Of a DNA stretch of 64,000 nucleotides, positions 1 to 64,000 are shown piece after piece; the stretch's first letter is position 1, and the number at the start of each line of letters is the position of its first letter. The position numbers were made by a program, and so were the translations under genes. The stretch covers positions 1 through 64,000 of the forward strand of contig NZ_JAFEUF010000002.1 in the NCBI RefSeq assembly GCF_016901035.1. The letters run 5' to 3'. The notes beneath the pieces were generated by a model. That model was not told where the DNA came from, did no database searches, and was given only the letters and a program-made list of their open reading frames with translations. This stretch comes from Streptomyces durocortorensis. Its GTDB lineage: Bacteria; Actinomycetota; Actinomycetes; Streptomycetales; Streptomycetaceae.

Positions 1-61
1 CCCCTCCCCCACCCCTAGCCTGCGAGGAGAAGAGCGTCCGAAACACCCCCAGGAGCCCCGC

Positions 62-1402
62 ATGACCGCAATCCCGCAGGAGCGCCGCGTCGTCACTGCC
101 ATCCCCGGCCCGAAGTCCGTCGAGCTGCAGGCTCGGCGTACCGCGGCCGTCGCCGCAGGTGTGGGCTCCACCCTGCCGGTGTTCACCGCCCGTGCGGGCG
201 GCGGGATCATCGAGGACGTGGACGGCAACCGGCTGATCGACTTCGGGTCCGGGATCGCCGTGACCTCCGTGGGCGCGTCCGCCGAGGCCGTCGTGCGGCG
301 GGCCTCCGCGCAGCTCGCGGACTTCACCCACACCTGTTTCATGGTCACGCCGTACGAGGGGTACGTCGAGGTCTGCGAGCAGCTCGCCGAGCTGACGCCG
401 GGCGACCACGCCAAGAAGTCCGCGCTGTTCAACTCGGGCGCCGAGGCCGTCGAGAACGCGGTGAAGATCGCCCGCGCGTACACCAAGCGCACCGCCGTCG
501 TCGTCTTCGACCACGGCTACCACGGCCGCACCAACCTCACCATGGGCATGACGGCGAAGAACATGCCGTACAAGCAGGGCTTCGGCCCGTTCGCGCCCGA
601 GGTCTACCGCGTCCCGGTCGCCTACGGCTACCGCTGGCCGACCGGTGCCGAGAACGCCGGTGCCGAGGCGTCCGCGCAGGCCGTCGACGCGATCACCAAG
701 CAGATCGGCGCGGAGAACGTCGCCGCGATCATCATCGAGCCGGTGCTCGGCGAGGGCGGCTTCATCGAGCCGGCCAAGGGCTTCCTCCCGGCGATCGCCC
801 AGTTCGCCAAGGACAACGGCATCGTGTTCGTCGCCGACGAGATCCAGTCCGGCTTCTGCCGCACCGGCCAGTGGTTCGCCTGTGAGGACGAGGGCGTCGT
901 CCCGGACCTGATCACCACCGCCAAGGGCATCGCGGGCGGTCTGCCGCTCTCCGCCGTGACCGGTCGCGCCGAGATCATGGACGCCGCGCACGCGGGCGGC
1001 CTGGGCGGTACGTACGGCGGGAACCCGGTCGCCTGCGCCGGTGCGCTGGGCGCGATCGAGACGATGCGCGAGCTGGACCTGAACGGGAAGGCCCGGCGCA
1101 TCGAGGAGGTCATGAAGGGCCGCCTCGCCGAGATGCAGGCCAAGCTGCCCAACGGCGACATCATCGGCGACATCCGCGGCCGCGGCGCGATGATCGCGAT
1201 CGAGCTGGTGAAGTCCGGCACGAAGGACCCGAACCCGGAAGCGGCCGGCGCGCTCGCGAAGGCCTGCCACGCGGAGGGGCTGCTCGTCCTGACCTGCGGC
1301 ACGTACGGCAACGTCCTGCGTTTCCTGCCTCCGCTGGTGATCGGCGAGGACCTGCTGAACGAGGGCCTCGACATCATCGAGCGGGCGTTCGGCACGCTCT
1401 GA
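62..1402 (+). CDS. gabT: 4-aminobutyrate aminotransferase
   Basis: PLP-dependent class III aminotransferase (446 aa). It is expected to transfer the amino group of GABA to 2-oxoglutarate, giving succinate semialdehyde and glutamate. Visible features are the FNSGAEAVENAVK segment, VADEIQSGF, and the Schiff-base lysine in TTAKGIAGG (about residue 288). Length and full coverage fit GabT. The ATG is preceded by AGGAG at a 6-nt spacing. It stands at the edge of a cluster with polyamine uptake and oxidation genes, where GABA would be the end product, which supports GabT over ornithine or acetylornithine aminotransferase. Function is inferred from family and context. Confidence 0.9.
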   Translation: MTAIPQERRVVTAIPGPKSVELQARRTAAVAAGVGSTLPVFTARAGGGIIEDVDGNRLIDFGSGIAVTSVGASAEAVVRRASAQLADFTHTCFMVTPYEGYVEVCEQLAELTPGDHAKKSALFNSGAEAVENAVKIARAYTKRTAVVVFDHGYHGRTNLTMGMTAKNMPYKQGFGPFAPEVYRVPVAYGYRWPTGAENAGAEASAQAVDAITKQIGAENVAAIIIEPVLGEGGFIEPAKGFLPAIAQFAKDNGIVFVADEIQSGFCRTGQWFACEDEGVVPDLITTAKGIAGGLPLSAVTGRAEIMDAAHAGGLGGTYGGNPVACAGALGAIETMRELDLNGKARRIEEVMKGRLAEMQAKLPNGDIIGDIRGRGAMIAIELVKSGTKDPNPEAAGALAKACHAEGLLVLTCGTYGNVLRFLPPLVIGEDLLNEGLDIIERAFGTL

Positions 1403-1550
1403 TTCCTCGAACCCGGGCGCGTACGGCGGCGGCCCCGTGCCGCTTCCGTCCGGCATCCGGGTGAGGGCCTGTGAAGAACGTGTGCGGGGGCGATGGCGGG
1501 AGGCGGTCGTGGCTGTCGGCCGCGCCTTCGCTGCCGTACGGTTTCTGCAG

Positions 1551-2402
1551 ATGAGAGAAACACCTCGGCCGGGGGAAACCGCGCCCGACTCCGGGCCGGG
1601 GCTCCCCCAGCGCAGCCCGGGGCGTGCGTTCGCGCACACCGGAGCCGATGGCTCCGGGACTCCTCACCGATCGGACGGCCGCCCGCCCCATACCCCCCGG
1701 GGCGCGCGGCGAACCGATCTCGCCGGCCATCCCGGAACAACCCCCCCTGTTCCCGGGTGGCCGGCCTCCCTCGTTTCCGGATCCGGATACGTCTTCGGCG
1801 CTCTCGGTCTGCTCGTGGCCCTCTTCGCGTTGATCACCTGGCAGGTCGCCGTCGAGGGGCCGCTTCTGCGGCTGGACGAGCGGGTGGGGGCGAAGCTCTT
1901 CGAGCGCGGTCCGGCCGGACTGACCCAGGTCTTCTCCGACCTCGGCGGGATGGCGGTGGCGCTGCCGGTGCTGACCTGCGCGCTCGCGTACGCCCTGTGG
2001 CGCCGTGCCCTGCGGCTCGCCGTGTACGCGGCCCTCACCATGGCGGCGGTGCCCGCGCTGGTGATCCCGCTGAAGGTGGCCACCGCCCGGCAGGGGCCGC
2101 TCACCGAGGCGGTCAACTACTACCCGTCCGGTCATACGGCGACGGCGGCCGTGGCGTACGGGGCGACCGTCCTTGTGCTGCTGGCGCTGCCACGTCCTGC
2201 GTGGCTGCGGGAGGCCTCCTGGCCCCGGGCGTGGATGATGCCCGTCGCCGCGATCCTGCTGACCACGGCGACGGGCATCGGTCTGGTGCTGCACGGCTAC
2301 CACTGGCCGCTGGACGTGCTGGCCAGTTGGTGCCTGGGGCCTTTGGTGCTGGCGCCCCTGTGGTGGGTCAGTTGCCGAAGTAGGCGTCGAAGTTCCGGCT
2401 GA
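1551..2402 (+). CDS. PAP2-family membrane phosphatase
   Basis: Type 2 phosphatidic acid phosphatase-like integral membrane protein, about 283 aa from the ATG chosen here; the frame stays open upstream, but the extra sequence is low-complexity. The N-terminal 70 residues are Pro/Arg-rich and probably cytoplasmic. Several hydrophobic segments follow. The three PAP2 motifs are visible: KVATARQGP, YPSGHTA and GYHWPLDVLAS, supplying the catalytic and assisting histidines. Likely substrates are lipid phosphates or undecaprenyl pyrophosphate, but the sequence does not decide. Its 3' end overlaps the convergent chitinase gene by about 35 bp. Confidence 0.8.
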   Translation: MRETPRPGETAPDSGPGLPQRSPGRAFAHTGADGSGTPHRSDGRPPHTPRGARRTDLAGHPGTTPPVPGWPASLVSGSGYVFGALGLLVALFALITWQVAVEGPLLRLDERVGAKLFERGPAGLTQVFSDLGGMAVALPVLTCALAYALWRRALRLAVYAALTMAAVPALVIPLKVATARQGPLTEAVNYYPSGHTATAAVAYGATVLVLLALPRPAWLREASWPRAWMMPVAAILLTTATGIGLVLHGYHWPLDVLASWCLGPLVLAPLWWVSCRSRRRSSG

Positions 2403-4191
2403 ACTCCCAGTTGTTGAAGCGGTCCCAGTTGATGGACCAGGTCATCAGGCCGCGCAGGTCGGACCAGGTCCCGTGGGTCTGGTAGGAGCCGCAGTCGGTC
2501 TTCTTGATCAGGCAGTTGAGCGCCTTGTTGACCTCGGCCGGGGTGGTGTGGCCGTTGCCCGCCTGGGTGGAGGCCGGGAGGCCGATGGCGACCTGGTCGG
2601 GGCGCAGGCCCGGGAAGACGCGGCTCGTGTTGCCCGCGACCGGGAAGCCCGCGAGCAGCATGTCGGTCATCGCGATGTGGAAGTCCGCGCCGCCCATGGT
2701 GTGGTACTGGTTGTCGAGCCCCATGATCGGGCCCGAGTTGTAGTCCTGGACGTGCAGCAGGGTCAGGTCGTCGCGCAGCGCGTGGATGACCGGGAGGTAC
2801 GCGCCTGCGCGCGGGTCCTGGCCGCCCCAGGGGCCCGAGCCGTAGAACTGGTAGCCGAGCTGCACGAAGAAGGTCTCCGGCGCCATCGTGAGGACGAAGT
2901 CGGAGCCGTACTTCGCCTTGAGGGACTTCACCGCGGAGATCAGGTTGACGATCACCGGTGAGGTCGGGCTGCGGAAGTCGGTGTCTCCCGTGTTGAGGGA
3001 GAGCGAGTGGCCCTCGAAGTCGATGTCGAGGCCGTCGAGACCGTAGGTGTCGATGATCTTCGAGACCGAGGTGACGAAGGCGTCCCGGGCGGCGGTGGAG
3101 GCGAGCTGCACCTGTCCGTTCTGGCCGCCGATCGAGATCAGCACCTTCTTGCCCGCGGCCTGCTTGGCCTTGATCGCGGCCTTGAACTCCGCCTCGGACT
3201 CGACGTTCGGGCACTCGGCGACGGGGCAGAGCGAGAAGCGGATGTCGCCGGAGGTGACGGAGGTGGGCTCGCCGAAGGCGAGGTTGACGACGTCCCAGGA
3301 GTCGGGCACGTCCGCCATCCGCGTGTAGCCGGAGCCGTTGGCGAAGCTGGAGTGCAGATAGCCGACCAGCGCGCGGGCGGGGAGCTTGGTGTCGCCGCCT
3401 CCTCCGCCTGCCGTGGTGGTCGCCGTGATCGCCGCCGATTTCGCGGACTCCCCGGCCGCGTTGGTGGCGGCGACCTGGAAGCTGTACGCGGTGGAGGGGG
3501 TCAGCCCCGTGACCGTGGCGGAGGGGCCGGTGGCCGTCGCCACCTTCGTACCGCCGCGGTAGACGTTGTAGCCGCTCGCGCCGGACACGGCGTTCCAGGA
3601 GAGCGCGACGGAGGACGAGGTGATCGCGGTGGTCTTCAGGCCCGCGGGGACGGCCGGGATCACCACGGGGTCGCCGCCGGGGCCGACGAGGGTGAGGTCG
3701 TCGACGTAGTGGGCGGGGGTGCCGTACCAGCCGTGGGTGTAGACGCTCACCGAGGTGGTGGAGGGGCCGGTCCTGAAGGTGGTGGTGAGCTGCTTCCACG
3801 CGCCGGAGGACTGGGTCCAGGTGGAGGCGTCGGTGGTGCCGGTGCCGGTGGCGCCGAGGTAGACGTAACTGCCCTGGACCCAGGCGCTCAGGGTGTACGA
3901 GGAGTTGGGCTTGACCGTGATGGTCTGGGAGCACTTGGCGTTGTCGCTGCCGGCCGGGGTGGCCTTCAGCGCCTTGGTGCCGCCTTGCACCGGGGTGGAG
4001 ACGGCCGCCCCGCTGGCGGCCGTACAGCTCCAGCCGTCGAGCCCCGACTCGAAGCCGCCGTTGCGGGCCAGGTCCACGTCCGCCGCACCGGCCGCCGGTG
4101 CCGTGGCGACCAGGGCACCGGCGGCGAGCACGGCGGCCGTGGCGGCGGCCAGAAGTCCGGAGAATCTGACGGTTGGTCCGGTGCGTTCCAC
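2368..4191 (-). CDS. secreted GH18 chitinase with CBM and FnIII domains
   Basis: Secreted chitinase of about 607 aa. The GTG start at 4191 is chosen because GGAGG lies 5 nt upstream. Domain order: Sec signal peptide (residues 1-37, ending AAGAAD), a family 4/16-type carbohydrate-binding domain (about 40-165), a fibronectin type III domain (about 172-258), and a glycoside hydrolase 18 catalytic domain. The catalytic DGxDxDxE motif appears as LDGLDIDFEG, whose last Glu is the acid/base. It should hydrolyse chitin outside the cell. The promoter carries a DasR-type operator (separate entry). The downstream gene is convergent, so it is monocistronic. From memory it resembles S. coelicolor ChiB, but I give no symbol. 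Confidence 0.92.
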   Translation of the reverse strand: MERTGPTVRFSGLLAAATAAVLAAGALVATAPAAGAADVDLARNGGFESGLDGWSCTAASGAAVSTPVQGGTKALKATPAGSDNAKCSQTITVKPNSSYTLSAWVQGSYVYLGATGTGTTDASTWTQSSGAWKQLTTTFRTGPSTTSVSVYTHGWYGTPAHYVDDLTLVGPGGDPVVIPAVPAGLKTTAITSSSVALSWNAVSGASGYNVYRGGTKVATATGPSATVTGLTPSTAYSFQVAATNAAGESAKSAAITATTTAGGGGGDTKLPARALVGYLHSSFANGSGYTRMADVPDSWDVVNLAFGEPTSVTSGDIRFSLCPVAECPNVESEAEFKAAIKAKQAAGKKVLISIGGQNGQVQLASTAARDAFVTSVSKIIDTYGLDGLDIDFEGHSLSLNTGDTDFRSPTSPVIVNLISAVKSLKAKYGSDFVLTMAPETFFVQLGYQFYGSGPWGGQDPRAGAYLPVIHALRDDLTLLHVQDYNSGPIMGLDNQYHTMGGADFHIAMTDMLLAGFPVAGNTSRVFPGLRPDQVAIGLPASTQAGNGHTTPAEVNKALNCLIKKTDCGSYQTHGTWSDLRGLMTWSINWDRFNNWEFSRNFDAYFGN

Positions 4192-4234
4192 AACAGCCTC
4201 CGCGCAGGGGGAAGTCGGCGAGTGACGTGCGCAC

Positions 4235-4263
4235 AACATGGTCCAGACCAATCAGGTTGTCAA
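4235..4263 (-). promoter_or_regulatory. chitinase promoter with DasR-responsive element
   Basis: A TTGACA hexamer (4258-4263) and a CATGTT hexamer (4235-4240) are separated by 17 bp on the minus strand. The perfect inverted repeat TGGTCCAGACCA (4239-4250) overlaps the spacer and -10 region. It matches the known DasR-responsive element (TGGTCTAGACCA) except at one central base. DasR is the GlcNAc-responsive GntR repressor of Streptomyces chitinases, so repression relieved by chitin-derived sugar phosphates is inferred. A half-related copy lies across the -35, as in other chitinase promoters with 12-bp direct repeats. Confidence 0.8.
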
Positions 4264-4281
4264 GACCTCTGGCAGTCGCTC

Positions 4282-4788
4282 TCAGCCCTCCGGGCGGCCG
4301 CGGTCGTCATGAGCATCACGATCGCCACGGGCATCGCGGGCATCGCCGGCCGCGGAGCCCGCCGCCTCGTGCATCGCGAGTTCGAGGAGTGCGGCGTCGG
4401 TGAGGGTTCCCGAGCCGTCCGGCGGGATGAGCCAGCGCACTCCCCCGGTGGCGCGCCCCGGGTACGGGACGACGATCCAGGTGCCCTGGCCGCACCCCCT
4501 GATCCCGGTGCCGATCCAGCGGGAGACGGTGCCCGGCGGGACGAAGAAGCCCATGCGGGACTCCCCGAAGTCGGCGAGGACCGGGCCCGGACGGTCGACG
4601 AGGCGTGTGAGGACGTCGAGCGTCGGATAGCCGAGCTCACCGGGGAGGATCAGCACGTCCCAGCGCCTGCCGGCGGGAAGAAGAGCGATCCCCTGCGGGT
4701 TGCGCTCCCATTCCCACCGGCAGGCGCCGGGGTCCGGTGCCACCGATGTGAGCCACTCGACCGCGGCCTTCGTTTCCGGTCCCGTCAT
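4282..4788 (-). CDS. conserved hypothetical, prim-pol-like small protein
   Basis: A 168-residue soluble protein with no signal peptide or membrane segment. The N-terminal 130 residues (WEWERNPQGIALLPAG, then RWLIPPDGSGTLTDAALLE) resemble the short proteins annotated in Streptomyces as bifunctional DNA primase/polymerase N-terminal-like. I see no convincing DxD metal site, so catalysis is doubtful. The C-terminal tail is rich in Asp, Arg and His (DARDARGDRDAHDDRG) and probably disordered. It lies divergently between the chitinase promoter and the oxidoreductase gene and is not obviously in an operon. Function unknown. Confidence 0.65.
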   Translation of the reverse strand: MTGPETKAAVEWLTSVAPDPGACRWEWERNPQGIALLPAGRRWDVLILPGELGYPTLDVLTRLVDRPGPVLADFGESRMGFFVPPGTVSRWIGTGIRGCGQGTWIVVPYPGRATGGVRWLIPPDGSGTLTDAALLELAMHEAAGSAAGDARDARGDRDAHDDRGRPEG

Positions 4789-4924
4789 GACCAGCCTCCC
4801 GTTGACGTGGACACCGGCAGGGTTCTACCGGTGGGTACACGTGCGAGAGAGAGTTCGACCCCGACTATGACGCGGGTTGGAGCCACGAATGGCCGTGACG
4901 TGAGTCACATTATTGGACAGGGTG

Positions 4925-6340
4925 TCAGCTGTCGAAGCCGAGACCCAGCTTGTCCATGGTCTTCAGCCACAGATTGCGGTGGCCGCCGTTGGTGTCGGCG
5001 TGGGCCAGGGACCGCTTGGTGATCTCGATCCCGGCCCAGGCGAAGGGCTCCGGCGGGAAGGGCATCGGCTTGGAGCGGACCATCTCCAGACGGGTCCGCT
5101 CGGTCTCCTCGCCGGAGAGCAGATCGAGCATCACGTCGGCCCCGAACCGGGTAGACCCGACGCCGAGTCCGGTGAATCCGGCGGCATAGGCGACCCGCCC
5201 CTGATGGGCCGTTCCGAAGAATGCCGTGAAGCGGGCACAGGTGTCGATCGCGCCGCCCCAGGCATGTGTGAAATTCAGCCCGGAAAGCTGCGGGAAGCAG
5301 GTGAAGAACTGCTCCGCGAGTTTCAGGAACGTCTCCGGGCGCTGGTCGAGATCGGCGCTGAGCCGGCCCCCGTACGGATAGATCGCGTCGTATCCGCCCC
5401 ACAGGATCCGGTTGTCCGCGGAAAGGCGGAAGTAATGGAATTGGTTGGCGCTGTCGCCGAGCCCTTGGCGGCCCTTCCAGCCGATGGATTCGAGCTGTTC
5501 GGGGGTGAGCGGTTCGGTCATCAGCGCGTAGTCGTAGACCGGCACGGTGTACGGCCGGACCCGCTTGACGAGCGACGGGAAGATGTTGGTGCCGAGCGCG
5601 ACCCGGCGGGCGAAGACCCTGCCGTACGGGGTGCGGACCGCCATCCCCTCCCCCGAACGGACGAGGTCGAGTCCGCGCGTGTGCTCGTAGATCCGTACGC
5701 CCAGCTCCAGGCAGGCCCGCTTCAGGCCCCAGGCGAGCTTCGCCGGGTGCAGCATCGCGACGCCGCGCCGGTCCCAGAGGCCGCCGAGGAAGGTCGGTGA
5801 GTCGACCTCGGCGCGCAGCGCGTCACGGTCCAGGAAGTCGACGCCGGTGATGCCGAGCTTCACGATCTCCTCGTGCCATTCCCGCAGCTCTTCGAGCTGG
5901 TGGGGCTCGGTGGCGACGTCGATCTCACCGGTCCGCTCGAACTCGCAGTCGATGCCGTAACGGGCGACGGCGGCCTCGATGGCGTCGAGGTTCCGCTCCC
6001 CCAGCTCCTCCAGCCGCGCGATCTCGTCGGGCCAGCGCTCCACGCCGTTGGCCAGCCCGTGAGTGAGGGAGGCGGCGCAGAAGCCGCCGTTGCGGCCCGA
6101 GGCGGCCCAGCCCACCTCGTGCCCCTCGATGAGGACGACGTCCCGCTCCGGATCGCGCTCCTTGGCGATGAGCGCGGTCCACAGGCCGCTGTAGCCGCCG
6201 CCGACGACCAGGAGGTCGGTGTGCTCGTCGCCGGTGAGGGCGGGGAGCGCGTCGGGTTTGGCCGGGTCGTCGAGCCAGTAGGAGACCGGCTTGGCGCCGG
6301 AAAGGGATTCTGCAGCAGTACGCATGGCAACTGGGGCCAT
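4925..6340 (-). CDS. puuB: FAD-dependent amine oxidase, putative gamma-glutamylputrescine oxidase (PuuB-like)
   Basis: DAO-family FAD oxidoreductase of about 471 aa. The Rossmann dinucleotide motif LLVVGGGYSGLWTALIAKE is at residues 43-61, followed by GWAASGRNGG, the flavin-contacting turn typical of this family. The ATG at 6340 has GAAGGAG 9 nt upstream. It is the last gene of the potA-potD run, close behind potC, so the likely substrate is an imported polyamine or its gamma-glutamyl derivative, giving an aminoaldehyde for the nearby dehydrogenases. The symbol is tentative; other amine substrates are possible. Confidence 0.78.
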   Translation of the reverse strand: MAPVAMRTAAESLSGAKPVSYWLDDPAKPDALPALTGDEHTDLLVVGGGYSGLWTALIAKERDPERDVVLIEGHEVGWAASGRNGGFCAASLTHGLANGVERWPDEIARLEELGERNLDAIEAAVARYGIDCEFERTGEIDVATEPHQLEELREWHEEIVKLGITGVDFLDRDALRAEVDSPTFLGGLWDRRGVAMLHPAKLAWGLKRACLELGVRIYEHTRGLDLVRSGEGMAVRTPYGRVFARRVALGTNIFPSLVKRVRPYTVPVYDYALMTEPLTPEQLESIGWKGRQGLGDSANQFHYFRLSADNRILWGGYDAIYPYGGRLSADLDQRPETFLKLAEQFFTCFPQLSGLNFTHAWGGAIDTCARFTAFFGTAHQGRVAYAAGFTGLGVGSTRFGADVMLDLLSGEETERTRLEMVRSKPMPFPPEPFAWAGIEITKRSLAHADTNGGHRNLWLKTMDKLGLGFDS

Positions 6341-6363
6341 GGTTTCCAACTCCTTCAGGAATT

Positions 6364-7167
6364 TCAGTTTCGAGCGTTGCTCTTGCGGCGGCTCGCGATG
6401 AGCTGGCCGACAAGAACCATCAGTACCGCAATGACGAACATGGCGGTGCCGATGACGTTGATCTGCACGGGTGTGCCGCGCTGGGCCGATCCCCAGACGA
6501 ACATGGGGAACGTGACGGTGGAGCCCGCGTTGAAATTCGTGATGATGAAATCGTCGAACGAGAGCGCGAAAGCGAGCAGCGCTCCCGCCGCGATGCCGGG
6601 GGCGGCGATGGGAAGGGTCACCCGTACGAAGGTCTGCACGGGGCCCGCGTAGAGGTCGCGGGCGGCTTCCTCCAGTCTCGGGTCCATCGACATGACGCGC
6701 GCCTTGACGGCGGTCACCACGAAGCTGAGGCAGAACATGATGTGCGCGATCAGCACGGTCCAGAAGCCGAGCTGGGCGCCCATGTTCAGGAAGAGCGTGA
6801 GCAGGGATGCGGCCATGACGACCTCGGGCATCGCCATCGGCAGGAAGATCAGCGAGCTGATCGCGCCGCGCGCCCGGAAGCGGTAGCGGACCAGCGCGAA
6901 CGCGACCGCCGTGCCGAGCGCGGTCGCCCCCAGCGTCGCCCAGAAGGCGATCTGGAGCGAGAGGGAGAGTGAGCCGCACAGGTCGGCGACGCCGCACGGG
7001 TCCTTCCAGGCGTCCAGCGAGAACTGCTGCCAGGCGTAGTTGAAGCGCCCGTTGGGCTTGTTGAACGAGAACACCATCACGACGATGTTCGGCAGGATCA
7101 TGTACGCGAGGGTCAGCAGACCCGCGATGACGATCAGGTTCCGGCGTATCCAGCGCAGTACGGGCAT
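6364..7167 (-). CDS. potC: polyamine ABC transporter permease PotC
   Basis: Inner-membrane permease of 267 aa with about six transmembrane helices. The EAA loop (MDPRLEEAARDLYAGPVQTFVRVTLPIAAPGI), which docks the ATPase, is visible near residue 165. The ATG at 7167 overlaps the potB stop by one base (TGATG), showing translational coupling. Open frame continues upstream of this ATG but only as antisense-like composition. Together with PotB it forms the channel of a spermidine/putrescine importer. It is followed 23 bp later by the putative puuB. Confidence 0.9.
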   Translation of the reverse strand: MPVLRWIRRNLIVIAGLLTLAYMILPNIVVMVFSFNKPNGRFNYAWQQFSLDAWKDPCGVADLCGSLSLSLQIAFWATLGATALGTAVAFALVRYRFRARGAISSLIFLPMAMPEVVMAASLLTLFLNMGAQLGFWTVLIAHIMFCLSFVVTAVKARVMSMDPRLEEAARDLYAGPVQTFVRVTLPIAAPGIAAGALLAFALSFDDFIITNFNAGSTVTFPMFVWGSAQRGTPVQINVIGTAMFVIAVLMVLVGQLIASRRKSNARN

Positions 7168-8108
7168 CAGACCAGGTCCTCCGTCCCGGAGCGGCGGATG
7201 TAGAAGGTGACCATCAGCAGGACGATCGCCATGAGGATGAACGAGAGCGCGGCGGCCGTCGGATAGTCCAGGACCCGCAGGAACTGGCTCTGGATGACGC
7301 TGCCGACCATCTTGGTGTCGGTGGAGCCCAGCAGCTCGGCGTTGACGTAGTCGCCGCTGGCCGGGATGAAGGTCAGCAGGGTGCCGGAGACCACGCCGGG
7401 CATGGAGAGCGGGAACGTCACCTTGCGGAAGGTGGTGGCGGGGGTGGCGTAGAGGTCGCCCGCCGCCTCGTGCAGCCGGCCGTCGATCCGCTCCAGCGAG
7501 GTGTAGAGCGGCAGGATCATGAACGGCAGGAAGTTGTACGTCAGACCGCAGACGACGGCCATCGGGGTGGCCAGGACCCGGTTGGACTCGGTCCAGCCGA
7601 GCCAGCTGGTGACGTCCAGGACGTGCAGCGTGTTGAGCACGTCCACGACCGCGCCGCCGTCGGCGAGGATCGTCTTCCACGCCAGCGTACGGATGAGGAA
7701 GCTGGTGAAGAACGGGGCGATGACCAGCACCAGGACGAGGTTGCGCCAGCGGCCCGCCTTGAAGGCGATGAGGTAGGCGAGCGGGTAGCCCAGCAGCAGG
7801 CACAGGATCGTGGCGGTGCCCGCGTACAGCAGGGACCGGATGAACTGCGGGTAGTACTCGCGCAGCGCGTCCACGTACGTCTGGAAGTGCCAGGTGACCT
7901 CGAAGCCCTGCTCCAGCGAGCCGGTCTGTACGGAGGTGGAGGCCTGGTAGACGAGCGGCAGGGCGAAGAAGACGACCAGCCAGAGGATGCCGGGGAGCAG
8001 CAGCCAGTAGGGGACGAGGCGTTTGCGGGTGGAGGGCTTGCGGAGCGTGAGCTTCCGGGGCTCCTCGGGCTCGGCGGGGGGCGCGGGCGGCGCTTCGGTG
8101 AGGCTCAC
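7167..8108 (-). CDS. potB: polyamine ABC transporter permease PotB
   Basis: Permease subunit of 313 aa. A Pro-rich N-terminal cytoplasmic segment of about 30 residues (APPAPPAEPEEPRK) precedes six hydrophobic helices. The EAA loop ERIDGRLHEAAGDLYATPATTFRKVTFP is present. The start overlaps the potA stop by four bases (ATGA), so potA-potB-potC are translated in a coupled manner. Role: membrane half of the polyamine importer together with PotC. Confidence 0.9.
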   Translation of the reverse strand: MSLTEAPPAPPAEPEEPRKLTLRKPSTRKRLVPYWLLLPGILWLVVFFALPLVYQASTSVQTGSLEQGFEVTWHFQTYVDALREYYPQFIRSLLYAGTATILCLLLGYPLAYLIAFKAGRWRNLVLVLVIAPFFTSFLIRTLAWKTILADGGAVVDVLNTLHVLDVTSWLGWTESNRVLATPMAVVCGLTYNFLPFMILPLYTSLERIDGRLHEAAGDLYATPATTFRKVTFPLSMPGVVSGTLLTFIPASGDYVNAELLGSTDTKMVGSVIQSQFLRVLDYPTAAALSFILMAIVLLMVTFYIRRSGTEDLV

Positions 8109-9262
8109 TCCGCGTCCTCCACGCTGGTGGCGCCCGCGTCGATGTCCTGGCCGGCGTCGAGGCCGAAGGTGTGGGCGGGGTTCCAGTGCAGGACGACCTC
8201 GGCACCGGGGAGGAGCCGCGTGTCGCGCTCGATGTTCTGCTCGTACACCTGGAGGGCCTTGCCGGCAGGGCTCTCGACGACGTACTGCGTGGAGACGCCG
8301 ATGAAGCTGGAGTCGACGATGCGGCCGGTGACGCGGTTGCGGCCGGCGGCTATGTCATCGGCGTCGTCCGCATGGGCCAGGGATATCTTCTCGGGCCGGA
8401 TGCCGAGGAGGAGACGGCCGCCGGCGGCGGTGGAGGAGGCCGAACATCGCTCGCGGGGCAGCGCGAGCTTCCCGCCGCTCGCGGCCACCACCAGGTCCTC
8501 GCCGGTGGAGACGATCTCGCCCCCGATGAGGTTGGAGGTACCGAGGAAGTTGGCGACGAAGGTGGTGCGCGGGTTCTCGTAGAGGTCGGCGGGGGCGCCG
8601 AGCTGTTCGACGCGGCCGCCGTTCATCACCGCGACGGTGTCGGCCATGGTCATGGCCTCCTCCTGGTCGTGGGTGACGTGCACGAAGGTGATGCCGACCT
8701 CGGTCTGGATCCGCTTCAGCTCCAGCTGCATCTGTCGGCGGAGCTTGAGGTCGAGGGCGCCGAGGGGTTCGTCGAGCAGCAGGACCTGCGGGTGGTTGAT
8801 GAGGGCGCGGGCGACGGCGACGCGCTGCTGCTGGCCGCCGGAGAGCTGGTGCGGCTTGCGGCGGGCGAAGTCGCCGAGCTGGACCAGCTCCAGCATCTCG
8901 TCGACCTGCTTCTTCACCGACTTGATGCCGCGCCGGCGCAGCCCGAAGGCGACGTTCTCGGTGATGTCGAGGTGCGGGAAGAGCGCGTAGCTCTGGAAGA
9001 CGGTGTTGACGGGCCGCTTGTACGGGGGCAGGTCGGTGATGTCCTTGCCGCCGAGGTAGACCGTGCCGGTGGTCGCCTCCTCCAGGCCCGCGATCATCCG
9101 CAGGGTGGTGGTCTTGCCGCAGCCGGACGCGCCGAGCAGGGCGAAGAAGGAGCCCTGGGGAACGGTCAGGTCGAGCGGGTGCACGGCGGTGAAGGAGCCG
9201 TAGGTCTTGCTGATCCCGGCGAGGCGGACATCGCCGCCCGCGGTCTGCTGCTGCTGTGTCAT
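8105..9262 (-). CDS. potA: polyamine ABC transporter ATP-binding protein PotA
   Basis: ABC ATPase of 385 aa that powers the importer. Walker [10 protein letters not shown] (about residue 43), Q-loop FQSYALFPH, signature [15 protein letters not shown], Walker [12 protein letters not shown] and the switch HVTHDQEEA are all intact. A C-terminal TOBE-type domain follows (about 250-370), as in PotA and other CUT1-like ATPases. It lies between potD and potB in one minus-strand operon, with a 61-bp gap after potD. Confidence 0.93.
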
Positions 9263-9323
9263 GGGTCGCAGTCCCAGTGTGTTCGGGGGAGTTCGGAGAG
9301 GGCAGAGGCCGGAACGTGCCCGG

Positions 9324-10571
9324 TCAGGCGCCGATGAGCTTGGCGAACTTCTCTTCGTACGCCGTCTCTTCCTCCGTGCTCAGGGAGCGGAAGGAGCGGG
9401 ACTTCGCCGCCATCTCCTTGTCCGGGAGGATCAGCGTGTTGGAGGCCATCGACGCGTCGATCTTGGCGAGTTCCTCGCGTACGCCGTCGACCGGGCAGAC
9501 GTAGTTGATGTACGCGGCGAGCTGGGCGGCGACCGGCGGCTCGTAGTAGTAGTCGATGAGCTTCTCGGCGTTGGTCTTGTGCCGGGCCTGGGCGGGGACC
9601 AGGAGGTTGTCGCTGGAGGTGATGTAACCGGCGGCCGGGATGGCGAACTCGATGTCCGGGTTGTCGGCCTGGAGCTGGATGATGTCCCCGGCCCAGGCGA
9701 CGCAGGCGGCGATGTCGCCCTTGCTCAGGTCGGCGGTGTAGTCGTTGCCGGTGAAGCGGCGGATCTGCTTCTTGTCGACGGCCTTCTGGAGGCGGCCGAT
9801 CGCGCCGTCGAAGTCGGCGTCGGTGAACTTCCCCGGGTCCTTGCCCTGGTCGAGCAGGGTCATGCCGATGGTGTCGCGCATCTCGGAGAGGAAGGAGACG
9901 CGGCCCTTGAGCTTCGGGTCGTCGAGGAGCTGGGTTACGGAGTCGACCTTGCGGCCGCCGGTCGCCTTCACGTTGTACGCGATGACGGTCGGGATACCGG
10001 TCCAGGGATAGGAGTAAGCGCGGCCCGGATCCCAGTCGGGGGTGCGGAACTGGGCGGAGACGTTGGCGAAGGCGTGCGGGAGGTTCGAGGGGTCGAGCTT
10101 CTGGGCCCAGCCGAGCCGGATGATGCGGGCGGCGAGCCAGTCGGTGACGCAGATGAGGTCGCGCCCGGTGTTCTGGCCGGCCGCGAGCTGCGGTTTGATC
10201 TTCCCGAAGAACTCGACGTTGTCGTTGATGTCCTCGGTGTACTTGACCCTGATCCCGGTGCGCTTGGTGAACGCCTCCAGGGTGGGGCGGCTCTTCTCGT
10301 CCTCGCTCACGTCCATGTACTCGGTCCAGTTGGAGAAGTTCAGCACCTTCTCCTTGGCCGAGTGGTCGTCGGCGGCGGCTGCTCCCTCGGCGCGACCGGC
10401 GGGCGGGATGCCGCAGGCGCCGAGGGTGGCTATGCCGCCGATCGCGAGCGCGCCCATGCCGGAGGCGCGCAGCAGGGAGCGGCGGGTGAGGGCGCCCCTG
10501 CCGCTGGTCAGGGACCGCCTCATGGCCGCCAGTTGGACCGGCGTGAGGCGCTCGGGCTCGTAACTCTCCAT
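9324..10571 (-). CDS. potD: polyamine-binding lipoprotein PotD
   Basis: Extracellular solute-binding protein of 415 aa, first gene of the pot operon. The N-terminus has a twin-arginine-like motif (TRRSLLRASG) and a lipobox ending TLGAC, so it is probably exported folded and anchored as a lipoprotein. The mature part shows the PotD/PotF fold, with NFSNWTEYMD and QLAAGQNTGRDLICVTDWLAAR. It should bind putrescine, spermidine or a related polyamine at the outer surface. A second, diverged PotD-like protein is encoded at 20557-21720 without its own transporter. Confidence 0.9.
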   Translation of the reverse strand: MESYEPERLTPVQLAAMRRSLTSGRGALTRRSLLRASGMGALAIGGIATLGACGIPPAGRAEGAAAADDHSAKEKVLNFSNWTEYMDVSEDEKSRPTLEAFTKRTGIRVKYTEDINDNVEFFGKIKPQLAAGQNTGRDLICVTDWLAARIIRLGWAQKLDPSNLPHAFANVSAQFRTPDWDPGRAYSYPWTGIPTVIAYNVKATGGRKVDSVTQLLDDPKLKGRVSFLSEMRDTIGMTLLDQGKDPGKFTDADFDGAIGRLQKAVDKKQIRRFTGNDYTADLSKGDIAACVAWAGDIIQLQADNPDIEFAIPAAGYITSSDNLLVPAQARHKTNAEKLIDYYYEPPVAAQLAAYINYVCPVDGVREELAKIDASMASNTLILPDKEMAAKSRSFRSLSTEEETAYEEKFAKLIGA

Positions 10572-10644
10572 ACGCTGTATGCCCTTTCGGGTGGGAGGCC
10601 GCGGGGGCCCGCGGTCGTGGTCGGGCCCCGGGATGCGGCAGCTG

Positions 10645-12159
10645 CTATCGGTCCCCGAAGATCGTGCGGTGCCAGTCCTTGCGGGCGACCGCGGTGTTGT
10701 CGTACATGACGTGCTTGACCTGCGTGTACTCCTCGAAGGAGTACGCCGACATGTCCTTGCCGAAGCCGCTGGCCTTGTATCCGCCGTGCGGCATCTCGGA
10801 GAGGATCGGGATGTGGTCGTTCACCCACACGCAGCCCGCCTGGATCTCGCGGGTGGCGCGGTTCGCGCGGTACAGGTCGCGGGTCCAGGCGGAGGCGGCC
10901 AGTCCGTACGGGGTGTCGTTGGCGAGCGCGATGCCCTCGTCGTCGGTGTCGAAGGGGAGGACGACCAGGACCGGGCCGAAGATCTCCGACTGGACGACCT
11001 CGCTGTCCTGGGCGGCGTCCGCGATGAGGGTCGGCCGGTAGTACGCGCCGTCCGCCAGCTCCCCGCCGGGGGCCTCGCCGCCGGTGACGACCCGGGCGTA
11101 GCCGCGGGCGCGTTCGACGAAGGCGGCGACGCGGTCGCGCTGGGCGTGGCTGATGAGGGGGCCGAGGTCGGTGGACGCGTCGAAGGGGTCGCCGAGCCGG
11201 ACGGTCTCCATGAGCGCGGCGACGTCCCGGACGAAGGCGTCGTAGAGGGGGCGCTGGACGTAGGCACGGGTGGCGGCGGTGCAGTCCTGGCCGGTGTTGA
11301 TGAGCGATCCGGCGACCGCGCCGTGCACGGCGGCCTCCAGGTCGGCGTCGTCGAAGACCACGAAGGGGGCCTTGCCGCCGAGCTCCAGGTGGAGGCGCTT
11401 GACGGTGGCGGTGGCGATCTCCGCGACCCGCTTGCCCACGGCGGTGGAGCCGGTGAAGGAGGTCATCACGACGTCCGGGTGGCCGACGAGGTGTTCGCCG
11501 GCGTCCTTGCCCGCGCCGGTGACGATGTTGATGACGCCGTCCGGGATACCCGCCTCGGTGGCCGCCTGGGCGAACATCAGCGAGGTGAGCGGGGTCAGCT
11601 CGGCGGGCTTGAGGACGATGGTGTTGCCCGCAGCGACGGCCGGGAGGACCTTCCAGGCGGCCATCTGGAGCGGGTAGTTCCAGGGGGCGATGGAGCCGAC
11701 GACGCCGATCGCCTCGCGCCGTACGTACGAGGTGTGGTCGCCGTCGTACTCGGCGGCGGCCTTGCCCTCCAGGTGGCGGGCCGCGCCCGCGAAGAAGGCG
11801 GCGTTGTCGACGGTGCCGGGCACGTCGAACTCGGTGGAGAGCTTGATCGGCTTGCCGCACTGGAGGGACTCGGCGTAGGCGAAGTCGTCGGCCTGCTCGG
11901 CGAGGACGGCGGCGAACCGGTGCATCGCTTCGGAGCGTTCGCCGGGGGTGGCGCCTGACCAGCCGGGGAAGGCCGCGCGGGCGGCGGCGACCGCCGCGTC
12001 CACGTCCTCGGTGCCCGCCAGCTCGTAGCGGAGCACGCTCTCGCCGGTCGCGGGGTTCACGATGTCGTGGTGGCGGCCGGACGTGCCGGGGAGCAGCTTG
12101 CCGCCGATGTACTGCGCACCTTCCGCGAAGCGGTCCTGAACCTGGAAGCCGTTGCTCAT
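10645..12159 (-). CDS. gamma-aminobutyraldehyde dehydrogenase
   Basis: NAD(P)-dependent aldehyde dehydrogenase of 504 aa. Visible features are the cofactor segment GSIAPWNYPLQMAAWK, the general-base glutamate in HLELGGKAPFVVF, and the nucleophilic cysteine in NTGQDCTAATR. The ATG at 12159 has GGAGGAG upstream, so the open frame beyond it is not used. It lies 73 bp upstream of potD in the same orientation and probably oxidises 4-aminobutanal (or its gamma-glutamyl form) from putrescine breakdown. Substrate is inferred from context; it could be a betaine-aldehyde-type enzyme. Confidence 0.82.
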   Translation of the reverse strand: MSNGFQVQDRFAEGAQYIGGKLLPGTSGRHHDIVNPATGESVLRYELAGTEDVDAAVAAARAAFPGWSGATPGERSEAMHRFAAVLAEQADDFAYAESLQCGKPIKLSTEFDVPGTVDNAAFFAGAARHLEGKAAAEYDGDHTSYVRREAIGVVGSIAPWNYPLQMAAWKVLPAVAAGNTIVLKPAELTPLTSLMFAQAATEAGIPDGVINIVTGAGKDAGEHLVGHPDVVMTSFTGSTAVGKRVAEIATATVKRLHLELGGKAPFVVFDDADLEAAVHGAVAGSLINTGQDCTAATRAYVQRPLYDAFVRDVAALMETVRLGDPFDASTDLGPLISHAQRDRVAAFVERARGYARVVTGGEAPGGELADGAYYRPTLIADAAQDSEVVQSEIFGPVLVVLPFDTDDEGIALANDTPYGLAASAWTRDLYRANRATREIQAGCVWVNDHIPILSEMPHGGYKASGFGKDMSAYSFEEYTQVKHVMYDNTAVARKDWHRTIFGDR

Positions 12160-12366
12160 GACGCTCTCCTCCGCCGCTGTACCCGCTGGGCGGGGTCGGC
12201 GTAGCTTCTTCGTGAATTGAGTGCCGATCCTGACAGAGGGGTTCAAGCCCAACAAGTGATTCCGTTGTTGCCTTTTGGTTACGCGACGGAATCTGTCGAC
12301 CATGTGTCGTGTCGGTGCGGAAATCCCCGTACGGAGTGTCAGTGGCGGATGCCACACTCACATGCC

Positions 12367-13086
12367 ATGGGACCGATCGATGAACTTCTGGCGGCCGTGG
12401 CGCGGGGCAAGCGGGTGAAGTATCTGCCGTTCTGGGGGCACCGCCCGCGGCCCGACGGACGGACCGGTGCGAGGGCCTCCCTTGTGGACCGGGCCGGATC
12501 AGGGAGCGGGGTCCGGTGCGTGCAGCTGCAAGGCGGAGAAGGGAGTCAACGCGGAGCGTTGGTGACCGACGACAACGCCGCAGATGTGCGTGCCGGGGCC
12601 CGCGAGCCCGGCCCGGTCCACAAGGGAGGCCCTCACTGTCTGAGCCAGTGGTGGCCGTCGCCGTTCACGGTGGACGGGGTGACATATGCGAGCGCCGAGC
12701 ACTGGATGATGGCGGGCAAGGCGCGGCTCTTCGGCGATCCGGAGGCCGAGGCGGCGGCGGTGACGGCGAAGAGCCCGGCGGCGGCGAAGAAGGCGGGGCG
12801 CCTGGTGCGCGGCTTCGACGAGGACGTGTGGATACGGGAGCGGTTCGCCCTGGTGGTGGCGGGCAGCGTGCACAAGTTCGGGCAGGACCCGGAGCTGGGC
12901 GGCTATCTCCTGGGCACCGGGGAGCGGGTGCTGGTGGAGGCGTCCCCGCTGGACCGGATCTGGGGCATCGGGCTCGCGGCGGACGACGAGCGGGTGGAGC
13001 GGCCGCAGGAGTGGCGGGGGCTGAATCTGCTGGGCTTCGCGCTGATGGAGGCCCGGGAGAGGTTGCGGGCGGACGCGACGGGCTGA
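12367..13086 (+). CDS. NADAR-family protein with internal palindromic insertion
   Basis: NADAR (YbiA-like) domain protein of about 239 aa; proteins of this superfamily cleave N-glycosidic bonds in riboflavin intermediates or remove ADP-ribose. The start VKYLPFWGHRPRPDG, the central LSQWWPSPFTVDGVTYASAEHWMMAGKA and the end IWGIGLAADD are the family's conserved blocks. Between the first two lies an extra segment of about 55 residues (36-90) that the family normally lacks. It is encoded exactly by the 164-bp element at 12471-12634 and keeps the frame open. An alternative ATG is at 12349; neither has a clear ribosome site. Activity after insertion is uncertain. Confidence 0.75.
   Translation: MGPIDELLAAVARGKRVKYLPFWGHRPRPDGRTGARASLVDRAGSGSGVRCVQLQGGEGSQRGALVTDDNAADVRAGAREPGPVHKGGPHCLSQWWPSPFTVDGVTYASAEHWMMAGKARLFGDPEAEAAAVTAKSPAAAKKAGRLVRGFDEDVWIRERFALVVAGSVHKFGQDPELGGYLLGTGERVLVEASPLDRIWGIGLAADDERVERPQEWRGLNLLGFALMEARERLRADATG
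12471..12634. mobile_element. MITE-like element with 27-bp terminal inverted repeats
   Basis: A 164-bp segment bounded by perfect 27-bp inverted repeats (12471-12497 and 12608-12634; arms begin GAGGGCCTCCCTTGTGGACC). It is too short to encode a transposase. It interrupts the NADAR gene in frame, and because the ends are palindromic both strands read RASLVDRAG. No clear target-site duplication is visible, so exact ends are approximate. The structure fits a miniature inverted-repeat element moved by a transposase encoded elsewhere. Confidence 0.75.
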
Positions 13087-13110
13087 GGCGTCTTCGTACA
13101 GACTCTGCTG

Positions 13111-13155
13111 CGACGACCGGCCGGGCGGGATCGCTCCCTGCCCGGCCGGTCGTCG
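13111..13155. terminator. bidirectional hairpin terminator
   Basis: Perfect 16-bp inverted repeat (arm CGACGACCGGCCGGGC at 13111-13126, partner at 13140-13155) with a 13-nt loop. It sits between the convergent NADAR and DUF4190 genes and is likely a shared terminator. There is no T-tract, as is common in Streptomyces. Confidence 0.8.
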
Positions 13156-13176
13156 TGGCGTTCGCTGCGAGGTCCG

Positions 13177-13887
13177 CTAGCGGTGGTCCTCGATGACCAG
13201 CGAGGTGGCGAACGGGTCGTCGTAGGAGTCGTCGTAGTCGCGGTCCGTGCCCGAGGAGGCGAAGAAGATGAGCGCGCCCAGGATCGCGGCGCCGACGACG
13301 ATGCCGACGGAGCCGAGGATGACCCCGGCGAGCGCCATGCCCCGGTTGGTGGCCTCGCCGCGCTTGGCCCGGCCGAGGCCGATGATGCCGAAGATCAGCG
13401 CGAGGATGCCGAGGACGATGTTGACGCCGTACATACAGAAGCCGACCACCGAGATGATGCCGATCACCATCGCGGCGGTGCCCAGGCCGTTGTTGGGCGC
13501 CGGGCCCCAGGCGGCCGGACCGGCGCCGTAGGCGCCGTAGCCCGGGTAGCCGCCGTACGGCTGCGCGGGCGGGGCCGGGTAGCCGTAGTGCGCGGCCGGC
13601 GGCGGGCCGGCGTGGCCGGGGCCGTTCGGGCCGATCGGCGGCGGCGGTACGTCCGAGGGCGCGGGCCCGAAGCCGCCGTGCTGGGGTATCGGCCCGGTGC
13701 CGTCCCCCGGTCCGGCGCTCGGCATCGACGTCACGGTCGGCTGGTCGTGGACCGCGGGCGGCGTGTGCGCGGCGGGCGGCGGCGTATGCCCGCCCTGCTT
13801 GCCCAGATCCACCCTGGTGCTGTCCGGCGGTGCCCACGGATCGCGCGGCGCGGCCCCGCCCCCGGGCTGCTCTGTGTTGTCTGACAT
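13177..13887 (-). CDS. DUF4190 membrane protein with Pro/Gly-rich N-terminus
   Basis: A 236-residue protein. The first 125 residues are Pro/Gly/Tyr-rich and probably disordered in the cytoplasm (PPAPPAQPYGGYPGYGAYG). Two hydrophobic helices follow, with the DUF4190 signature between them: VLGILALIFGIIGLGRAKRGEATNRGMALAG. A short acidic tail contains DRDYDDSYDDPF. The ATG has GGGAGG just upstream. Such proteins are abundant in Streptomyces and have no established function. Confidence 0.8.
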   Translation of the reverse strand: MSDNTEQPGGGAAPRDPWAPPDSTRVDLGKQGGHTPPPAAHTPPAVHDQPTVTSMPSAGPGDGTGPIPQHGGFGPAPSDVPPPPIGPNGPGHAGPPPAAHYGYPAPPAQPYGGYPGYGAYGAGPAAWGPAPNNGLGTAAMVIGIISVVGFCMYGVNIVLGILALIFGIIGLGRAKRGEATNRGMALAGVILGSVGIVVGAAILGALIFFASSGTDRDYDDSYDDPFATSLVIEDHR

Positions 13888-14008
13888 GGGCCTCCCCCAT
13901 CGTGGTCCCGTCATGCTACGGCCAGACCTGACGGCCCCGGACGCCGCCTGCGATGATCGGTGCGGCCGGTACGCCCGGCCGACGTCACGCCGAACCGGGA
14001 GAATTCCG

Positions 14009-15043
14009 ATGACCGATCCGCATCCCTTCATCGCCGGGCTGCCCAAGGCCGAGCTCCACGTCCACCACGTCGGGTCGGCCTCGCCCCGGATCGTCGCCGA
14101 GCTGGCCGCCCGCCACCCGGACTCCAAGGTCCCCACGGACCCGGAGGCACTGGCCGACTACTTCACCTTCACCGACTTCGCGCACTTCATCGAGGTCTAC
14201 CTCTCGGTGGTGGACCTGGTCCGCACCCCCGAGGACGTCCGGCTGCTCACCTTCGAGGTGGCTCGGGACATGGCCCGGCAGAACATCCGGTACGCGGAGC
14301 TGACCGTGACCCCGTACAGCTCGACCCGCCGGGGGATCCCCGAGGTCGGGTTCATGGAGGCCATAGAGGACGCGCGCAAGGCCGCCGAGGCCGAGCTGGG
14401 CGTGGTCCTGCGCTGGTGCTTCGACATCCCGGGCGAGGCCGGGCTCGCGTCGGCGGAGGAGACCGTCCGGCTCGCGGTGGAGCACCGGCCCGACGGGCTC
14501 GTCTCCTTCGGCCTCGGCGGACCGGAGATCGGGGTGGACCGCCCGCAGTTCAAGCCCTATTTCGACCGGGCCATCGCCGAGGGGCTGCACTCGGTGCCGC
14601 ACGCCGGGGAGACCACCGGACCGCAGACGATCTGGGACGCGCTGACCGCGCTGCGCGCCGAGCGCATCGGCCACGGCACCAGCTCCGTGCAGGACCCGAA
14701 GCTGCTGGAGCACCTGGCCGAGCACCGGATCGCTCTGGAGGTCTGCCCGACCTCGAACATCGCCACCCGCGCGGTCACCGACATCGAGCTCCACCCGATC
14801 CGGGAGATGGTGCAGGCCGGGGTGCTGGTGACCGTCAACAGCGACGACCCGCCGATGTTCGGAACCGACCTCAACAACGAGTACGCGGTGGCCGCCCGGC
14901 TGCTGGAGCTGGACGAGCGCGGTATCGCGGACCTCGCGAAGAACGCCGTGGAGGCCTCGTTCCTCGACCCGGCGGGCAAGCGCAAGCTGGCCGAGGAGAT
15001 CGACACGTACACGACGAACTGGCTCCGGACCCCCGGCCGCTGA
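14009..15043 (+). CDS. add: adenosine deaminase
   Basis: Metal-dependent purine deaminase of 344 aa. It contains the zinc-binding HVH at residues 16-18, the VPHAGE catalytic segment, RIGHGTSSVQD, the CPTSN substrate loop and the NSDDPPMFGTDL metal and proton-relay motif. It should convert adenosine (possibly adenine-type substrates) to inosine and ammonia in the cytosol for purine salvage. The ATG at 14009 has GGGAGAA upstream; the open frame before it is antisense to DUF4190. The phosphodiesterase gene follows 22 bp later. Confidence 0.9.
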   Translation: MTDPHPFIAGLPKAELHVHHVGSASPRIVAELAARHPDSKVPTDPEALADYFTFTDFAHFIEVYLSVVDLVRTPEDVRLLTFEVARDMARQNIRYAELTVTPYSSTRRGIPEVGFMEAIEDARKAAEAELGVVLRWCFDIPGEAGLASAEETVRLAVEHRPDGLVSFGLGGPEIGVDRPQFKPYFDRAIAEGLHSVPHAGETTGPQTIWDALTALRAERIGHGTSSVQDPKLLEHLAEHRIALEVCPTSNIATRAVTDIELHPIREMVQAGVLVTVNSDDPPMFGTDLNNEYAVAARLLELDERGIADLAKNAVEASFLDPAGKRKLAEEIDTYTTNWLRTPGR

Positions 15044-15065
15044 CCCGGTCGTCGACAATGGCCCC

Positions 15066-15779
15066 ATGGCCAACACCGTCACCCGTGTCACCGCCGTAGC
15101 GCACCGCGGCGATCCGTACCTCGCCCGCGAGAACACGCTGCCCTCGATCCGCTCCGCCCTCGAACGGGGGGCGGACGCGGTCGAGATCGACGTACGGGTG
15201 ACCCGCGACGGGGTGCCGGTCCTGCTGCACGACGCGACGCTGGAGCGGCTGTGGGGCCATGACCGGCGCGTGGACCGGATCGACCACGCGGAGCTGAAGG
15301 AGCTGACCGGCGGCGGGGTGCCCACGCTCCGCGAGGCCCTGCTCGCCGCCGGGGCGCACCGGGTGATGGTGGACCTGCCGGGCTCCACGGACGCGTCGGT
15401 GAAGAAGATCGTCGGCACGGTCCGCGAGTGCGGGGCGGGCGAGCGGGCGTACTACTGCGCGAGCGCGGACGCGATGCTGCGGGTGCGCGCCGCCGACCCG
15501 TCCGCCGAGATCGCCCTGACCTGGACCTCGCTGGCCCCGCCGCGCCCGGAGCTGCTGGCGGCGGTGAAGCCGCGCTGGCTGAACTACCGCTTCGGCCTGG
15601 TCAGCCGGGAGCTGGCGGACCGGGCGCACCGGGACGGACTGCTCGTCTCCGCGTGGACGGCCGACACGAAGCGCACGATGCGCAAGCTGATCGACCGCGG
15701 CGTCGACTCGATCACCACCAACCGGATCGACACCCTGCACCGACTGCTGACCAATTCCCCTGCTCGCGGCGACTCTTGA
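15066..15779 (+). CDS. glycerophosphodiester phosphodiesterase-family protein
   Basis: A 237-residue cytoplasmic protein of the GDPD family (TIM barrel). Motifs are AHRGDPYLARENTLPS (catalytic His, Glu), VEIDVRVTRDGVPVLLHD (metal ligands and second catalytic His), and VDSITTNRID near the C-terminus. No signal peptide, so it probably acts on intracellular glycerophosphodiesters, releasing glycerol-3-phosphate. It lies 22 bp after add and may be co-transcribed. Confidence 0.87.
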   Translation: MANTVTRVTAVAHRGDPYLARENTLPSIRSALERGADAVEIDVRVTRDGVPVLLHDATLERLWGHDRRVDRIDHAELKELTGGGVPTLREALLAAGAHRVMVDLPGSTDASVKKIVGTVRECGAGERAYYCASADAMLRVRAADPSAEIALTWTSLAPPRPELLAAVKPRWLNYRFGLVSRELADRAHRDGLLVSAWTADTKRTMRKLIDRGVDSITTNRIDTLHRLLTNSPARGDS

Positions 15780-15869
15780 TCGATCCGGCATGATGGAGGG
15801 CCCCGCACCGCCCGCCGCCGTACGCCTCACGCGGCACGCGGGCCCCTCCGACATCGAGGAGCAGCCGTC

Positions 15870-16667
15870 ATGGACCCCCGCCCGCAGCCGGACCCCGCCC
15901 GGATACGTTCCGATGTCGCGCACAACGCCCGTGTGTGGAACTACTGGCTGGGCGGCAAGGACAACTACCCGGTGGACCGGGCGGTGGGCGACCAGGTCAC
16001 CGGGATGTACCCGAGCATCGGTGAAGTGGCGCGCGCGGACCGGGCGTTCCTCGGCCGGGTGGTGCGCCATCTGGCGGGCGACGCGGGCGTCGACCAGTTC
16101 CTGGACATCGGCACCGGGCTGCCGACCGGGAACAACACCCATGAGATCGCCCAGCACACCGCGCCGCACGCCCGCATCGTGTACGTCGACAACGACCCGA
16201 TCGTGCTGGCCCACGCCCGTGCCCTGCTGACCAGTTCGCTGGAGGGCGCGACCGAGTACATCGACGCGGACGCGCACCGTCCGGAGCAGATCCTGCGGGC
16301 CGCCCAGCCCACCCTGGACCTGGGGCGTCCGGTCGCGGTGATGATGCTCGGCATCCTGAACTTCGTGCTGGACACGGACGAGGCCCGGTCCATCGTCCGT
16401 ACGCTGATGGCGGCGGTGCCCCCGGGCAGCCACCTGGTGCTGACCCACCCGACGCTGGAGCTGGGCGGCGAGGGCAACGAGGCGGCGATGCGCTTCTGGA
16501 ACGAGAACGCCACCCCGCCGATCACCGCCCGCAGCCGCGAGGAGTTCGCCTCGTTCCTGGACGGGCTGGAGATCCTGGATCCGGGGATCGTGTCCTGCTC
16601 CCGCTGGCGGACGAACCCGCGGGAGCCGGAGGTCGCGCAGTTCGGTGCGGTGGCCCGGAAGGCCTGA
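15870..16667 (+). CDS. SAM-dependent methyltransferase (DUF574 type)
   Basis: A 265-residue protein of the actinobacterial DUF574/PF04672 family. The early segment ARVWNYWLGGKDNYPVDR is diagnostic. The SAM-binding motif is QFLDIGTGLPTGNNTHE, and the acidic residue binding the ribose is in IVYVDNDPIVLAHAR. The substrate is unknown for the family. Its stop overlaps the histidine-kinase start (TGATG), so the three genes to 18606 form one operon. Confidence 0.85.
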   Translation: MDPRPQPDPARIRSDVAHNARVWNYWLGGKDNYPVDRAVGDQVTGMYPSIGEVARADRAFLGRVVRHLAGDAGVDQFLDIGTGLPTGNNTHEIAQHTAPHARIVYVDNDPIVLAHARALLTSSLEGATEYIDADAHRPEQILRAAQPTLDLGRPVAVMMLGILNFVLDTDEARSIVRTLMAAVPPGSHLVLTHPTLELGGEGNEAAMRFWNENATPPITARSREEFASFLDGLEILDPGIVSCSRWRTNPREPEVAQFGAVARKA

Positions 16668-17881
16668 TGCGCCCGGCGTCGCCCGGCAGGCGGCAGTTCG
16701 ACGGCAGGCTTTGGGGCCTGCCGGCTCGGCTGCGTGGGCCGCGGGCCGTCGATCTGTGGATCACCCTCGCGGTGCAGGCGGCGGTGACCATGCCGTTCGT
16801 CGTGCCGCGCGCACCGGACCTGCCGGAGGCGACCTGGGGCGCGTACGGTCTGACGACCCTGACGGTGCTCCCGCTGGTCGCGCGGCGGCACGCGCCGGTC
16901 ACCGTGCTGCTGGCGGTGCTCGTGGCCGGCGCCCTGTACACGCTGGCCGTCGACGGTCCGGGCCAGCCGTTGCCGTACGCCGGTCTGGTGACGTTCTACA
17001 CGGTCGCCGAGCTGTCCCCGCCCCGCAGACGGCTGGCGGTCGCGGTGCTGGTCGGTGCGGCCGTGTTCCCCTCGGTGGCCCTGAACACGGGTGAGGCCCG
17101 GGAGCTGCTGTTCTCGCTCTTCGTGTTCGGCGCCGCGTACGCCTTCGGGCGGCTCAGCCACACCCGTAAGGCCTATGTGGCGGCGGTGGAGGGCCGGGCC
17201 CGGCAGGCGGAGCTGGGCCGGCGGATCGAGGCGGAGCGGGCCGCGGCACGCGAACGGGCCCGGATCGCCCGGGAGATGCACGACATCCTCTCGCACGCGG
17301 TGAGCCTGATGATCGTGCAGGCGGAGGCCGGTCCGGTGGCGGTCCGCGCCGCCCCCGAACGGGCGGAGGCCGCGTTCGACGCGATCTCCGAGACGGGCCG
17401 GGACGCGATGGTGCAGCTGCGCCGGATGCTCGGGGTGCTGCGCGAGGACGGCCCCGGACGGGCGCCCGCTCCCCGTTCGCCGCAGCCGGGGCCCGCGGAG
17501 CTGCCGGCCCTGCTGGCGCGGGTGCGCACCGGTGGCCCGGAGGTCGCCTTCACGACGACCGGGAGGGTCCGCCCGTTGCCGCAGGACACCGGGGCGACCG
17601 TGTACCGGATCGTGCAGGAGGCTCTGACGAACGTCGTCAAGCATGCGCGGGCCGACCGCGTGGACGTGGAAATGGAATACGGGGAGAGGGAGTTGACGGT
17701 CACGGTGCGGGACGACGGGCAGGGGCCCGGGACCACCCAGGGGCTCGGGCTGATCGGGGTCCAGGAGCGGGCCGCCGCGCACGGCGGCACTGGCCGGGCC
17801 GGGGGCGGCCCCGGCGGCCGCGGCTTCGAGCTGGTCGTCGGGCTGCCGCTCGCGCCCGGGGCGGAAGGGGTGCGGGCATGA
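16667..17881 (+). CDS. two-component sensor histidine kinase (NarL/DesK type)
   Basis: A 404-residue kinase. An N-terminal membrane domain of about five to six helices (30-150) is followed by a dimerisation domain with the phospho-accepting histidine in REMHDILSHAVS (about H205), an HATPase domain with QEALTNVVKHA, and the G-box GLGLIGVQERAAAHGG. The short HisKA_3-type H-box places it in the family that partners LuxR-type regulators, matching the next gene. Its 3' end overlaps the regulator start by four bases. Signal unknown. Confidence 0.9.
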   Translation: MRPASPGRRQFDGRLWGLPARLRGPRAVDLWITLAVQAAVTMPFVVPRAPDLPEATWGAYGLTTLTVLPLVARRHAPVTVLLAVLVAGALYTLAVDGPGQPLPYAGLVTFYTVAELSPPRRRLAVAVLVGAAVFPSVALNTGEARELLFSLFVFGAAYAFGRLSHTRKAYVAAVEGRARQAELGRRIEAERAAARERARIAREMHDILSHAVSLMIVQAEAGPVAVRAAPERAEAAFDAISETGRDAMVQLRRMLGVLREDGPGRAPAPRSPQPGPAELPALLARVRTGGPEVAFTTTGRVRPLPQDTGATVYRIVQEALTNVVKHARADRVDVEMEYGERELTVTVRDDGQGPGTTQGLGLIGVQERAAAHGGTGRAGGGPGGRGFELVVGLPLAPGAEGVRA

Positions 17882-18606
17882 CGATCCGGGTGGTGGTCGC
17901 CGACGACCAGGAGCTGGTGCGCAGCGGCTTCGCGATGATCCTGGACGCCCAGCCCGGCATCGAAGTGGTGGCGGAGGCCGGGGACGGGGCGCAGGCCGTG
18001 GCGGCGGTGGCCCGGCTCGGGGCGGACATCGCGCTGCTGGACATCCGGATGCCGGTGCTGGACGGCATCGCGGCATGCCGGGAGATCGCCGTCGCGGGGT
18101 CCTGCCGGACGGTCATGCTGACCACGTTCGACGCGGACGAGTACGTGTACGAGGCGCTGCACGCGGGTGCGAGCGGCTTTCTGCTCAAGGACGTGCGGCG
18201 GGACGACCTGGTGCACGCGGTGAGGGTGGTGGCCGCCGGGGAGTCGCTGGTCGCCCCCTCGGTGGCCCGGCGGCTGATCGCCGAGTACACCTCGCGCCCG
18301 CCGGGCCGGCCGGCGCCCCCGGCCGACCGGCTGGAGGTCCTGACCGCCCGGGAGCGGGAGACCCTGCTGCATCTGGCGCGGGGCCGGTCCAACGCGGAGA
18401 TCGCTGCGGCCCTCGTGGTGAGCGAGCACACGGTGAAGACCCATGTGGGCAACGTGCTGTCCAAGCTGGGTCTGCGCGACCGCATCCAGGCCGTCATCTG
18501 CGCCTACGAGACCGGGTTGGTGGGGGGCTCGGACGGGGGAGACGGCCGTGCGCCCTCCCCCGCACGCGGGAGCCACACCTCCGCCGAGGACCGCCAGGGC
18601 GGGTGA
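17878..18606 (+). CDS. LuxR/NarL-family response regulator
   Basis: A 242-residue DNA-binding regulator. The receiver domain has D9/D10, the phosphorylation site D55 in ALLDIRMPVLDG, and the conserved lysine in SGFLLKDVR. The C-terminal LuxR helix-turn-helix is LTAREREtLLHLARG through VVSEHTVKTHVGNVLSKLGLRDR. A 35-residue Gly/Pro-rich tail follows. Coupled with the upstream kinase. The target could include the following serine hydrolase gene, 77 bp downstream, but that is only proximity. Confidence 0.9.
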   Translation: MTIRVVVADDQELVRSGFAMILDAQPGIEVVAEAGDGAQAVAAVARLGADIALLDIRMPVLDGIAACREIAVAGSCRTVMLTTFDADEYVYEALHAGASGFLLKDVRRDDLVHAVRVVAAGESLVAPSVARRLIAEYTSRPPGRPAPPADRLEVLTARERETLLHLARGRSNAEIAAALVVSEHTVKTHVGNVLSKLGLRDRIQAVICAYETGLVGGSDGGDGRAPSPARGSHTSAEDRQGG

Positions 18607-18683
18607 TCCGCAGGAGCGCCCGGGCCAACAGGATGAAGTCACGCAGCAGTTGACGACTTCTCTCTCTCCCTCGGAGGCATCCG

Positions 18684-19898
18684 GTGAACAGATCCGTCCG
18701 CACGCTCCTGGCATCCGCTCTGGTCCTCGGCATCGCAGGCGGGGCGGCCGGACCCGTCTCCGCCGTCGCCCCCGCCGACCGGGCTCCGGGCTCCCGCCTC
18801 ACGGTGCCCGGGACGCCCCGGTACCAGGACGCTCCGGACGCCCGGGCCCTCAGCGCCGCGATCGCCGGACTCCCGCGCCAGGACGCCGTCTCGGCACTCG
18901 TCCGGGTCGGTGGCACCGGTGGGCCGTGGCACGGCAGTGGCGGTGTGCACGAACTGCCCTCGGGCCGGCCGGCTGATCCGGCGGGCCGCTTCCGCGCGGG
19001 ATCGGTGACCAAGGTGTTCACGGCGGCCGCGGTGCTGCAACTGGCGGGCGAGCGGAAGCTGTCCCTGGACCGCACCGCCCGGCACTATCTGCCGGACCTG
19101 ATCCCGGCCGCGTACGGGGAGGTGACCGTACGCCAGTTGCTCGACCACACCAGCGGCATCCCCGCGGCGGATCTGCCGGGCACGAACCTGGAGGAGTGGT
19201 ACGCGCACCGCTTCGACGTCCACACGCCGCACGCCATGGTGGCCTCGGCGACATCGAAGAAGCGGGAGTTCGCGCCGGGCTCCAGCCAGCACTACCTCAA
19301 CATCAACTACACGGTGCTGGGGCTGCTGATCGAGCGCGTCACCGGGCGCACGTACGCCCAGGAGGTCGCGGACCGGATCCTGTGCCCGCTCGGCCTGCGG
19401 TCCACGTACTTCCCCGGTGCCGACCCCGGGATCCGCGGCCCGCACAACCGCGGCTACCAGGCCTTCGCGACGGCGGGCGGGGGCGTCGAACTGCGGGATG
19501 TCACGGTGTGGGGTCCGACCGACGGGTGGGCGGCCGGGGACATCATCTCGACCACCGCCGATCTGGAGCGCTTCATCACCGCCCTGTTCGGCGGGCGGGT
19601 GGTGCGCGGGCCGCTGCTGGAGGAGATGTTCACGCTGCCCGACGCCTCGGTGCGCACCTACGGCTCCGGGGAACCGGCGCGGTTCAGCGCCGGCCTCTCC
19701 GTGCTCACCCTGGGCGGCCGCCAGGTGTGGGGCAAGAGCGGCGGCCGCTGGGGGTACAACACGGTGGTGGCGGCCACGCGCGACCTCTCCCGGACGCTGG
19801 TCCACAGCGTGGGCGCGACGGACGCGAAGGGGAAGGACACGAACGCCACGTCGATGGGCATCGTGGTCGCCGCCTTCGGCCCGCCGTCCACAGGGTGA
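18684..19898 (+). CDS. secreted serine hydrolase (class C beta-lactamase / DD-peptidase fold)
   Basis: A 404-residue exported protein with a Sec signal peptide (residues 1-28, ending VSAVA). Catalytic motifs of the serine beta-lactamase fold are SVTK (S107-K110), the YxN-type motif in HYLNINYTVLG, and GKSGGRWGYN in place of the KTG/HTG box. It probably acts as a D-alanyl-D-alanine carboxypeptidase, esterase or amidase outside the cell. The ATG is preceded by GGAGG (7-nt spacing). Confidence 0.85.
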   Translation: MNRSVRTLLASALVLGIAGGAAGPVSAVAPADRAPGSRLTVPGTPRYQDAPDARALSAAIAGLPRQDAVSALVRVGGTGGPWHGSGGVHELPSGRPADPAGRFRAGSVTKVFTAAAVLQLAGERKLSLDRTARHYLPDLIPAAYGEVTVRQLLDHTSGIPAADLPGTNLEEWYAHRFDVHTPHAMVASATSKKREFAPGSSQHYLNINYTVLGLLIERVTGRTYAQEVADRILCPLGLRSTYFPGADPGIRGPHNRGYQAFATAGGGVELRDVTVWGPTDGWAAGDIISTTADLERFITALFGGRVVRGPLLEEMFTLPDASVRTYGSGEPARFSAGLSVLTLGGRQVWGKSGGRWGYNTVVAATRDLSRTLVHSVGATDAKGKDTNATSMGIVVAAFGPPSTG

Positions 19899-19959
19899 GC
19901 CGGTCGCGCTCCTGAGCCAGCGGCCGCCGGGAGGGGCTCAGGGGGGCGCACCGAGAGGC

Positions 19960-20502
19960 TCAGGCGCTCGCCGGAACGGCCGGAGGGTTCGCGGCCGCCG
20001 CCTGTTCCAGCACCTCCAGGCGCTTGATCATGCGGCGGACGATCAGCAGCGGGATGACGCCGAAGACCCCGAACGACATGTCGATCACGGACCACCAGAA
20101 CGGGATGCCGCGGATCGGGCCGCAGATCAGGGCGAGCGGGATGATCCCGGCGCAGGCGATCATGCCGAACTCGATGACCCAGATGTTGCGGACCGGGTCA
20201 CGGTAGGGGCCGTAGAAGGCGACGGCGATGACCAGGTGGGCGAAGGCCAGCCAGTCGGTGCCGTACAGCATGAAGGGCTGCTCGCGCTCGATGGTGTCGA
20301 GCCCTTCCCTGACCCGGGTGATCCACTCCATCAGACCGGGGAAGTGCTCGGGGACCGGAGAGGCGGAGGCGCTCAGCAGGTCCTCCGTCCAGCGGAGTTC
20401 GGTGACGAGCGGGAAGGCTGTGAGACCGCTCAACACCAGACAGACGATGAAGAAGACCAACCACCTGCGTATACGCCGCGTGAGGGCGTGTCGCTCGCTC
20501 AT
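19960..20502 (-). CDS. conserved integral membrane protein
   Basis: A 180-residue membrane protein. There is a basic N-terminus (RRIRRW), then a first helix at about 13-33, a periplasmic loop of about 55 residues, and three more helices (about 88-160). The tail contains RRMIKRLEVLEQ and an Ala/Pro end. I do not recognise a functional family. It is the gene after the orphan PotD on the same strand, with 54 bp between them, and could be co-transcribed. Confidence 0.7.
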   Translation of the reverse strand: MSERHALTRRIRRWLVFFIVCLVLSGLTAFPLVTELRWTEDLLSASASPVPEHFPGLMEWITRVREGLDTIEREQPFMLYGTDWLAFAHLVIAVAFYGPYRDPVRNIWVIEFGMIACAGIIPLALICGPIRGIPFWWSVIDMSFGVFGVIPLLIVRRMIKRLEVLEQAAAANPPAVPASA

Positions 20503-20556
20503 GTCCGCAGCGTACGCCCGTGTTTACCGCCCCTTTACGGCACCCCTGTTAACGCT

Positions 20557-21720
20557 TCACAAGCCGACGATGCCGTTCCATTTCTTGGCGAAGTCCATCC
20601 GTTCCTCGGAGGTGATGTCGCGGGCGATGGCGAGCCGTTCGCGCATCGCGTCGTCGGGGAAGATCAGCGGATCCTCGGCGAGCGCGGCCGTCTCCCCGTC
20701 CTTGGCGGAGGCCAGGACGTCGCGGGCGGCGGGCACCGGGCAGACGTAGTTGACCCAGGCGGCGAGTTCGGCGGCGACCTCGGGTTCGTAGTAGTGGTCG
20801 ACCAGGCGTTCCGCGTTGCGCTTGTGGCGGGCGAGGTTGGGGATCATCAGGGACTCGGCCCACAGCTCGGCACCCTCCTCGGGGACGACGAACTCGATGT
20901 CCGGGTTGTCGGCCTGGAGTTGGATCACGTCGCCGGAGTAGGCCTGGCAGGCGAGCACATCGCCGGTGGCGAGGTCCTTGATGTAGTCGTTGCCGGTGAA
21001 ACGGCGGATGTGCTTCGAGCGGACCCGCTTCTCGACCTGTTCGCACATCGTGTGGAAGTCGTCGGCCGTCCAGCGGGTGATGTCGACGCCGTTGCCCTGC
21101 ATGAGCAGCGCGAAGGACTCGTCGAGCCCGGAGAGCAGGGTGACCCGGCCGCGCAGGTCGTCCGCCCACAGGTCGCCCGTGGACCGGATCTCGCGGCCGA
21201 GCTTCTTGCGGTTGTACGCGATGCCGGTGATCCCGGACTGCCAGGGGACGCTGTGGCGGCGCCCCTCGTCGAAGGCGGGGGAACGCAGCAGCGGGTCCAG
21301 GTACTTGGCGACGTTGGGCTGCTTCGCCCGGTCCATCTCCTGGACCCAGCCGAGCCGGACGAAGCGGGCGGCCATCCAGTCGCTGATGACGATCAGGTCC
21401 CGGCCGGTCTGCTGGTGGTTCATCAGCGCCGGGCTGATCTTCCCGAAGAACTCGTCGTTGTCGTTGATCTCCTCGGTGTACGTGACCGAGATCCCGGTCC
21501 GCTTCGAGAAGGCGTCCAGCGTGGGCCGCTTCGACTCGTTGTCGTCGTCGGTGTCGATGTAGAGCGGCCAGTTGGCGAAGTGCAGGGTGTGGTCGGTGGC
21601 GGAACTGTCGTGTCCGGCGCGGTCCCCCGGCTCGACGAACGCCGCGGGCACCCCGCAGCCGGCCAGGGTGGCACCGGCCGCTCCCGCCCCGAAGGCGCGC
21701 AGCAGGGAACGGCGGGACAT
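20557..21720 (-). CDS. orphan PotD-like polyamine-binding protein
   Basis: Extracellular solute-binding protein of 387 aa. The N-terminus MSRRSLLRAFG is Tat-like and is followed by a lipobox (LAGC). It shares several blocks with the PotD at 9324-10571 (NWPLYIDTDDDN, RTGISVTYTEEINDN, RHKRNAERLVDHYYEPEVAAELAAWVNYVCPV), so the two are paralogues. No permease or ATPase gene accompanies it. It may feed the potABC importer or serve as a sensor. The ATG at 21720 has AGGAAG upstream. Confidence 0.87.
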   Translation of the reverse strand: MSRRSLLRAFGAGAAGATLAGCGVPAAFVEPGDRAGHDSSATDHTLHFANWPLYIDTDDDNESKRPTLDAFSKRTGISVTYTEEINDNDEFFGKISPALMNHQQTGRDLIVISDWMAARFVRLGWVQEMDRAKQPNVAKYLDPLLRSPAFDEGRRHSVPWQSGITGIAYNRKKLGREIRSTGDLWADDLRGRVTLLSGLDESFALLMQGNGVDITRWTADDFHTMCEQVEKRVRSKHIRRFTGNDYIKDLATGDVLACQAYSGDVIQLQADNPDIEFVVPEEGAELWAESLMIPNLARHKRNAERLVDHYYEPEVAAELAAWVNYVCPVPAARDVLASAKDGETAALAEDPLIFPDDAMRERLAIARDITSEERMDFAKKWNGIVGL

Positions 21721-21864
21721 GGGGTTCTTCCTGATCGCTCGCACCCGCGCAGAATGCCGGTCGGCGGCCGCGCGGACAATGGACCAAGCGTCCAGCGGGG
21801 CGGCCCCGCCCCGCACACGTTGTCCAGACACGCAAACACACAGACACGGAAACACACAGAGACG

Positions 21865-21898
21865 CGTACGGCCCCGGGCCGGAGCCCGGGGCCGTACG
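21865..21898 (-). terminator. hairpin terminator after aldehyde dehydrogenase
   Basis: Perfect 15-bp inverted repeat (arm CGTACGGCCCCGGGC) with a 4-nt loop, directly downstream of the aldehyde dehydrogenase stop at 21920. It separates that gene from the orphan potD, indicating separate transcription or attenuation. Confidence 0.8.
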
Positions 21899-21919
21899 AC
21901 CGCGACGACGGTCCGAGGA

Positions 21920-23359
21920 TCAGTCCTCGATGGACGTCATGACGTGCTTGATGCGGGTGTAGTCCTCGAAGCCGTACGCGGAGAGGTCCTTGCCGTAGCC
22001 GGACTTCTTGAACCCGCCGTGCGGCATCTCGGCGACCAGCGGGATGTGGGTGTTGATCCACACGCAGCCGAAGTCGAGGTTCTTGGACATGCGCATGGCG
22101 CGGGCGTGGTTCTGCGTCCAGACCGAGGAGGCGAGCGCGTACTCGACGCCGTTGGCGTACGAGACGGCCTGGTCCTCGTCGCTGAAGGACTGGACCGTGA
22201 TGACGGGGCCGAAGACCTCGTTCTGGATGATCTCGTCGTCCTGCTTCAGGCCGGAGACGACGGTCGGGGCGTAGAAGTAGCCCTTGTCGCCGACCCGGTG
22301 GCCGCCCGCCTCGACCTTGGCGTGGGCGGGGAGCCTCTCGATGAAGCCGGTGACCTGCTTCAGCTGGTTGGCGTTGTTGAGCGGGCCGTACGCCACGTCC
22401 TCGTCGTCCGGCTGCCCGGTCTTCGTGTCGGCGGCGGCCTTGGCGAGCGCGGTGACGAACTCGTCGTGGATCGACTCGTGGACCAGGACGCGGGTCGCTG
22501 CCGTACAGTCCTGGCCCGCGTTGAAGAAGCCCGCCTCGGAGACGCCCGAGACCGTCTTGGCGATGTCGGCGTCCCCGAAGACCACGACGGGCGCCTTGCC
22601 GCCGAGCTCCAGGTGGACGCGCTTGACGTCCTTGGCGGCGGACTCGGCGACCTGCATGCCGGCCCGTACCGAACCGGTGATGGAGGCCATCGCCGGGGTC
22701 GGGTGCTCGACCATGGCGCGGCCGGTGTCCCGGTCCCCGCACAGGACGTTGAAGACGCCCTTGGGCAGGATCTGCCCGATGATCTCGGCCATGAGGACCG
22801 TCGAAGCCGGGGTGGTGTCGGACGGCTTGATGACGACCGTGTTGCCCGCGGCGAGCGCCGGGGCGAACTTCCATACGGCCATCATCATCGGGTAGTTCCA
22901 CGGCGCGACCTGGGCGCAGACGCCGACCGGCTCACGGCGGATGATGGAGGTCAGGCCCTCCATGTACTCGCCGGCCGAGCGGCCTTCCAGCAGCCGGGCG
23001 GCGCCCGCGAAGAAGCGGATCTGGTCCACCATGGGCGGGATCTCTTCGCTGCGGGTGAGGCCCAGCGGCTTGCCGGTGTTCTCCGACTCGGCGGCGATCA
23101 GGTCCTCGGCCCGCTCCTCGAAGGCGTCCGCGATCTTGAGCAGAGCCTTCTGGCGCTCGGCGGGCGTGGTGTCGCGCCAGGCGGGGAAGGCCGCCGCTGC
23201 GGCCTCCATGGCGGCATCGACGTCGGCCTGGCCGGAGAGCGGCGAGGTTGCGTAGACCTCTTCCGTCACCGGGCTGACCACATCGATGGTCCGCCCGTCC
23301 GCGGCGTCCCGGAACTCTCCGTTGATGTAGTTGCGCAGACGGCGCACCTCGGTGGTCAC
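21920..23359 (-). CDS. aldehyde dehydrogenase, probable aminobutyraldehyde/gamma-glutamyl-aminobutyraldehyde type
   Basis: NAD(P)-dependent aldehyde dehydrogenase of 479 aa. The GTG at 23359 is chosen because AGGAGG lies just upstream; the longer open frame is antisense-like. Motifs are CAQVAPWNYPMMMAVWK, the base Glu in HLELGGKAPVVVFG, and the nucleophile in FNAGQDCTAATR. It is a paralogue of the enzyme at 10645-12159. It is divergent from the AsnC regulator and aminotransferase and so probably belongs to the same polyamine pathway under that regulator. Confidence 0.85.
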   Translation of the reverse strand: MTTEVRRLRNYINGEFRDAADGRTIDVVSPVTEEVYATSPLSGQADVDAAMEAAAAAFPAWRDTTPAERQKALLKIADAFEERAEDLIAAESENTGKPLGLTRSEEIPPMVDQIRFFAGAARLLEGRSAGEYMEGLTSIIRREPVGVCAQVAPWNYPMMMAVWKFAPALAAGNTVVIKPSDTTPASTVLMAEIIGQILPKGVFNVLCGDRDTGRAMVEHPTPAMASITGSVRAGMQVAESAAKDVKRVHLELGGKAPVVVFGDADIAKTVSGVSEAGFFNAGQDCTAATRVLVHESIHDEFVTALAKAAADTKTGQPDDEDVAYGPLNNANQLKQVTGFIERLPAHAKVEAGGHRVGDKGYFYAPTVVSGLKQDDEIIQNEVFGPVITVQSFSDEDQAVSYANGVEYALASSVWTQNHARAMRMSKNLDFGCVWINTHIPLVAEMPHGGFKKSGYGKDLSAYGFEDYTRIKHVMTSIED

Positions 23360-23536
23360 AACCACCCCTCCTGTCGGCTGTCCGATGGGTGAGACATCCA
23401 CCCTAATCGCTTGGGCGACGCTTTCGACATACCCAACCGCCCCCAACTTCGGATTCAGTCGCATCCAGGCACTCACTCAACGAATTTCATCGATCCGGGG
23501 TTGCGAGACAGACGAGGAGCGGTGCATGGTGGGTCT

Positions 23537-24028
23537 GTGGCCAGTCGCAGCGCAGACTCCAGGACAGGGAACGGATCACCGCCAGCGGTCGATGCCGTCT
23601 CCCTCGCAATCATCGAGCAGCTCCAGGAGGACGGACGGCGTCCGTACGCCGCGATCGGCAAGGCCGTCGGCCTCTCCGAAGCGGCTGTGCGCCAGCGCGT
23701 CCAGAAGCTGCTCGACCAGGGCGTGATGCAGATCGTCGCCGTCACGGACCCGCTCACCGTGGGATTCCGGCGCCAGGCGATGGTCGGCATCAACGTCGAG
23801 GGCGACCTCGACCCGGTGGCCGAAGCCCTGTCGGCCATGGCCGAGTGCGAGTACGTGGTCATGACCGCGGGCTCCTTCGACCTGATGGTGGAGATCGTCT
23901 GCGAGGACGACGACCACCTGCTGGAGACGATCAACAAACGCATCCGGACCCTTCCCGGCGTGCGCTCCACCGAGAGCTTTGTTTACCTCAAGCTCAAGAA
24001 GCAGACCTATATGTGGGGAACCCGATAG
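23537..24028 (+). CDS. Lrp/AsnC-family transcriptional regulator
   Basis: About 163 aa from the GTG chosen here; GTG at 23522 with GAGGAG just upstream is an alternative. The N-terminal helix-turn-helix is DAVSLAIIEQLQEDGRRPYAAIGKAVGLSEAAVRQRVQKL. The C-terminal RAM ligand domain has VGINVEGDLDPVAEAL and CEYVVMTAGSFDLMVEI. It is divergent from the aldehyde dehydrogenase and lies 2 bp from the aminotransferase. It likely senses an amino compound and controls both directions. Confidence 0.88.
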   Translation: MASRSADSRTGNGSPPAVDAVSLAIIEQLQEDGRRPYAAIGKAVGLSEAAVRQRVQKLLDQGVMQIVAVTDPLTVGFRRQAMVGINVEGDLDPVAEALSAMAECEYVVMTAGSFDLMVEIVCEDDDHLLETINKRIRTLPGVRSTESFVYLKLKKQTYMWGTR

Positions 24029-24030
24029 CC

Positions 24031-25392
24031 GTGAGCAAGGACCTCAGCCGAACCGCGTACGACCACCTGTGGATGCACTTCACCCGCATGTCGGACTACG
24101 AGAACGCGCCCGTTCCCACCATCGTGCGTGGCGAGGGAACGTACATCTTCGACGACAAGGGCAAGCGCTACCTGGACGGCCTCTCCGGCCTGTTCGTGGT
24201 CAACGCCGGTCACGGTCGTCACGAGCTCGCCGAGACGGCGTACAAGCAGGGCCAGGAGCTCGCCTTCTTCCCGGTGTGGTCCTACGCCCACCCGAAGGCC
24301 GTCGAGCTGGCCGAGCGGCTCGCCGACTACGCCCCGGGCGACCTCAACAAGGTCTTCTTCACCACCGGTGGCGGCGAGGCCGTCGAGACCGCCTGGAAGC
24401 TGGCCAAGCAGTACTTCAAGCTCAAGGGCCAGCCGACCAAGTACAAGGTCATCTCGCGGGCCGTCGCCTACCACGGCACCCCGCAGGGCGCGCTGTCCAT
24501 CACCGGCCTGCCTGCGCTCAAGGCCCCCTTCGAGCCGCTGGTCCCCGGCGCGCACAAGGTGCCGAACACCAACATCTACCGCGCCCCGCTCTTCGGCGAC
24601 GACCCGGAGGCCTTCGGCCGCTGGGCCGCCGACCAGATCGAGCAGGAGATCCTCTTCGAGGGCCCCGAGACCGTCGCGGCCGTCTTCCTGGAGCCCGTGC
24701 AGAACGCGGGCGGCTGCTTCCCGCCGCCGCCCGGCTACTTCCAGCGGGTCCGCGAGATCTGCGACAAGTACGACGTGCTGCTCGTCTCCGACGAGGTCAT
24801 CTGCGCCTTCGGCCGGCTCGGCACGATCTTCGCCTGCGACAAGTTCGGCTACGTACCGGACATGATCACCTGCGCGAAGGGCATGACCTCGGGCTACTCC
24901 CCGATCGGCGCCTGCATCGTCTCGGACAAGATCGCGGAGCCGTTCTACGAGGGCGGCAACACCTTCCTGCACGGCTACACCTTCGGCGGCCACCCGGTCT
25001 CCGCCGCGGTGGGCCTCGCCAACCTCGACATCTTCGAGCGCGAGAACCTCACCCAGCACGTCCTCGACAACGAGAACGCCTTCCTGACCACGCTCCAGAA
25101 GCTGCACGACCTGCCGATCGTCGGCGACGTCCGCGGCAACGGGTACTTCTACGGCATCGAGCTGGTGAAGGACAAGGCGACCAAGGAGACGTTCACCGAC
25201 GAGGAGACCGAGCGCGTCCTGTACGGCTTCCTCTCCAAGGCGCTGTTCGAGAACGGCCTCTACTGCCGGGCCGACGACCGAGGCGACCCGGTCATCCAGC
25301 TCGCCCCGCCGCTGATCTCCGACCAGTCCACGTTCGACGAGATCGAGGGCATCCTGCGGGCCGTCCTCACGGAGGCGTGGACGAAGCTCTGA
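24031..25392 (+). CDS. class III omega-aminotransferase (putrescine/beta-alanine type)
   Basis: PLP enzyme of 453 aa. It shows FFTTGGGEAVETAWKLAKQY, YHGTPQGALSITG, the aspartate in LVSDEVICAFGR and the Schiff-base lysine in MITCAKGMTSGYSP (about K283). Start is the GTG 2 bp after the regulator's stop, so translation is coupled. Family members use putrescine, beta-alanine or other omega-amines with pyruvate. The neighbouring dehydrogenase and regulator favour a diamine. Exact substrate unproven. Confidence 0.85.
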   Translation: MSKDLSRTAYDHLWMHFTRMSDYENAPVPTIVRGEGTYIFDDKGKRYLDGLSGLFVVNAGHGRHELAETAYKQGQELAFFPVWSYAHPKAVELAERLADYAPGDLNKVFFTTGGGEAVETAWKLAKQYFKLKGQPTKYKVISRAVAYHGTPQGALSITGLPALKAPFEPLVPGAHKVPNTNIYRAPLFGDDPEAFGRWAADQIEQEILFEGPETVAAVFLEPVQNAGGCFPPPPGYFQRVREICDKYDVLLVSDEVICAFGRLGTIFACDKFGYVPDMITCAKGMTSGYSPIGACIVSDKIAEPFYEGGNTFLHGYTFGGHPVSAAVGLANLDIFERENLTQHVLDNENAFLTTLQKLHDLPIVGDVRGNGYFYGIELVKDKATKETFTDEETERVLYGFLSKALFENGLYCRADDRGDPVIQLAPPLISDQSTFDEIEGILRAVLTEAWTKL

Positions 25393-25453
25393 CCGCCACC
25401 AGGCCCCCCGGCCGATAGCCGCCCAGCGGTCATTTCATCGGTCCACGCGGCCC

Positions 25454-25487
25454 GGATACGCCCCTTCGAGTGAGAAGGGGCGTATCC
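25454..25487 (+). terminator. hairpin terminator after aminotransferase
   Basis: Perfect 13-bp inverted repeat (GGATACGCCCCTT / AAGGGGCGTATCC) with an 8-nt loop, 61 bp after the aminotransferase stop and followed by a C-run. It ends the regulator-aminotransferase operon. Confidence 0.85.
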
Positions 25488-25608
25488 CCCCCCCGTTCCG
25501 TGCTCCCGGACCGGTCCGACTATCTACGGTGCCCAGTGACCGATCGGCCGCGTCTTCGTTCCCCCGTACGGGGGAACGGGAAATCTGACCTGAACCGAGG
25601 TGTACGCC

Positions 25609-26346
25609 ATGGTGGCCCCGCCGGACAACGACGTGATCTGGGCGCGTTCCCTGCACCACTCCCACAACGGATCGCCCGGTCTCGGCGGTGTCTCCCTCGG
25701 CGTCCGGGACGCCGAGATCCTCGCCGTGACCGGCCCGCGCGGCAGCGGGAAGACGACGCTGCTGCACTGCCTCTCGGGCCGGCTCGTGCCCCAGGAGGGC
25801 GAGGTCTGGTTCAACAGCGTCCCCGTCCACACCATGGCCCCCCGGGTCCGCGAACAGCTGCGCCGGGAGCGCTTCGGCTGGATCGCCGCCGACCCGGAGC
25901 TGGTCCCGGAGCTGACCGTCTGGGAGAACGCCGCGCTGCCCCTGCTGCTGCGCGGCGTCTCGCACCGGGCCGCCCGGAAGGCCGCCACCGAGTGGCTGGA
26001 GCGCCTGGACATCGCCGCCTTCGCCAAGAAGCGGCCGCACGCCCTGCTCCAGGCGCAGCGCCAGCGGATCTCCGTGGCCCGCGCCCTGTGCGGCGCGCCG
26101 ACCGTGATCTTCGCGGACGAGCCCACCGCGACCCTGCACCGCGCGGACCGCGCCCAGGTGCTGCGCACCTTCACCACGGCGGCCCGCTCGCACGGCATCA
26201 CCGTCGTGCTGGCCACCCATGACGCGGAGGTCGCGGCGCTCGCCGACCGGACCGTGCCCATGCTGGACGGCCGCTGCGTCGCCACCGTCACCCTGCCTTC
26301 GAAACCGGAAGCGGAGGGCCGCGCGGCGTGCTCGCTCTCCGTCTAG
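25609..26346 (+). CDS. ABC transporter ATPase with degenerate signature motif
   Basis: About 245-residue ABC ATPase. Walker A GPRGSGKTT and Walker B VIFADEPTA are intact, and the switch histidine is in VLATHDAE. The signature that should read LSGGQ is LLQAQ (in HALLQAQRQRISVARAL), an unusual loss of both glycines and the serine. Start is the ATG preceded by GAGGTG. It overlaps the next gene, a membrane protein, by 19 bp, so the two form a transporter of the LolD/MacB-like export type. Substrate unknown. Confidence 0.82.
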   Translation: MVAPPDNDVIWARSLHHSHNGSPGLGGVSLGVRDAEILAVTGPRGSGKTTLLHCLSGRLVPQEGEVWFNSVPVHTMAPRVREQLRRERFGWIAADPELVPELTVWENAALPLLLRGVSHRAARKAATEWLERLDIAAFAKKRPHALLQAQRQRISVARALCGAPTVIFADEPTATLHRADRAQVLRTFTTAARSHGITVVLATHDAEVAALADRTVPMLDGRCVATVTLPSKPEAEGRAACSLSV

Positions 26347-27485
26347 CCCGCGGTTCCCATCCCCTCGTCCTGGTCCGGCGGCTGCTGGTGGCCGCCGCGT
26401 CGGCCGGCGTCGGGTTCCTCCTCCTCTGCTCCCTCGGGTACGCCGCCGCGCATCCCGCGTCCGCCGGTTCGGTGCTGCGGCTGCTGTGGTGCTTCGTCCC
26501 GCTGGCCGCCACCGTGCAGTTCGCCGTGGCGGTGGCCCGGACCGACCCGAGCACCCGGCCCCGGCCGGGCCTCTCCTCGCTGGGCCTCGGCCCGGTCCGG
26601 CTCTCCGCGCTGGCCGCGGTCTCCACGGCCGTCTCCACCACGCTCGGCTCCATGGTGGCGCTGCTCTTCTTCCTGCATCTGCGCGGCGATCTGACCGGGA
26701 TGCCGTTCGACGGGGGCGCGGCGGAGTTCCTCGGCGCGGGCACTCCGCTGCCGCTGGCCGCCGCCCTGATGCTGCTGGCGCTCGTGCCGGTGGCCGCGTC
26801 GACGGCGAGCGCCCTGGCCCTGCGGTCCCGGCCCGACCCGGCGCGGGACACCTTCGGCTCCGAGGAGCTGCCGGAGCCCGCACCGGCCCCGGCCGGGCTC
26901 CCCTGGGGCGTGGCGCTGACGGCGGCCGGACTCGCGGTCGAGGCGATCGCCTCACGGGGTGCGGCGGGGAACGCCTTCCCGCTGCCCGGACGGTACGACT
27001 CCACCCCGGTGGCGGTGCTGGTCGGGTGGACGCTGACCGCGGTCGGCCTGGCACTGGCCGGGCCGAGCCTGACCTACCTCTGCGGGCGGGTGTTGCAAGC
27101 GGTACGCCCCGGGGCCGTACGGCTGCTGGCGGGCCGGGTCCTGATGGACGAGGCGCAGCGGATCGGCCGCCCGCTCGGAATCGTCTGCGCCGTGCTGTCC
27201 GCGGGGATCGCCGCTTCGGCGCTGTACGGGGGCGACGAGCGCCCGTACGGTCCGCTCACCGCACTCGGCGCGGTCCTGGTCCTCGGCTGTACGACGGCGA
27301 CGCTGCTGACCTCGGCGCTGGAGGCCAAGCACGCCCGCGCCCACACTGCGGAAGCGCTGCTGCGGATGGGCGCTCCGGCGGCCACGCTGCGCCGGGCGAC
27401 GCTGCTGCGGGCAGGCGCGCTGCTGGCCCTGTTCGCCCCGCTGACCTGGGTGATCGCGCAGCTCGCGGCGCTTCCGCTGGCGTAA
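26328..27485 (+). CDS. polytopic membrane protein, partner of the preceding ABC ATPase
   Basis: A 385-residue membrane protein starting with GTG inside the ATPase gene. About eight hydrophobic segments span residues 18-50, 60-80, 95-115, 135-165, 185-205, 225-250, 285-325 and 360-385. The C-terminal part (RRATLLRAGALLALFAPLTWVIAQLAALP) recalls FtsX-like permeases, but I see no strong motif. It very likely forms the transmembrane part of an ABC transporter with 25609-26346. Confidence 0.75.
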   Translation: MLALRLARGSHPLVLVRRLLVAAASAGVGFLLLCSLGYAAAHPASAGSVLRLLWCFVPLAATVQFAVAVARTDPSTRPRPGLSSLGLGPVRLSALAAVSTAVSTTLGSMVALLFFLHLRGDLTGMPFDGGAAEFLGAGTPLPLAAALMLLALVPVAASTASALALRSRPDPARDTFGSEELPEPAPAPAGLPWGVALTAAGLAVEAIASRGAAGNAFPLPGRYDSTPVAVLVGWTLTAVGLALAGPSLTYLCGRVLQAVRPGAVRLLAGRVLMDEAQRIGRPLGIVCAVLSAGIAASALYGGDERPYGPLTALGAVLVLGCTTATLLTSALEAKHARAHTAEALLRMGAPAATLRRATLLRAGALLALFAPLTWVIAQLAALPLA

Positions 27486-27500
27486 GGGGTGTCGTGCCGG

Positions 27501-27956
27501 TCAGGGGTGGCTGGCGAGGCGGTCCGCGAGCGCGTCGAAGAAGGCCTCCCAACCGTCCTCGGCCGCCGCGTACTGCTCGGGGGTGAGGTTCCCGCCGCGC
27601 TGCTGGAAGGCCAGTTCGGTCCGGCCGCCCCCGAGGTCGCTGAAGGTGACGGTCACCATCTCGCCCTCGGCGTCCTCGGGCGCGGAGCCGTCCTTCAGCG
27701 TGAAGACGAGCCCGTCGGGTTCGCTGACCTCGCGGTAGACCCCGTGGAAAGGCATCTCGACGCCCGGCATCACGATGACCAGGCGCCACGAGCCCCCGGG
27801 CCGTACGTCCATCGCCACCCGGTCCAGGGGGACGTCGGCCTCGCCCCCGTACCAGGCGGCGAAGTCCTCCGGTGACGTCCAGGCGGCGAAGACCCGCTGC
27901 TGCGGGGCGTCGAGGACGCGGGTGAGGTCGATGCCCTCGCGGGTGCCACCGGTCAT
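27501..27956 (-). CDS. SRPBCC/AHSA1-family protein
   Basis: A 151-residue protein of the START-like SRPBCC superfamily (activator of Hsp90 ATPase homologue type). Typical pieces are RVFAAWTSPEDFAAWYGG, MDVRPGGSWRLVI, GVYREVSEPDGLVFT and EEDGW-type end sequence. The fold forms a hydrophobic ligand cavity; no specific ligand is known. ATG at 27956 with AAGGA upstream; a GTG at 27962 is the alternative. It is convergent with the transporter pair. Confidence 0.8.
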   Translation of the reverse strand: MTGGTREGIDLTRVLDAPQQRVFAAWTSPEDFAAWYGGEADVPLDRVAMDVRPGGSWRLVIVMPGVEMPFHGVYREVSEPDGLVFTLKDGSAPEDAEGEMVTVTFSDLGGGRTELAFQQRGGNLTPEQYAAAEDGWEAFFDALADRLASHP

Positions 27957-28050
27957 GATCACGGTCCTTGTCGGAGTCGGCCTTCCCTGCCGGGCGGGGT
28001 CACGTCCGGCAGGTGTCCACCTCCAGCTTGCCCGGCCCGGCGGCCGCTTG

Positions 28051-28130
28051 TCGCGCTCAGCCGGGCCGGCAGGCCTGATCCGCCCGCCTGTCGCATTCAG
28101 CCGGGCCGCGAGGCTTCATCCGCCCGCCAG
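28051..28130. repeat. imperfect 40-bp tandem duplication at the thiQ 3' end
   Basis: Two consecutive 40-bp units begin TCGCGCTCAGCCGGGCC (28051) and TCGCATTCAGCCGGGCC (28091). Both end near ATCCGCCCGCC. The second unit contains the thiQ stop codon and last codons; the first lies just downstream in non-coding DNA. Confidence 0.7.
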
Positions 28131-29138
28131 CACCACCGTCTCCGCCGCGTCGAAGCGGACACCCACGACCGCGCCCTCGTCCGGGGTGTCCCGCAGGGCG
28201 CATTCGGCCTCCAGCACCGGCGCGTTCTCGGGCAGCAGCCGTACGGTCACGTGGTTCCCCCGGAAGGTGCGGACGCCGACCGTGCAGCGCAGGCCGTCCT
28301 CGGGGGCGCCGATCCGGACCCCGGCGGGCCGGACCAGCAGATCGGCCTCGCCCTGCGGGGAGCCCTCGGGCACCGGGACCTTGCCCCAGGCGGTGGCGGC
28401 GGCCTGTCCGGTGACCGTGGCCGCGGTGACGTTGTCGAAGCCGAGGAAGCGGGCGACGAACGCAGAGGCGGGGCGCTGCCAGACGTCCAGCGGGCTGCCC
28501 TCCTGCGCGATCCGGCCGTCCCGCATCACGACGACCCGGTCGGCGAGCGCGAACGCCTCGCCCTGGTCGTGCGTCACGGCCAGCACGGTCGTCCCCAACT
28601 CCCGGAACAGCGTGCGGAGTTCCACGACGAGCCGTTCGCGCAGGCTCCGGTCGAGCTGGCCCAGCGGCTCGTCCAGCATCAGCAGCTTGGGGCGCGGGGC
28701 GAGGGCGCGGGCGAGGGCGACGCGCTGCTGTTCCCCGCCGGACAGGGCGGCGACAGCCCGGCGTTCCGCGCCCGGCAGACCGACCAGCTCCAGCAGTTCA
28801 CGGACCCGGTCGCTCGTCTCGGCCCGTCCGGTGCCGTGCATCCGCAGCCCGAAGGCGACGTTGGAGCCGACGTCCCGGTGCGGGAAGAGCTGGTGGTCCT
28901 GGAACATCAGGCCGAGCCCGCGCCGGTGCACCGGGACGCCCGCCTGGTCCTGCCCGGCCAGCAGGACCCGGCCGCCGTCCATGGGCTGGAGCCCGGCGAC
29001 GGCCCGCAGCAGGGTGGACTTCCCGCTGCCACTGGGCCCGAGGACGCAGACGATCCGGTGGTCGGCGACCTCCAGGTCGACCGCGTCGAGCACGGCCCGC
29101 TCCCCGAACCGTACGGTGGCGGCCTGCAAGCTCAGCAT
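28116..29138 (-). CDS. thiQ: thiamine ABC transporter ATP-binding protein
   Basis: ABC ATPase of 340 aa. Walker A GPSGSGKST, Q-loop MFQDHQLFPH, signature LSGGEQQRVALARAL, Walker B LLMLDEPLGQLD and switch VTHDQGEA are complete. A C-terminal TOBE-like region follows (about 235-340). It is 5 bp after the permease gene in an operon headed by a TPP riboswitch, so thiamine or a thiamine precursor is the likely cargo. By sequence alone it could be an iron or sulfate ATPase; the riboswitch decides. Confidence 0.88.
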   Translation of the reverse strand: MLSLQAATVRFGERAVLDAVDLEVADHRIVCVLGPSGSGKSTLLRAVAGLQPMDGGRVLLAGQDQAGVPVHRRGLGLMFQDHQLFPHRDVGSNVAFGLRMHGTGRAETSDRVRELLELVGLPGAERRAVAALSGGEQQRVALARALAPRPKLLMLDEPLGQLDRSLRERLVVELRTLFRELGTTVLAVTHDQGEAFALADRVVVMRDGRIAQEGSPLDVWQRPASAFVARFLGFDNVTAATVTGQAAATAWGKVPVPEGSPQGEADLLVRPAGVRIGAPEDGLRCTVGVRTFRGNHVTVRLLPENAPVLEAECALRDTPDEGAVVGVRFDAAETVVLAGG

Positions 29139-29143
29139 GTCGT

Positions 29144-30895
29144 TCAGAACTCCCCGGATCGGTCGGTGCGGATGCGCTCCAGGAGCAGCAGCGACACCGC
29201 GCACACCAGCATCAGAATCGTGCTCAGGGCCATCGCCTGCCCATAGTTGAGCTCCCCGGACCGGCCGAGCAGCCGGGCCACGGCGACCGGCAGAGTCGGG
29301 TTGTCGGGCCGGGCGATGAAGACCGTCGCGCCGAACTCCCCTAGGGAGACGGCGAAGGCGAAGCCCGCCGCGACCAGCACCGCCCGTCGCACCAGCGGCA
29401 GATCGACCTCCCGCCAGGCCCGCAGCGGGGATGCCCCGAGCACGGCGGCGGCCTCCCGCAGCCGGTCGTCGACGGCCCGCAGCACGGGCAGCATGGTCCG
29501 TACGACGAAGGGGACGCCGACCAGCGCCTGGGCCAGCGGGACCAGGATCCAGGAGGTCCGCAGGTCGAGCGGCGGCTTGTCCAGGGTGATCAGGAAGCCG
29601 AAGCCGACGGTCACGGCGGACACGCCGAGCGGCAGCATCAGCAGCGCGTCGAAGCCCCGGACCAGCCGCCCGGCCCGCCGGGTCAGGGCCGCCGCCGCGA
29701 GCCCGCCGATGACGAGGGCGATGAGCGTCGCGACGAGCGCGTACCGCAGGGAGTTGCCGACGGCCTCCAGCGGGGGCACCAGGAAGGTGGAGGAGCCGCC
29801 CGCCCCGACCGACTGGAGTGCCTCATAGTAGCCGAAGCCGTAGCCGCCGGCTCCGTCGAGGGAACGCTCCACCAGCACACCGAGCGGCAACAGGATCAGC
29901 AGCAGCGCGGTGAGCAGAACGCCACCGAGCAACGCCCACTGACCCGCGCCACGCGGCCTCCGCGAGGTCTGCGCCGGGTCGACCAGCTTCAGCGCCCGCT
30001 CCCGGCGGCGTACGGTCGCGGCGTGCACGGCGAGGATTCCGCCGACCGCGGCGAACTGCACGAGGGTCAGGACAGCGGCGGTGGGCAGGTCCAGCAGTTG
30101 CGCGGTCTGCCGGTAGACCTCCACCTCCAGGGTGGAGTACGCCGGTCCGCCGAGGATCTGTACGACGCCGAAGGAGGTGAACGTGAAGAGGAAGACCATC
30201 AGCGCGGCGGCGGCCACGGCCGGGGCGAGCGCGGGCAGCGTCACCCGGCGGAACGCGGCGAACCGCCCGGCCCCCAGCACTCGGGCGGCCTCCTCCTGGC
30301 GCAGGTCGAGCTGGGACCAGAGCCCGCCCACCGTCCGGACGACCACGGCGTAGTTGAAGAAGACGTGGGCCAGCAGGATCGCCCACACGGTGGTGTCGAG
30401 GCGGACGCCCCACAGCTCGTCGAGGAGCCCGCCGCGCCCGAGCAGCGCCAGGAACGCGGTGCCGACGACGACGGTGGGCAGCACGAACGGCACGGTGACG
30501 ACCGCCCGGAGCACCTGTTTGCCCGGGAAGTCGAAGCGGGCGAAGACGTACGCCCCGGGCAGGGCGATCAGCAGGGTGAGCGCGGTCGAGGCGAGTGCCT
30601 GCCAGGTGGTGAACCAGAGGACGTCGAGGATGTCCGGGCGGGCCAGTACGTCGCCGATCCGCCCGAACTGCCAGTCGCCGCCCGCCTTGAGCCCGCGGCC
30701 GACGATCGCGGTCACGGGATAGGCGAAGAACAGCGCGAAGAACGCGACGGGCACGGCCATCAGGCCGAGCCGCACCGCGGCTCCGCGCCGCCCGGACCGC
30801 CGCCCGGACCGCCGCCCGGCCCCGCTGCCTGCGGCCCGGGCGGCCTCCTTCTTCGGCTCTACTTCAGGACCAGCGACTGCCACGACTGGATCCAC
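29144..30895 (-). CDS. thiP: thiamine ABC transporter permease (fused double permease)
   Basis: A 583-residue permease made of two fused six-helix halves, as in ThiP and FbpB. EAA-type loops are WSQLDLRQEEAARVLGAGRFAAFRRVTLP (first half) and RAVDDRLREAAAVLGASPLRAWREVDLP (second half). The N-terminus carries an Arg/Gly-rich repeat (GRRSGRRSGRRG). The longest GTG start overlaps the thiB stop by 37 bp; a GTG at 30883 is another candidate. Confidence 0.88.
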   Translation of the reverse strand: MDPVVAVAGPEVEPKKEAARAAGSGAGRRSGRRSGRRGAAVRLGLMAVPVAFFALFFAYPVTAIVGRGLKAGGDWQFGRIGDVLARPDILDVLWFTTWQALASTALTLLIALPGAYVFARFDFPGKQVLRAVVTVPFVLPTVVVGTAFLALLGRGGLLDELWGVRLDTTVWAILLAHVFFNYAVVVRTVGGLWSQLDLRQEEAARVLGAGRFAAFRRVTLPALAPAVAAAALMVFLFTFTSFGVVQILGGPAYSTLEVEVYRQTAQLLDLPTAAVLTLVQFAAVGGILAVHAATVRRRERALKLVDPAQTSRRPRGAGQWALLGGVLLTALLLILLPLGVLVERSLDGAGGYGFGYYEALQSVGAGGSSTFLVPPLEAVGNSLRYALVATLIALVIGGLAAAALTRRAGRLVRGFDALLMLPLGVSAVTVGFGFLITLDKPPLDLRTSWILVPLAQALVGVPFVVRTMLPVLRAVDDRLREAAAVLGASPLRAWREVDLPLVRRAVLVAAGFAFAVSLGEFGATVFIARPDNPTLPVAVARLLGRSGELNYGQAMALSTILMLVCAVSLLLLERIRTDRSGEF

Positions 30896-31956
30896 TGCTC
30901 ACGGTTGGCGGCGATCTTCTCGGGCGTGACGGTGGGAGGCGTGTCGACCTTCTCGCCGTGCTTCGTGAACAGCTCCGGCAGCTCGGCGTCCTTCACGACC
31001 GGGTTCACGAACATGTTGAGCGGCATGTCCTCCTGGAACGTCTTACTGATCATGAAGTCCAGCAGCGCCTTGCCGCCCGCCTCGTTCTTCGCCCCGGTCA
31101 GCAGCCCGGCGTACTCGGTCTGCCGGAAGCAGGTGCCGGTGGCGACCCCGGTGGGGGCCTCCTTCGGCTGCGGGTCGGCGTAGAGCACCTCGACGGGCGG
31201 GCTGGAGGCGTAGGAGACGACGAGCGGCCGGTCGGCCTTGGCCTTCTTGCCGCCGGCGGAGCCGGAGAACTCCTCGTTGTACGCCTGCTCCCAGCCGTCG
31301 ACGACCTTGACGCCGTTGGCCTTGAGCTTCTTCCAGTACGCCTCGTAGCCGTCCTCGCCCTCGGCGGCGATGGTGCCGAGGAGGAAGCCGAGACCGGGCG
31401 AGGAACTGCCCGCGTTCTCCGTGACGAGGAGGTTCTTGTACGCGGGCTTCAGCAGGTCCGCGAAGGTCTTCGGCGGGGCGAGCTTCTTGTCGGCGAAGAA
31501 CTTCTTGTCGTAGTTGACGCAGATGTCACCGGTGTCGACGGGCGTGACGCGGTGCTTCTCGTCCGTCTGCGTGTCCGGCGCGACGCGGTCCAGGCCCTTG
31601 GCCTCGTACGCGGTGAAGAGGCCGTTGTCGAGGGCGCGGGAGAGCAGGGTGTTGTCGACGCCGAAGAAGACGTCGCCGCGCGGGGAGCCCTTGGTGAGGA
31701 TCTCCTGGTTGAGCGCGGCCCCGGCGTCGCCGCTCTTGAGGGTCTTGACCTTGTAGCCGGTCTCCTTCGTGAACGCTTTCAGCACGTCGTCCGAGACGTT
31801 GAAGGAGTCGTGGCTGACCAGGGTCACGGTCTTGGAGCCGCTGCCCTTGGACGCGCCGGAGCCGGCGGAGCCGTCGTCGCTGCCGCAGCCGGCGAGCACG
31901 GTGACGCCGAGCGCCGCGGCGAGCGCGGTCGCCGCGTACTTCGTGGTGGTGTTCAT
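30859..31956 (-). CDS. thiB: thiamine-binding lipoprotein of ABC transporter
   Basis: A 365-residue solute-binding protein with signal peptide and lipobox (VLAGC at residue 24), then a Gly/Ser linker. The mature part has VTLVSHDSFNVSDDVLKAFTKETG, a typical ThiB/iron-binding family opening, and DVFFGVDNTLLSRALD. ATG at 31956 with AGGAGG 7 nt upstream. It is the first gene of the thi transport operon, 94 nt downstream of the TPP riboswitch aptamer. Confidence 0.9.
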   Translation of the reverse strand: MNTTTKYAATALAAALGVTVLAGCGSDDGSAGSGASKGSGSKTVTLVSHDSFNVSDDVLKAFTKETGYKVKTLKSGDAGAALNQEILTKGSPRGDVFFGVDNTLLSRALDNGLFTAYEAKGLDRVAPDTQTDEKHRVTPVDTGDICVNYDKKFFADKKLAPPKTFADLLKPAYKNLLVTENAGSSSPGLGFLLGTIAAEGEDGYEAYWKKLKANGVKVVDGWEQAYNEEFSGSAGGKKAKADRPLVVSYASSPPVEVLYADPQPKEAPTGVATGTCFRQTEYAGLLTGAKNEAGGKALLDFMISKTFQEDMPLNMFVNPVVKDAELPELFTKHGEKVDTPPTVTPEKIAANREQWIQSWQSLVLK

Positions 31957-31991
31957 GTGATTCCTCCTGGAGGTGACCAGGAAGAGACGCG

Positions 31992-32030
31992 GCCCCGCCC
32001 GCTGTCCGGTGAACCGGAAGCGGGCAGGGC
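31992..32030 (-). promoter_or_regulatory. hairpin between TPP aptamer and thiB (expression platform)
   Basis: Strong inverted repeat in the leader: GCCCTGCCCGCT pairs with AGCGGGCGGGGC around a CCGG-ttca-CCGG inner stem. It lies between the aptamer and the ribosome site and has no T-tract. It may be the switching stem, acting through termination or control of the ribosome site; mechanism is inferred. Confidence 0.6.
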
Positions 32031-32049
32031 GCAACAGCTTGAGTAAGGT

Positions 32050-32149
32050 CCGAACTTCCTACCCGGAATGACCCGGGCGAGGTTCAGAGGGTCTGCGGCC
32101 AACCTGTCCTTGGTGCCGCACTCTCAGCGCTGTGGCGCTCCCCTGTCGG
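32050..32149 (-). promoter_or_regulatory. TPP riboswitch (THI element)
   Basis: On the minus strand the 100-nt segment reads GACAGGGGAGC, then GCTGAGAGTGCGGC, then GACCCTCTGAACCT, then CCGGGTCATTCCGGGTAGGA. These are the conserved P2-P5 elements of the thiamine-pyrophosphate riboswitch (CUGAGA and ACC..UGAACCUG..AUACC..GUAGG). Binding of TPP should switch off the downstream thiB-thiP-thiQ importer. Confidence 0.92.
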
Positions 32150-32265
32150 AATATGAAGTTGATTTCGCGCCCAGGCTACACCGGCGGTTTCCGGCCGCCC
32201 GGAGAGGCCTGTGAGTCCCGGGTCCTGTCGCCCTGGCGCTCGGAGGCCGCCCGCCCGGGAACCTC

Positions 32266-33372
32266 CTAGCGCTCGGAGGCCGCCAGCTGCCCGCAGGCCC
32301 CGTCGATCTCCTGACCGCGGGTGTCCCGGACGGTGACGGGCACGCCGTGGGCCGCGATGGCCTCGACGAACGCCTTCTCGTCCTCGGGCCGCGAGGCGGT
32401 CCACTTGGAGCCCGGCGTGGGGTTCAGCGGGATCAGGTTGACGTGCACCCGCTTGCCCTTGAGCAGCCGGCCGAGCAGGTCGCCGCGCCAGGCCTGGTCG
32501 TTGATGTCCCGGATGAGGGCGTACTCGATGGAGATCCGGCGGCCGGACTTCTCCGCGTACTCCCAGGCGGCGTCCAGCACCTCGCGTACGTTCCACCGGG
32601 TGTTGACGGGGACGAGGGTGTCGCGCAGCTCGTCGTCCGGGGCGTGCAGCGAGACGGCGAGGCGGCACTTGAAGCCCTCGTCGGCGAAGCGCAGCATGGC
32701 CGGGACGAGGCCCACGGTGGAGACGGTGATCCCGCGCTGCGAGAGGCCGAGACCGTCCGGCTCGGGGTCGGTGAGGCGGCGGATGGCGCCGACCACGCGG
32801 TTGTAGTTGGCGAGCGGCTCGCCCATGCCCATGAAGACGATGTTGGACAGCCGTGCGGGCCCACCGGGCACCTCGCCGTCGCGCAGGGCGCGCATGCCGT
32901 CGACGATCTGGTGCACGATCTCGGCGGTCGACAGGTTGCGGTCGAGGCCGGCCTGCCCGGTGGCGCAGAACGGGCAGTTCATCCCGCAGCCGGCCTGCGA
33001 GGAGATGCACATCGTGACGCGCTCCGGATAGCGCATCAGGACGGACTCGACGAGCGTCCCGTCGTGGAGCTTCCACAGGGTCTTACGGGTGGTGTCGTCG
33101 TCGCAGCTGATGTGCCGGATCACGGACATCAGCTCGGGGAACAGCGCCTCGGCGAGCTTCTCCCGGGACGCCGCCGGGATGTTGGTCCACTCGGCCGGGT
33201 CGTGCGCGTACCGCGCGAAGTAGTGCTGCGAGAGCTGCTGGGCGCGGAACGGCTTCTCACCGGTCGCGGCGACCGCTTCCTTGCGCTCGGCGGGCGTGAG
33301 GTCGGCGAGGTGCCGCGGGGGCTTCTTGGCTCCGCGGGGCGCGACGAAAGTGAGTTCTCCGGGCTTAGGCAT
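32266..33372 (-). CDS. rlmN: 23S rRNA (adenine2503-C2)-methyltransferase
   Basis: Radical-SAM enzyme of 368 aa that methylates A2503 of 23S rRNA and A37 of some tRNAs. The CxxxCxxC cluster-binding motif is [12 protein letters not shown], followed by [14 protein letters not shown]. The C-terminal catalytic Cys lies in IDGACGQLA. Length is normal. It is separate from cdsA by 170 bp and a hairpin terminator. Confidence 0.95.
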
Positions 33373-33395
33373 GGTTCATCCAGTGTGGCAGACAG

Positions 33396-33440
33396 ACGAG
33401 TGAGGGCCCGCCGCCCTGTGGACGACGGACCCTCACTCGT
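33396..33440 (-). terminator. hairpin terminator between cdsA and rlmN
   Basis: Perfect 11-bp arms ACGAGTGAGGG (33396-33406) and CCCTCACTCGT (33430-33440). It lies downstream of cdsA on the minus strand and upstream of rlmN, so it should end the frr-cdsA transcript. Confidence 0.75.
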
Positions 33441-33542
33441 AGAACGTGCAGGTGGGGCAGGGTCCTGGATGCCGTGGCACGCGGGGACCAGGTCCCGGAG
33501 GGGACGTGGTGCGCAGGGACGAGGTCCCGGGGGGCCTGGCGC

Positions 33543-34640
33543 TCAGCTCGAGCCGACGAACAGCACGAGCAGCAGCCACACCACCGGTGCGGTCGGCAGG
33601 AGCGAGTCCAGCCGGTCCATGATGCCGCCGTGGCCGGGGAGCAGGGTGCCCATGTCCTTGATCCCGAGGTCCCGCTTGATCATGGACTCGCCCAGGTCGC
33701 CCAGGGTGGCGCTGGCCGCGACCGCGAGGCCGAGCAGCAGGCCCTGCCACCAGGCGCCGCCGTCGATCAGGAACTCCATGCAGAGCGCGCCGGCGACCAT
33801 CGCGAAGGCGACCGCGCCGAGCAGGCCCTCGCGGGTCTTGCCGGGGCTGATGCGCGGGGCGAGCTTGTGCGTGCCGAAGCGCCAGCCGACCGCGTACGCG
33901 CCGGTGTCGCTGACCACCGTGAGGACGAGGAAGGTCAGGACCCGCCACGCTCCGTCGTCCGCCGTCAGCAGCAGGGCGACGAAGGTGGCCAGGAAGGGGA
34001 CGTAGAACGCCGCGAACACCCCGGCGGTGACGTCCTTGAGATACCCCTCGGGCGGCTCGGTCATCCGCCAGACCAACACCGCGAGGGCGGTGAGGGCCAT
34101 GGCGATCCAGGCGCCCTCGGGGCCCCGGGCGTACCCGGCGATGACCATCGCGGCTCCGCCGACGGCCAGCGGGATCAGGGGCGCCTTGATGCCCTTGCGC
34201 TCCTGGAGGCGGGAGGTGAGCTCCCAGAGACCGACGACGACGGCGACCGCTATGACGCCGATGAAGACGGCCTTCACGATGAACAAGGACGCGACGATGA
34301 CGGCGCCGAGACCCACGCCGACCCCTATGGCGGCGCGCAGATCACGCCCCGCGCGCTTCTTCTGCGGCGGGGGCGGCAGCGGGGTGGACATGGGCTCCTG
34401 CGGCATCTCGTCACGGAACAGGGGGCCGCTGACGTGCGCGGCATCCCTGTCCCGGTCGTCGCGGCTCTCTGTTTCTCTACCTACGTCTCTACCTGCGTCG
34501 GGAACGTCCGGCACGTTGGGCATGGGCCGAGTCTGCTGGGCGCCATGCACATCGTGGGCAGGACCCGCCGGGGCAGCCCTCATCTCGGGCGTGCCCCAGT
34601 AACCGGCTCCTTGCGGGGCGCCCCAGGAAGAGTCGTTCAT
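33543..34640 (-). CDS. cdsA: phosphatidate cytidylyltransferase
   Basis: Integral membrane enzyme of 365 aa making CDP-diacylglycerol from phosphatidic acid and CTP. A disordered N-terminal region of about 95 residues precedes eight or so helices. The signature SATLGDLGESMIKRDLGIKD, then PGHGGIMDRLDS, is the CDS-family motif with its metal-binding aspartates. ATG overlaps the frr stop by one base. The long N-terminal extension is typical of Streptomyces. Confidence 0.93.
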   Translation of the reverse strand: MNDSSWGAPQGAGYWGTPEMRAAPAGPAHDVHGAQQTRPMPNVPDVPDAGRDVGRETESRDDRDRDAAHVSGPLFRDEMPQEPMSTPLPPPPQKKRAGRDLRAAIGVGVGLGAVIVASLFIVKAVFIGVIAVAVVVGLWELTSRLQERKGIKAPLIPLAVGGAAMVIAGYARGPEGAWIAMALTALAVLVWRMTEPPEGYLKDVTAGVFAAFYVPFLATFVALLLTADDGAWRVLTFLVLTVVSDTGAYAVGWRFGTHKLAPRISPGKTREGLLGAVAFAMVAGALCMEFLIDGGAWWQGLLLGLAVAASATLGDLGESMIKRDLGIKDMGTLLPGHGGIMDRLDSLLPTAPVVWLLLVLFVGSS

Positions 34641-35197
34641 CAGACTTCGAGCAGCTCGGCTTCCTTGTGCTTGAGCAGCTCGTCCACCTGCGCGACGTAC
34701 TTCGCGGTGGTGTCGTCGAGCTCCTTCTCGGCGCGGCGCACCTCGTCCTCGCCGGACTCCTTGTCCTTGACGAGCTTGTCGAGGGTCTCCTTGGCCTTGC
34801 GGCGGATGGAGCGGATCGAGATCTTGGAGTCCTCGGCCTTGGTCTTGGCGACCTTGATGTACTCCTTGCGGCGGTCCTGGGTGAGCTCGGGGAACGTCAC
34901 CCGGATGATGTTGCCGTCGTTGCTCGGGTTGACGCCGAGGTCGGAGTCGCGGATCGCCTGCTCGATGTTGCGCAGCGCGGTCTTGTCGAACGGCGTCACG
35001 ACGGCCATCCGCGCCTCGGGCACCGAGAACGAGGCCAGCTGGTTGATCGGGGTCAGCGCGCCGTAGTAGTCGGCGACGATCTTGTTGAACATCGCCGGGT
35101 GCGCACGGCCGGTACGGATCGCGGCGAAGTCCTCTTTCGCGACGACAACGGCCTTCTCCATCTTCTCCTCGGCCTCGAGGAGGATTTCTTCGATCAC
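34640..35197 (-). CDS. frr: ribosome recycling factor
   Basis: A 185-residue protein with the RRF family sequence [45 protein letters not shown]-type block and the end [14 protein letters not shown]. With EF-G it splits terminated ribosomes. Start is the second of two tandem GTG codons, which has the better spacing (6 nt) from AGGAG. Located between pyrH and cdsA, the usual order. Confidence 0.95.
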
Positions 35198-35320
35198 CAC
35201 GTGCTCCTGCGTGTCTTGGGTGGGCCCGGCGTCGTCATCGCCGCGCCCTGCGGGTCCTGCGTCGCGTCCTCACCTGCACGGTGTCCGACCGGCAGGCCGT
35301 TGTCCATCCTGGGGGGGCCG

Positions 35321-36097
35321 TCAGGCCCGGGTGCTCTCGTCGCTCACGAGCGTGCCGATCTTCTCACCCTTGACCGCGCGAGCGATATTGCCCTCGGTCG
35401 TCAGCTCGAAGACGAGGATCGGGAGCTGGTTGTCACGGCAGAGCGTGATGGCGGTGGCATCCGCGATCTTCAGATTGCGGGCGATGACCTCGCCGTACTC
35501 CAGTGCGTCGAACTTCACCGCGTCGGGGTTGGTCTTCGGGTCGGAGTCGTAGACCCCGTCCACCCCGTTCTTCCCCATCAGGAGCGCCTCGGCGTCGATC
35601 TCCAGGGCGCGCTGCGCGGCGGTGGTGTCGGTGGAGAAGTACGGCATGCCCATGCCCGCGCCGAAGATGACCACGCGCCCCTTCTCCAGGTGTCGTACGG
35701 CTCGGAGCGGAATGTACGGCTCGGCGACCTGGCCCATGGTGATGGCGGTCTGGACGCGCGAGTCGATGCCCTCCTTCTCCAGGAAGTCCTGGAGCGCCAG
35801 GCAGTTCATGACGGTGCCGAGCATGCCCATGTAGTCGGACCGGGCCCGGTCCATGCCGCGCTGCTGGAGCTCGGCACCACGGAAGAAGTTGCCCCCTCCG
35901 ATGACCACCGCGATCTGGGCGCCGTCGCGGACGACGGCGGCGATCTCGCGGGCGATGGTGTGCACGACGTCGGGGTCGACGCCGAGACCGCCGCCGCCGG
36001 CGAATGCCTCACCGGAGAGCTTCAGCATGAAGCGCCCGGAACCCTTGTCGTCGTCGCGCTTGTCGTCGGCCTGAATGGCGTCCGCGCCCTTGTCCAT
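35321..36097 (-). CDS. pyrH: uridylate kinase
   Basis: UMP kinase of 258 aa from the ATG with GAGGAG upstream. Bacterial UMP-kinase motifs: [49 protein letters not shown] and [13 protein letters not shown]. It phosphorylates UMP to UDP. The N-terminus has a charged extension of about 20 residues ([12 protein letters not shown]). Downstream of tsf and upstream of frr. Confidence 0.95.
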
Positions 36098-36126
36098 GGA
36101 AATTCTCCTCGTGCACATACGAAGAA

Positions 36127-36169
36127 GGCCATTGCCGGTGGGTCTGGTGTCCCTACAGCGGCAATGGCC
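36127..36169 (-). terminator. hairpin between tsf and pyrH
   Basis: Perfect 11-bp arms GGCCATTGCCG (36127-36137) and CGGCAATGGCC (36159-36169). It sits between the tsf stop and the pyrH start. Likely a terminator or attenuator dividing rpsB-tsf from pyrH-frr. Confidence 0.75.
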
Positions 36170-36258
36170 TCCTCGTCAGATCTGCGGTCGTCCGGCGTGA
36201 GTGCGGCCGTCGACTGCACCAGACCCTATCGGGTCCGGCGCTGTTCGCCCGGACGGAC

Positions 36259-37095
36259 TCAGATGCCGACCTTGATGCGCGAGAAGCGCTTCAGGGTGAC
36301 ACCGGCCTCGTCCAGGACCTTCTGGACGGACTTCTTGGCGTCCAGCGCGTACGGCTGGCCCAGGAGGGTGGCCTCCTTGAAGAACCCGTTGACCCGACCC
36401 TCGACGATCTTCGGGAGGGCGGCCTCGGGCTTGCCCTCGGCGCGGGTGGTCTCCTCGGCGACGCGGCGCTCGGCCTCGACGACCTCGGCCGGGACGTCCT
36501 CGCGGGACAGGTACTTCGGGGCGAAGGCGGCGATGTGCTGCGCGATGCCCTTGGCCAGCTCGGCGTCGGCCTTGTCCAGCTCGACCAGAACACCGATCTG
36601 CGGGGGCAGGTCGGGCATGGTGCGGTGCATGTACACGGAGACGTAGTCGCCGGTGAACTGCGCGAAGCGGTCCAGGACGATCTTCTCGCCGAGGTTGGCG
36701 TTGGCCTCGTCGACGTACGCCTGAACGGTCTTGCCGGCCTCGATCTCGGAGGCGAGCAGCGCGGCGATGTCGGCCGGGGAGGTCGCGGCGACGTGCGCGG
36801 CGAGCGTGTTGGCGACGGTCTGGAACTTGTCACCCTTGGCGACGAAGTCCGTCTCGCACTTCAGCTCCAGCAGAACGCCGGACGTCTTGTCCTCGGAGAT
36901 GAGGGAGACGACGGCACCGTTCTCGGCGGAACGGCCCTCGCGCTTGGCGACGCCCTTCTGGCCCTTGATACGGAGCGCCTCGACGGCCTTGTCGACGTTG
37001 CCGTCGGCCTCGTCGAGCGCCTTCTTGCAGTCCATCATGCCGGCGCCGGTGAGCTCGCGGAGCTTCTTGACGTCAGCGGCGGTGTAGTTCGCCAT
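36259..37095 (-). CDS. tsf: translation elongation factor Ts
   Basis: A 278-residue nucleotide-exchange factor for EF-Tu. The UBA-like N-terminus ANYTAADVKKLRELTGAGMMDCKKAL, then LRIKGQKGVAKREGRSAENG, is diagnostic, followed by the TDFVAKG core. Lies 99 bp after rpsB, as in most bacteria. Confidence 0.96.
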   Translation of the reverse strand: MANYTAADVKKLRELTGAGMMDCKKALDEADGNVDKAVEALRIKGQKGVAKREGRSAENGAVVSLISEDKTSGVLLELKCETDFVAKGDKFQTVANTLAAHVAATSPADIAALLASEIEAGKTVQAYVDEANANLGEKIVLDRFAQFTGDYVSVYMHRTMPDLPPQIGVLVELDKADAELAKGIAQHIAAFAPKYLSREDVPAEVVEAERRVAEETTRAEGKPEAALPKIVEGRVNGFFKEATLLGQPYALDAKKSVQKVLDEAGVTLKRFSRIKVGI

Positions 37096-37137
37096 GAGTC
37101 TGTATGTCTCTCTCGAAGTCTGAAAGATCTACGGGTG

Positions 37138-37175
37138 AACGGCGGGGGCGACGCTTGTGGCGTCGGCCCCCGCCG
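37138..37175 (-). terminator. hairpin in the rpsB-tsf intergenic region
   Basis: GGCGGGGGCGACG pairs with CGTCGGCCCCCGCC apart from one bulged base. It lies between rpsB and tsf. Probably an attenuator that lowers tsf transcription relative to rpsB. Confidence 0.6.
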
Positions 37176-37194
37176 TCAGCAGCCGTGACGGGTG

Positions 37195-38136
37195 TCAGGC
37201 CTGCTCGGCGTCCGCGTCGGCGGCCGGGGCGTCGGCGGCCGGGGCCTCGACAGCGGCCTCGGGCGCGGCGACGGCCTCGGCCGGCTTCTCGGCGTCGGCG
37301 ACCTTCTCGGTCTCGGCGGAGGACTGGACCTCGGCGGCAGCCGCGGTCTCGTCCTTCTTGTCGCCCTCGAGCAGGTCGCGCTCCCACTCGGCCAGAGGCT
37401 CGCCGGCGGCCTTCTCGCCCGGCTTCGAGTCACCGGTGGCGGCACCGGAGCGGGCGATGAGGCCCTCGGCGACGGCGTCGGCGATCACGCGGGTGAGCAG
37501 GGTGACGGAGCGGATCGCGTCGTCGTTGCCCGGAATCTTGTAGTCGACCTCGTCGGGGTCGCAGTTGGTGTCGAGGATCGCGACGACCGGGATGTGGAGC
37601 TTGCGCGCCTCACCGACGGCGATGTGCTCCTTCTTGGTGTCGACGATCCAGACGGCGCTGGGCACCTTCTGCATCTCGCGGATACCGCCGAGGGTCTTCT
37701 CCAGCTTGGCCTTCTCGCGCGAGAGGACCAGGAGCTCCTTCTTGGTGAGGCCGGAGGCGGCCACATCCTCGAAGTCGATGAGCTCCAGCTCCTTCAGGCG
37801 CTGGAGGCGCTTGTAGACGGTGGAGAAGTTGGTGAGCATGCCACCGAGCCAACGCTGGTTGACGTACGGCATGCCGACGCGCGTCGCCTGCTCGGCGATG
37901 GCCTCCTGGGCCTGCTTCTTCGTACCCACGAACATGATGGAGCCGCCGTGGGCGACGGTCTCCTTGACGAACTCGTAGGCGCGGTCGATGTACGACAGCG
38001 ACTGGAGCAGGTCGATGATGTAGATGCCGTTGCGCTCGGTGAAGATGAAGCGCTTCATCTTCGGGTTCCAGCGACGGGTCTGGTGACCGAAGTGGACGCC
38101 GCTTTCCAGCAGCTCCCGCATCGTGACGACGGCCAT
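37195..38136 (-). CDS. rpsB: 30S ribosomal protein S2
   Basis: A 313-residue S2. The N-terminus [21 protein letters not shown] is diagnostic, and WLGGMLTNF and [12 protein letters not shown] follow. The last 70 residues form an Ala/Glu/Asp-rich extension ([20 protein letters not shown]) typical of actinobacterial S2 and probably flexible. First gene of the rpsB-tsf unit. Confidence 0.96.
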
Positions 38137-38326
38137 GGCCGTACTCCTTGAGGTACTCGGTTATCGCGACCGCAGGTTTGCGTTCGCGCCTGACGCCCCG
38201 ACGCGCCGTGCCACGAGGGACCGAGGAGCGCGGCCACCTCCGCGAAGAGGGAGGTGGCGGGGCGTGCGAAGTCGACCCGGTGACCCGGATCGCCGTAAGA
38301 AGTGTACGGGACCGGTCGGGTGCCGG

Positions 38327-38418
38327 GTGACGGCGATGTCCACAACCGGGCGACGGCGACATCTCCGGGCGGGCGACGCCGACGCCCACGGCCGGGTGGC
38401 CGCGATTTCCACAACCGG
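38327..38418. repeat. four 23-bp degenerate tandem repeats upstream of rpsB
   Basis: Four consecutive 23-bp units begin at 38327, 38350, 38373 and 38396 and end CCGG, GCGG, CCGG, CCGG. Units 1 and 4 contain GTCCACAACCGG and TTCCACAACCGG. Together with TAGTCCACA (38423-38431), three 9-mers (38336-38344, 38405-38413, 38423-38431) resemble the Streptomyces DnaA box TTGTCCACA with one or two mismatches. They lie in the 345-bp divergent region between rpsB and the M23 peptidase gene. Confidence 0.65.
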
Positions 38419-38481
38419 CGAGTAGTCCACAGGAACGGTCCACGATCCCCGGAATCCCGACCTCCGGGACATGGTGGCGGC

Positions 38482-39228
38482 ATGCGCCATCAGCCCGGCC
38501 CACGCCGCTCCCCCACCCACCGTCCCCTGCTGCCACTCCTGCTTCTGGGGCTTCTGCTGTACGCGCTGCTCCCGGGCGCACCGCCCACGCCGGGAGGACC
38601 CTCGGCGCGGGCCGGGGCCGTCGTGCCGGCCGGCGCCACGGCGTCCGCGCTCCAGGCTCCGGATCCGGTCGGCGATGCCGGCGCCGGCGCCCGGAGCTGG
38701 CCGCTGGCGGGGAGACCTTCGGTGTTACGGGGGTGGGAGCCGCCCACCGGTCCGTACGGGCCCGGCCATCGCGGCGTGGACCTGGCGGCGCGGCCGGATG
38801 CCCGGGTGCTGGCGGCCGCCGACGGCCGGGTGTCGTTCGCGGGGCGGGTGGCGGGACGCGGGGTGCTCGCCATCGAGGTGGCCGACAGCGGTTCGCCGCC
38901 GCTGCGCATCACGTACGAGCCGGTGCGGGCGCTGGTCGAGAAGGGCGCGACCGTGCGCGCGGGGCAGCCGGTCGGGGTGCTGGAGGCGGGGCCGTTCCAC
39001 TGCGCGGCGGGCTGCCTGCACTGGGGACTGCGGCGCGAGGACGCCTATCTGGACCCGCTCTCGCTGCTGCCGCCCGCACTGCTGCGGAGAGGCCCTTCGC
39101 GGCTGCTGCCGGTGTTCGGGGTGCCGGAGCCGGGCCCGCAGGCGGAGATGGAGGCGAGCCTCAGGGGGTGGGGCCGGGTCAGCCGCTCACACCGCGCAGG
39201 ACCATCGCGACGGCGGTGTCGGCGATGA
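38482..39228 (+). CDS. M23-family peptidase-like secreted protein
   Basis: A 248-residue protein with an N-terminal hydrophobic anchor or signal (residues 15-32, LLPLLLLGLLLYALLPG) and a LytM/M23 domain. The HxxxD metal motif is in GHRGVDLAARPD. The second motif, normally HxH, is CLHWGLRRED, so the first His is Cys; this form is seen in other Streptomyces homologues and may mean weak or no hydrolase activity. Its last about 50 bp overlap the convergent TetR gene. Confidence 0.8.
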   Translation: MRHQPGPRRSPTHRPLLPLLLLGLLLYALLPGAPPTPGGPSARAGAVVPAGATASALQAPDPVGDAGAGARSWPLAGRPSVLRGWEPPTGPYGPGHRGVDLAARPDARVLAAADGRVSFAGRVAGRGVLAIEVADSGSPPLRITYEPVRALVEKGATVRAGQPVGVLEAGPFHCAAGCLHWGLRREDAYLDPLSLLPPALLRRGPSRLLPVFGVPEPGPQAEMEASLRGWGRVSRSHRAGPSRRRCRR

Positions 39229-39760
39229 CGCCCGGCTCCTCCGCGACACCCAGTTCGATACGGCGCACGGCGGCGTCGACCGAACCCTGGAGGAGCATGG
39301 CCGCCAGCCTCGGCTGGGTGTGGCCCAGGTCGCCGAGCGCTTCGACGATCATGGCGATCAGCCCACCGTGCGCGGCCCGGATCTTCTCCCGGGCGCCCGC
39401 GTCCAGCTCGCTCGCGGAGATCGCGACGACCGCGCGGTGGCGGCGGTCCCCGACGAGGTCGAGCTGCCGGCGCACATACGCCTCGATCTTCGCCTCGGGC
39501 GTCTCGGCGCGCTGCATGGCGTTCTCGACCTCGGCCGCCCAGACGGGGAAGTCGACGGCGCACAGCTCCTCGACGACGGCGGCACGGGAGCGGAAGTACT
39601 CGTACACGGAGGACCTGGCGAGGCCCGTGCGCTCGGCGAGTGCGGGGAAGGTCAGCGCCTCCGTACCACCCTCGGACAGCAGGGAGCGCGCGGCGTCCTG
39701 GGGGGCGCCGCGCTGCATGGTCCGGTGCTCGGCCACGGAGGCCGCTCGAATCCTGGGCAC
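39179..39760 (-). CDS. TetR-family transcriptional regulator
   Basis: A 193-residue repressor-type protein. The N-terminal helix-turn-helix is AARSLLSEGGTEALTFPALAERTGLARSSVYEYFRSRAAV. The C-terminal ligand domain is not assignable. It is monocistronic and convergent with the M23 gene, overlapping it by about 50 bp. Targets unknown. Confidence 0.87.
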   Translation of the reverse strand: MPRIRAASVAEHRTMQRGAPQDAARSLLSEGGTEALTFPALAERTGLARSSVYEYFRSRAAVVEELCAVDFPVWAAEVENAMQRAETPEAKIEAYVRRQLDLVGDRRHRAVVAISASELDAGAREKIRAAHGGLIAMIVEALGDLGHTQPRLAAMLLQGSVDAAVRRIELGVAEEPGVIADTAVAMVLRGVSG

Positions 39761-39871
39761 GCCTCCACTCTACGGCGGCAGGCGTAAGGAGGAAGGGCGC
39801 GGCCGCCGATCGGATGGCCGGAGAGCGTCGACAAGCTCCGGGGAGGGCCGGGAAAGGGGCGTCGCGGGACG

Positions 39872-40708
39872 TCAGCGGCCGGCGTCGGCCAGCTTCGCCC
39901 GGAGCTGGAGCACGGACTTGGTGTGGATCTGGCTGACCCGGCTCTCGGTCACCCCGAGGACGTTGCCGATCTCCGCGAGGGTGAGGCCCTCGTAGTAGTA
40001 GAGGGTCACGACCGTCTTCTCGCGGTCTGGGAGGGTGTTGATGGCGCGCGCGAGCAGTCTTCGCAGCTCGCGGTCCTCGGCGACCTCCACCGGATCGTCG
40101 GCGGCGGTGTCCTCCAGGGTGTCCATCAGACTCAGCCGGTCACCGCCCTCGCCGCCGACGTGCAGCAGCTCCTCCAGCGCGACCACGTTCGCCAGGGACA
40201 ACTGGCTGAAGACCGCGTGCAGTTCCTCCAGCGCGATGCCCATCTCCGAGGCGACCTCGGCCTCCGACGGCGTACGTCGGAACTGCGCCTCCAGCGTGGC
40301 GTACGCGCGCTCCACGTTGCGCGCCTTCTGCCGGACGGACCGGGGGATCCAGTCCAGGGCCCGGAGTTCGTCGATCATCGCGCCGCGGATCCTGGTGATC
40401 GCGTACGTCTCGAACTTGATGGCCCGTTCGATGTCGAACTTCTCGATGGCGTCGATCAGTCCGAAGACCCCCGAGGAGACGAAGTCGGCCTGCTCGACGT
40501 TGGAGGGCAGCCCCACGCTCACCCGGCCCGCGACGTACTTCACGAGCGGCGAGTAGTGCAGGATCAGCTGCTCCCGCAGCCGCTCGTCGCCCGTGGTCTT
40601 GTACGAACGCCACAACTCGTCGAGGGAGGAGGGAGCGGGAGGGCGCACAGTGCCACGCGCAACCGGTGGTACTGCCGCGCGGTCAGACCCGGAGGTGTGC
40701 TGGGGCAT
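39872..40708 (-). CDS. whiG: sporulation sigma factor WhiG
   Basis: FliA-type RNA polymerase sigma factor of 278 aa. Region 2 is [37 protein letters not shown]; region 3 has [15 protein letters not shown]; region 4 has [41 protein letters not shown]. Size and sequence match WhiG, which starts sporulation of aerial hyphae in Streptomyces. The ATG at 40708 gives the normal length. It lies next to the interrupted dprA. Confidence 0.93.
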
Positions 40709-40962
40709 GTGGTGCCTTGAGCCGTTCTGCCGTGAAGTGCTGGGGGACTTTTGTCTGGGGCGGAATCCTTGTGAGCGTAGCGTGACTGCGGCGTCGCAGT
40801 CCGCGCAGGACGGGAGTTCCCTGCCGCGTGATCGCGTCTGGCCGTCCACGCCGCCCGCGCCTGCCGGGAGCCGGGCCCGTCGCCGTGGGCGCGGGTTCCG
40901 GACAGGTCACCGATCGATCGTGCGAGGTCATCGGCCTTACCTTTTCACCCGAATGCTCCAGG

Positions 40963-43350
40963 TCAAGTATCGCCTCGCCGCGCGTTGTCGTTGCGTACCG
41001 AAGGAGGCGTCAACCGCCAGCCGTCGCCTTCGCGTTCGACGAACCCCAGTGAGTGCAGTTCGTACAGTCGACCGAGCGTTTCGTCGGCGGAGGTCCCCGC
41101 GGTGCGGGCGAGGTCACGGGGATGGGTGACCCCGTGGTACGGAAGCGCGTCGAGGACCCGCGCGGTGACCGCGTCCAGGTGGTCCCTGGGCAGCACCGGG
41201 CCCCGGCGGACCGGCGGTAGGTCGCCCATGTCCCCGACCAGCTCGACCACTTCGTCCGCGTCGGTGACGAGGACGCCTTCTCCGCGCAACAGCTCGTGCA
41301 CCCCTGCCGAGAGCCCACTGGTGGCCGGCCCCGGGAGACCTGTGTCCGGAGCCACCGCCCCAGCTCCCGCATCGGCGTCAGTCAGGACGCGCGGGTCCAC
41401 CCGGCCCTCCACACGGAAGGGCGGCACCAGCGGCTGAACCCACAGAGGCTGGCCCTCGTTGGGCAGCGCCGACATGATCTGATCCCAGACGCCTTCGATG
41501 CGCCACCGCTTGTAGCGGCTGTGGATGCTCTTCCAGAGCCCGAACCGCTCGGGCAGGTCCTGCCAGCGGCACCCGGTGCGCGCCTTGTGGAACATTGCGT
41601 CGATCATCCGGCGACTCGGGATGAGTCGGCGGTTCGGGTGCTCCGGCTCCCACGCCTTCACGATCGGCTCGATCAGGGCCCACGCCTCGTCGGTCAGCTC
41701 GTCCGGCACGAGCCGCTCGCGCTCCTCGAACCACTCAGCCAGTGAGCACGACAGACCGATCTTCGGTTTGGGCACGGGCCCGGTGATGGTGACCCGCACA
41801 TCGAGCAATCCCAACACGTCAGCCTGCTCGGCCGGCGTCATGTCAGCGAGTCGAGTCCGCGCCATGGTGGCCAACGCTTCCAGGTCGCGCGCCCGCTGGG
41901 CGGTGGCCTTGGTCTCCTCCAGCCACTGGGCGGCCTCGTCTCGGATGTCGGTGAGTTGGCGTCGCTCCTCTATAAGGGCAGCGCTGGCAGCCGCGACGGC
42001 CGACGCCGGAAGCCCTGCCTTGGCGTACTCCTTGACCATGGTCGTGATGGCTCGGTCGAGGTCGGCGATTTGGCGGTCGAAGTCGGCGATGCGGTCGGCG
42101 TGCTGCACCTTGTCGCCCTCGGTCATGCCGACCCACTCAGCCGCCATCGCCCGCAAGCGGTGAGGGTCGCCCAGGAGGTTGACGACCTCGCCCCACACGG
42201 CCGACTCCATCGCGTCGGCATCGACCATCTTGCAGCCGCACACCGCGTCGCCCGGGTACTTCGCGGCCAGCCCGGTGCATCGGTACCAACGGCCACCCCG
42301 GCTCGTGCGAGCCATGCCGACATGGTGCGAGTTGCACCCGGTGTGCTCGTTGAACAGGCGCTTCGACAGCGGGTACGCCTGGGGCTGCGACTTCGGCTTG
42401 CCGTTCGCCAGCCGCCCCATGGCCGACTTGAGGGCGGCCACTTCCTCCGGCGTGAAGATGGGATCGAGCTTGATGATGACCGTCTCGCCGTTCAGCGGCT
42501 TGCCGTCGCGCCCGAACTTGGCACCGTGCCCAGCGCGCGTCCGGTTGGGGTTCCGGAAGATCACGCGGGCATTGAGCGTGGACTCGCTGAGAAGCTTGGC
42601 CCGTGCGTTCGTGGCCGACCACGGCACGCCCGACCTCGTGAGAAGACCCGTGACGTTGAGCCGCTCGGCCAGCTCGTTCGTGTTCATCCCGTCCTCGACC
42701 ACCAGCCCCCACATCGCCTTGAGGACGAGCACTTCGGCCTCGCACTGGACAAGGTGCGATTTGCCCTTCTGGCCCTTGCAGGCGATCTCATAGCCGTAAG
42801 GCGGCTGGCCACCCGTCCACCCCCCGTCCTCGGCCTTCTCCTGCAACCCGCCCTGGGTGCGCTTGCGAATGACCTCGTATTCGGTCTCGGCGTAGTCGGC
42901 GTCACGGCGCATCTTCTTGCGGCCCTCGGCCGTGCTGTTGTCGTAGTCGTCCTCTACTACGCCGACGAACACGCCGATGTCTTCGAGCGCCCAGACCCAC
43001 CGCCAGAACGCCCGGCCGACGCGACCGATGGCGCGACCCTCACTGACAACCACAATGTCGAAGGGGCGGGGCGTGCGGTGGGCGTCGGCCATCAGCCGCT
43101 TGAGGTCTTCGCGGTCGGCGGCCTCCAGCGACCCCGAGATGCCCTCGTCGGTGTACGTGCCGACGTGGTCCCAGTCCTTGCGCCCGATGTAGCGGGTGAT
43201 CTTCTTCAACGCCGACTGGACGCCGTAGCCCTTGGCCTGCTCCTCGGTCGAGACGCGGGCGTACGCGACCGCACGAAGTCTGACCGTGTGGGTGACGCGG
43301 TCAACGACGCCCATGGCGATGTCGAGGGCGTCCGTGTTTTTCTGGTTCAT
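40963..43350 (-). CDS. int: large serine integrase, with IS5-like domain, fused in frame to the DprA C-terminus
   Basis: A 795-residue chimera in the integrated state. Residues 25-170 are the serine-recombinase catalytic domain (YARVSTEEQ, Ser34). Next come the recombinase domain (about 185-300) and a zinc ribbon (CNSHH..YRC..CGC, about 345-390), then a coiled coil (about 420-500). Residues 553-635 (LTDEAWALIEPIV, ARTGCRWQDLPERFG) match the N-terminal domain of IS5-type transposases. After attL at 41333 the last 122 residues are DprA: PATSGLSAGVHELL and a winged helix. The ATG at 43350 has AAGGA upstream. Confidence 0.9.
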   Translation of the reverse strand: MNQKNTDALDIAMGVVDRVTHTVRLRAVAYARVSTEEQAKGYGVQSALKKITRYIGRKDWDHVGTYTDEGISGSLEAADREDLKRLMADAHRTPRPFDIVVVSEGRAIGRVGRAFWRWVWALEDIGVFVGVVEDDYDNSTAEGRKKMRRDADYAETEYEVIRKRTQGGLQEKAEDGGWTGGQPPYGYEIACKGQKGKSHLVQCEAEVLVLKAMWGLVVEDGMNTNELAERLNVTGLLTRSGVPWSATNARAKLLSESTLNARVIFRNPNRTRAGHGAKFGRDGKPLNGETVIIKLDPIFTPEEVAALKSAMGRLANGKPKSQPQAYPLSKRLFNEHTGCNSHHVGMARTSRGGRWYRCTGLAAKYPGDAVCGCKMVDADAMESAVWGEVVNLLGDPHRLRAMAAEWVGMTEGDKVQHADRIADFDRQIADLDRAITTMVKEYAKAGLPASAVAAASAALIEERRQLTDIRDEAAQWLEETKATAQRARDLEALATMARTRLADMTPAEQADVLGLLDVRVTITGPVPKPKIGLSCSLAEWFEERERLVPDELTDEAWALIEPIVKAWEPEHPNRRLIPSRRMIDAMFHKARTGCRWQDLPERFGLWKSIHSRYKRWRIEGVWDQIMSALPNEGQPLWVQPLVPPFRVEGRVDPRVLTDADAGAGAVAPDTGLPGPATSGLSAGVHELLRGEGVLVTDADEVVELVGDMGDLPPVRRGPVLPRDHLDAVTARVLDALPYHGVTHPRDLARTAGTSADETLGRLYELHSLGFVEREGDGWRLTPPSVRNDNARRGDT
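41333..41334. other. attL core (element / dprA 3' part)
   Basis: The junction lies in the proline codon of GLP|GPATSG. To its left DprA sequence is continuous with the family (GPATSGLSAGVHELL). To its right is the integrase tail. Comparison with attR leaves only the dinucleotide GG (CC on the minus strand) shared in register, which fits the 2-bp crossover of large serine integrases. Confidence 0.8.
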
Positions 43351-43415
43351 GCTGGCGATTCCTTGTCTCAGCATTCAGGCCCGGCCGGGGGTGCCACCCC
43401 GGCCGGGCTCGTTCG

Positions 43416-43616
43416 TCAGCGGGTGAAGTCGGCCGTGCAGTCGGCCCAGATGAAGTCGCCGGATGCCTGGTCCACGGCCACCTCGCGCACCCTCAGTTCG
43501 TGCGTCTCGGGCATGTCGCGCCGGGCCTTGTCGGCGAGCTTCTGGATCGTCTCGGCGTCGCGGTTCTGGTCGGTGACCAGGTGGCCCTGCGGGTTGCGGA
43601 ACTGGATCTTGTACAT
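43416..43616 (-). CDS. small hypothetical protein of the element
   Basis: A 66-residue soluble protein (MYKIQFRNPQG..., ending IWADCTADFTR) that I do not recognise. It lies 65 bp upstream of the integrase in the same direction and could be the recombination directionality factor, which is often a small protein next to int. That is position-based only. AAGGAG lies upstream of its ATG. Confidence 0.7.
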   Translation of the reverse strand: MYKIQFRNPQGHLVTDQNRDAETIQKLADKARRDMPETHELRVREVAVDQASGDFIWADCTADFTR

Positions 43617-43672
43617 CGGGGGCTCCTTGGGGAGGAGCCGGGCGGCCTGACCGACCGCCCGGCGGCGGTGGG

Positions 43673-44239
43673 TCAGACGAGCCGGAAGTTGGTGGTGGTC
43701 TTCGTCGCGCCCTTGGCGTCGGTGTAGGTGAAGGTGTCGCCCTCGACCGTCCCGACCCGGACCCAGCGGCCGACCTTGGCCTTCACCTCGTCCACCTGGA
43801 GCTTGTAGCCGCGCTCCCCGGCGTCGGTCTTGGCCTCGTCCAAGGCCTGGGTCATCGCCTGCTTGGCCTGCTGGAGCGCCTTCTTGGCGGCCTTCTTCGC
43901 GGGGTCGTTCTTGGCGGCCTCGCGCTGCGCCTTGGCGGCGGCCTTGCCCTCGGCGCGGGTGATCCCGGCGGCGACCATGTGGCCGAAGGCGAACTTCGCG
44001 GCGTGGGTGCTGGCGTCGGCGCTGCTGGCGATGCCGTCCATGGTGCGGACGATCTCGACGCCCTCAGCCCCCATGCGGATCAGGAACGACTTCAGCTTGG
44101 CGTCGTGTCCGGGAGCGAACAGCCGCTTCGTCTCCGCCGCGCATCCGGTGGTCCGGCCGTCCTCGGTGGCGAACTGCGAGCAGGTGCAGGCGGCGGGCTC
44201 GGCCTGGACGGTCTTCGTGGCGGTGGTCTTGGCGGCCAT
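43673..44239 (-). CDS. Cys-motif / PGHDAKLK family protein, coiled-coil form
   Basis: A 188-residue protein. The N-terminal 50 residues have CTCSQF...TGCAAETKRLFAPGHDAKLKSFLI, a short motif shared with the protein at 52352-52663. Residues 95-150 are a Lys/Ala-rich helix (KAAAKAQREAAKNDPAKKAAKKALQQ). The C-terminus is a small beta-rich part (VGRWVRVGTVEGDTFTYTD). Possibly a nucleic-acid-associated protein; function unknown. It heads the 44239-to-int gene group. Confidence 0.75.
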   Translation of the reverse strand: MAAKTTATKTVQAEPAACTCSQFATEDGRTTGCAAETKRLFAPGHDAKLKSFLIRMGAEGVEIVRTMDGIASSADASTHAAKFAFGHMVAAGITRAEGKAAAKAQREAAKNDPAKKAAKKALQQAKQAMTQALDEAKTDAGERGYKLQVDEVKAKVGRWVRVGTVEGDTFTYTDAKGATKTTTNFRLV

Positions 44240-44354
44240 TTCGTGCTCCCTGAATTCCCGAATTCCGGCCCATCCGGAATTACGAGAAAATCAAAACACG
44301 GGATTTGCGCACCGCACAATTTCCTAAATTTAACGAAAACTAAAAGGGTGGCGA

Positions 44355-44378
44355 GAATAGGTGTGACCACACCTATTC
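44355..44378. promoter_or_regulatory. 24-bp perfect palindromic operator candidate
   Basis: GAATAGGTGTG and CACACCTATTC are perfect 11-bp arms around the dinucleotide AC. It lies in a locally AT-rich segment 116 bp upstream of the start at 44239. This suggests an operator for an element-encoded regulator controlling the genes leading to int. Confidence 0.6.
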
Positions 44379-44424
44379 CCGAACCGCCATTCACGGCAAG
44401 TGACCGGGGCTTCTCGTCACTTCT

Positions 44425-44555
44425 CGTAACGACTGGAAGCTGGAAATTGGAAGCTGGAACCCACCCCCCATACCCCCCGTGCCTGGGCACGTATCCCGCC
44501 GGAGGGGGGTGTGGGGGCGTTCCAGTTCCAGCCGCTCCACTTCCAGTCGTTACGG
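44425..44555. repeat. large inverted repeat with GC-rich stem
   Basis: Perfect 15-bp arms CGTAACGACTGGAAG (44425-44439) and CTTCCAGTCGTTACG (44541-44555). Imperfect pairing continues inward through GGAAC / GTTCC and C-rich / G-rich tracts to a central GTGCCTGGGCAC. The left arm also contains a direct repeat of TGGAAGCTGGAA. It lies between 44239 and the end of the next gene at 44560. It could be a terminator, a single-strand origin or a transfer/packaging site. Confidence 0.6.
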
Positions 44556-44559
44556 CTCG

Positions 44560-45012
44560 TCACCGCCGGGCGTCGGGGTGGTTGACCGTGTCGGCCGGGA
44601 CCCGGGCAGTCGGCAAGCCATCGCTGGCGAACGCGGCCACGTCGTCTCGGCCCCTGAACTGCCGGGCCTTGACGCTCCAGTGGGCCACCTCCCCCACGGT
44701 CCAGCGCGCGACCTTGTACGCGACATAGAGCCCTCCGGCGATGACCAGGCCGCCGGGCACGGGCCCCAGCTCGCTCACGGCGTACGCCCCTCCGACCGCT
44801 GCGGAATTCACGCCGAGGACAGCCCACGGAATCCAGCGCCGAGGACGCCGGACGACCGTGCCAGCGCCCACCGCCGAAATGCGGGGAAGGCCGTTCTTGG
44901 TGCGTCCAGCGCGGCGCTTGGCGGCGGTGTTGTGGGTGTAGTCCGCGCCGAAGCTGACGCGCTTCCCGGTGCGGGTTCGGAATTCTGGCTTGAAGGTCTT
45001 GGCGGTGGCCAT
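44560..45012 (-). CDS. hypothetical membrane protein of the element
   Basis: A 150-residue protein. A basic N-terminal third (KPEFRTRTGKRVSFGADYTHNTAAKRRAGRTK, read in parts) is followed by two hydrophobic segments (about 60-80 and 85-105) and a soluble tail of 45 residues. AGGGACC precedes the ATG. No family recognised. Same orientation as the int group. Confidence 0.65.
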   Translation of the reverse strand: MATAKTFKPEFRTRTGKRVSFGADYTHNTAAKRRAGRTKNGLPRISAVGAGTVVRRPRRWIPWAVLGVNSAAVGGAYAVSELGPVPGGLVIAGGLYVAYKVARWTVGEVAHWSVKARQFRGRDDVAAFASDGLPTARVPADTVNHPDARR

Positions 45013-45183
45013 TGGTGGTCCCTTCCGGCCACCTGAACCCGCGTGCTTTCCTGGGTTCGGGCGGCCTTCCTTGTCGGGTCGTTCGCGGTTGAGGGGCCTG
45101 GAAGCGAACCTTGCTGGGACTGCTTCCGGGCCCCTTCTGCGGGCGGGTCGTCAACCCTTCGCCGGCCGAGGGCCGGGACGGCC

Positions 45184-45663
45184 CTACCGGGCGGCGCGCT
45201 CCACTGCCGTCGTCCGGTGCAGCGGGCCGGAGTGGGCCAGCAGGCTGCTGGCGAGACGGCCCAGGCCGTTGGCCGGAGTGGCGACCTCATTCGCGGCCAC
45301 CGCTGTCGCCCTCGCCAGCAGCTCCGGCGCGGGGGTCCGCTCCGCGTCACGGAGTCCGGCCGCCTGGATGCCCGCCGCGTGACGTCCGATCACCTCGTTG
45401 CGGGTGCAGGCGGCGTTGGCGAGGTCGGCCAGAGCGGCCACCGCCGTGTCGAACTTCCGGGCGAGGTCGGAGAGTGTGACGCCCTCGGCGTTCATCGCCT
45501 CCTCGGCGGCGGCCTTCAACTCCTCGGTGCGCGCCTCCTTGGCGGCGGCAAGCCGGGCGGCCTCGTCGGCGGTGGCCAGCTCGGCGGCCTTGGCGTTGAG
45601 CCGGGCGGTGTCCTCGTCTTCGATGGCCTGGCGGGCAAGCTGCATCAGGTCGGTTTCGTTCAT
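45184..45663 (-). CDS. hypothetical Ala-rich coiled-coil protein
   Basis: A 159-residue acidic protein, almost entirely helical: residues 10-90 (RLNAKAAELATADEAARLAAAKEAR and on) look like a coiled coil. No cysteines apart from one at about 87. GGAGCAGC lies upstream of the ATG. I do not recognise it; scaffold or regulatory roles are both possible. It is downstream of the GTCCGGAC array. Confidence 0.65.
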   Translation of the reverse strand: MNETDLMQLARQAIEDEDTARLNAKAAELATADEAARLAAAKEARTEELKAAAEEAMNAEGVTLSDLARKFDTAVAALADLANAACTRNEVIGRHAAGIQAAGLRDAERTPAPELLARATAVAANEVATPANGLGRLASSLLAHSGPLHRTTAVERAAR

Positions 45664-45727
45664 CGTTGCTGCTCCTTGATGGGGTGTCGGATCTCGCGCC
45701 GGATCGATGCGAGGTCGGCAAGTGCGG

Positions 45728-45862
45728 GTCCGGACCTGGGGTCCGAGGGTCCGGACCTTGGGGTCGGGTCCGGCTGTTGGGTCCGGACCTGGTCCGAGGT
45801 CCGGTGGGCCGGGTCCGGACCTGTGGGCGGGTCCGGCGGTGACGTGCGGATCTGGTCCGGAC
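45728..45862. repeat. five helically phased GTCCGGAC palindromes
   Basis: Exact GTCCGGAC octamers begin at 45728, 45749, 45781, 45813 and 45855. Spacings are 21, 32, 32 and 42 bp, close to 2, 3, 3 and 4 helical turns, so all sites face the same side of the DNA. Extra GGTCCG half-sites lie between them. The array occupies the 404-bp non-coding gap between 45663 and 46068. Confidence 0.75.
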
Positions 45863-46067
45863 CCCTGCCAGATCCGGAGTGCGAGGTCCGGCGGACCCCG
45901 CCCGATCCGGCAGACGACTGCCAGCCGAAAGAGGCGGGCTCGCGCCTCTGTCAGGTGTCGTTCTGGCTGGGGCTCCGGGCGGCTCTCCCCCGGCCTCCCG
46001 GCGGCTGGCGGGCCCCGTGGCCCCGGGCGGGACGAGAGGCCGTCCGGAGCCCCGTCCCGCCCCGCCG

Positions 46068-46409
46068 CTACACCTCTTCGGTGCGGCCGTCGCCGTAGGT
46101 CCGGGTGGCCGCCCCCGTCGTGGGGTCGCGGTACTCGACGAACGAACTCGCGTCCGGCAGATCCCGGCGGTCCTCGGCCCGGACCCCGGCGGACCTCCGG
46201 ATCTCCGCCATCTCCTCCTCGGTCACGGTGCCGTCGCCCTGGCGGGTCTCCTGGCCGTCCGTGACGCTGGCGGTGGCCGGGCCCTGGGGCTCCCGGGCCG
46301 CGAACGCCCCCGCCTGGCTTCCGTGCAGATCCGCCCGGATCTCGTCCACGCTCGGTCCGTCCGGCGTCATCGGGCCCTGCACGATCTGGCTGAATTCACG
46401 ATTCGTCAT
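46068..46409 (-). CDS. hypothetical acidic protein of the element
   Basis: A 113-residue protein, start ATG with GGAGG 9 nt upstream. It begins MTNREFSQIVQGPMTPDG and ends in a short strand-rich segment (SFVEYRDPTTGAATRTYGDG). It overlaps the upstream HTH gene by 14 bp and ends an operon of four genes read from 47472. No family recognised. Confidence 0.7.
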   Translation of the reverse strand: MTNREFSQIVQGPMTPDGPSVDEIRADLHGSQAGAFAAREPQGPATASVTDGQETRQGDGTVTEEEMAEIRRSAGVRAEDRRDLPDASSFVEYRDPTTGAATRTYGDGRTEEV

Positions 46410-46977
46410 TTTGGATTTCCTCCTGCTGTTTGATGATGCGGCCTGCCTCGTCGCTCTCGTACGGGACGCCGTAGTGCTTCTCGAATTCGTCACGCACTGC
46501 GGCGAGCCCGTCTCTGAGGTCGACCAAGAAGTCCTTGGCGTCTTCAACATCAGCGCTCTGGTCGTGAACGGGCTCTGAATCCTTGAGTGCGCGCGTAAGG
46601 TCGGCCACACCTTTGGCGCTGTAGGCGAAATCGCGAGTGCTCTCGGCGTTGTCCATGTCGTCGAGTGCTTCAAGGACCCTTTGACTGATTCGCTCGGAGA
46701 TCTCCATCTTGGTAGCTTGCAAGTCGGCAAGCCGAGCCTTGAGCGGAGTTTTCATCTGCGCCGCACGGTCGAAGCTGTGACCGTGCTCTTGGGCGAGTCG
46801 GCTGACCGTGCTTTTCGACAGGCCGGTGATGCGAGCGATTTGGCGACAGCCCTGGCCCTGGTGCATCAAAGTAATGGCCTGGTCTCGCGCGCGACCTTGG
46901 GACGTCCCCGCGTTCGCCGTCTCTTCGGCCACCTGTCCCACGATCCGGCCTTGGACCACCTCAGCCACCGGGGCCAC
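46396..46977 (-). CDS. helix-turn-helix protein, possibly small-terminase-like
   Basis: A 193-residue protein. An N-terminal helix-turn-helix (ARDQAITLMHQGQGCRQIARITGLSKSTVSRLAQEHGHSF, read in parts) resembles resolvase/IS30 DNA-binding helices. Residues 80-140 form long helices (LADLQATKMEISERISQRVLEAL). This organisation is also seen in small terminase subunits of actinophages, but no large terminase is present. GTG start overlaps the previous gene by 17 bp. Confidence 0.65.
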   Translation of the reverse strand: MAPVAEVVQGRIVGQVAEETANAGTSQGRARDQAITLMHQGQGCRQIARITGLSKSTVSRLAQEHGHSFDRAAQMKTPLKARLADLQATKMEISERISQRVLEALDDMDNAESTRDFAYSAKGVADLTRALKDSEPVHDQSADVEDAKDFLVDLRDGLAAVRDEFEKHYGVPYESDEAGRIIKQQEEIQNDES

Positions 46978-47275
46978 GCATGATCAGCGCCTGCGCCTCG
47001 GCGATGCCGTCCATCTGCTTCTGGGTCCGGGCCCGTCCGGCCAGCCGGATCAGCTCCCGCAGTGCGGCGATCCGAATCGCGTCCAGGCCACTCGCCCTGA
47101 TCACGTCGGTGGTGCGGTGGCCCGGCTCGACCATCACGCCGTCCCGGTCCTTGACCAGTGGCCGGACGCCCTCGTCGTCCACCTCGAAGAACCGCACCCG
47201 CTGCACTTTGGCCCCGAATTCCGGGTCGCTCTCGATGGCCACCCACCCGGCGTCCGCTTTCACGTACTCGCTCAT
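46961..47275 (-). CDS. hypothetical protein coupled to XRE regulator
   Basis: A 104-residue soluble protein starting MSEYVKADAGWVAIESD. Its ATG overlaps the stop of the XRE gene (ATGA). Residues 60-95 are helical (AIRIAALRELIRLAGRARTQKQMDGI). No family recognised. Co-expressed with the regulator. Confidence 0.7.
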   Translation of the reverse strand: MSEYVKADAGWVAIESDPEFGAKVQRVRFFEVDDEGVRPLVKDRDGVMVEPGHRTTDVIRASGLDAIRIAALRELIRLAGRARTQKQMDGIAEAQALIMRGPGG

Positions 47276-47472
47276 TCCGTCACCGCCACGAGGTCTTCGA
47301 CGCCGCACCCGAGAATTTCGGCGATGACGACCACCGTGTGCGAATTCGGCTGCATCCGGCCGGTTTCCCATCGCCGAATTGTGAGCGGATGGCGGTCGAG
47401 TTTCTGGGCCAGCTCCGCCCGGCTCATCTTGCGCTCGTTGCGGAGTTCTCGCATCGCGTCTTTGTTGAGCAC
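47272..47472 (-). CDS. XRE-family regulator, 66 aa
   Basis: A single Cro/CI-type helix-turn-helix: MRELRNERKMSRAELAQKLDRHPLTIRRWETGRMQPNSHTVVVIAEILG. First gene of a tight four-gene operon down to 46068. A spaced inverted repeat (GGGATCTCC at 47490-47498, GGAGATCCC at 47530-47538) just upstream is a likely autoregulatory operator. Confidence 0.85.
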   Translation of the reverse strand: MLNKDAMRELRNERKMSRAELAQKLDRHPLTIRRWETGRMQPNSHTVVVIAEILGCGVEDLVAVTE

Positions 47473-47489
47473 CGAATAACCCCCTTCCT

Positions 47490-47538
47490 GGGATCTCCGT
47501 GATCTCTAGAACAATTCGATCATGATCGGGGAGATCCC
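47490..47538. promoter_or_regulatory. operator/promoter region of the XRE operon
   Basis: GGGATCTCC and its inverted copy GGAGATCCC are 31 bp apart, with GATCATGATC between them. They lie 18-66 bp upstream of the XRE start. Probable binding sites for the regulator; not proven. Confidence 0.5.
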
Positions 47539-47623
47539 TGGAATACCCATCCGGGATTGCGTTTCACGCAAGATGGACGCGGTCCTCCCAGGGTGGTTTT
47601 CTGGGGGTACCCAGGAAGGTGCG

Positions 47624-47658
47624 GAGGCCCCACCGGTTCATTTCGTCGGTGGGGCCTC
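47624..47658. terminator. hairpin terminator
   Basis: Perfect 12-bp arms GAGGCCCCACCG and CGGTGGGGCCTC with an 11-nt loop, in the non-coding stretch between the XRE operon and the iteron-like array. Between 47660 and 47980 I see only GC-rich open frames without coding character. Confidence 0.65.
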
Positions 47659-47982
47659 TGGCTGTTTCAGACGCGCGGCGCTTCAGGCAGCCGCAAGTTT
47701 CAATATTGAAGTCCGGCCGGCACGACCGGTGACTGTTGAAAACTCGTCGTTACTGGGGCTCTGCGCCCCCGCTCCCCCGGGCCACCCACCGCTCCGGCCT
47801 GGTGTCGTCCTGGGGTCTTCGTGGCTCTCCCCGGGCCTCTGGGTGGGCCCCGGGTACTCGGTGCCGCCCGCTGGCTCTCGTGGTCTCCCGTGGGCCGTCC
47901 CGGGCCTCGGCCCCGATCAACCCACCCAAACCCCGCGCCGACCGGGCCACTGTCGCGTGCCGGTCAGCAGCGGCAACCCGCC

Positions 47983-48260
47983 GTGCCAGGTGTGCCATAC
48001 GTGCCATATGGCGTGCGCACCGTGGTTCCGTCGCCCCGGAGCGCGCGCCCTCCTATGAGAACCAAGTACGCCGCACGAGATATGGCACGTATGGCACGCA
48101 GGGGCCTGCACCCCCTCTGGCCGGGGATGCCGTCCTCTCGCGCAGGCTCTCTCCATATGGCACGAGATATGGCACGAGATATGGCACGCCGGGGTTACAC
48201 ATATGGCACGCGGCTGCAACGTCGGCGCGGGGGTGGCCGCGTGCCATATGTGGTGTGCCA
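47983..48260. repeat. iteron-like array of TGGCAC/GTGCCA repeats
   Basis: Eleven copies of TGGCAC or its complement lie within 278 bp, at 47983, 47992, 48001, 48083, 48092, 48158, 48170, 48182, 48204, 48241 and 48255. Most are extended to ATATGGCACG. Three form an exact 12-bp tandem series (CGAGATATGGCA), and two groups have 9-bp spacing. It lies immediately downstream of the prim-pol replication gene. Likely an origin with initiator sites, or a regulator/partition array. Confidence 0.7.
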
Positions 48261-48268
48261 GATGACGG

Positions 48269-49838
48269 CTACTCGATCAGCGAGATTCCGGTGTAGTAGT
48301 GAACCGTCGGTTTGTTCCGGGGGCGCTCCCGGCGGTTGCTGATGGAGTTCTCGGCGGCGACCAGTTGCTTGCCGAAGGTGGAGATGCTGCCTGGCATGAA
48401 CCCGCGCGCCTCGCACCACGACTTCCAGATCTCGAAGAGGTGATTCTTGGGCACCTCCAGGTCACTGCCGAGACGGCACCAGTCGTCCATGAACGCCTTG
48501 ATCGGCGAGGTGGATTCCTGGAGCAGCGCACGAGCGTCGCCGGACGCCTCGGGCTCAAGGAAGTAGCCGCGCTGCGTCAGCCGATCGAGGAAGCGTGATG
48601 TTCTTGATCGCGTTGACGACGTTGTTGACGCTGGCGCTGTTGGGGTCCCAGTCCTTGATCAAGGGCTTGTCGTCCTTCTCGCTCTTGTCGAGGAACTTGG
48701 CATCCTCCAAGCGATCCTGAATCTTGCTGCTGACCCACTGGCTTTCGACGTCACGCCAGTGCGCACCGGTCCAGGACATCCAGGAGCCGCGCCAGCGGTG
48801 CAGGGTGCAAGCACCCTGGGCGGTCCAGATCTGATCGAGGCAGAGCCGGGCAACCTTCACCGGCTTGAACGGGGAAGGCACGAGGTCGAGTCCTCCTGTG
48901 GTCTCGTTGGTCATCTTGCGGCCCTCCCGGCTGTCGTGGTGCCTGCGCCAGACGCTGTTGGCGGTCTTCCGAAACGCGGTCGGGTGGTGCGGTCGGTCCG
49001 ACACCTGGTCGGCCTCTTCGAGCCGAGCCCAATACGTGTCCCGGTCGCCCTCGTGAAGCCGGGCGAGGTGCCCAGCGACTTTGGTCAACCAGGCGTTGTT
49101 GCGCCCGGAGTCATCGGCAGGGAGCGCCAGCAGCTCAGCCAGGCTCGACGTGGACTTGCCGCCGGTCGGCGTCGGCCTGTGGCCCGTCCAGTGCTCGGCC
49201 TCCCGGAGCGCCTCGACCCAGTCGGCCGGAAGCCAAGGCATCTCGTCGGGTCCGGGGACGTAAGCGGCCTCCGCGCCCTCCGGGTCGTACCAGGCGTACT
49301 GCGTCCACTCGCCGGGCTCGTCGCCGGGTGCGACCGAGGGCCACACCATCGCGTATCGGTGGCCGTGCTGAATGATTTCAACGTCCTGCACCGGCTGGCC
49401 GTCGAACTTGATGCCCTTGGGCACCCGGAACCAGCAAATCCGGGCCGGTCCATCCGGGGCACGGCGGGTGCTCGACCAGGCGGCCGGAAGGGGACTCAGC
49501 CCCTCGCGCTCCGCCATCGCCCGAAGGTTCTCGGCTCCACACTTCTGTTTGCCGTCCTTGACGTACTGGTCGATGTCGATACCGATCAGGCCGTCAGGAA
49601 CGCGCAGCGCGATGTTCGCCGCCTTGTACTCGCCGAGCCAGGCCGCGCACTGCGCGTCAGTCGGGAACTTGCCCGTCTCGCCCGTGAAGCCCTGCGGCGG
49701 AAAGGTCTTCTTCTTGTACGGGATCGGCAACGTGCCGAGCCATCCGGTCGAGCGGTAGAGCCCGTACGCCTCAAAGGGGTTGAGGGCCAGGTCTGACACC
49801 ACTTGCTGCACGGGGAAACTGGGTGCTGTAATCGTCAT
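48269..49838 (-). pseudogene. broken prim-pol / D5-type primase-helicase gene
   Basis: The first frame (48555-49838, 427 aa) has the bifunctional primase/polymerase domain, with GIDIDQY as the DxD metal site, and the start of the D5_N helicase linker (NNVVNAIKNIT). At about 48590 the sequence jumps, out of frame, to the C-terminal part of the same protein family (FLDRLTQRGYFLEPEASG to the stop at 48269). The whole SF3 helicase ATPase core is missing and no Walker A is seen. An internal deletion plus frameshift explains this. The primase half may still be made. Confidence 0.8.
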
Positions 49839-49907
49839 GACGACAGTTCCTTTCGAGGCCCCGCCGGTTGGCAGACCGAGCGGGGCCGAACTGTGTTTGG
49901 GGTGGGG

Positions 49908-50006
49908 TTACTTCGGCGGCTGGGTCGGCCTGGGGCCGAACAGGAGCCGGACGAGTCGCCGACGCTCGGCGTCGGTCATGGGGCGTGCGTCCTTGGTCGT
50001 GTCCAT
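49908..50006 (-). CDS. 32-residue protein between XRE and prim-pol genes
   Basis: ATG at 50006 overlaps the XRE stop by one base (TGATG). The product starts MDTTKDARPMTDAERRRLVR and ends FGPRPTQPPK. The tight coupling and compact basic helix suggest a real small gene, perhaps a regulatory peptide. Unknown family. Confidence 0.55.
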   Translation of the reverse strand: MDTTKDARPMTDAERRRLVRLLFGPRPTQPPK

Positions 50007-50236
50007 CAGGCGGCCACCAGCTCGTGGGCAGGCCGGGTCATGAAGTCGTCCATGGACGCGTCGAGGGCGTCAGCGATGGCCGCCAGCGTCACGAGCGACG
50101 GGGCGAAGTGGCCGTTCTCGTAGCCGCTGACGTTGGTGTTGGTGCGGCCGAGCTTGGCGGCGAGCTTGACCTGTGTGACGCCACGCTCACGCCGAATCCG
50201 GCGCAGCGCGTCAGGGCTGAATGTGCGTGCAGGCAT
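50006..50236 (-). CDS. XRE-family regulator, 76 aa
   Basis: Cro/CI-type helix-turn-helix: ALRRIRRERGVTQVKLAAKLGRTNTNVSGYENGHFAPSLVTLAAIADALD. It heads the operon leading to the prim-pol gene, so it probably controls element replication, perhaps as its repressor. The 317-bp region upstream (50237-50553) is non-coding and holds a CCCGCCT-acag-AGGCGGG hairpin at 50367-50384. Confidence 0.85.
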   Translation of the reverse strand: MPARTFSPDALRRIRRERGVTQVKLAAKLGRTNTNVSGYENGHFAPSLVTLAAIADALDASMDDFMTRPAHELVAA

Positions 50237-50553
50237 TGCGAGTCCCCGTCAGGACTGTTCGCGCCTCGGTGGGCGGCAGGCGTGGCCCCGACTCGGTCCA
50301 TGCCCTCGCGACCCGTCACATGCGGCGTCGCTCCTAGGCTGTCTCCCCGCTCCCCGGTGTCAATCACCCGCCTACAGAGGCGGGGGCCGGACGGCTATGA
50401 GCCCGTTCTGCACCCAGTGGAGCACGGGATTTCAGCCGGGCACAAGGTGCGCCTTGCGGGGGTTCCCAACCTTCCCGCGGCTGTCACTTCTCGTGTCGAG
50501 ATCAATCACGGGAAGTCAGGCCGGCGGAGCGACGATGTTGGCAACATGACCTC

Positions 50554-51117
50554 ATGTCGCTGCAACCCGTAGAAGCCACTCTCATAGCCGCGTCCGTCAG
50601 CGCGGTGGTCTCGACCTTCGCCGTCATCGTGACCCACCTGCTGACGCGCAAGCGTGATCGCGTACACCGAATCTGGGACCGGCGCGCCGACGCGTACGTG
50701 GAGGTGGTCAGGTCGGCCCGCACCATGGCCTCTGGTCGGCGCGACGTCCTTCGCTCGAAGGAGCTGCCATCAGGGTCGCTTGACTCCGGCAGCGACCAGC
50801 GCACCATGCTGTTGACAGAAGCACGGCTCGACCTGTTCGGCAGCGAAGAAGTTAAGGCGCTGCATCGCGTGCGTCTGGAGTGCTTCAAGAGCTACGTCAT
50901 GGCGTTGATCGAGTGGCGCGACATGTCGACCATTCCCAACGCGCAAAAGGAACCGGCTGGCCAGCGGGACATTGCCAGGAAGTGGGCCATGGTTGAGCGC
51001 CGGATCGAGGAGTTCAACGCTGCCGACGACGCGTTGGTGGAGACCATCAAGCGCGAGGCGATTTTCCGCAAGCCCAAGCGCCGAGGGTGGGCGCGGCTCG
51101 CGTTCTGGCGAGACTAG
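50554..51117 (+). CDS. N-terminally membrane-anchored protein, WxRRAD family
   Basis: A 187-residue protein with one N-terminal membrane helix (about 8-30), then IWDRRADAYVEVVRSARTMASGRRDVL and a long helical cytoplasmic part. The tail is basic (RKPKRRGWARLAFW). The same architecture and core motif occur in the protein at 51251-51823, so the two are diverged paralogues. No enzyme motif. ATG overlaps no other gene. Confidence 0.75.
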   Translation: MSLQPVEATLIAASVSAVVSTFAVIVTHLLTRKRDRVHRIWDRRADAYVEVVRSARTMASGRRDVLRSKELPSGSLDSGSDQRTMLLTEARLDLFGSEEVKALHRVRLECFKSYVMALIEWRDMSTIPNAQKEPAGQRDIARKWAMVERRIEEFNAADDALVETIKREAIFRKPKRRGWARLAFWRD

Positions 51118-51250
51118 CCACGGCTCTCCGGCGCACCGCGCCGTGGCCTCCTGTGGGGTCTCCGGCGGCCTGGAGCCCCCGCCCTGGGCATCCGGCCGTG
51201 GTTGTCCGGACAAGGCCCCCGGAGGGCCGTCCCCCGCCTACGCTGCGGCA

Positions 51251-51823
51251 ATGACCATCTCACCGGTTGCGCTCGCCCTGATCGGTATCGGGGCCACTGT
51301 GCTGGGCGCTGTCCTCGCCATGTTCAGCACCCTAATCTCAACCAGGATGACGCAGCGGGCGACCCGCGACCGCGAGAGCGACTTCAAGGTCTGGGAGCGT
51401 CGAGCCGACGCGATCGAGGAGGCGCACCGGAAGATGCTCGCCCTGGGCAATGCTCGCGACCTCGCGTGGCAGCGACGCGAGGTGCCGACCAACCTCAGCC
51501 CTCAGGGCTTCGACTCGGGGCACCAGGACGAACATTTTCGTTTGGTCGTCACGAAGTTGATGCTTTACACCACGGAGGAGCTGGTCGAGGCGTACCAGGC
51601 GTCGAACGCGGCTTTCCTCAAGTCGATAATTGCCATCCAGATGTTGCAGCTGGCGCTGGCCGAGACCGGCGGATCGCAAGCATCCGGGCGGCAGCACATC
51701 AACCTAAGAGCCCCTGTCGCGGCTCAGGCCGTCAAAGATTCGCAGGCTGCTGACGAACGCTTGGCAGCGGCATTGCGCGAATCCGCATTGCTCGGTCTGG
51801 CTCCGGAGCGTCAGCGCCGCTAG
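51251..51823 (+). CDS. paralogous membrane-anchored protein, WxRRAD family
   Basis: A 190-residue protein: one N-terminal membrane helix (about 5-30), then VWERRADAIEEAHRKMLALGNARDL, aligned with the previous gene. The remainder is helical (LVVTKLMLYTTEELVEAYQASNAAFL). It ends against the convergent GntR gene (4-bp overlap). No function assigned; a superinfection or defence role would be speculation. Confidence 0.75.
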   Translation: MTISPVALALIGIGATVLGAVLAMFSTLISTRMTQRATRDRESDFKVWERRADAIEEAHRKMLALGNARDLAWQRREVPTNLSPQGFDSGHQDEHFRLVVTKLMLYTTEELVEAYQASNAAFLKSIIAIQMLQLALAETGGSQASGRQHINLRAPVAAQAVKDSQAADERLAAALRESALLGLAPERQRR

Positions 51824-52056
51824 TTGCGGTCGGCGACGAAGGTGCCCAAGCCCAGCTCGGTGCGGACGACCCCAGTCGTGCGCAGGTGCGCCAACGCCTT
51901 CTGCGCGGTGGACGTGGCGACGTTGAACTCGGCGCTCAGCTCAACGATGCCCGGCACGCGGCTGCCCGGCGGATAGGTCCCGTCGGCCACGCGCGCCTCC
52001 ACGATCGCGGCCACCTGCCGCCAGATCGGACGGCTTCGATCAAGATCCCGAGTCAC
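51820..52056 (-). CDS. GntR-family mini-regulator
   Basis: A 78-residue protein consisting only of the GntR winged helix: PIWRQVAAIVEARVADGTYPPGSRVPGIVELSAEFNVATSTAQKALAHLR. No ligand domain. In Streptomyces integrative elements such regulators often repress element functions. The divergent region upstream contains two palindromes that are good operator candidates. Confidence 0.85.
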   Translation of the reverse strand: MTRDLDRSRPIWRQVAAIVEARVADGTYPPGSRVPGIVELSAEFNVATSTAQKALAHLRTTGVVRTELGLGTFVADRN

Positions 52057-52086
52057 TCCTTGACCGTAAGAGCACGCCGTTAGCCG

Positions 52087-52132
52087 CGCTACCGCAGTAA
52101 ACTGCGATAGCGCGACATCGCGATATCGCGAT
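52087..52132. promoter_or_regulatory. operator cluster between GntR gene and divergent small gene
   Basis: An almost perfect inverted repeat (CGCTACCGCAGT / ACTGCGATAGCG, 11 of 12 pairs, centre AA) spans 52087-52112. A perfect 16-bp palindrome ATCGCGATATCGCGAT spans 52117-52132. GCGATA is repeated three times. Position between divergent starts at 52056 and 52164 suggests autoregulation. Confidence 0.65.
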
Positions 52133-52163
52133 ACCTACTGGTCAGGACGACGAGGAGGCCACC

Positions 52164-52355
52164 GTGGCCGGGTTAACCATTCGGGTGTACACGTACGACC
52201 CCGCCACCAGGGAGACGCGCGAGGTGAGCGAGCGCGAGTGGTCGTTCGACTCCATGCCGGACGGGTCGCCGATCGACACCCGGTGGCCGCTGTGCATGTG
52301 CCGCCGCTGCAAGGGCGAGGGCACGCCGGGCGAGCTGCGACGCCAGCAGGCTTAG
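52164..52355 (+). CDS. small Cys-containing protein
   Basis: A 63-residue protein from GTG (GGAGG upstream). It has RVYTYDPATRETREVSE and a cysteine cluster CMCRRC that could bind zinc. Common as a small protein near GntR genes in Streptomyces elements, to my recollection. Overlaps the convergent gene at 52352 by four bases. Function unknown. Confidence 0.65.
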   Translation: MAGLTIRVYTYDPATRETREVSEREWSFDSMPDGSPIDTRWPLCMCRRCKGEGTPGELRRQQA

Positions 52356-52663
52356 CTGCTCCCCCGGGCGATGGCGTCCCGCACGAGGTCCTCCCAGCCG
52401 AGGTCGGCGGCCACCCGCAACGCGTCCTTGGCCACCACCGTGTCACGTTCGGTTCGACGCACTTGGTGGCCGCCGGCCCCGGCTTGAATGATCAGCGATT
52501 TGAGCTTGGCGTCGTGCCCCGGCGCGAACCTGCTCTGGGTCGTCGCGACGCACCCGGTGGCCTTGCGTTGCCACACCTTGTCGCCGCTGACGTCCTCGTG
52601 CACCGGGACCTCGAATGAATAACTACCGCACACGCAGGCGGAGTTGGGGTTCCGTGTAGTCAT
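52352..52663 (-). CDS. Cys-motif / PGHDAKLK family protein, short form
   Basis: A 103-residue protein. N-terminal CVCGSYSFEV and TGCVATTQSRFAPGHDAKLKSLIIQAGAGG match the protein at 43673-44239 in order and spacing. The rest (ALRVAADLGWEDLVRDAIARG) is helical. Start choice is uncertain, because no clear ribosome site is seen; ATG at 52675 is an alternative. Two copies of the motif in one element suggest a shared role, possibly zinc-dependent. Confidence 0.7.
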   Translation of the reverse strand: MTTRNPNSACVCGSYSFEVPVHEDVSGDKVWQRKATGCVATTQSRFAPGHDAKLKSLIIQAGAGGHQVRRTERDTVVAKDALRVAADLGWEDLVRDAIARGSS

Positions 52664-53087
52664 ACCGAGGATCATAAGCGCGGAATGAGTGGTTCTGTGC
52701 ACTGATAGACCGGAATGGCCAGATCGCGCCCAACCCGGCCGGGCAGTAACGCAGTTACTCCTATGCCAGCCCTGCGCGTCTGCGCTAAAATGAGAACGTC
52801 CTAGAGGTCGCATGGCATCTGGACGTGGAGAGGGTCAGCGCAATGCTGACTTCAGACGCAGCGCACTCGTAGGCTTGCGGGGCCCTTCCCGGCCCGATAC
52901 ACGCCAAGTCGAAACCGAGAAGACGCAGCGCTGCTTCACTGCTCCAAACAGACTGTGCCAGTTCAGTCTGTCCCGAGAACATTTGCGCGTTCGTGTGTCA
53001 GCGCGGGTGTCTCGGTCCGAACCGTAGGGTTCGGATCGAGGCTGCCTGCGCACCCGATCCGACCCATGACAGGGAAGGTCAGGATCG
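52664..53087. other. non-coding region with promoter-like and palindromic sites
   Basis: No convincing gene. It holds AGTAAC-gca-GTTACT (52745-52759), a TAAAAT hexamer (52786-52791) that could be a plus-strand -10, and TCCGAACC-gtag-GGTTCGGA (53016-53035) just upstream of the small membrane protein gene. These suggest a regulated promoter for 53088-53282. Confidence 0.45.
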
Positions 53088-53282
53088 GTGGACGACACCG
53101 TCATCATCATTCTCGCCATCGCTGGCGTGGCCTCAGTGCTGCTCTATGTGATCAAGGGATTTCTAGATCAGGTCCCTGAGGTAATCGAGTCGGCCGGACG
53201 CATCCGCGTCTCGTGGCAGCGCTTCAAGCAGCCCGAGCTACCACCCCCGGCGGACGACGAGGAGCCGCCCCTCGCCGCATAG
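53088..53282 (+). CDS. small single-helix membrane protein, KGFLDQ family
   Basis: A 64-residue protein from GTG with AGGA upstream. It has a hydrophobic N-terminal helix (VIIILAIAGVASVLLYVIKG) followed by FLDQVPEVIES and an acidic proline-rich tail. The segment LYxxKGFLDQxPE recurs in the protein at 53719-54048. Followed by a strong terminator. Function unknown. Confidence 0.7.
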   Translation: MDDTVIIILAIAGVASVLLYVIKGFLDQVPEVIESAGRIRVSWQRFKQPELPPPADDEEPPLAA

Positions 53283-53294
53283 ACCGTCCCGGCC

Positions 53295-53336
53295 GCCGCA
53301 GCCCCGCACCTACCCCATAAGGTGCGGGGCTGCGGC
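53295..53336 (+). terminator. strong hairpin terminator
   Basis: Perfect 16-bp arms (GCCGCAGCCCCGCACC and complement) with a 10-nt loop, followed by GTTT, 12 bp after the small membrane protein's stop. Confidence 0.9.
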
Positions 53337-53340
53337 GTTT

Positions 53341-53718
53341 CAGCAGCTCAGACGGCAAAACCCTTGTATAGGACGACAGTTCGGGCTAATGCGCTACACT
53401 TCTTCGAGTACCTGTGCCTGCGGTGGAGCTGCGAACTCCGGCAGGCGCTTGGCAACGCATCCGTTTGTCACCTCTGTGATCCGCATCCGATATGCGGGGA
53501 GTTCCAGGGGATTAGGGCCTGTCAGGCTGAGCTTTTGATGTGTGAACGTGCACTGATGGGCCGTAGCCATCCGACGCCAGGTCGCATGGCTACGGAGGCT
53601 TGCCTACCGTCTAGAAACTTCACTTAGCGTATCGATCCACCGGTCGGGCGAGAGCCTGACCGTCTGAGATACCCGGCGATGCGTCGGAAGCAGGGCTTCT
53701 CAGTTCAGCCACTTCACC
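53341..53718. other. non-coding region with inverted repeat
   Basis: No convincing gene; the open frame across it starts inside the terminator. It contains CCGTAGCCAT (53561-53570) and its inverted copy ATGGCTACGG (53586-53595), which may be a terminator or operator. GC is lower than in the flanks. A small RNA cannot be excluded. Confidence 0.4.
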
Positions 53719-54048
53719 GTGGCCGAGCTGACGAATGCCCTGAGCATGAGCCCTGCCTCGGTCACCGAACTGAAAGGTACCGAGACGTTGGACGGGGCCA
53801 TGATTCTCGCCATCCTCGCCGTCTTCGGCGTGTTGTCGATCATGCTGTACGCCCTCAAGGGCTTCCTCGATCAGCTGCCCGAATTCTTCGCGTCGCTCCG
53901 ACGCGCGTGGGAAGCGTGGCAGGAGTTGAAGCGGGCCCGGCGGAAGGCCCGCGAGCTGGAGGCAGCCCAAAGGGAGGCAGCTCGGCGCAGAGCTGCCAGG
54001 CGAGAGACAGCAGAGCAGCAGGGATCGCAGTCCCAGCCCGCTGCATAG
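53719..54048 (+). CDS. small membrane protein, KGFLDQ family with basic tail
   Basis: Up to 109 residues. The membrane helix ILAILAVFGVLSIMLYALKG is followed by FLDQLPEFF, matching the protein at 53088-53282. The tail is a long Arg/Glu/Ala-rich helix (ELKRARRKARELEAAQREAARR). The start is uncertain: GTG at 53719, ATG at 53746 or TTG at 53788 (with AAAGG upstream, and aligning best with the paralogue). Confidence 0.65.
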   Translation: MAELTNALSMSPASVTELKGTETLDGAMILAILAVFGVLSIMLYALKGFLDQLPEFFASLRRAWEAWQELKRARRKARELEAAQREAARRRAARRETAEQQGSQSQPAA

Positions 54049-54123
54049 GTCGTCCCGGCCTCCGGTGGCACCACGGAGCGCACGAGACCCCGCCACGGCC
54101 TCCCAGGCCCGGCGGGCACGCGA

Positions 54124-54153
54124 GAGGCCCCCGGAGATATCTCCGGGGGCCTC
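54124..54153. terminator. perfect 30-bp palindromic terminator at element end
   Basis: GAGGCCCCCGGAGAT is followed directly by its reverse complement. It lies between the last element gene and the tail shared by the interrupted dprA, and can stop transcription from both sides. Confidence 0.8.
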
Positions 54154-54174
54154 GTGCTGTGTGAGGGGGTGACG

Positions 54175-55332
54175 CTACGCCGCGATGGCCACCCGGAAGC
54201 GGATCGGAGCCAGAGCGGCACCCCCGGGAAGAGGTGTGGGCACCCCCATCGAGTAGCGGCCCAACCGTTGCGCCTGACGGGCGGTGACCAGCGAACCGCT
54301 GCGGTATTGGGCCTCGACCACCACCGTCCCCCTGGTCAGCGCGGCGATGACGCGGTTGCGCAGGATGAACCGGCTGCGGGTGGGGTGGGCGGACGGTGGC
54401 AACTCGGCCACGATGAGACCCTGTTGGGCCATCCGCCCGAGCAGCTCGGCGTGCCCGCGCGGGTAGGCGACGTCGACGCCGCAGGCCAGTACCGCCGTGG
54501 TGGCCCCGCCCGCGGCCAACGCGCCGCGGTGGGCGGCCCCGTCGACCCCGAACGCCGCCCCCGACACCACCACCCAGCCGCGCTCCGCGAGCCCGGAGCC
54601 GAGAGTTGCCGCCATGTGCGCCCCGTACGGAGTGCAGGCCCTCGCGCCGACGACCGCGACCGAGCGCAGGGACCACAGCCGCAGGTCCGGCCGCCCCCGC
54701 ACCCAGAGACCGACGGGCCGCGCGTCGCCCAGGTCGTCCAGCTGGCTCGGCCACTCCCGGTCCCCCGGGCAGACGAAGCGCCCGCCCACCGCGGCGACCG
54801 CGACCAGATCACGCCCCGGCTCCGCGACGGCCGCACGCAGCCGGTAGCCCCCGAGTCGTGCGGCGGTCATCCCCGGCAGCGTCTCGGCGGAACCGTCCTC
54901 GACGGTGAGCCGCCGCAACAGCTCGACCGGGCCGGTGAGCCGGAGCCAGCGCCCGGCACGCTCGTCCCCCGGCTCCAGCACCCGCGTCAACGCGGCCCTG
55001 GCCACCCGCTCCGCCTCCTGGACCGGATCCGGAGCCCGTCCCAGGTCCGGGGGCCGTTCCAGGTCCGGAACCCGTCCCAGGTCCGGGGCCGGTTCCAGGT
55101 CTTGGGCCCGTTCCAGGTCCAGGTCAAGGTCCCGCCTGTCGCAGTCGCCACCCCGGCCCCGCCCGCGCTCCCGGTCCAAGCCGTGCTCCCGGTGTGGGCC
55201 GTGCTCCCGGTCCCGCTCGTGCTCCCGGTCCGGGCCGTACTCCGGGCCTTGGCCGTGCTTTCGGTCCGAGCCGTGCGCTCGCTCCGGGCCGTGCTCCCTG
55301 TTCCGCCCGCGCTCCCCCGTCAGCCCGGTCAC
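54175..55332 (-). CDS. dprA: DprA N-terminal part, C-terminus replaced by integrase tail
   Basis: A 385-residue truncated DNA-processing protein A. GTG at 55332 overlaps the comM stop (GTGA). Residues 1-130 are a charged, repetitive extension (REHGPDREHERDREHG). Residues 150-364 hold the Rossmann-like DprA fold: SVAVVGARACTPYG, VSGAAFGVDGAAHRGAL, LACGVDVAYPRGHAELL, RNRVIAALTRGTVVVEA, SGSLVTARQAQRLGR. After the proline at attR (54240), DprA sequence stops and 20 element-encoded residues (TPLPGGAALAPIRFRVAIAA) follow. The lost C-terminus is fused to the integrase. Intact DprA loads RecA on single-stranded DNA. Confidence 0.88.
   Translation of the reverse strand: MTGLTGERGRNREHGPERAHGSDRKHGQGPEYGPDREHERDREHGPHREHGLDRERGRGRGGDCDRRDLDLDLERAQDLEPAPDLGRVPDLERPPDLGRAPDPVQEAERVARAALTRVLEPGDERAGRWLRLTGPVELLRRLTVEDGSAETLPGMTAARLGGYRLRAAVAEPGRDLVAVAAVGGRFVCPGDREWPSQLDDLGDARPVGLWVRGRPDLRLWSLRSVAVVGARACTPYGAHMAATLGSGLAERGWVVVSGAAFGVDGAAHRGALAAGGATTAVLACGVDVAYPRGHAELLGRMAQQGLIVAELPPSAHPTRSRFILRNRVIAALTRGTVVVEAQYRSGSLVTARQAQRLGRYSMGVPTPLPGGAALAPIRFRVAIAA
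54239..54240. other. attR core (dprA 5' part / element)
   Basis: The junction lies in the proline codon of YSMGVP|TPLPGG. The codon phase is identical to that at attL. Joining the DprA side to the attL DprA side restores MGVPGPATSGLSAG, the normal family sequence. The predicted attP has AGGT...ACCT symmetry around GG. Confidence 0.8.
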
Positions 55333-56951
55333 CGCTCCCCCACCCCCATCGGCACCCCGCGCTGAATGCCCGTCCGCAGCTCCAGGGCGACCGCCACGTC
55401 CGAGGCGTCCGGGCGATCGGCGCCCCGTAGGTCCGCCACGGTCCACGCGACCCGCAGCACCCGGTCCAGGCCCCGGGCCGTGAGGATTCCGCGTTCCAGG
55501 TCCCGCTCCGCCGCCGCCAGCGCCCCCGGGGCCGCGAGCAGCCGGGTCCGTAGTTCATGGCCCGGCACCTCGCTGTTCGTGGCCCACGGGGTGCCGGCCA
55601 GCCGTTCCGCCGCCCGGGCCCTGGCGGCCCGCACCCGTGCGGCGACGACGGCCGTCGACTCGCCCCGGCCGCCCTGCCCCAGCAGGTCCGCGCGGTCGAC
55701 CGGCTGGACCTCGACCCGCAGGTCCACCCGGTCGAGCAGCGGCCCGGACAGGCGCGCCTGGTAGCGGCGGACCACCGAGGGCGGGCACTCGCAGCCCGCG
55801 CCGGTGAGGGTGTGGCGCCCGCAGGGGCAGGGATTGGCCGCCAGCACCATCAGGAAACGGGCAGGCAGCCGCACCACCCCCGCCGCCCGGGCGACCACCA
55901 CGTGTCCGGACTCCAGGGGCTGGCGCAGCGCGTCCAGCGCCTTGCCAGAGAATTCGGGGGCCTCGTCCAGGAAGAGCACCCCCCGGTGGGCCAGGGACAC
56001 CGCCCCGGGCCTCGGCATCCCGTTGCCTCCGCCCACAAGGGACTGCATGGTCGCCGAGTGGTGCGGGGCGCAGTAGGGCGCCCGGGAGACGAGCGGTTCA
56101 CCCGGGGGGAGGATGCCCGCCACGGAGTGGACCGCCGTCACTTCGAGGGATTCCTGCCGGGTCAGCGGCGGCAGGACGGCCGACAGCCGTTCGGCCAGCA
56201 TGGTCTTGCCCGCCCCCGGTGGGCCGGTGAACAGCAGATGGTGTCCGCCGGCCGCGGCCACCTCCAGGGCCTGGCGCGGTCGCGGCTGCCCCGCGACGTC
56301 CGCCAGGTCCGGCCGGTGTCCGTCGCCCCGCGCGGCAGCCGGCGCCAGTCCCGTACCGAGGCCGGAGCCGGGGATCATGAGCCCGGCCAGCATGGCGTCG
56401 GGCCGCCCCTGGCCGTCGACGGGCTCGTCGGGCACCGGTTCGTCGCACAGGACGGCGATGAGCTGGCGCAGGCTCCGGACGCCGAGAACAGAAACCCCCG
56501 GCACCAGGGCCGCCTCCCCGGCCGTCTGCTCGGGGACGACCACCTGTTCGTACCCCGCTTCGGCGGCCGCGAGGACGGCGGGCAGCACGCCCCGCACGGG
56601 ACGGACCCGGCCGTCCAGGCCCAGCTCGCCGATCATCACAACATCGGCGATCGCGGCGGGGTCGATCCGCTCCGCCGCACCGAGCACCGCGCTGGCCACG
56701 GCCAGATCGAAACCCGAACCGCTCTTCGGGACCGAGGCCGGGGAGAGCCCGACCGTGAGCTTCTTCTGCGGCCACTCGGCCCCGGAATTGACGACGGCCG
56801 CCCGCACCCGGTCCCGGCTCTCCACCAGGCTCTTGTCCGGCAGCCCGACCAGAGTGAAGGCCGCCACCCCGGGCTCCAGGTCCGCCTGGACCTCCACCAC
56901 CACACCCTCGACGCCGACCAGCGCCACGGAACACGCGCGTGCGAAGCCCAT
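55329..56951 (-). CDS. comM: ComM/YifB-family magnesium-chelatase-like AAA+ ATPase
   Basis: A 540-residue protein. The N-terminal ChlI-like domain (VEVQADLEPGVAAFTLVGLPDKSL) is followed by an AAA+ core with Walker A GPPGAGKTM and Walker B LFLDEAPEF, and a C-terminal Mg-chelatase domain. ComM is a helicase promoting branch migration during natural transformation, and the adjacency to dprA fits. Length is normal and the gene is intact. Confidence 0.92.
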   Translation of the reverse strand: MGFARACSVALVGVEGVVVEVQADLEPGVAAFTLVGLPDKSLVESRDRVRAAVVNSGAEWPQKKLTVGLSPASVPKSGSGFDLAVASAVLGAAERIDPAAIADVVMIGELGLDGRVRPVRGVLPAVLAAAEAGYEQVVVPEQTAGEAALVPGVSVLGVRSLRQLIAVLCDEPVPDEPVDGQGRPDAMLAGLMIPGSGLGTGLAPAAARGDGHRPDLADVAGQPRPRQALEVAAAGGHHLLFTGPPGAGKTMLAERLSAVLPPLTRQESLEVTAVHSVAGILPPGEPLVSRAPYCAPHHSATMQSLVGGGNGMPRPGAVSLAHRGVLFLDEAPEFSGKALDALRQPLESGHVVVARAAGVVRLPARFLMVLAANPCPCGRHTLTGAGCECPPSVVRRYQARLSGPLLDRVDLRVEVQPVDRADLLGQGGRGESTAVVAARVRAARARAAERLAGTPWATNSEVPGHELRTRLLAAPGALAAAERDLERGILTARGLDRVLRVAWTVADLRGADRPDASDVAVALELRTGIQRGVPMGVGER

Positions 56952-57310
56952 CAGGACACCCCCCTGGCGTGCTCCGTGACCGGGGCTCCGCGTCGGGGCA
57001 CGATCACCCCGATCAGGTCGATACGGACCCCGCCGGGCGGTGACCCGCCGTTCCGGTCGAGCCAGATCTCGGCGAGCCGTCGCAGCCGGTCGGCCTTGAC
57101 CGGGCCGACCGCCGCCATGGGGTGTTCAAAAGCGTCGGATCTGCGCGTCTTCACTTCGCAGAAGACCAAGGCGTCGCCGTCCCTGGCCACGATGTCGATC
57201 TCTCCGGCGCGACAGCGCCAGTTGCGCTCGACCACCGTCATCCCGGCTTCGCCCAGCAGCCGCGCCGCCAGATCCTCGCCGTACCGCCCGAGTGCCCCCC
57301 GTGCGTTCAT
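56951..57310 (-). CDS. yraN: YraN/UPF0102 endonuclease-like protein
   Basis: A 119-residue protein of the UPF0102 family with a Holliday-junction-resolvase-like fold. [29 protein letters not shown] has the nuclease-type [11 protein letters not shown] motif. ATG at 57310; stop overlaps comM start region by one base. Unproven activity in the family. Confidence 0.9.
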
Positions 57311-57441
57311 ATCGGCACCACCTCCGGCACCGACTGTGACCCGGCCCGCCGAAAGATGTGGATCTTGGTGGACAACTCCGCGGATGTGGAAAACCCGGCC
57401 ACCCACACGGGTGACCGGGCTGCTCACTGCAACGCGCGGGG

Positions 57442-57750
57442 TCAGCCCCCCGGAAGTTCCAGATCGCTCTTGTTGAGCTCTTCGATGTTGACGTCCTTGA
57501 AGGTCAGCACGCGGACCTGCTTGACGAACCTCGCAGGCCGGTACATGTCCCAGACCCAGGCGTCCGCCATGGACACCTCGAAGAAAACCTCACCCTGGAC
57601 GGAGTGCACCTGCATCTCGTAGTCGTTGGTGAGGTAGAAGCGCCGTTCGGTCTCGATCACATATTTGAACAGACCGACGACATCGCGGTACTCCCGGTAG
57701 AGCTTCAGCTCCATCTCGGTCTCGTACTTCTCGAGGTCCTCGGCGCTCAT
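57442..57750 (-). CDS. DUF2469 family protein
   Basis: A 102-residue actinobacterial protein starting [20 protein letters not shown]. Sequence is almost invariant across the phylum, but its role is unknown. Located 131 bp upstream of yraN in the typical order. ATG chosen over a longer frame because the extra residues are unlike the family. Confidence 0.9.
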
Positions 57751-57814
57751 GGCATGTTTCCCCTTCAGCCGTGCGTGCCCCCATTGTGCGTCAGCCTCCG
57801 GCGCCCCTGAACGA

Positions 57815-58303
57815 TTAGACGATTTCGGGGGCCAGAACCAGCGGATCACGCGGGGGGCCCTCGTCGAGGAGCGTGCGCAGCAGCTCGGCGAGTCTGGTCG
57901 GGTACACCGTCTCACGCGTCGCGAGCAGTTCGGCGGAAGTCCACCACCTCAGACCGGCGACGCTGCGCAGTTCCAGGTCGGTGAGGCCCTGCGGGGCCGT
58001 CGCGGTCCGCGTCGTACGGGCCAGGTAGTACCACTCGTCCTGGTCCCAGCGGCGTCCGTCGAAGGGGAAGGAACACATCCGGGTCCAGAGCAGCGGGCCC
58101 AGCTCGATCTCCGTGATCCCGGTCTCCTCGGCGAGCTCGCGGCGGGCCGCCTGCTCCCGGGTCTCGTCGCCCTCCAGGCCGCCGCCCGGGGTGAACCACC
58201 AGGTGTCGGCGGGGTCGTCCGGCTCATGGCCGTGCAGGAGCAGTACGCGGTCGTCGGGGTCCAGGAGGACCACGCGGGCGACCTTGCGGGCCACGGCGGT
58301 CAC
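57815..58303 (-). CDS. NUDIX hydrolase
   Basis: A 162-residue protein with the complete NUDIX box GGLEGDETREQAARRELAEE, then TGI. GTG start overlaps the sipZ stop (GTGA). It hydrolyses a nucleoside diphosphate linked to another group; substrate unknown. Same operon as sipZ, as in S. lividans from memory. Confidence 0.9.
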   Translation of the reverse strand: MTAVARKVARVVLLDPDDRVLLLHGHEPDDPADTWWFTPGGGLEGDETREQAARRELAEETGITEIELGPLLWTRMCSFPFDGRRWDQDEWYYLARTTRTATAPQGLTDLELRSVAGLRWWTSAELLATRETVYPTRLAELLRTLLDEGPPRDPLVLAPEIV

Positions 58304-59055
58304 CGGGCCGCTCCGGTCGTCGTCCCGCGACGGCCCAGGCGCGCCGCCACGGGCCCGTACACCGCCCCGAAGAGGATCAGCGCCACCCCCACCAGGATCG
58401 CTCCCAGCTGGAGCGGAAGGGGGCCTGCGGCGGACACCCCGCCGGGCAGCGCGGCGAACGAGGCCGGGCGGCCGATCATGCCGTCCATCGGCCAGGCCAC
58501 CGCGTCCACCCGGGCCTGCACGGCGCTCAGCGGTACGGAGCCCTCGCCGGCGTCCTGGAGGTGGACCCGGGAGTCCAGGGAGGTGGCCCGTTCGTCGCCG
58601 AGCAGGAAGATCTGGCCCCGGGGCACGGTGGCGGAGAAGTCCTGGGGCGAGGCGGACGCCTTCCCGCCCGCGGCGGCCGAGCCGCGGTCGAGGTACGGCT
58701 CGTCGACGGGGGTTCCGTTGACGGTGAGCCGGCCCTCCCGGTCGCAACAGGCGACCTTGTCGCCGCCGACCCCGACGACCCGCTTCACCATCGGTGTGGC
58801 GCCCCAGACCTGGTCGGTGAAGACCACCACGTCACCGCGCCGGACGTCGGCGCCGTCTATCCGCTCGGCGAGCACCCGGTCGCCGGGGCTCACCGTGGGT
58901 GACATGGAGTCGGTCGGGATCGTGTACGGCTGGTAGACCACCGCCGCCCAGGCGAAACCGCCGAGGAAGAGCACACAGCCGACGGCCACGGCGAGGCCCG
59001 ACACCATGGCGCCGAGCCGGCCGCGGCCGTCTTCCCTGCTTCCTGTACCGCTCAT
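58300..59055 (-). CDS. sipZ: type I signal peptidase (SipZ position)
   Basis: A 251-residue membrane protease that removes signal peptides. The catalytic serine is in PTDSMSPTVSPGDRV and the general-base lysine in MVKRVVGVGGDKV; the GD-ER block (FLLGDERATSLDSR) replaces the usual GDNR. N-terminal helix about 20-40 and a C-terminal helix about 220-240. Fourth of four in tandem. Confidence 0.88.
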   Translation of the reverse strand: MSGTGSREDGRGRLGAMVSGLAVAVGCVLFLGGFAWAAVVYQPYTIPTDSMSPTVSPGDRVLAERIDGADVRRGDVVVFTDQVWGATPMVKRVVGVGGDKVACCDREGRLTVNGTPVDEPYLDRGSAAAGGKASASPQDFSATVPRGQIFLLGDERATSLDSRVHLQDAGEGSVPLSAVQARVDAVAWPMDGMIGRPASFAALPGGVSAAGPLPLQLGAILVGVALILFGAVYGPVAARLGRRGTTTGAAR

Positions 59056-59105
59056 CCCAGCGCTCCCCCGTCGGAGATCGACAATCGCTGATCCGAGTCG
59101 GCACC

Positions 59106-60017
59106 CTACCCGGCGGTACGCCCGGCGGTCAGCCTCCGGCGGCGCCACAACACGAGGGGCACCGCTCCGGCTACGCCCAGTGCCGCCGGCGCCATCGCGG
59201 CGGCCGCGTTCAGACCGGGCTGGTCGAAGGTGTCGGGGACCGGAAGGGTCGCCCAGCGGCCCAGCGGCCAGGCGACGACGATCGCGCGGCCGACGACCTC
59301 GTCGTTGGAGACCGTGCCCTGCCCCGGGAGCTCCTGGTGGTAGCGCGAGTCCAGGGAGTTCTGCCGGTGGTCGCCCATGACGAAGATCCGGCCCTCGGGC
59401 ACCTTGATCGGGCCGAAGGGCTTGTCGTTGCACGGGGTGTTCCCGGGGAAGATGAACGACTTCTCGTCCAGGCTCTTCCCGTTGACCGTGACCGGCCCGT
59501 TCTCCTTGCACTCCACGGTGTCGCCGCCGACCGCGATGACCCGCTTGATCAGGTCCTTCTCCTCGGAGGACGGCATCAGGCCGATGAAGCTCAGGAACTT
59601 CTGCACCGCGTTGGGCTCCGGCGTCACGGTGTCCTCCAGCCAGCCGCCCGGGTCGTGGAAGACCACGACCTCGCCGCGCTCCGGCTCCGAACCGAACCAC
59701 GGGGTCAGCTTGTCGACCAGCACCCGGTCGCCCCGCTGCAGGGTGTTCTGCATGGAGTCCGAGGGGATCGAGAACGCCTGGACCAGGAACGTCTTGATCA
59801 GCAGCGCCAGGATCAGGGCGATACCGACGAGCAGCGGCAGCTCCACCCAGAAAGATCGCTGCTTCTTGCCCTTCGGGGGCGTGCCACCGCCCGCGGCGTC
59901 GCCCTCATTCTCCGGCGGGACCGCCGCCCCGCCCGCGGGAGACTCGTCGCGCTCCGGCCGGTCCTCGGGTTCGTCGTGTCCGGATCGTGCGCCGACCGCC
60001 AAATCCCCCACATCCAC
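59106..60017 (-). CDS. sipY: type I signal peptidase (SipY position)
   Basis: A 303-residue signal peptidase. A 50-residue Pro/Gly/Glu-rich cytoplasmic segment precedes the anchor helix. Active-site serine in IPSDSMQNTLQRGDRV, lysine in LIKRVIAVGGDTV, and FVMGDHRQNSLDSR. A second C-terminal helix (about 275-293) ends RRRRL. GTG start within the 3' end of sipX (113-bp overlap). Confidence 0.9.
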   Translation of the reverse strand: MDVGDLAVGARSGHDEPEDRPERDESPAGGAAVPPENEGDAAGGGTPPKGKKQRSFWVELPLLVGIALILALLIKTFLVQAFSIPSDSMQNTLQRGDRVLVDKLTPWFGSEPERGEVVVFHDPGGWLEDTVTPEPNAVQKFLSFIGLMPSSEEKDLIKRVIAVGGDTVECKENGPVTVNGKSLDEKSFIFPGNTPCNDKPFGPIKVPEGRIFVMGDHRQNSLDSRYHQELPGQGTVSNDEVVGRAIVVAWPLGRWATLPVPDTFDQPGLNAAAAMAPAALGVAGAVPLVLWRRRRLTAGRTAG

Positions 60018-60981
60018 TCCTCAGTACGTGCCACTGCCCACGCCCCATCAGACGCAGGCCCACCACTCCCATAACGAGCGGGAGTTCCGCAGGGGTCGGG
60101 AGCCGGACCATTCCATCGCGATCCGGAGGTGCCACACTATTCGACGGGGCCGGAGCAGCTGCGTCCGATGTGCGCGAGTCCGGGACGGCGGTGAAGGCGT
60201 CCCGCTCCTCCAGGGTGCTCCAGTGGCCGAACGGCCAGGCGATCACGACGGCCCGCCCCACGACCTCCTCCTCGGAGACCGTGCCCCGGTCGGGTTCGTC
60301 GAGGTGGAAGCGGGAGTCGGCGGAGTCGGACCGGTGGTCCCCCATCACGAAGAGCCGCCCCTCGGGGACCTTCACCTCGAACGAGATGGTCGAGGGCCGG
60401 TCGTCGGGGTGGAGGTACGTCTCGGCGAGCGGTACGCCGTTGACGGTGACCCGGCCGTCCTCGCCGCAGCACTTCACGGTGTCGCCGCCCACCGCGATGA
60501 CCCGCTTGATCAGGTCCTGCTCGTCGTCGGACGGCAGCAGCCCGATGAAGGTCAGCAGCTCGGTCGCCTGTTTCACCCCGACCGGTGGGTCCTTCTTCTG
60601 CCCGGGGCTCTCCTGCTGGAGCCAGCCGCCGGGGTCCTTGAAGACCACGACGTCGCCGCGCTCGGGCTTCGATCCGAACCACGGGGTCAGCTTGTCGACC
60701 AGCACCCGGTCGCCGATCCGGATGGTCTGTTCCATCGACCCGGACGGGATGACGAACGCCTGGACCAGGAACGTCTTCAGCACGAGCGCGATCAGCAGCG
60801 CCACGACGACGAGGACGGGTATCTCCTTCACCGCGGACCTGCGGCGCTTGCGCCGGACCTTCTTGGCGAGCTTGCGACGCTCCGCCCGGGTGGGCAGCGA
60901 GCGCGGCGCGGTCGGCCTGGTCCCGGTCGGCAGGGACGCGCGGGGGTCGGACGCGCCGCGCGGGCGTCCGCGGTTACCCAT
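59905..60981 (-). CDS. sipX: type I signal peptidase (SipX position)
   Basis: A 358-residue signal peptidase. Basic N-terminus (RKLAKKVRRKRRR) and one anchor helix; serine in IPSGSMEQTIRIGDRV; lysine in LIKRVIAVGGDTV; GDHRSDSADSR. The last 55 residues, mostly Gly/Arg, overlap sipY by 113 bp and lack family similarity. ATG at 60981 overlaps sipW by 8 bp. Confidence 0.88.
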   Translation of the reverse strand: MGNRGRPRGASDPRASLPTGTRPTAPRSLPTRAERRKLAKKVRRKRRRSAVKEIPVLVVVALLIALVLKTFLVQAFVIPSGSMEQTIRIGDRVLVDKLTPWFGSKPERGDVVVFKDPGGWLQQESPGQKKDPPVGVKQATELLTFIGLLPSDDEQDLIKRVIAVGGDTVKCCGEDGRVTVNGVPLAETYLHPDDRPSTISFEVKVPEGRLFVMGDHRSDSADSRFHLDEPDRGTVSEEEVVGRAVVIAWPFGHWSTLEERDAFTAVPDSRTSDAAAPAPSNSVAPPDRDGMVRLPTPAELPLVMGVVGLRLMGRGQWHVLRSGCGGFGGRRTIRTRRTRGPAGARRVSRGRGGGPAGE

Positions 60982-61744
60982 GCGCAGCGCCAGGCGCCCG
61001 TACGTCACCGAAGGCGCCGGTCCCGGTCAGCGAGCCGACCCGGGCGGGCGGCCAGCCCAGCCAGTCCACCCGGCCGGTCACCCGCTCGACGGGGACCATC
61101 CCGCCGCCGGGCGATCCGAGGTGGTCCCGGGAGTCGCTGGAGCGGCTGCGGTGGTCGCCCATCATCCACAGGGCGTCGGCGGACACCACGATGTCGAAGG
61201 GCACCCGGGAAGCGGTGTCACCGGGGTGGAGATACGGCTCGTCCACCACGGTCCCGTTGACCGCGAGCCTCCCCCGCGCGTCGCAGCAGACCACGCGGTC
61301 GCCGCCCACACCGACCACCCGCTTCACGAAGTCGGTGTCGGCGGGCTCCGCGAGCCCCAGGGAGGCCGCCGCCCCGCGCACCAGCCCGGCCAGGGGGTTC
61401 GCGTCGAGGTCCTCCCGTACGAATGATCCCGTGCCGTCGAAGACCACCACGTCGCCGCGCTCGGGCTCGGCGCCGAAACGGTACGCCAGCTTGTTCACCA
61501 GCACCCGGTCACCGACCTGCAGCGTGGGCTCCATCGAGCGGCTGGGGATCAGGAAGGGCTGGACCACGTAGGAGCTGAACAGCAGCAGCGCGACCGTGGC
61601 CAGGACCGCCCCGGTCAGCACCCGCCGCCAGGTCAGCACGGAGGCGACGCGGTCCCGCGTACGCGAAAAGCGCGACCCCTCCCCGGACCCCGCGTCGGGT
61701 TCCGAGGAGCGGTCGCGCTCCGAGTGCTGTGCTTGCGTGTCCAT
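60974..61744 (-). CDS. sipW: type I signal peptidase (SipW position)
   Basis: A 256-residue signal peptidase: charged N-terminus, anchor helix about 42-60, serine in IPSRSMEPTLQVGDRV, lysine in FVKRVVGVGGDRV, and MMGDHRSRSSDSRDHLG. First of the four tandem sip genes, 67 bp downstream of rplS. Confidence 0.9.
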   Translation of the reverse strand: MDTQAQHSERDRSSEPDAGSGEGSRFSRTRDRVASVLTWRRVLTGAVLATVALLLFSSYVVQPFLIPSRSMEPTLQVGDRVLVNKLAYRFGAEPERGDVVVFDGTGSFVREDLDANPLAGLVRGAAASLGLAEPADTDFVKRVVGVGGDRVVCCDARGRLAVNGTVVDEPYLHPGDTASRVPFDIVVSADALWMMGDHRSRSSDSRDHLGSPGGGMVPVERVTGRVDWLGWPPARVGSLTGTGAFGDVRAPGAAHG

Positions 61745-61810
61745 CGCGGCCGAAGCTTATCCGGCCACGCTGTGGACGGGTCACCCGCAGGGGGATGACC
61801 GGGCGACAGC

Positions 61811-62161
61811 TCAGTTGTCGCGCTTCTCCTTGATCTTCGCGGCCTTGCCGCGCAGCTCACGGAGGAAGTACAGCTTGGCGCGACGGACGTCACCGCGGGT
61901 GACGAGCTCGATCTTCTCGAAGATCGGGCTGTGCACCGGGAAGGTGCGCTCGACGCCGACGGAGAACGAGACCTTGCGGACCGTGAAGGTCTCGCTGACG
62001 CCCGCGCCCTGGCGGCGGATGACAACACCCTTGAACTGCTGGATACGGGAGCGGTTGCCCTCGATCACTCGCACGTGGACGTTGACGGTGTCACCGGGGC
62101 GGAACGCCGGGACGTCCGAACGGAGGGTGGCGGCATTGACGCCATCGAGCAGGGAAGCCAT
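61811..62161 (-). CDS. rplS: 50S ribosomal protein L19
   Basis: A 116-residue L19: [31 protein letters not shown] and [24 protein letters not shown] blocks. ATG at 62161 gives the exact family length. Between trmD and the signal peptidase genes. Confidence 0.96.
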
Positions 62162-62292
62162 GGTTTCTGCTTTCTTCGCCGATGCCACAGGTCATCGACG
62201 GGAATGTCGTTGAAGAGTTCGGAGTGCTGATCGCGTCGGGCGGACGTCTTTCCCCCTGTGGCAGGGGCGCACACCGGACGTACAGCAGCGGC

Positions 62293-63114
62293 CTATTCTT
62301 CCACGGCGGTGGGCCTGCGCCAAAATCGGCCGCCGGGCTCCGGTGCGAAGCCGAGGATGGAGAGGATCTCGCGGTCCTTCTTGTCGAAGGCGCCCGCCTC
62401 GCACCGCTCGATCAGATCGGGCCGGTTGAGGGCGGTACGGGCGAAGGCCTGGTCCCGCCGCCAGCGCGCGATCTTCCCGTGGTGGCCGCTGAGCAGGACG
62501 TCCGGGATGGACCGGCCGCGCCACTCCGGCGGCTTGGTGTAGACGGGGCCCTCCAGGAGGTTGGCCATCGCGCCCGGGGCGAAGGAGTCGTCCCGGTGGG
62601 ATTCGGCGTTGCCGAGGACACCGGGCAGCAGCCGGGCCACCGCCTCCGTGATCACCAGGACGGCCGCTTCCCCGCCGGCCAGTACGTAGTCCCCGATGGA
62701 GACCTCGACGACCCGCAGCCGGGTGGCGTACTCGTCGATCACCCGGCGGTCGATGCCCTCGTAGCGGGCCGGAGTGAAGAGCAGCCAGGGCTCGGCGGAG
62801 AGTTCGACGGCCAGTTCCTGCGTGAACGGCCGGCCGCTCGGCGTGGGCACGACGAGGACCGGGGAGTGCGCTCCGGCCTCGTAGCCGTCGGCGAGGGACT
62901 CGTCCAGGGCGTCGCCCCAGGGCTCGGTCTTCATGACCATGCCGGGTCCGCCGCCGTAGGGGGTGTCGTCGACCGTGTTGTGCCGGTCGTACGTCCACTC
63001 CCGCAGGTCGTGGACATGGACGTCCAGCACGCCGCGGGCGCGGGCCTTCCCGACGAGGGAGACGTTCAGCGGTTCCAGGTACTCCGGGAAGATCGTGACG
63101 ACGTCGAGCCGCAT
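62293..63114 (-). CDS. trmD: tRNA (guanine37-N1)-methyltransferase
   Basis: A 273-residue SPOUT enzyme. [16 protein letters not shown], then [30 protein letters not shown], and [17 protein letters not shown] form the SAM-binding trefoil knot. ATG overlaps the rimM stop by one base. Confidence 0.95.
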
Positions 63115-63740
63115 CAGGCGTCGCCCTTCGGCGCCTCGGCCGCATCACCGGAGGCCGCATCGCCGGAGGCCGCATCGCCAGAGGCCGTCTCGCCGGTCTC
63201 CTCGTCGCGGGAGGAGGCGATCACGGCCTCGCTCTCGTCGATCAGGCCGGGCGGCGGGGTGATGACCGCGCGCTGCTCCTCCAGGTCAATCTCGGTGACG
63301 ATCTCCTCGACGAAGGGGATCATCACCTCGCTGCCGTCGGGGCGCTCCACGATGAACAGGTCCTGGGAGGGCAGGTGGGAGATCTCGGTGATCCGGCCGA
63401 TCTCGGTGCCGTCGGCGAGCACCACGTCGAGGTCGATCAGCTGGTGGTCGTAGAACTCGTCCTCCTCCTCGGGCAGTTCCTCCGGGTCCACCTCGGCGAT
63501 CAGCAGAGTGTTCCGCAGGGCCTCGGCGGCGGTGCGATCGCGTACGCCCTCGAAGCGCAGCAGGAGCCTGCCGCTGTGGACCCGGCCCGTCTCGATCGTC
63601 AGCGGACCCGTCTCCGCCGGTTCGGTGGCCAGGACGGCGCCGGGTCCGAGCCGCAGTTCGGGCTCGTCCGTTCGTACCTCGACGGTGACCTCGCCCTTGA
63701 TGCCGTGGGCACGGCCGATCCGCGCGACTACCAACTGCAC
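63114..63740 (-). CDS. rimM: ribosome maturation factor RimM
   Basis: A 208-residue 16S processing factor: [21 protein letters not shown] and PRC-barrel segment [18 protein letters not shown]. The last about 40 residues form an acidic tail with three copies of ASGD(A) from a 15-bp tandem repeat, unusual for RimM. GTG start chosen from family alignment. Confidence 0.93.
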
Positions 63741-63858
63741 GCTGTTCTCCGATTGATGGGGTGCGGGCGGGGAGGGGGAGACGTCCGGGTGGCCGACGAC
63801 AAAGGCCGGGGACGGCCCGAAGGCCCTCCCCGGCCCTGGCCGGTGTTCAACTCGCTGA

Positions 63859-64000
63859 TCAGCGAACCTGGTCCACATCGACGAGGTCGACACGGATACC
63901 GCGGCCGCCGATGGCACCCACGACCGTACGCAGAGCGCGAGCGGTGCGGCCGTTACGGCCGATCACCTTGCCGAGGTCGTCGGGGTGGACCCGGACCTCC
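63859..64000 (-). CDS. KH-domain RNA-binding protein (partial)
   Basis: The window ends inside this gene; 46 C-terminal residues are visible. [21 protein letters not shown] carries the GxxG loop (GRNG) of a KH domain, matching the YlqC/KhpA protein always found upstream of rimM and downstream of rpsP. Confidence 0.9.

Follow-up and report, generated by a model that had tools for sequence, protein, structure and literature searches.

The 64,000 nucleotides of Streptomyces durocortorensis DNA analysed here (the window) contain, within a NADAR-domain gene, a palindromic insertion which is very probably a copy of a non-autonomous IS5-type MITE with a conserved structured nucleic acid, most likely RNA, at its centre. 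The assignment to the IS5-type MITEs is made because copies are dispersed, sites without the element can be recovered, the target is CTAG and the ends match those of an autonomous IS5 element in another genome. A broader reading, to which we give roughly even chances, is that the core represents a class-wide family of structured RNA carried as cargo by miniature IS5-type elements, which would repeatedly exchange their terminal repeats, keep the fold and land on TAG stop codons as the 3' end of many genes. The candidate RNA fold in this broader reading is a long hairpin interrupted by a two-sided internal loop, CAAGGCGGAGGA.../...GACGACAACGC.

Table 1. Positions in the window of the NADAR gene, the inserted element and its parts
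Feature	Position	Strand	Details
NADAR-domain gene carrying the insert	12367..13086	+	239 aa, no internal stop; PF08719, E 1.1e-48
Target tetranucleotide CGAG, left end	12470..12473		Empty site in relatives GGCGCGAG joined to CTGTCTGAG; the family usually targets CTAG
Left terminal inverted repeat arm	12471..12497	+	Family arm CTAGGG(C/T)CTTTCGTTTGGATCAGGCCGG
Net inserted DNA	12474..12635	+	162 bp = 54 codons, reading frame kept; the two flanks adjoin in G005 and other relatives
Structured core, 103 nt	12504..12606	+	Covariance-model match 112.9 bits, E 7.8e-23
Internal-loop module, 5' side	12529..12545	+	Family consensus CAAGGCGGAGGAGGGAG; window copy GGCGGAGAA
Internal-loop module, 3' side	12564..12578	+	GACCGACGACAACGC
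Right terminal inverted repeat arm	12608..12634	-	Pairs with the left arm
Right flank CTCA	12632..12635		CTC is the complement of the left GAG; not a direct duplication of CGAG

The insertion in the NADAR gene

The perfect 27-bp terminal repeats described in an earlier note on this DNA were borne out, the two arms being 100% complementary with 110 nt between them; the chance expectation for such a pair of arms in the 64-kb window, calculated from composition, is approximately 4e-8. The palindrome spans 164 bp without a transposase gene and thus has the short length and terminal inverted repeats of a MITE. Folded as RNA, its plus strand has a predicted energy of -126.9 kcal/mol (z -11.3). When the gene was searched against its relatives, the match broke exactly at the element; the extra DNA was apparent by comparison with G005 (91% identical), in which query positions 1-114 and 277-713 are contiguous, and in homologues the empty site reads GGCGCGAG followed directly by CTGTCTGAGCCAG. 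The insert is in frame and free of stops as the earlier note had it, although its size of 164 bp, or about 55 residues, has to be corrected to a net 162 bp and 54 codons.

The 54 added codons separate two invariant blocks of the protein, FWGH and CLSQWWP, and in a NADAR homologue whose structure is known (8bau) the same loop differs in length. In models of the protein with and without the insert, the insert itself is disordered and the adjoining N-terminal strand is of low confidence in both. Among the approximately 150 conserved NADAR sites listed, G000, the genome of the window, alone carried sequence of the insert type. The dN/dS of the gene against G005 is 0.24, a value which pools the time before and after the insertion. 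The flanks, CGAG...CTCA, contain no visible direct target duplication. An independent family copy (L091:1580-1745; 48 bits, E 8e-9) was found in the NADAR gene of another Streptomyces, G025, only 10 bp from the site in the window; it has a net length of 166 bp, is frameshifted and contains a stop. Two insertions of one family in a single short stretch of NADAR suggest either a target preference or a dispensable gene.

Copies, ends and the link to IS5

Family DNA was detected in 152 of 199 Streptomyces genomes and on 34 Streptomyces plasmids, and no match was found in phages. In the genome of the window the same DNA was found three times by BLAST, at unrelated sites, and seven copies were found by covariance model. 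Together with the uninterrupted relatives, which lack the residues that would have been common to all homologues of an ancestral segment, these dispersed copies uphold the earlier note's description of a mobile palindrome inserted in the NADAR gene. Full-length copies are approximately 166 or 190 bp, with ends of the form CTAGGG(C/T)CT(T/G)TC....GATCA, and the arms pair near-perfectly while being highly variable and strongly co-varying.

Dispersed copies with empty orthologous sites, as expected of a MITE, were recovered with the targets CTAG (L041), TCAG (L046), GAAG/GTAG (L035) and CGAG/CAAG (L052). CTAG...CTAG flanks occur in 40 of 108 copies, and CTAG is itself palindromic. The flanking tetranucleotides were inverted-only in four cases versus direct-only in one, and closer to inverted in 15 versus closer to direct in nine, neither difference being significant; the counts are too small for the inverted flanks to prove hairpin correction, and that argument was rejected. 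No recurrent partner gene was found near the core in 108 loci beyond common paralogues. Further tiny palindromes with ends AGGGCCTGTCCGGCGGATCAGGGTCGG (L133, L138, L142, L143, L151 and others) are apparently other short IS5-type elements of Streptomyces.

Streptomyces IS5-family elements have the same kind of ends as the repeat family. In G090, a two-frame IS5 transposase (NF033580, PF13340, PF01609) lies between ends CTAGGGCCTGTCCGACGGATCATG, which are 23/24 identical to the arms of the core-bearing copies L213, L232, L247 and L261. A transposase with the same ends, which the earlier note proposed should be sought, therefore exists for these sister copies, which share their ends with an autonomous element in the manner of MITEs. 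For the window copy, no autonomous element with its own ends was found in its genome, a draft. In G446, which belongs to another family, different CTAG sites are occupied by at least seven copies that are near-identical and agree in their ends and cores; the same genome has elements of 86-93 bp (L440, L446, L450) in which the core is absent and the ends are as in the core-bearing copies.

The mechanism we propose is that an IS5-family DDE transposase, acting in trans, would cut and join the palindromic arms as the ends of the element at CTAG-like (NNAG) sites. The NADAR copy would have entered an off-consensus CGAG site inside the gene, where the reading frame may have survived by chance, since element plus target duplication would come to 162 bp and, as a rule, one of the frames is open.

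A conserved core within different arms

The 103-nt core is better conserved than the arms, and it appears within very different ones: the IS5-like CTAGGGCCTGTC, TAGACCGACCGGCAATTGG, TAGGGCGTGTCTGACAATTCG in Kitasatospora, TTTAGAGGTCGCGCGGG in a Pseudonocardiaceae genome, and others. To find one core in such different arms is unusual for a MITE. A pattern scan located the core in Streptomyces, Kitasatospora, Actinacidiphila, Pseudonocardia and Microtetraspora, and the covariance model located it in 56 of 198 genomes of the class Actinomycetes, representing 19 of 90 genera, with some genomes containing at least 20 copies. Neither Streptomyces nor divergent members matched a family among the Rfam 15 covariance models, a chance match to mir-249 lying far below its gathering score, and no description of the family was found in the open-access literature searched. 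The core is possibly a new structured-RNA family.

In 27 diverse Streptomyces copies 96.8% of the cells in the alignment pair, and double changes fill 100 cells versus 27 in shuffles. Across genera, 44 distinct copies have double changes at 29 of 35 pairs, amounting to 345 cells versus 112, a number reached in none of 500 shuffles; this alignment was fitted to the covariance model and so leans towards it, although slid controls collapse. Compensatory base changes therefore exceed the controls, as expected of a structured RNA. The internal loops CAAGGCGGAGGA and GACGACAACGC are near-invariant across genera and the stems change. On the plus strand, G-U exceeds A-C by 191 to 6 in the 44 cross-genus copies and by 486 to 21 in 113 Streptomyces copies, the latter partly owing to four fixed wobble pairs, and the reverse complement of the core folds far worse (-18.4 versus -42.7 kcal/mol). 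Because near-invariant loops, changing stems, covariation and the G-U excess are what would be predicted of it, the core appears to be under selection as a folded plus-strand molecule, most likely RNA, or else one strand of DNA.

The question of which molecule is folded is best considered against two alternatives. A MITE that acts as DNA throughout might owe its palindrome, and an apparent covariation, to quasipalindrome correction, in which a hairpin serves as template during replication, and have no RNA function at all. The arms are near-perfect and yet very variable, as such correction would make them, repair of palindromes by strand switching could yield some covariation in the arms, and some flanks are inverted complements rather than direct repeats, including CGAG...CTC in NADAR, although the counts are not significant. 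Correction of this kind could thus lie behind the perfect arms and the inverted-looking flank at the NADAR site. However, it would not preserve the same unpaired loops across some ten families, and it would maintain neither conserved wobble pairs nor, on one strand, G-U in a 32:1 excess over A-C; we consider this reading unlikely. Slightly less likely still is that one of the two DNA strands, folded while single-stranded, is the working form of the core, for instance in transposition. Hairpins of DNA also tolerate G-T wobbles, and the orientation of copies relative to host genes is unbiased (32:30), both of which this explanation would accommodate; against it, elements without the core but with the same ends exist, and IS5-type DDE transposition is not known to require a folded single strand.

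Insertion at stop codons and the coding hypothesis

The tetranucleotide CTAG is rare, with 282 occurrences in 907 kb of these genomes versus 2291 expected from composition. In copies with CTAG on both sides, the TAG is the stop codon of an adjacent gene in 56 of 93, compared with 28 of 145 CTAG sites taken as background (odds ratio 6.3, p 1.7e-10); the test used a simple GC3/GC2 coding score made for this analysis and treated copies as independent. The family normally ends at gene ends, and the NADAR copy is an exception. In this family it is the landing on TAG stops, and not an open frame, that makes insertion harmless: CTAG is rare in these high-GC genomes, and the inserted element keeps the stop codon.

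Several individual placements were also observed. The C289 copy in the genome of the window begins on the TAG stop codon of a gene (...PGGSTRA*). Also in the window's own genome, a divergent family member, L427 (G000 C241:28134-28238), separates two genes that resemble gap (GAPDH) and pgk. A copy between genes resembling cysD (...KREGYF*) and cysN (MTTTAEQLSATTLL...) was found in two species (L210 and L223 in G127 and G171), and is therefore an old shared insertion within an operon.

The earlier note had suggested that the element is adapted to insert harmlessly into genes, which does not agree with copies that lie overwhelmingly outside genes and with only one frame of six being usually open. 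Both strands do encode RASLVDRAG at the ends of the element, but on the minus strand the frame concerned contains a stop. Three of the six frames of the window's element are open, close to the number expected from composition (P about 0.38 per frame). A protein-coding palindromic element adapted to in-frame insertion, similar to those of Rickettsia, could draw on the net 162 bp of open, in-frame sequence in NADAR, on the 190-bp copies, which would add 186 bp and so also a multiple of three, and on the frame read in NADAR, which is open in 54 of 74 copies where a random 54-codon frame of the same composition would be open 38% of the time. However, the other five frames are open in only 10-27 of 74, near or below chance, copies are placed on stop codons, and many are 191 or 167 bp long, so that insertion in a gene would shift the frame, as indeed is seen in the second NADAR gene. 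Moreover, among the approximately 116 copies examined, none of the approximately 115 others was found in frame within a gene, although the filter used was strict and misses the NADAR copy itself, which has a short upstream coding part. An adaptation to coding insertion is thus very improbable. More improbable again, to the point of being hardly credible, is an ancestral origin of the 54 residues or a functional role for them within NADAR: the segment is absent from homologues, whose empty sites refute this reading, the same DNA is found at unrelated sites and the insert is disordered in the structure model.

Comparison with known repeats

MITEs usually carry decaying filler; the core described here stands out by its conservation throughout a bacterial class and its covariation of the grade seen in RNA. 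The Streptomyces family resembles IS5-family (IS427-like, DUF4096 two-frame transposase) MITEs in being short and non-coding, with IS5-matching terminal inverted repeats, a CTAG target and many dispersed copies, and differs from them in its structured core, conserved class-wide within many different arms. The mode of working is best read as that of a known IS5 MITE, and the new part as the conserved, arm-swapping structured core spread across a class.

REP/BIME sequences are palindromic extragenic repeats near gene ends, mobilised by RAYT proteins; the Streptomyces family is likewise palindromic and near gene ends, but is much longer and has IS5-like ends and a CTAG target. BOX, ERIC and RUP repeats are intergenic and palindromic and can form stable RNA structures, BOX being modular. 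The Streptomyces family shares with them its intergenic palindromes, whereas its hosts are others, it has no Rfam match, and it alone has the conserved internal loops and the swapping of arms. BOX, ERIC and RUP are among the bacterial repeats listed in PMC10969869, and Rickettsia palindromic elements (RPE) are palindromes of approximately 150 bp that recurrently insert in frame in ORFs (PMC10969869). The window copy is a palindrome of similar length, likewise in frame within a gene; in contrast to the recurrent ORF insertion of RPE, the Streptomyces family avoids genes and favours stop codons.

If the core is RNA, it would constitute a mobile family of non-coding RNA across many antibiotic producers, often at the 3' ends of host genes, and this raises the testable question of why a transposon would keep a structured RNA.

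Elsewhere in the window, an 803-aa open frame (40963-43374, minus strand) reads as a large serine recombinase joined in frame to the N-terminal domain of an IS5-type transposase (DUF4096 at 41473-41697); a broken copy of IS5 seems to lie at the 3' end of an integrase gene. The window also contains further perfect inverted repeats of 18 bp or more, at 47992-48097, 25557, 38041 and 54124-54150, which are possibly terminators or small elements.
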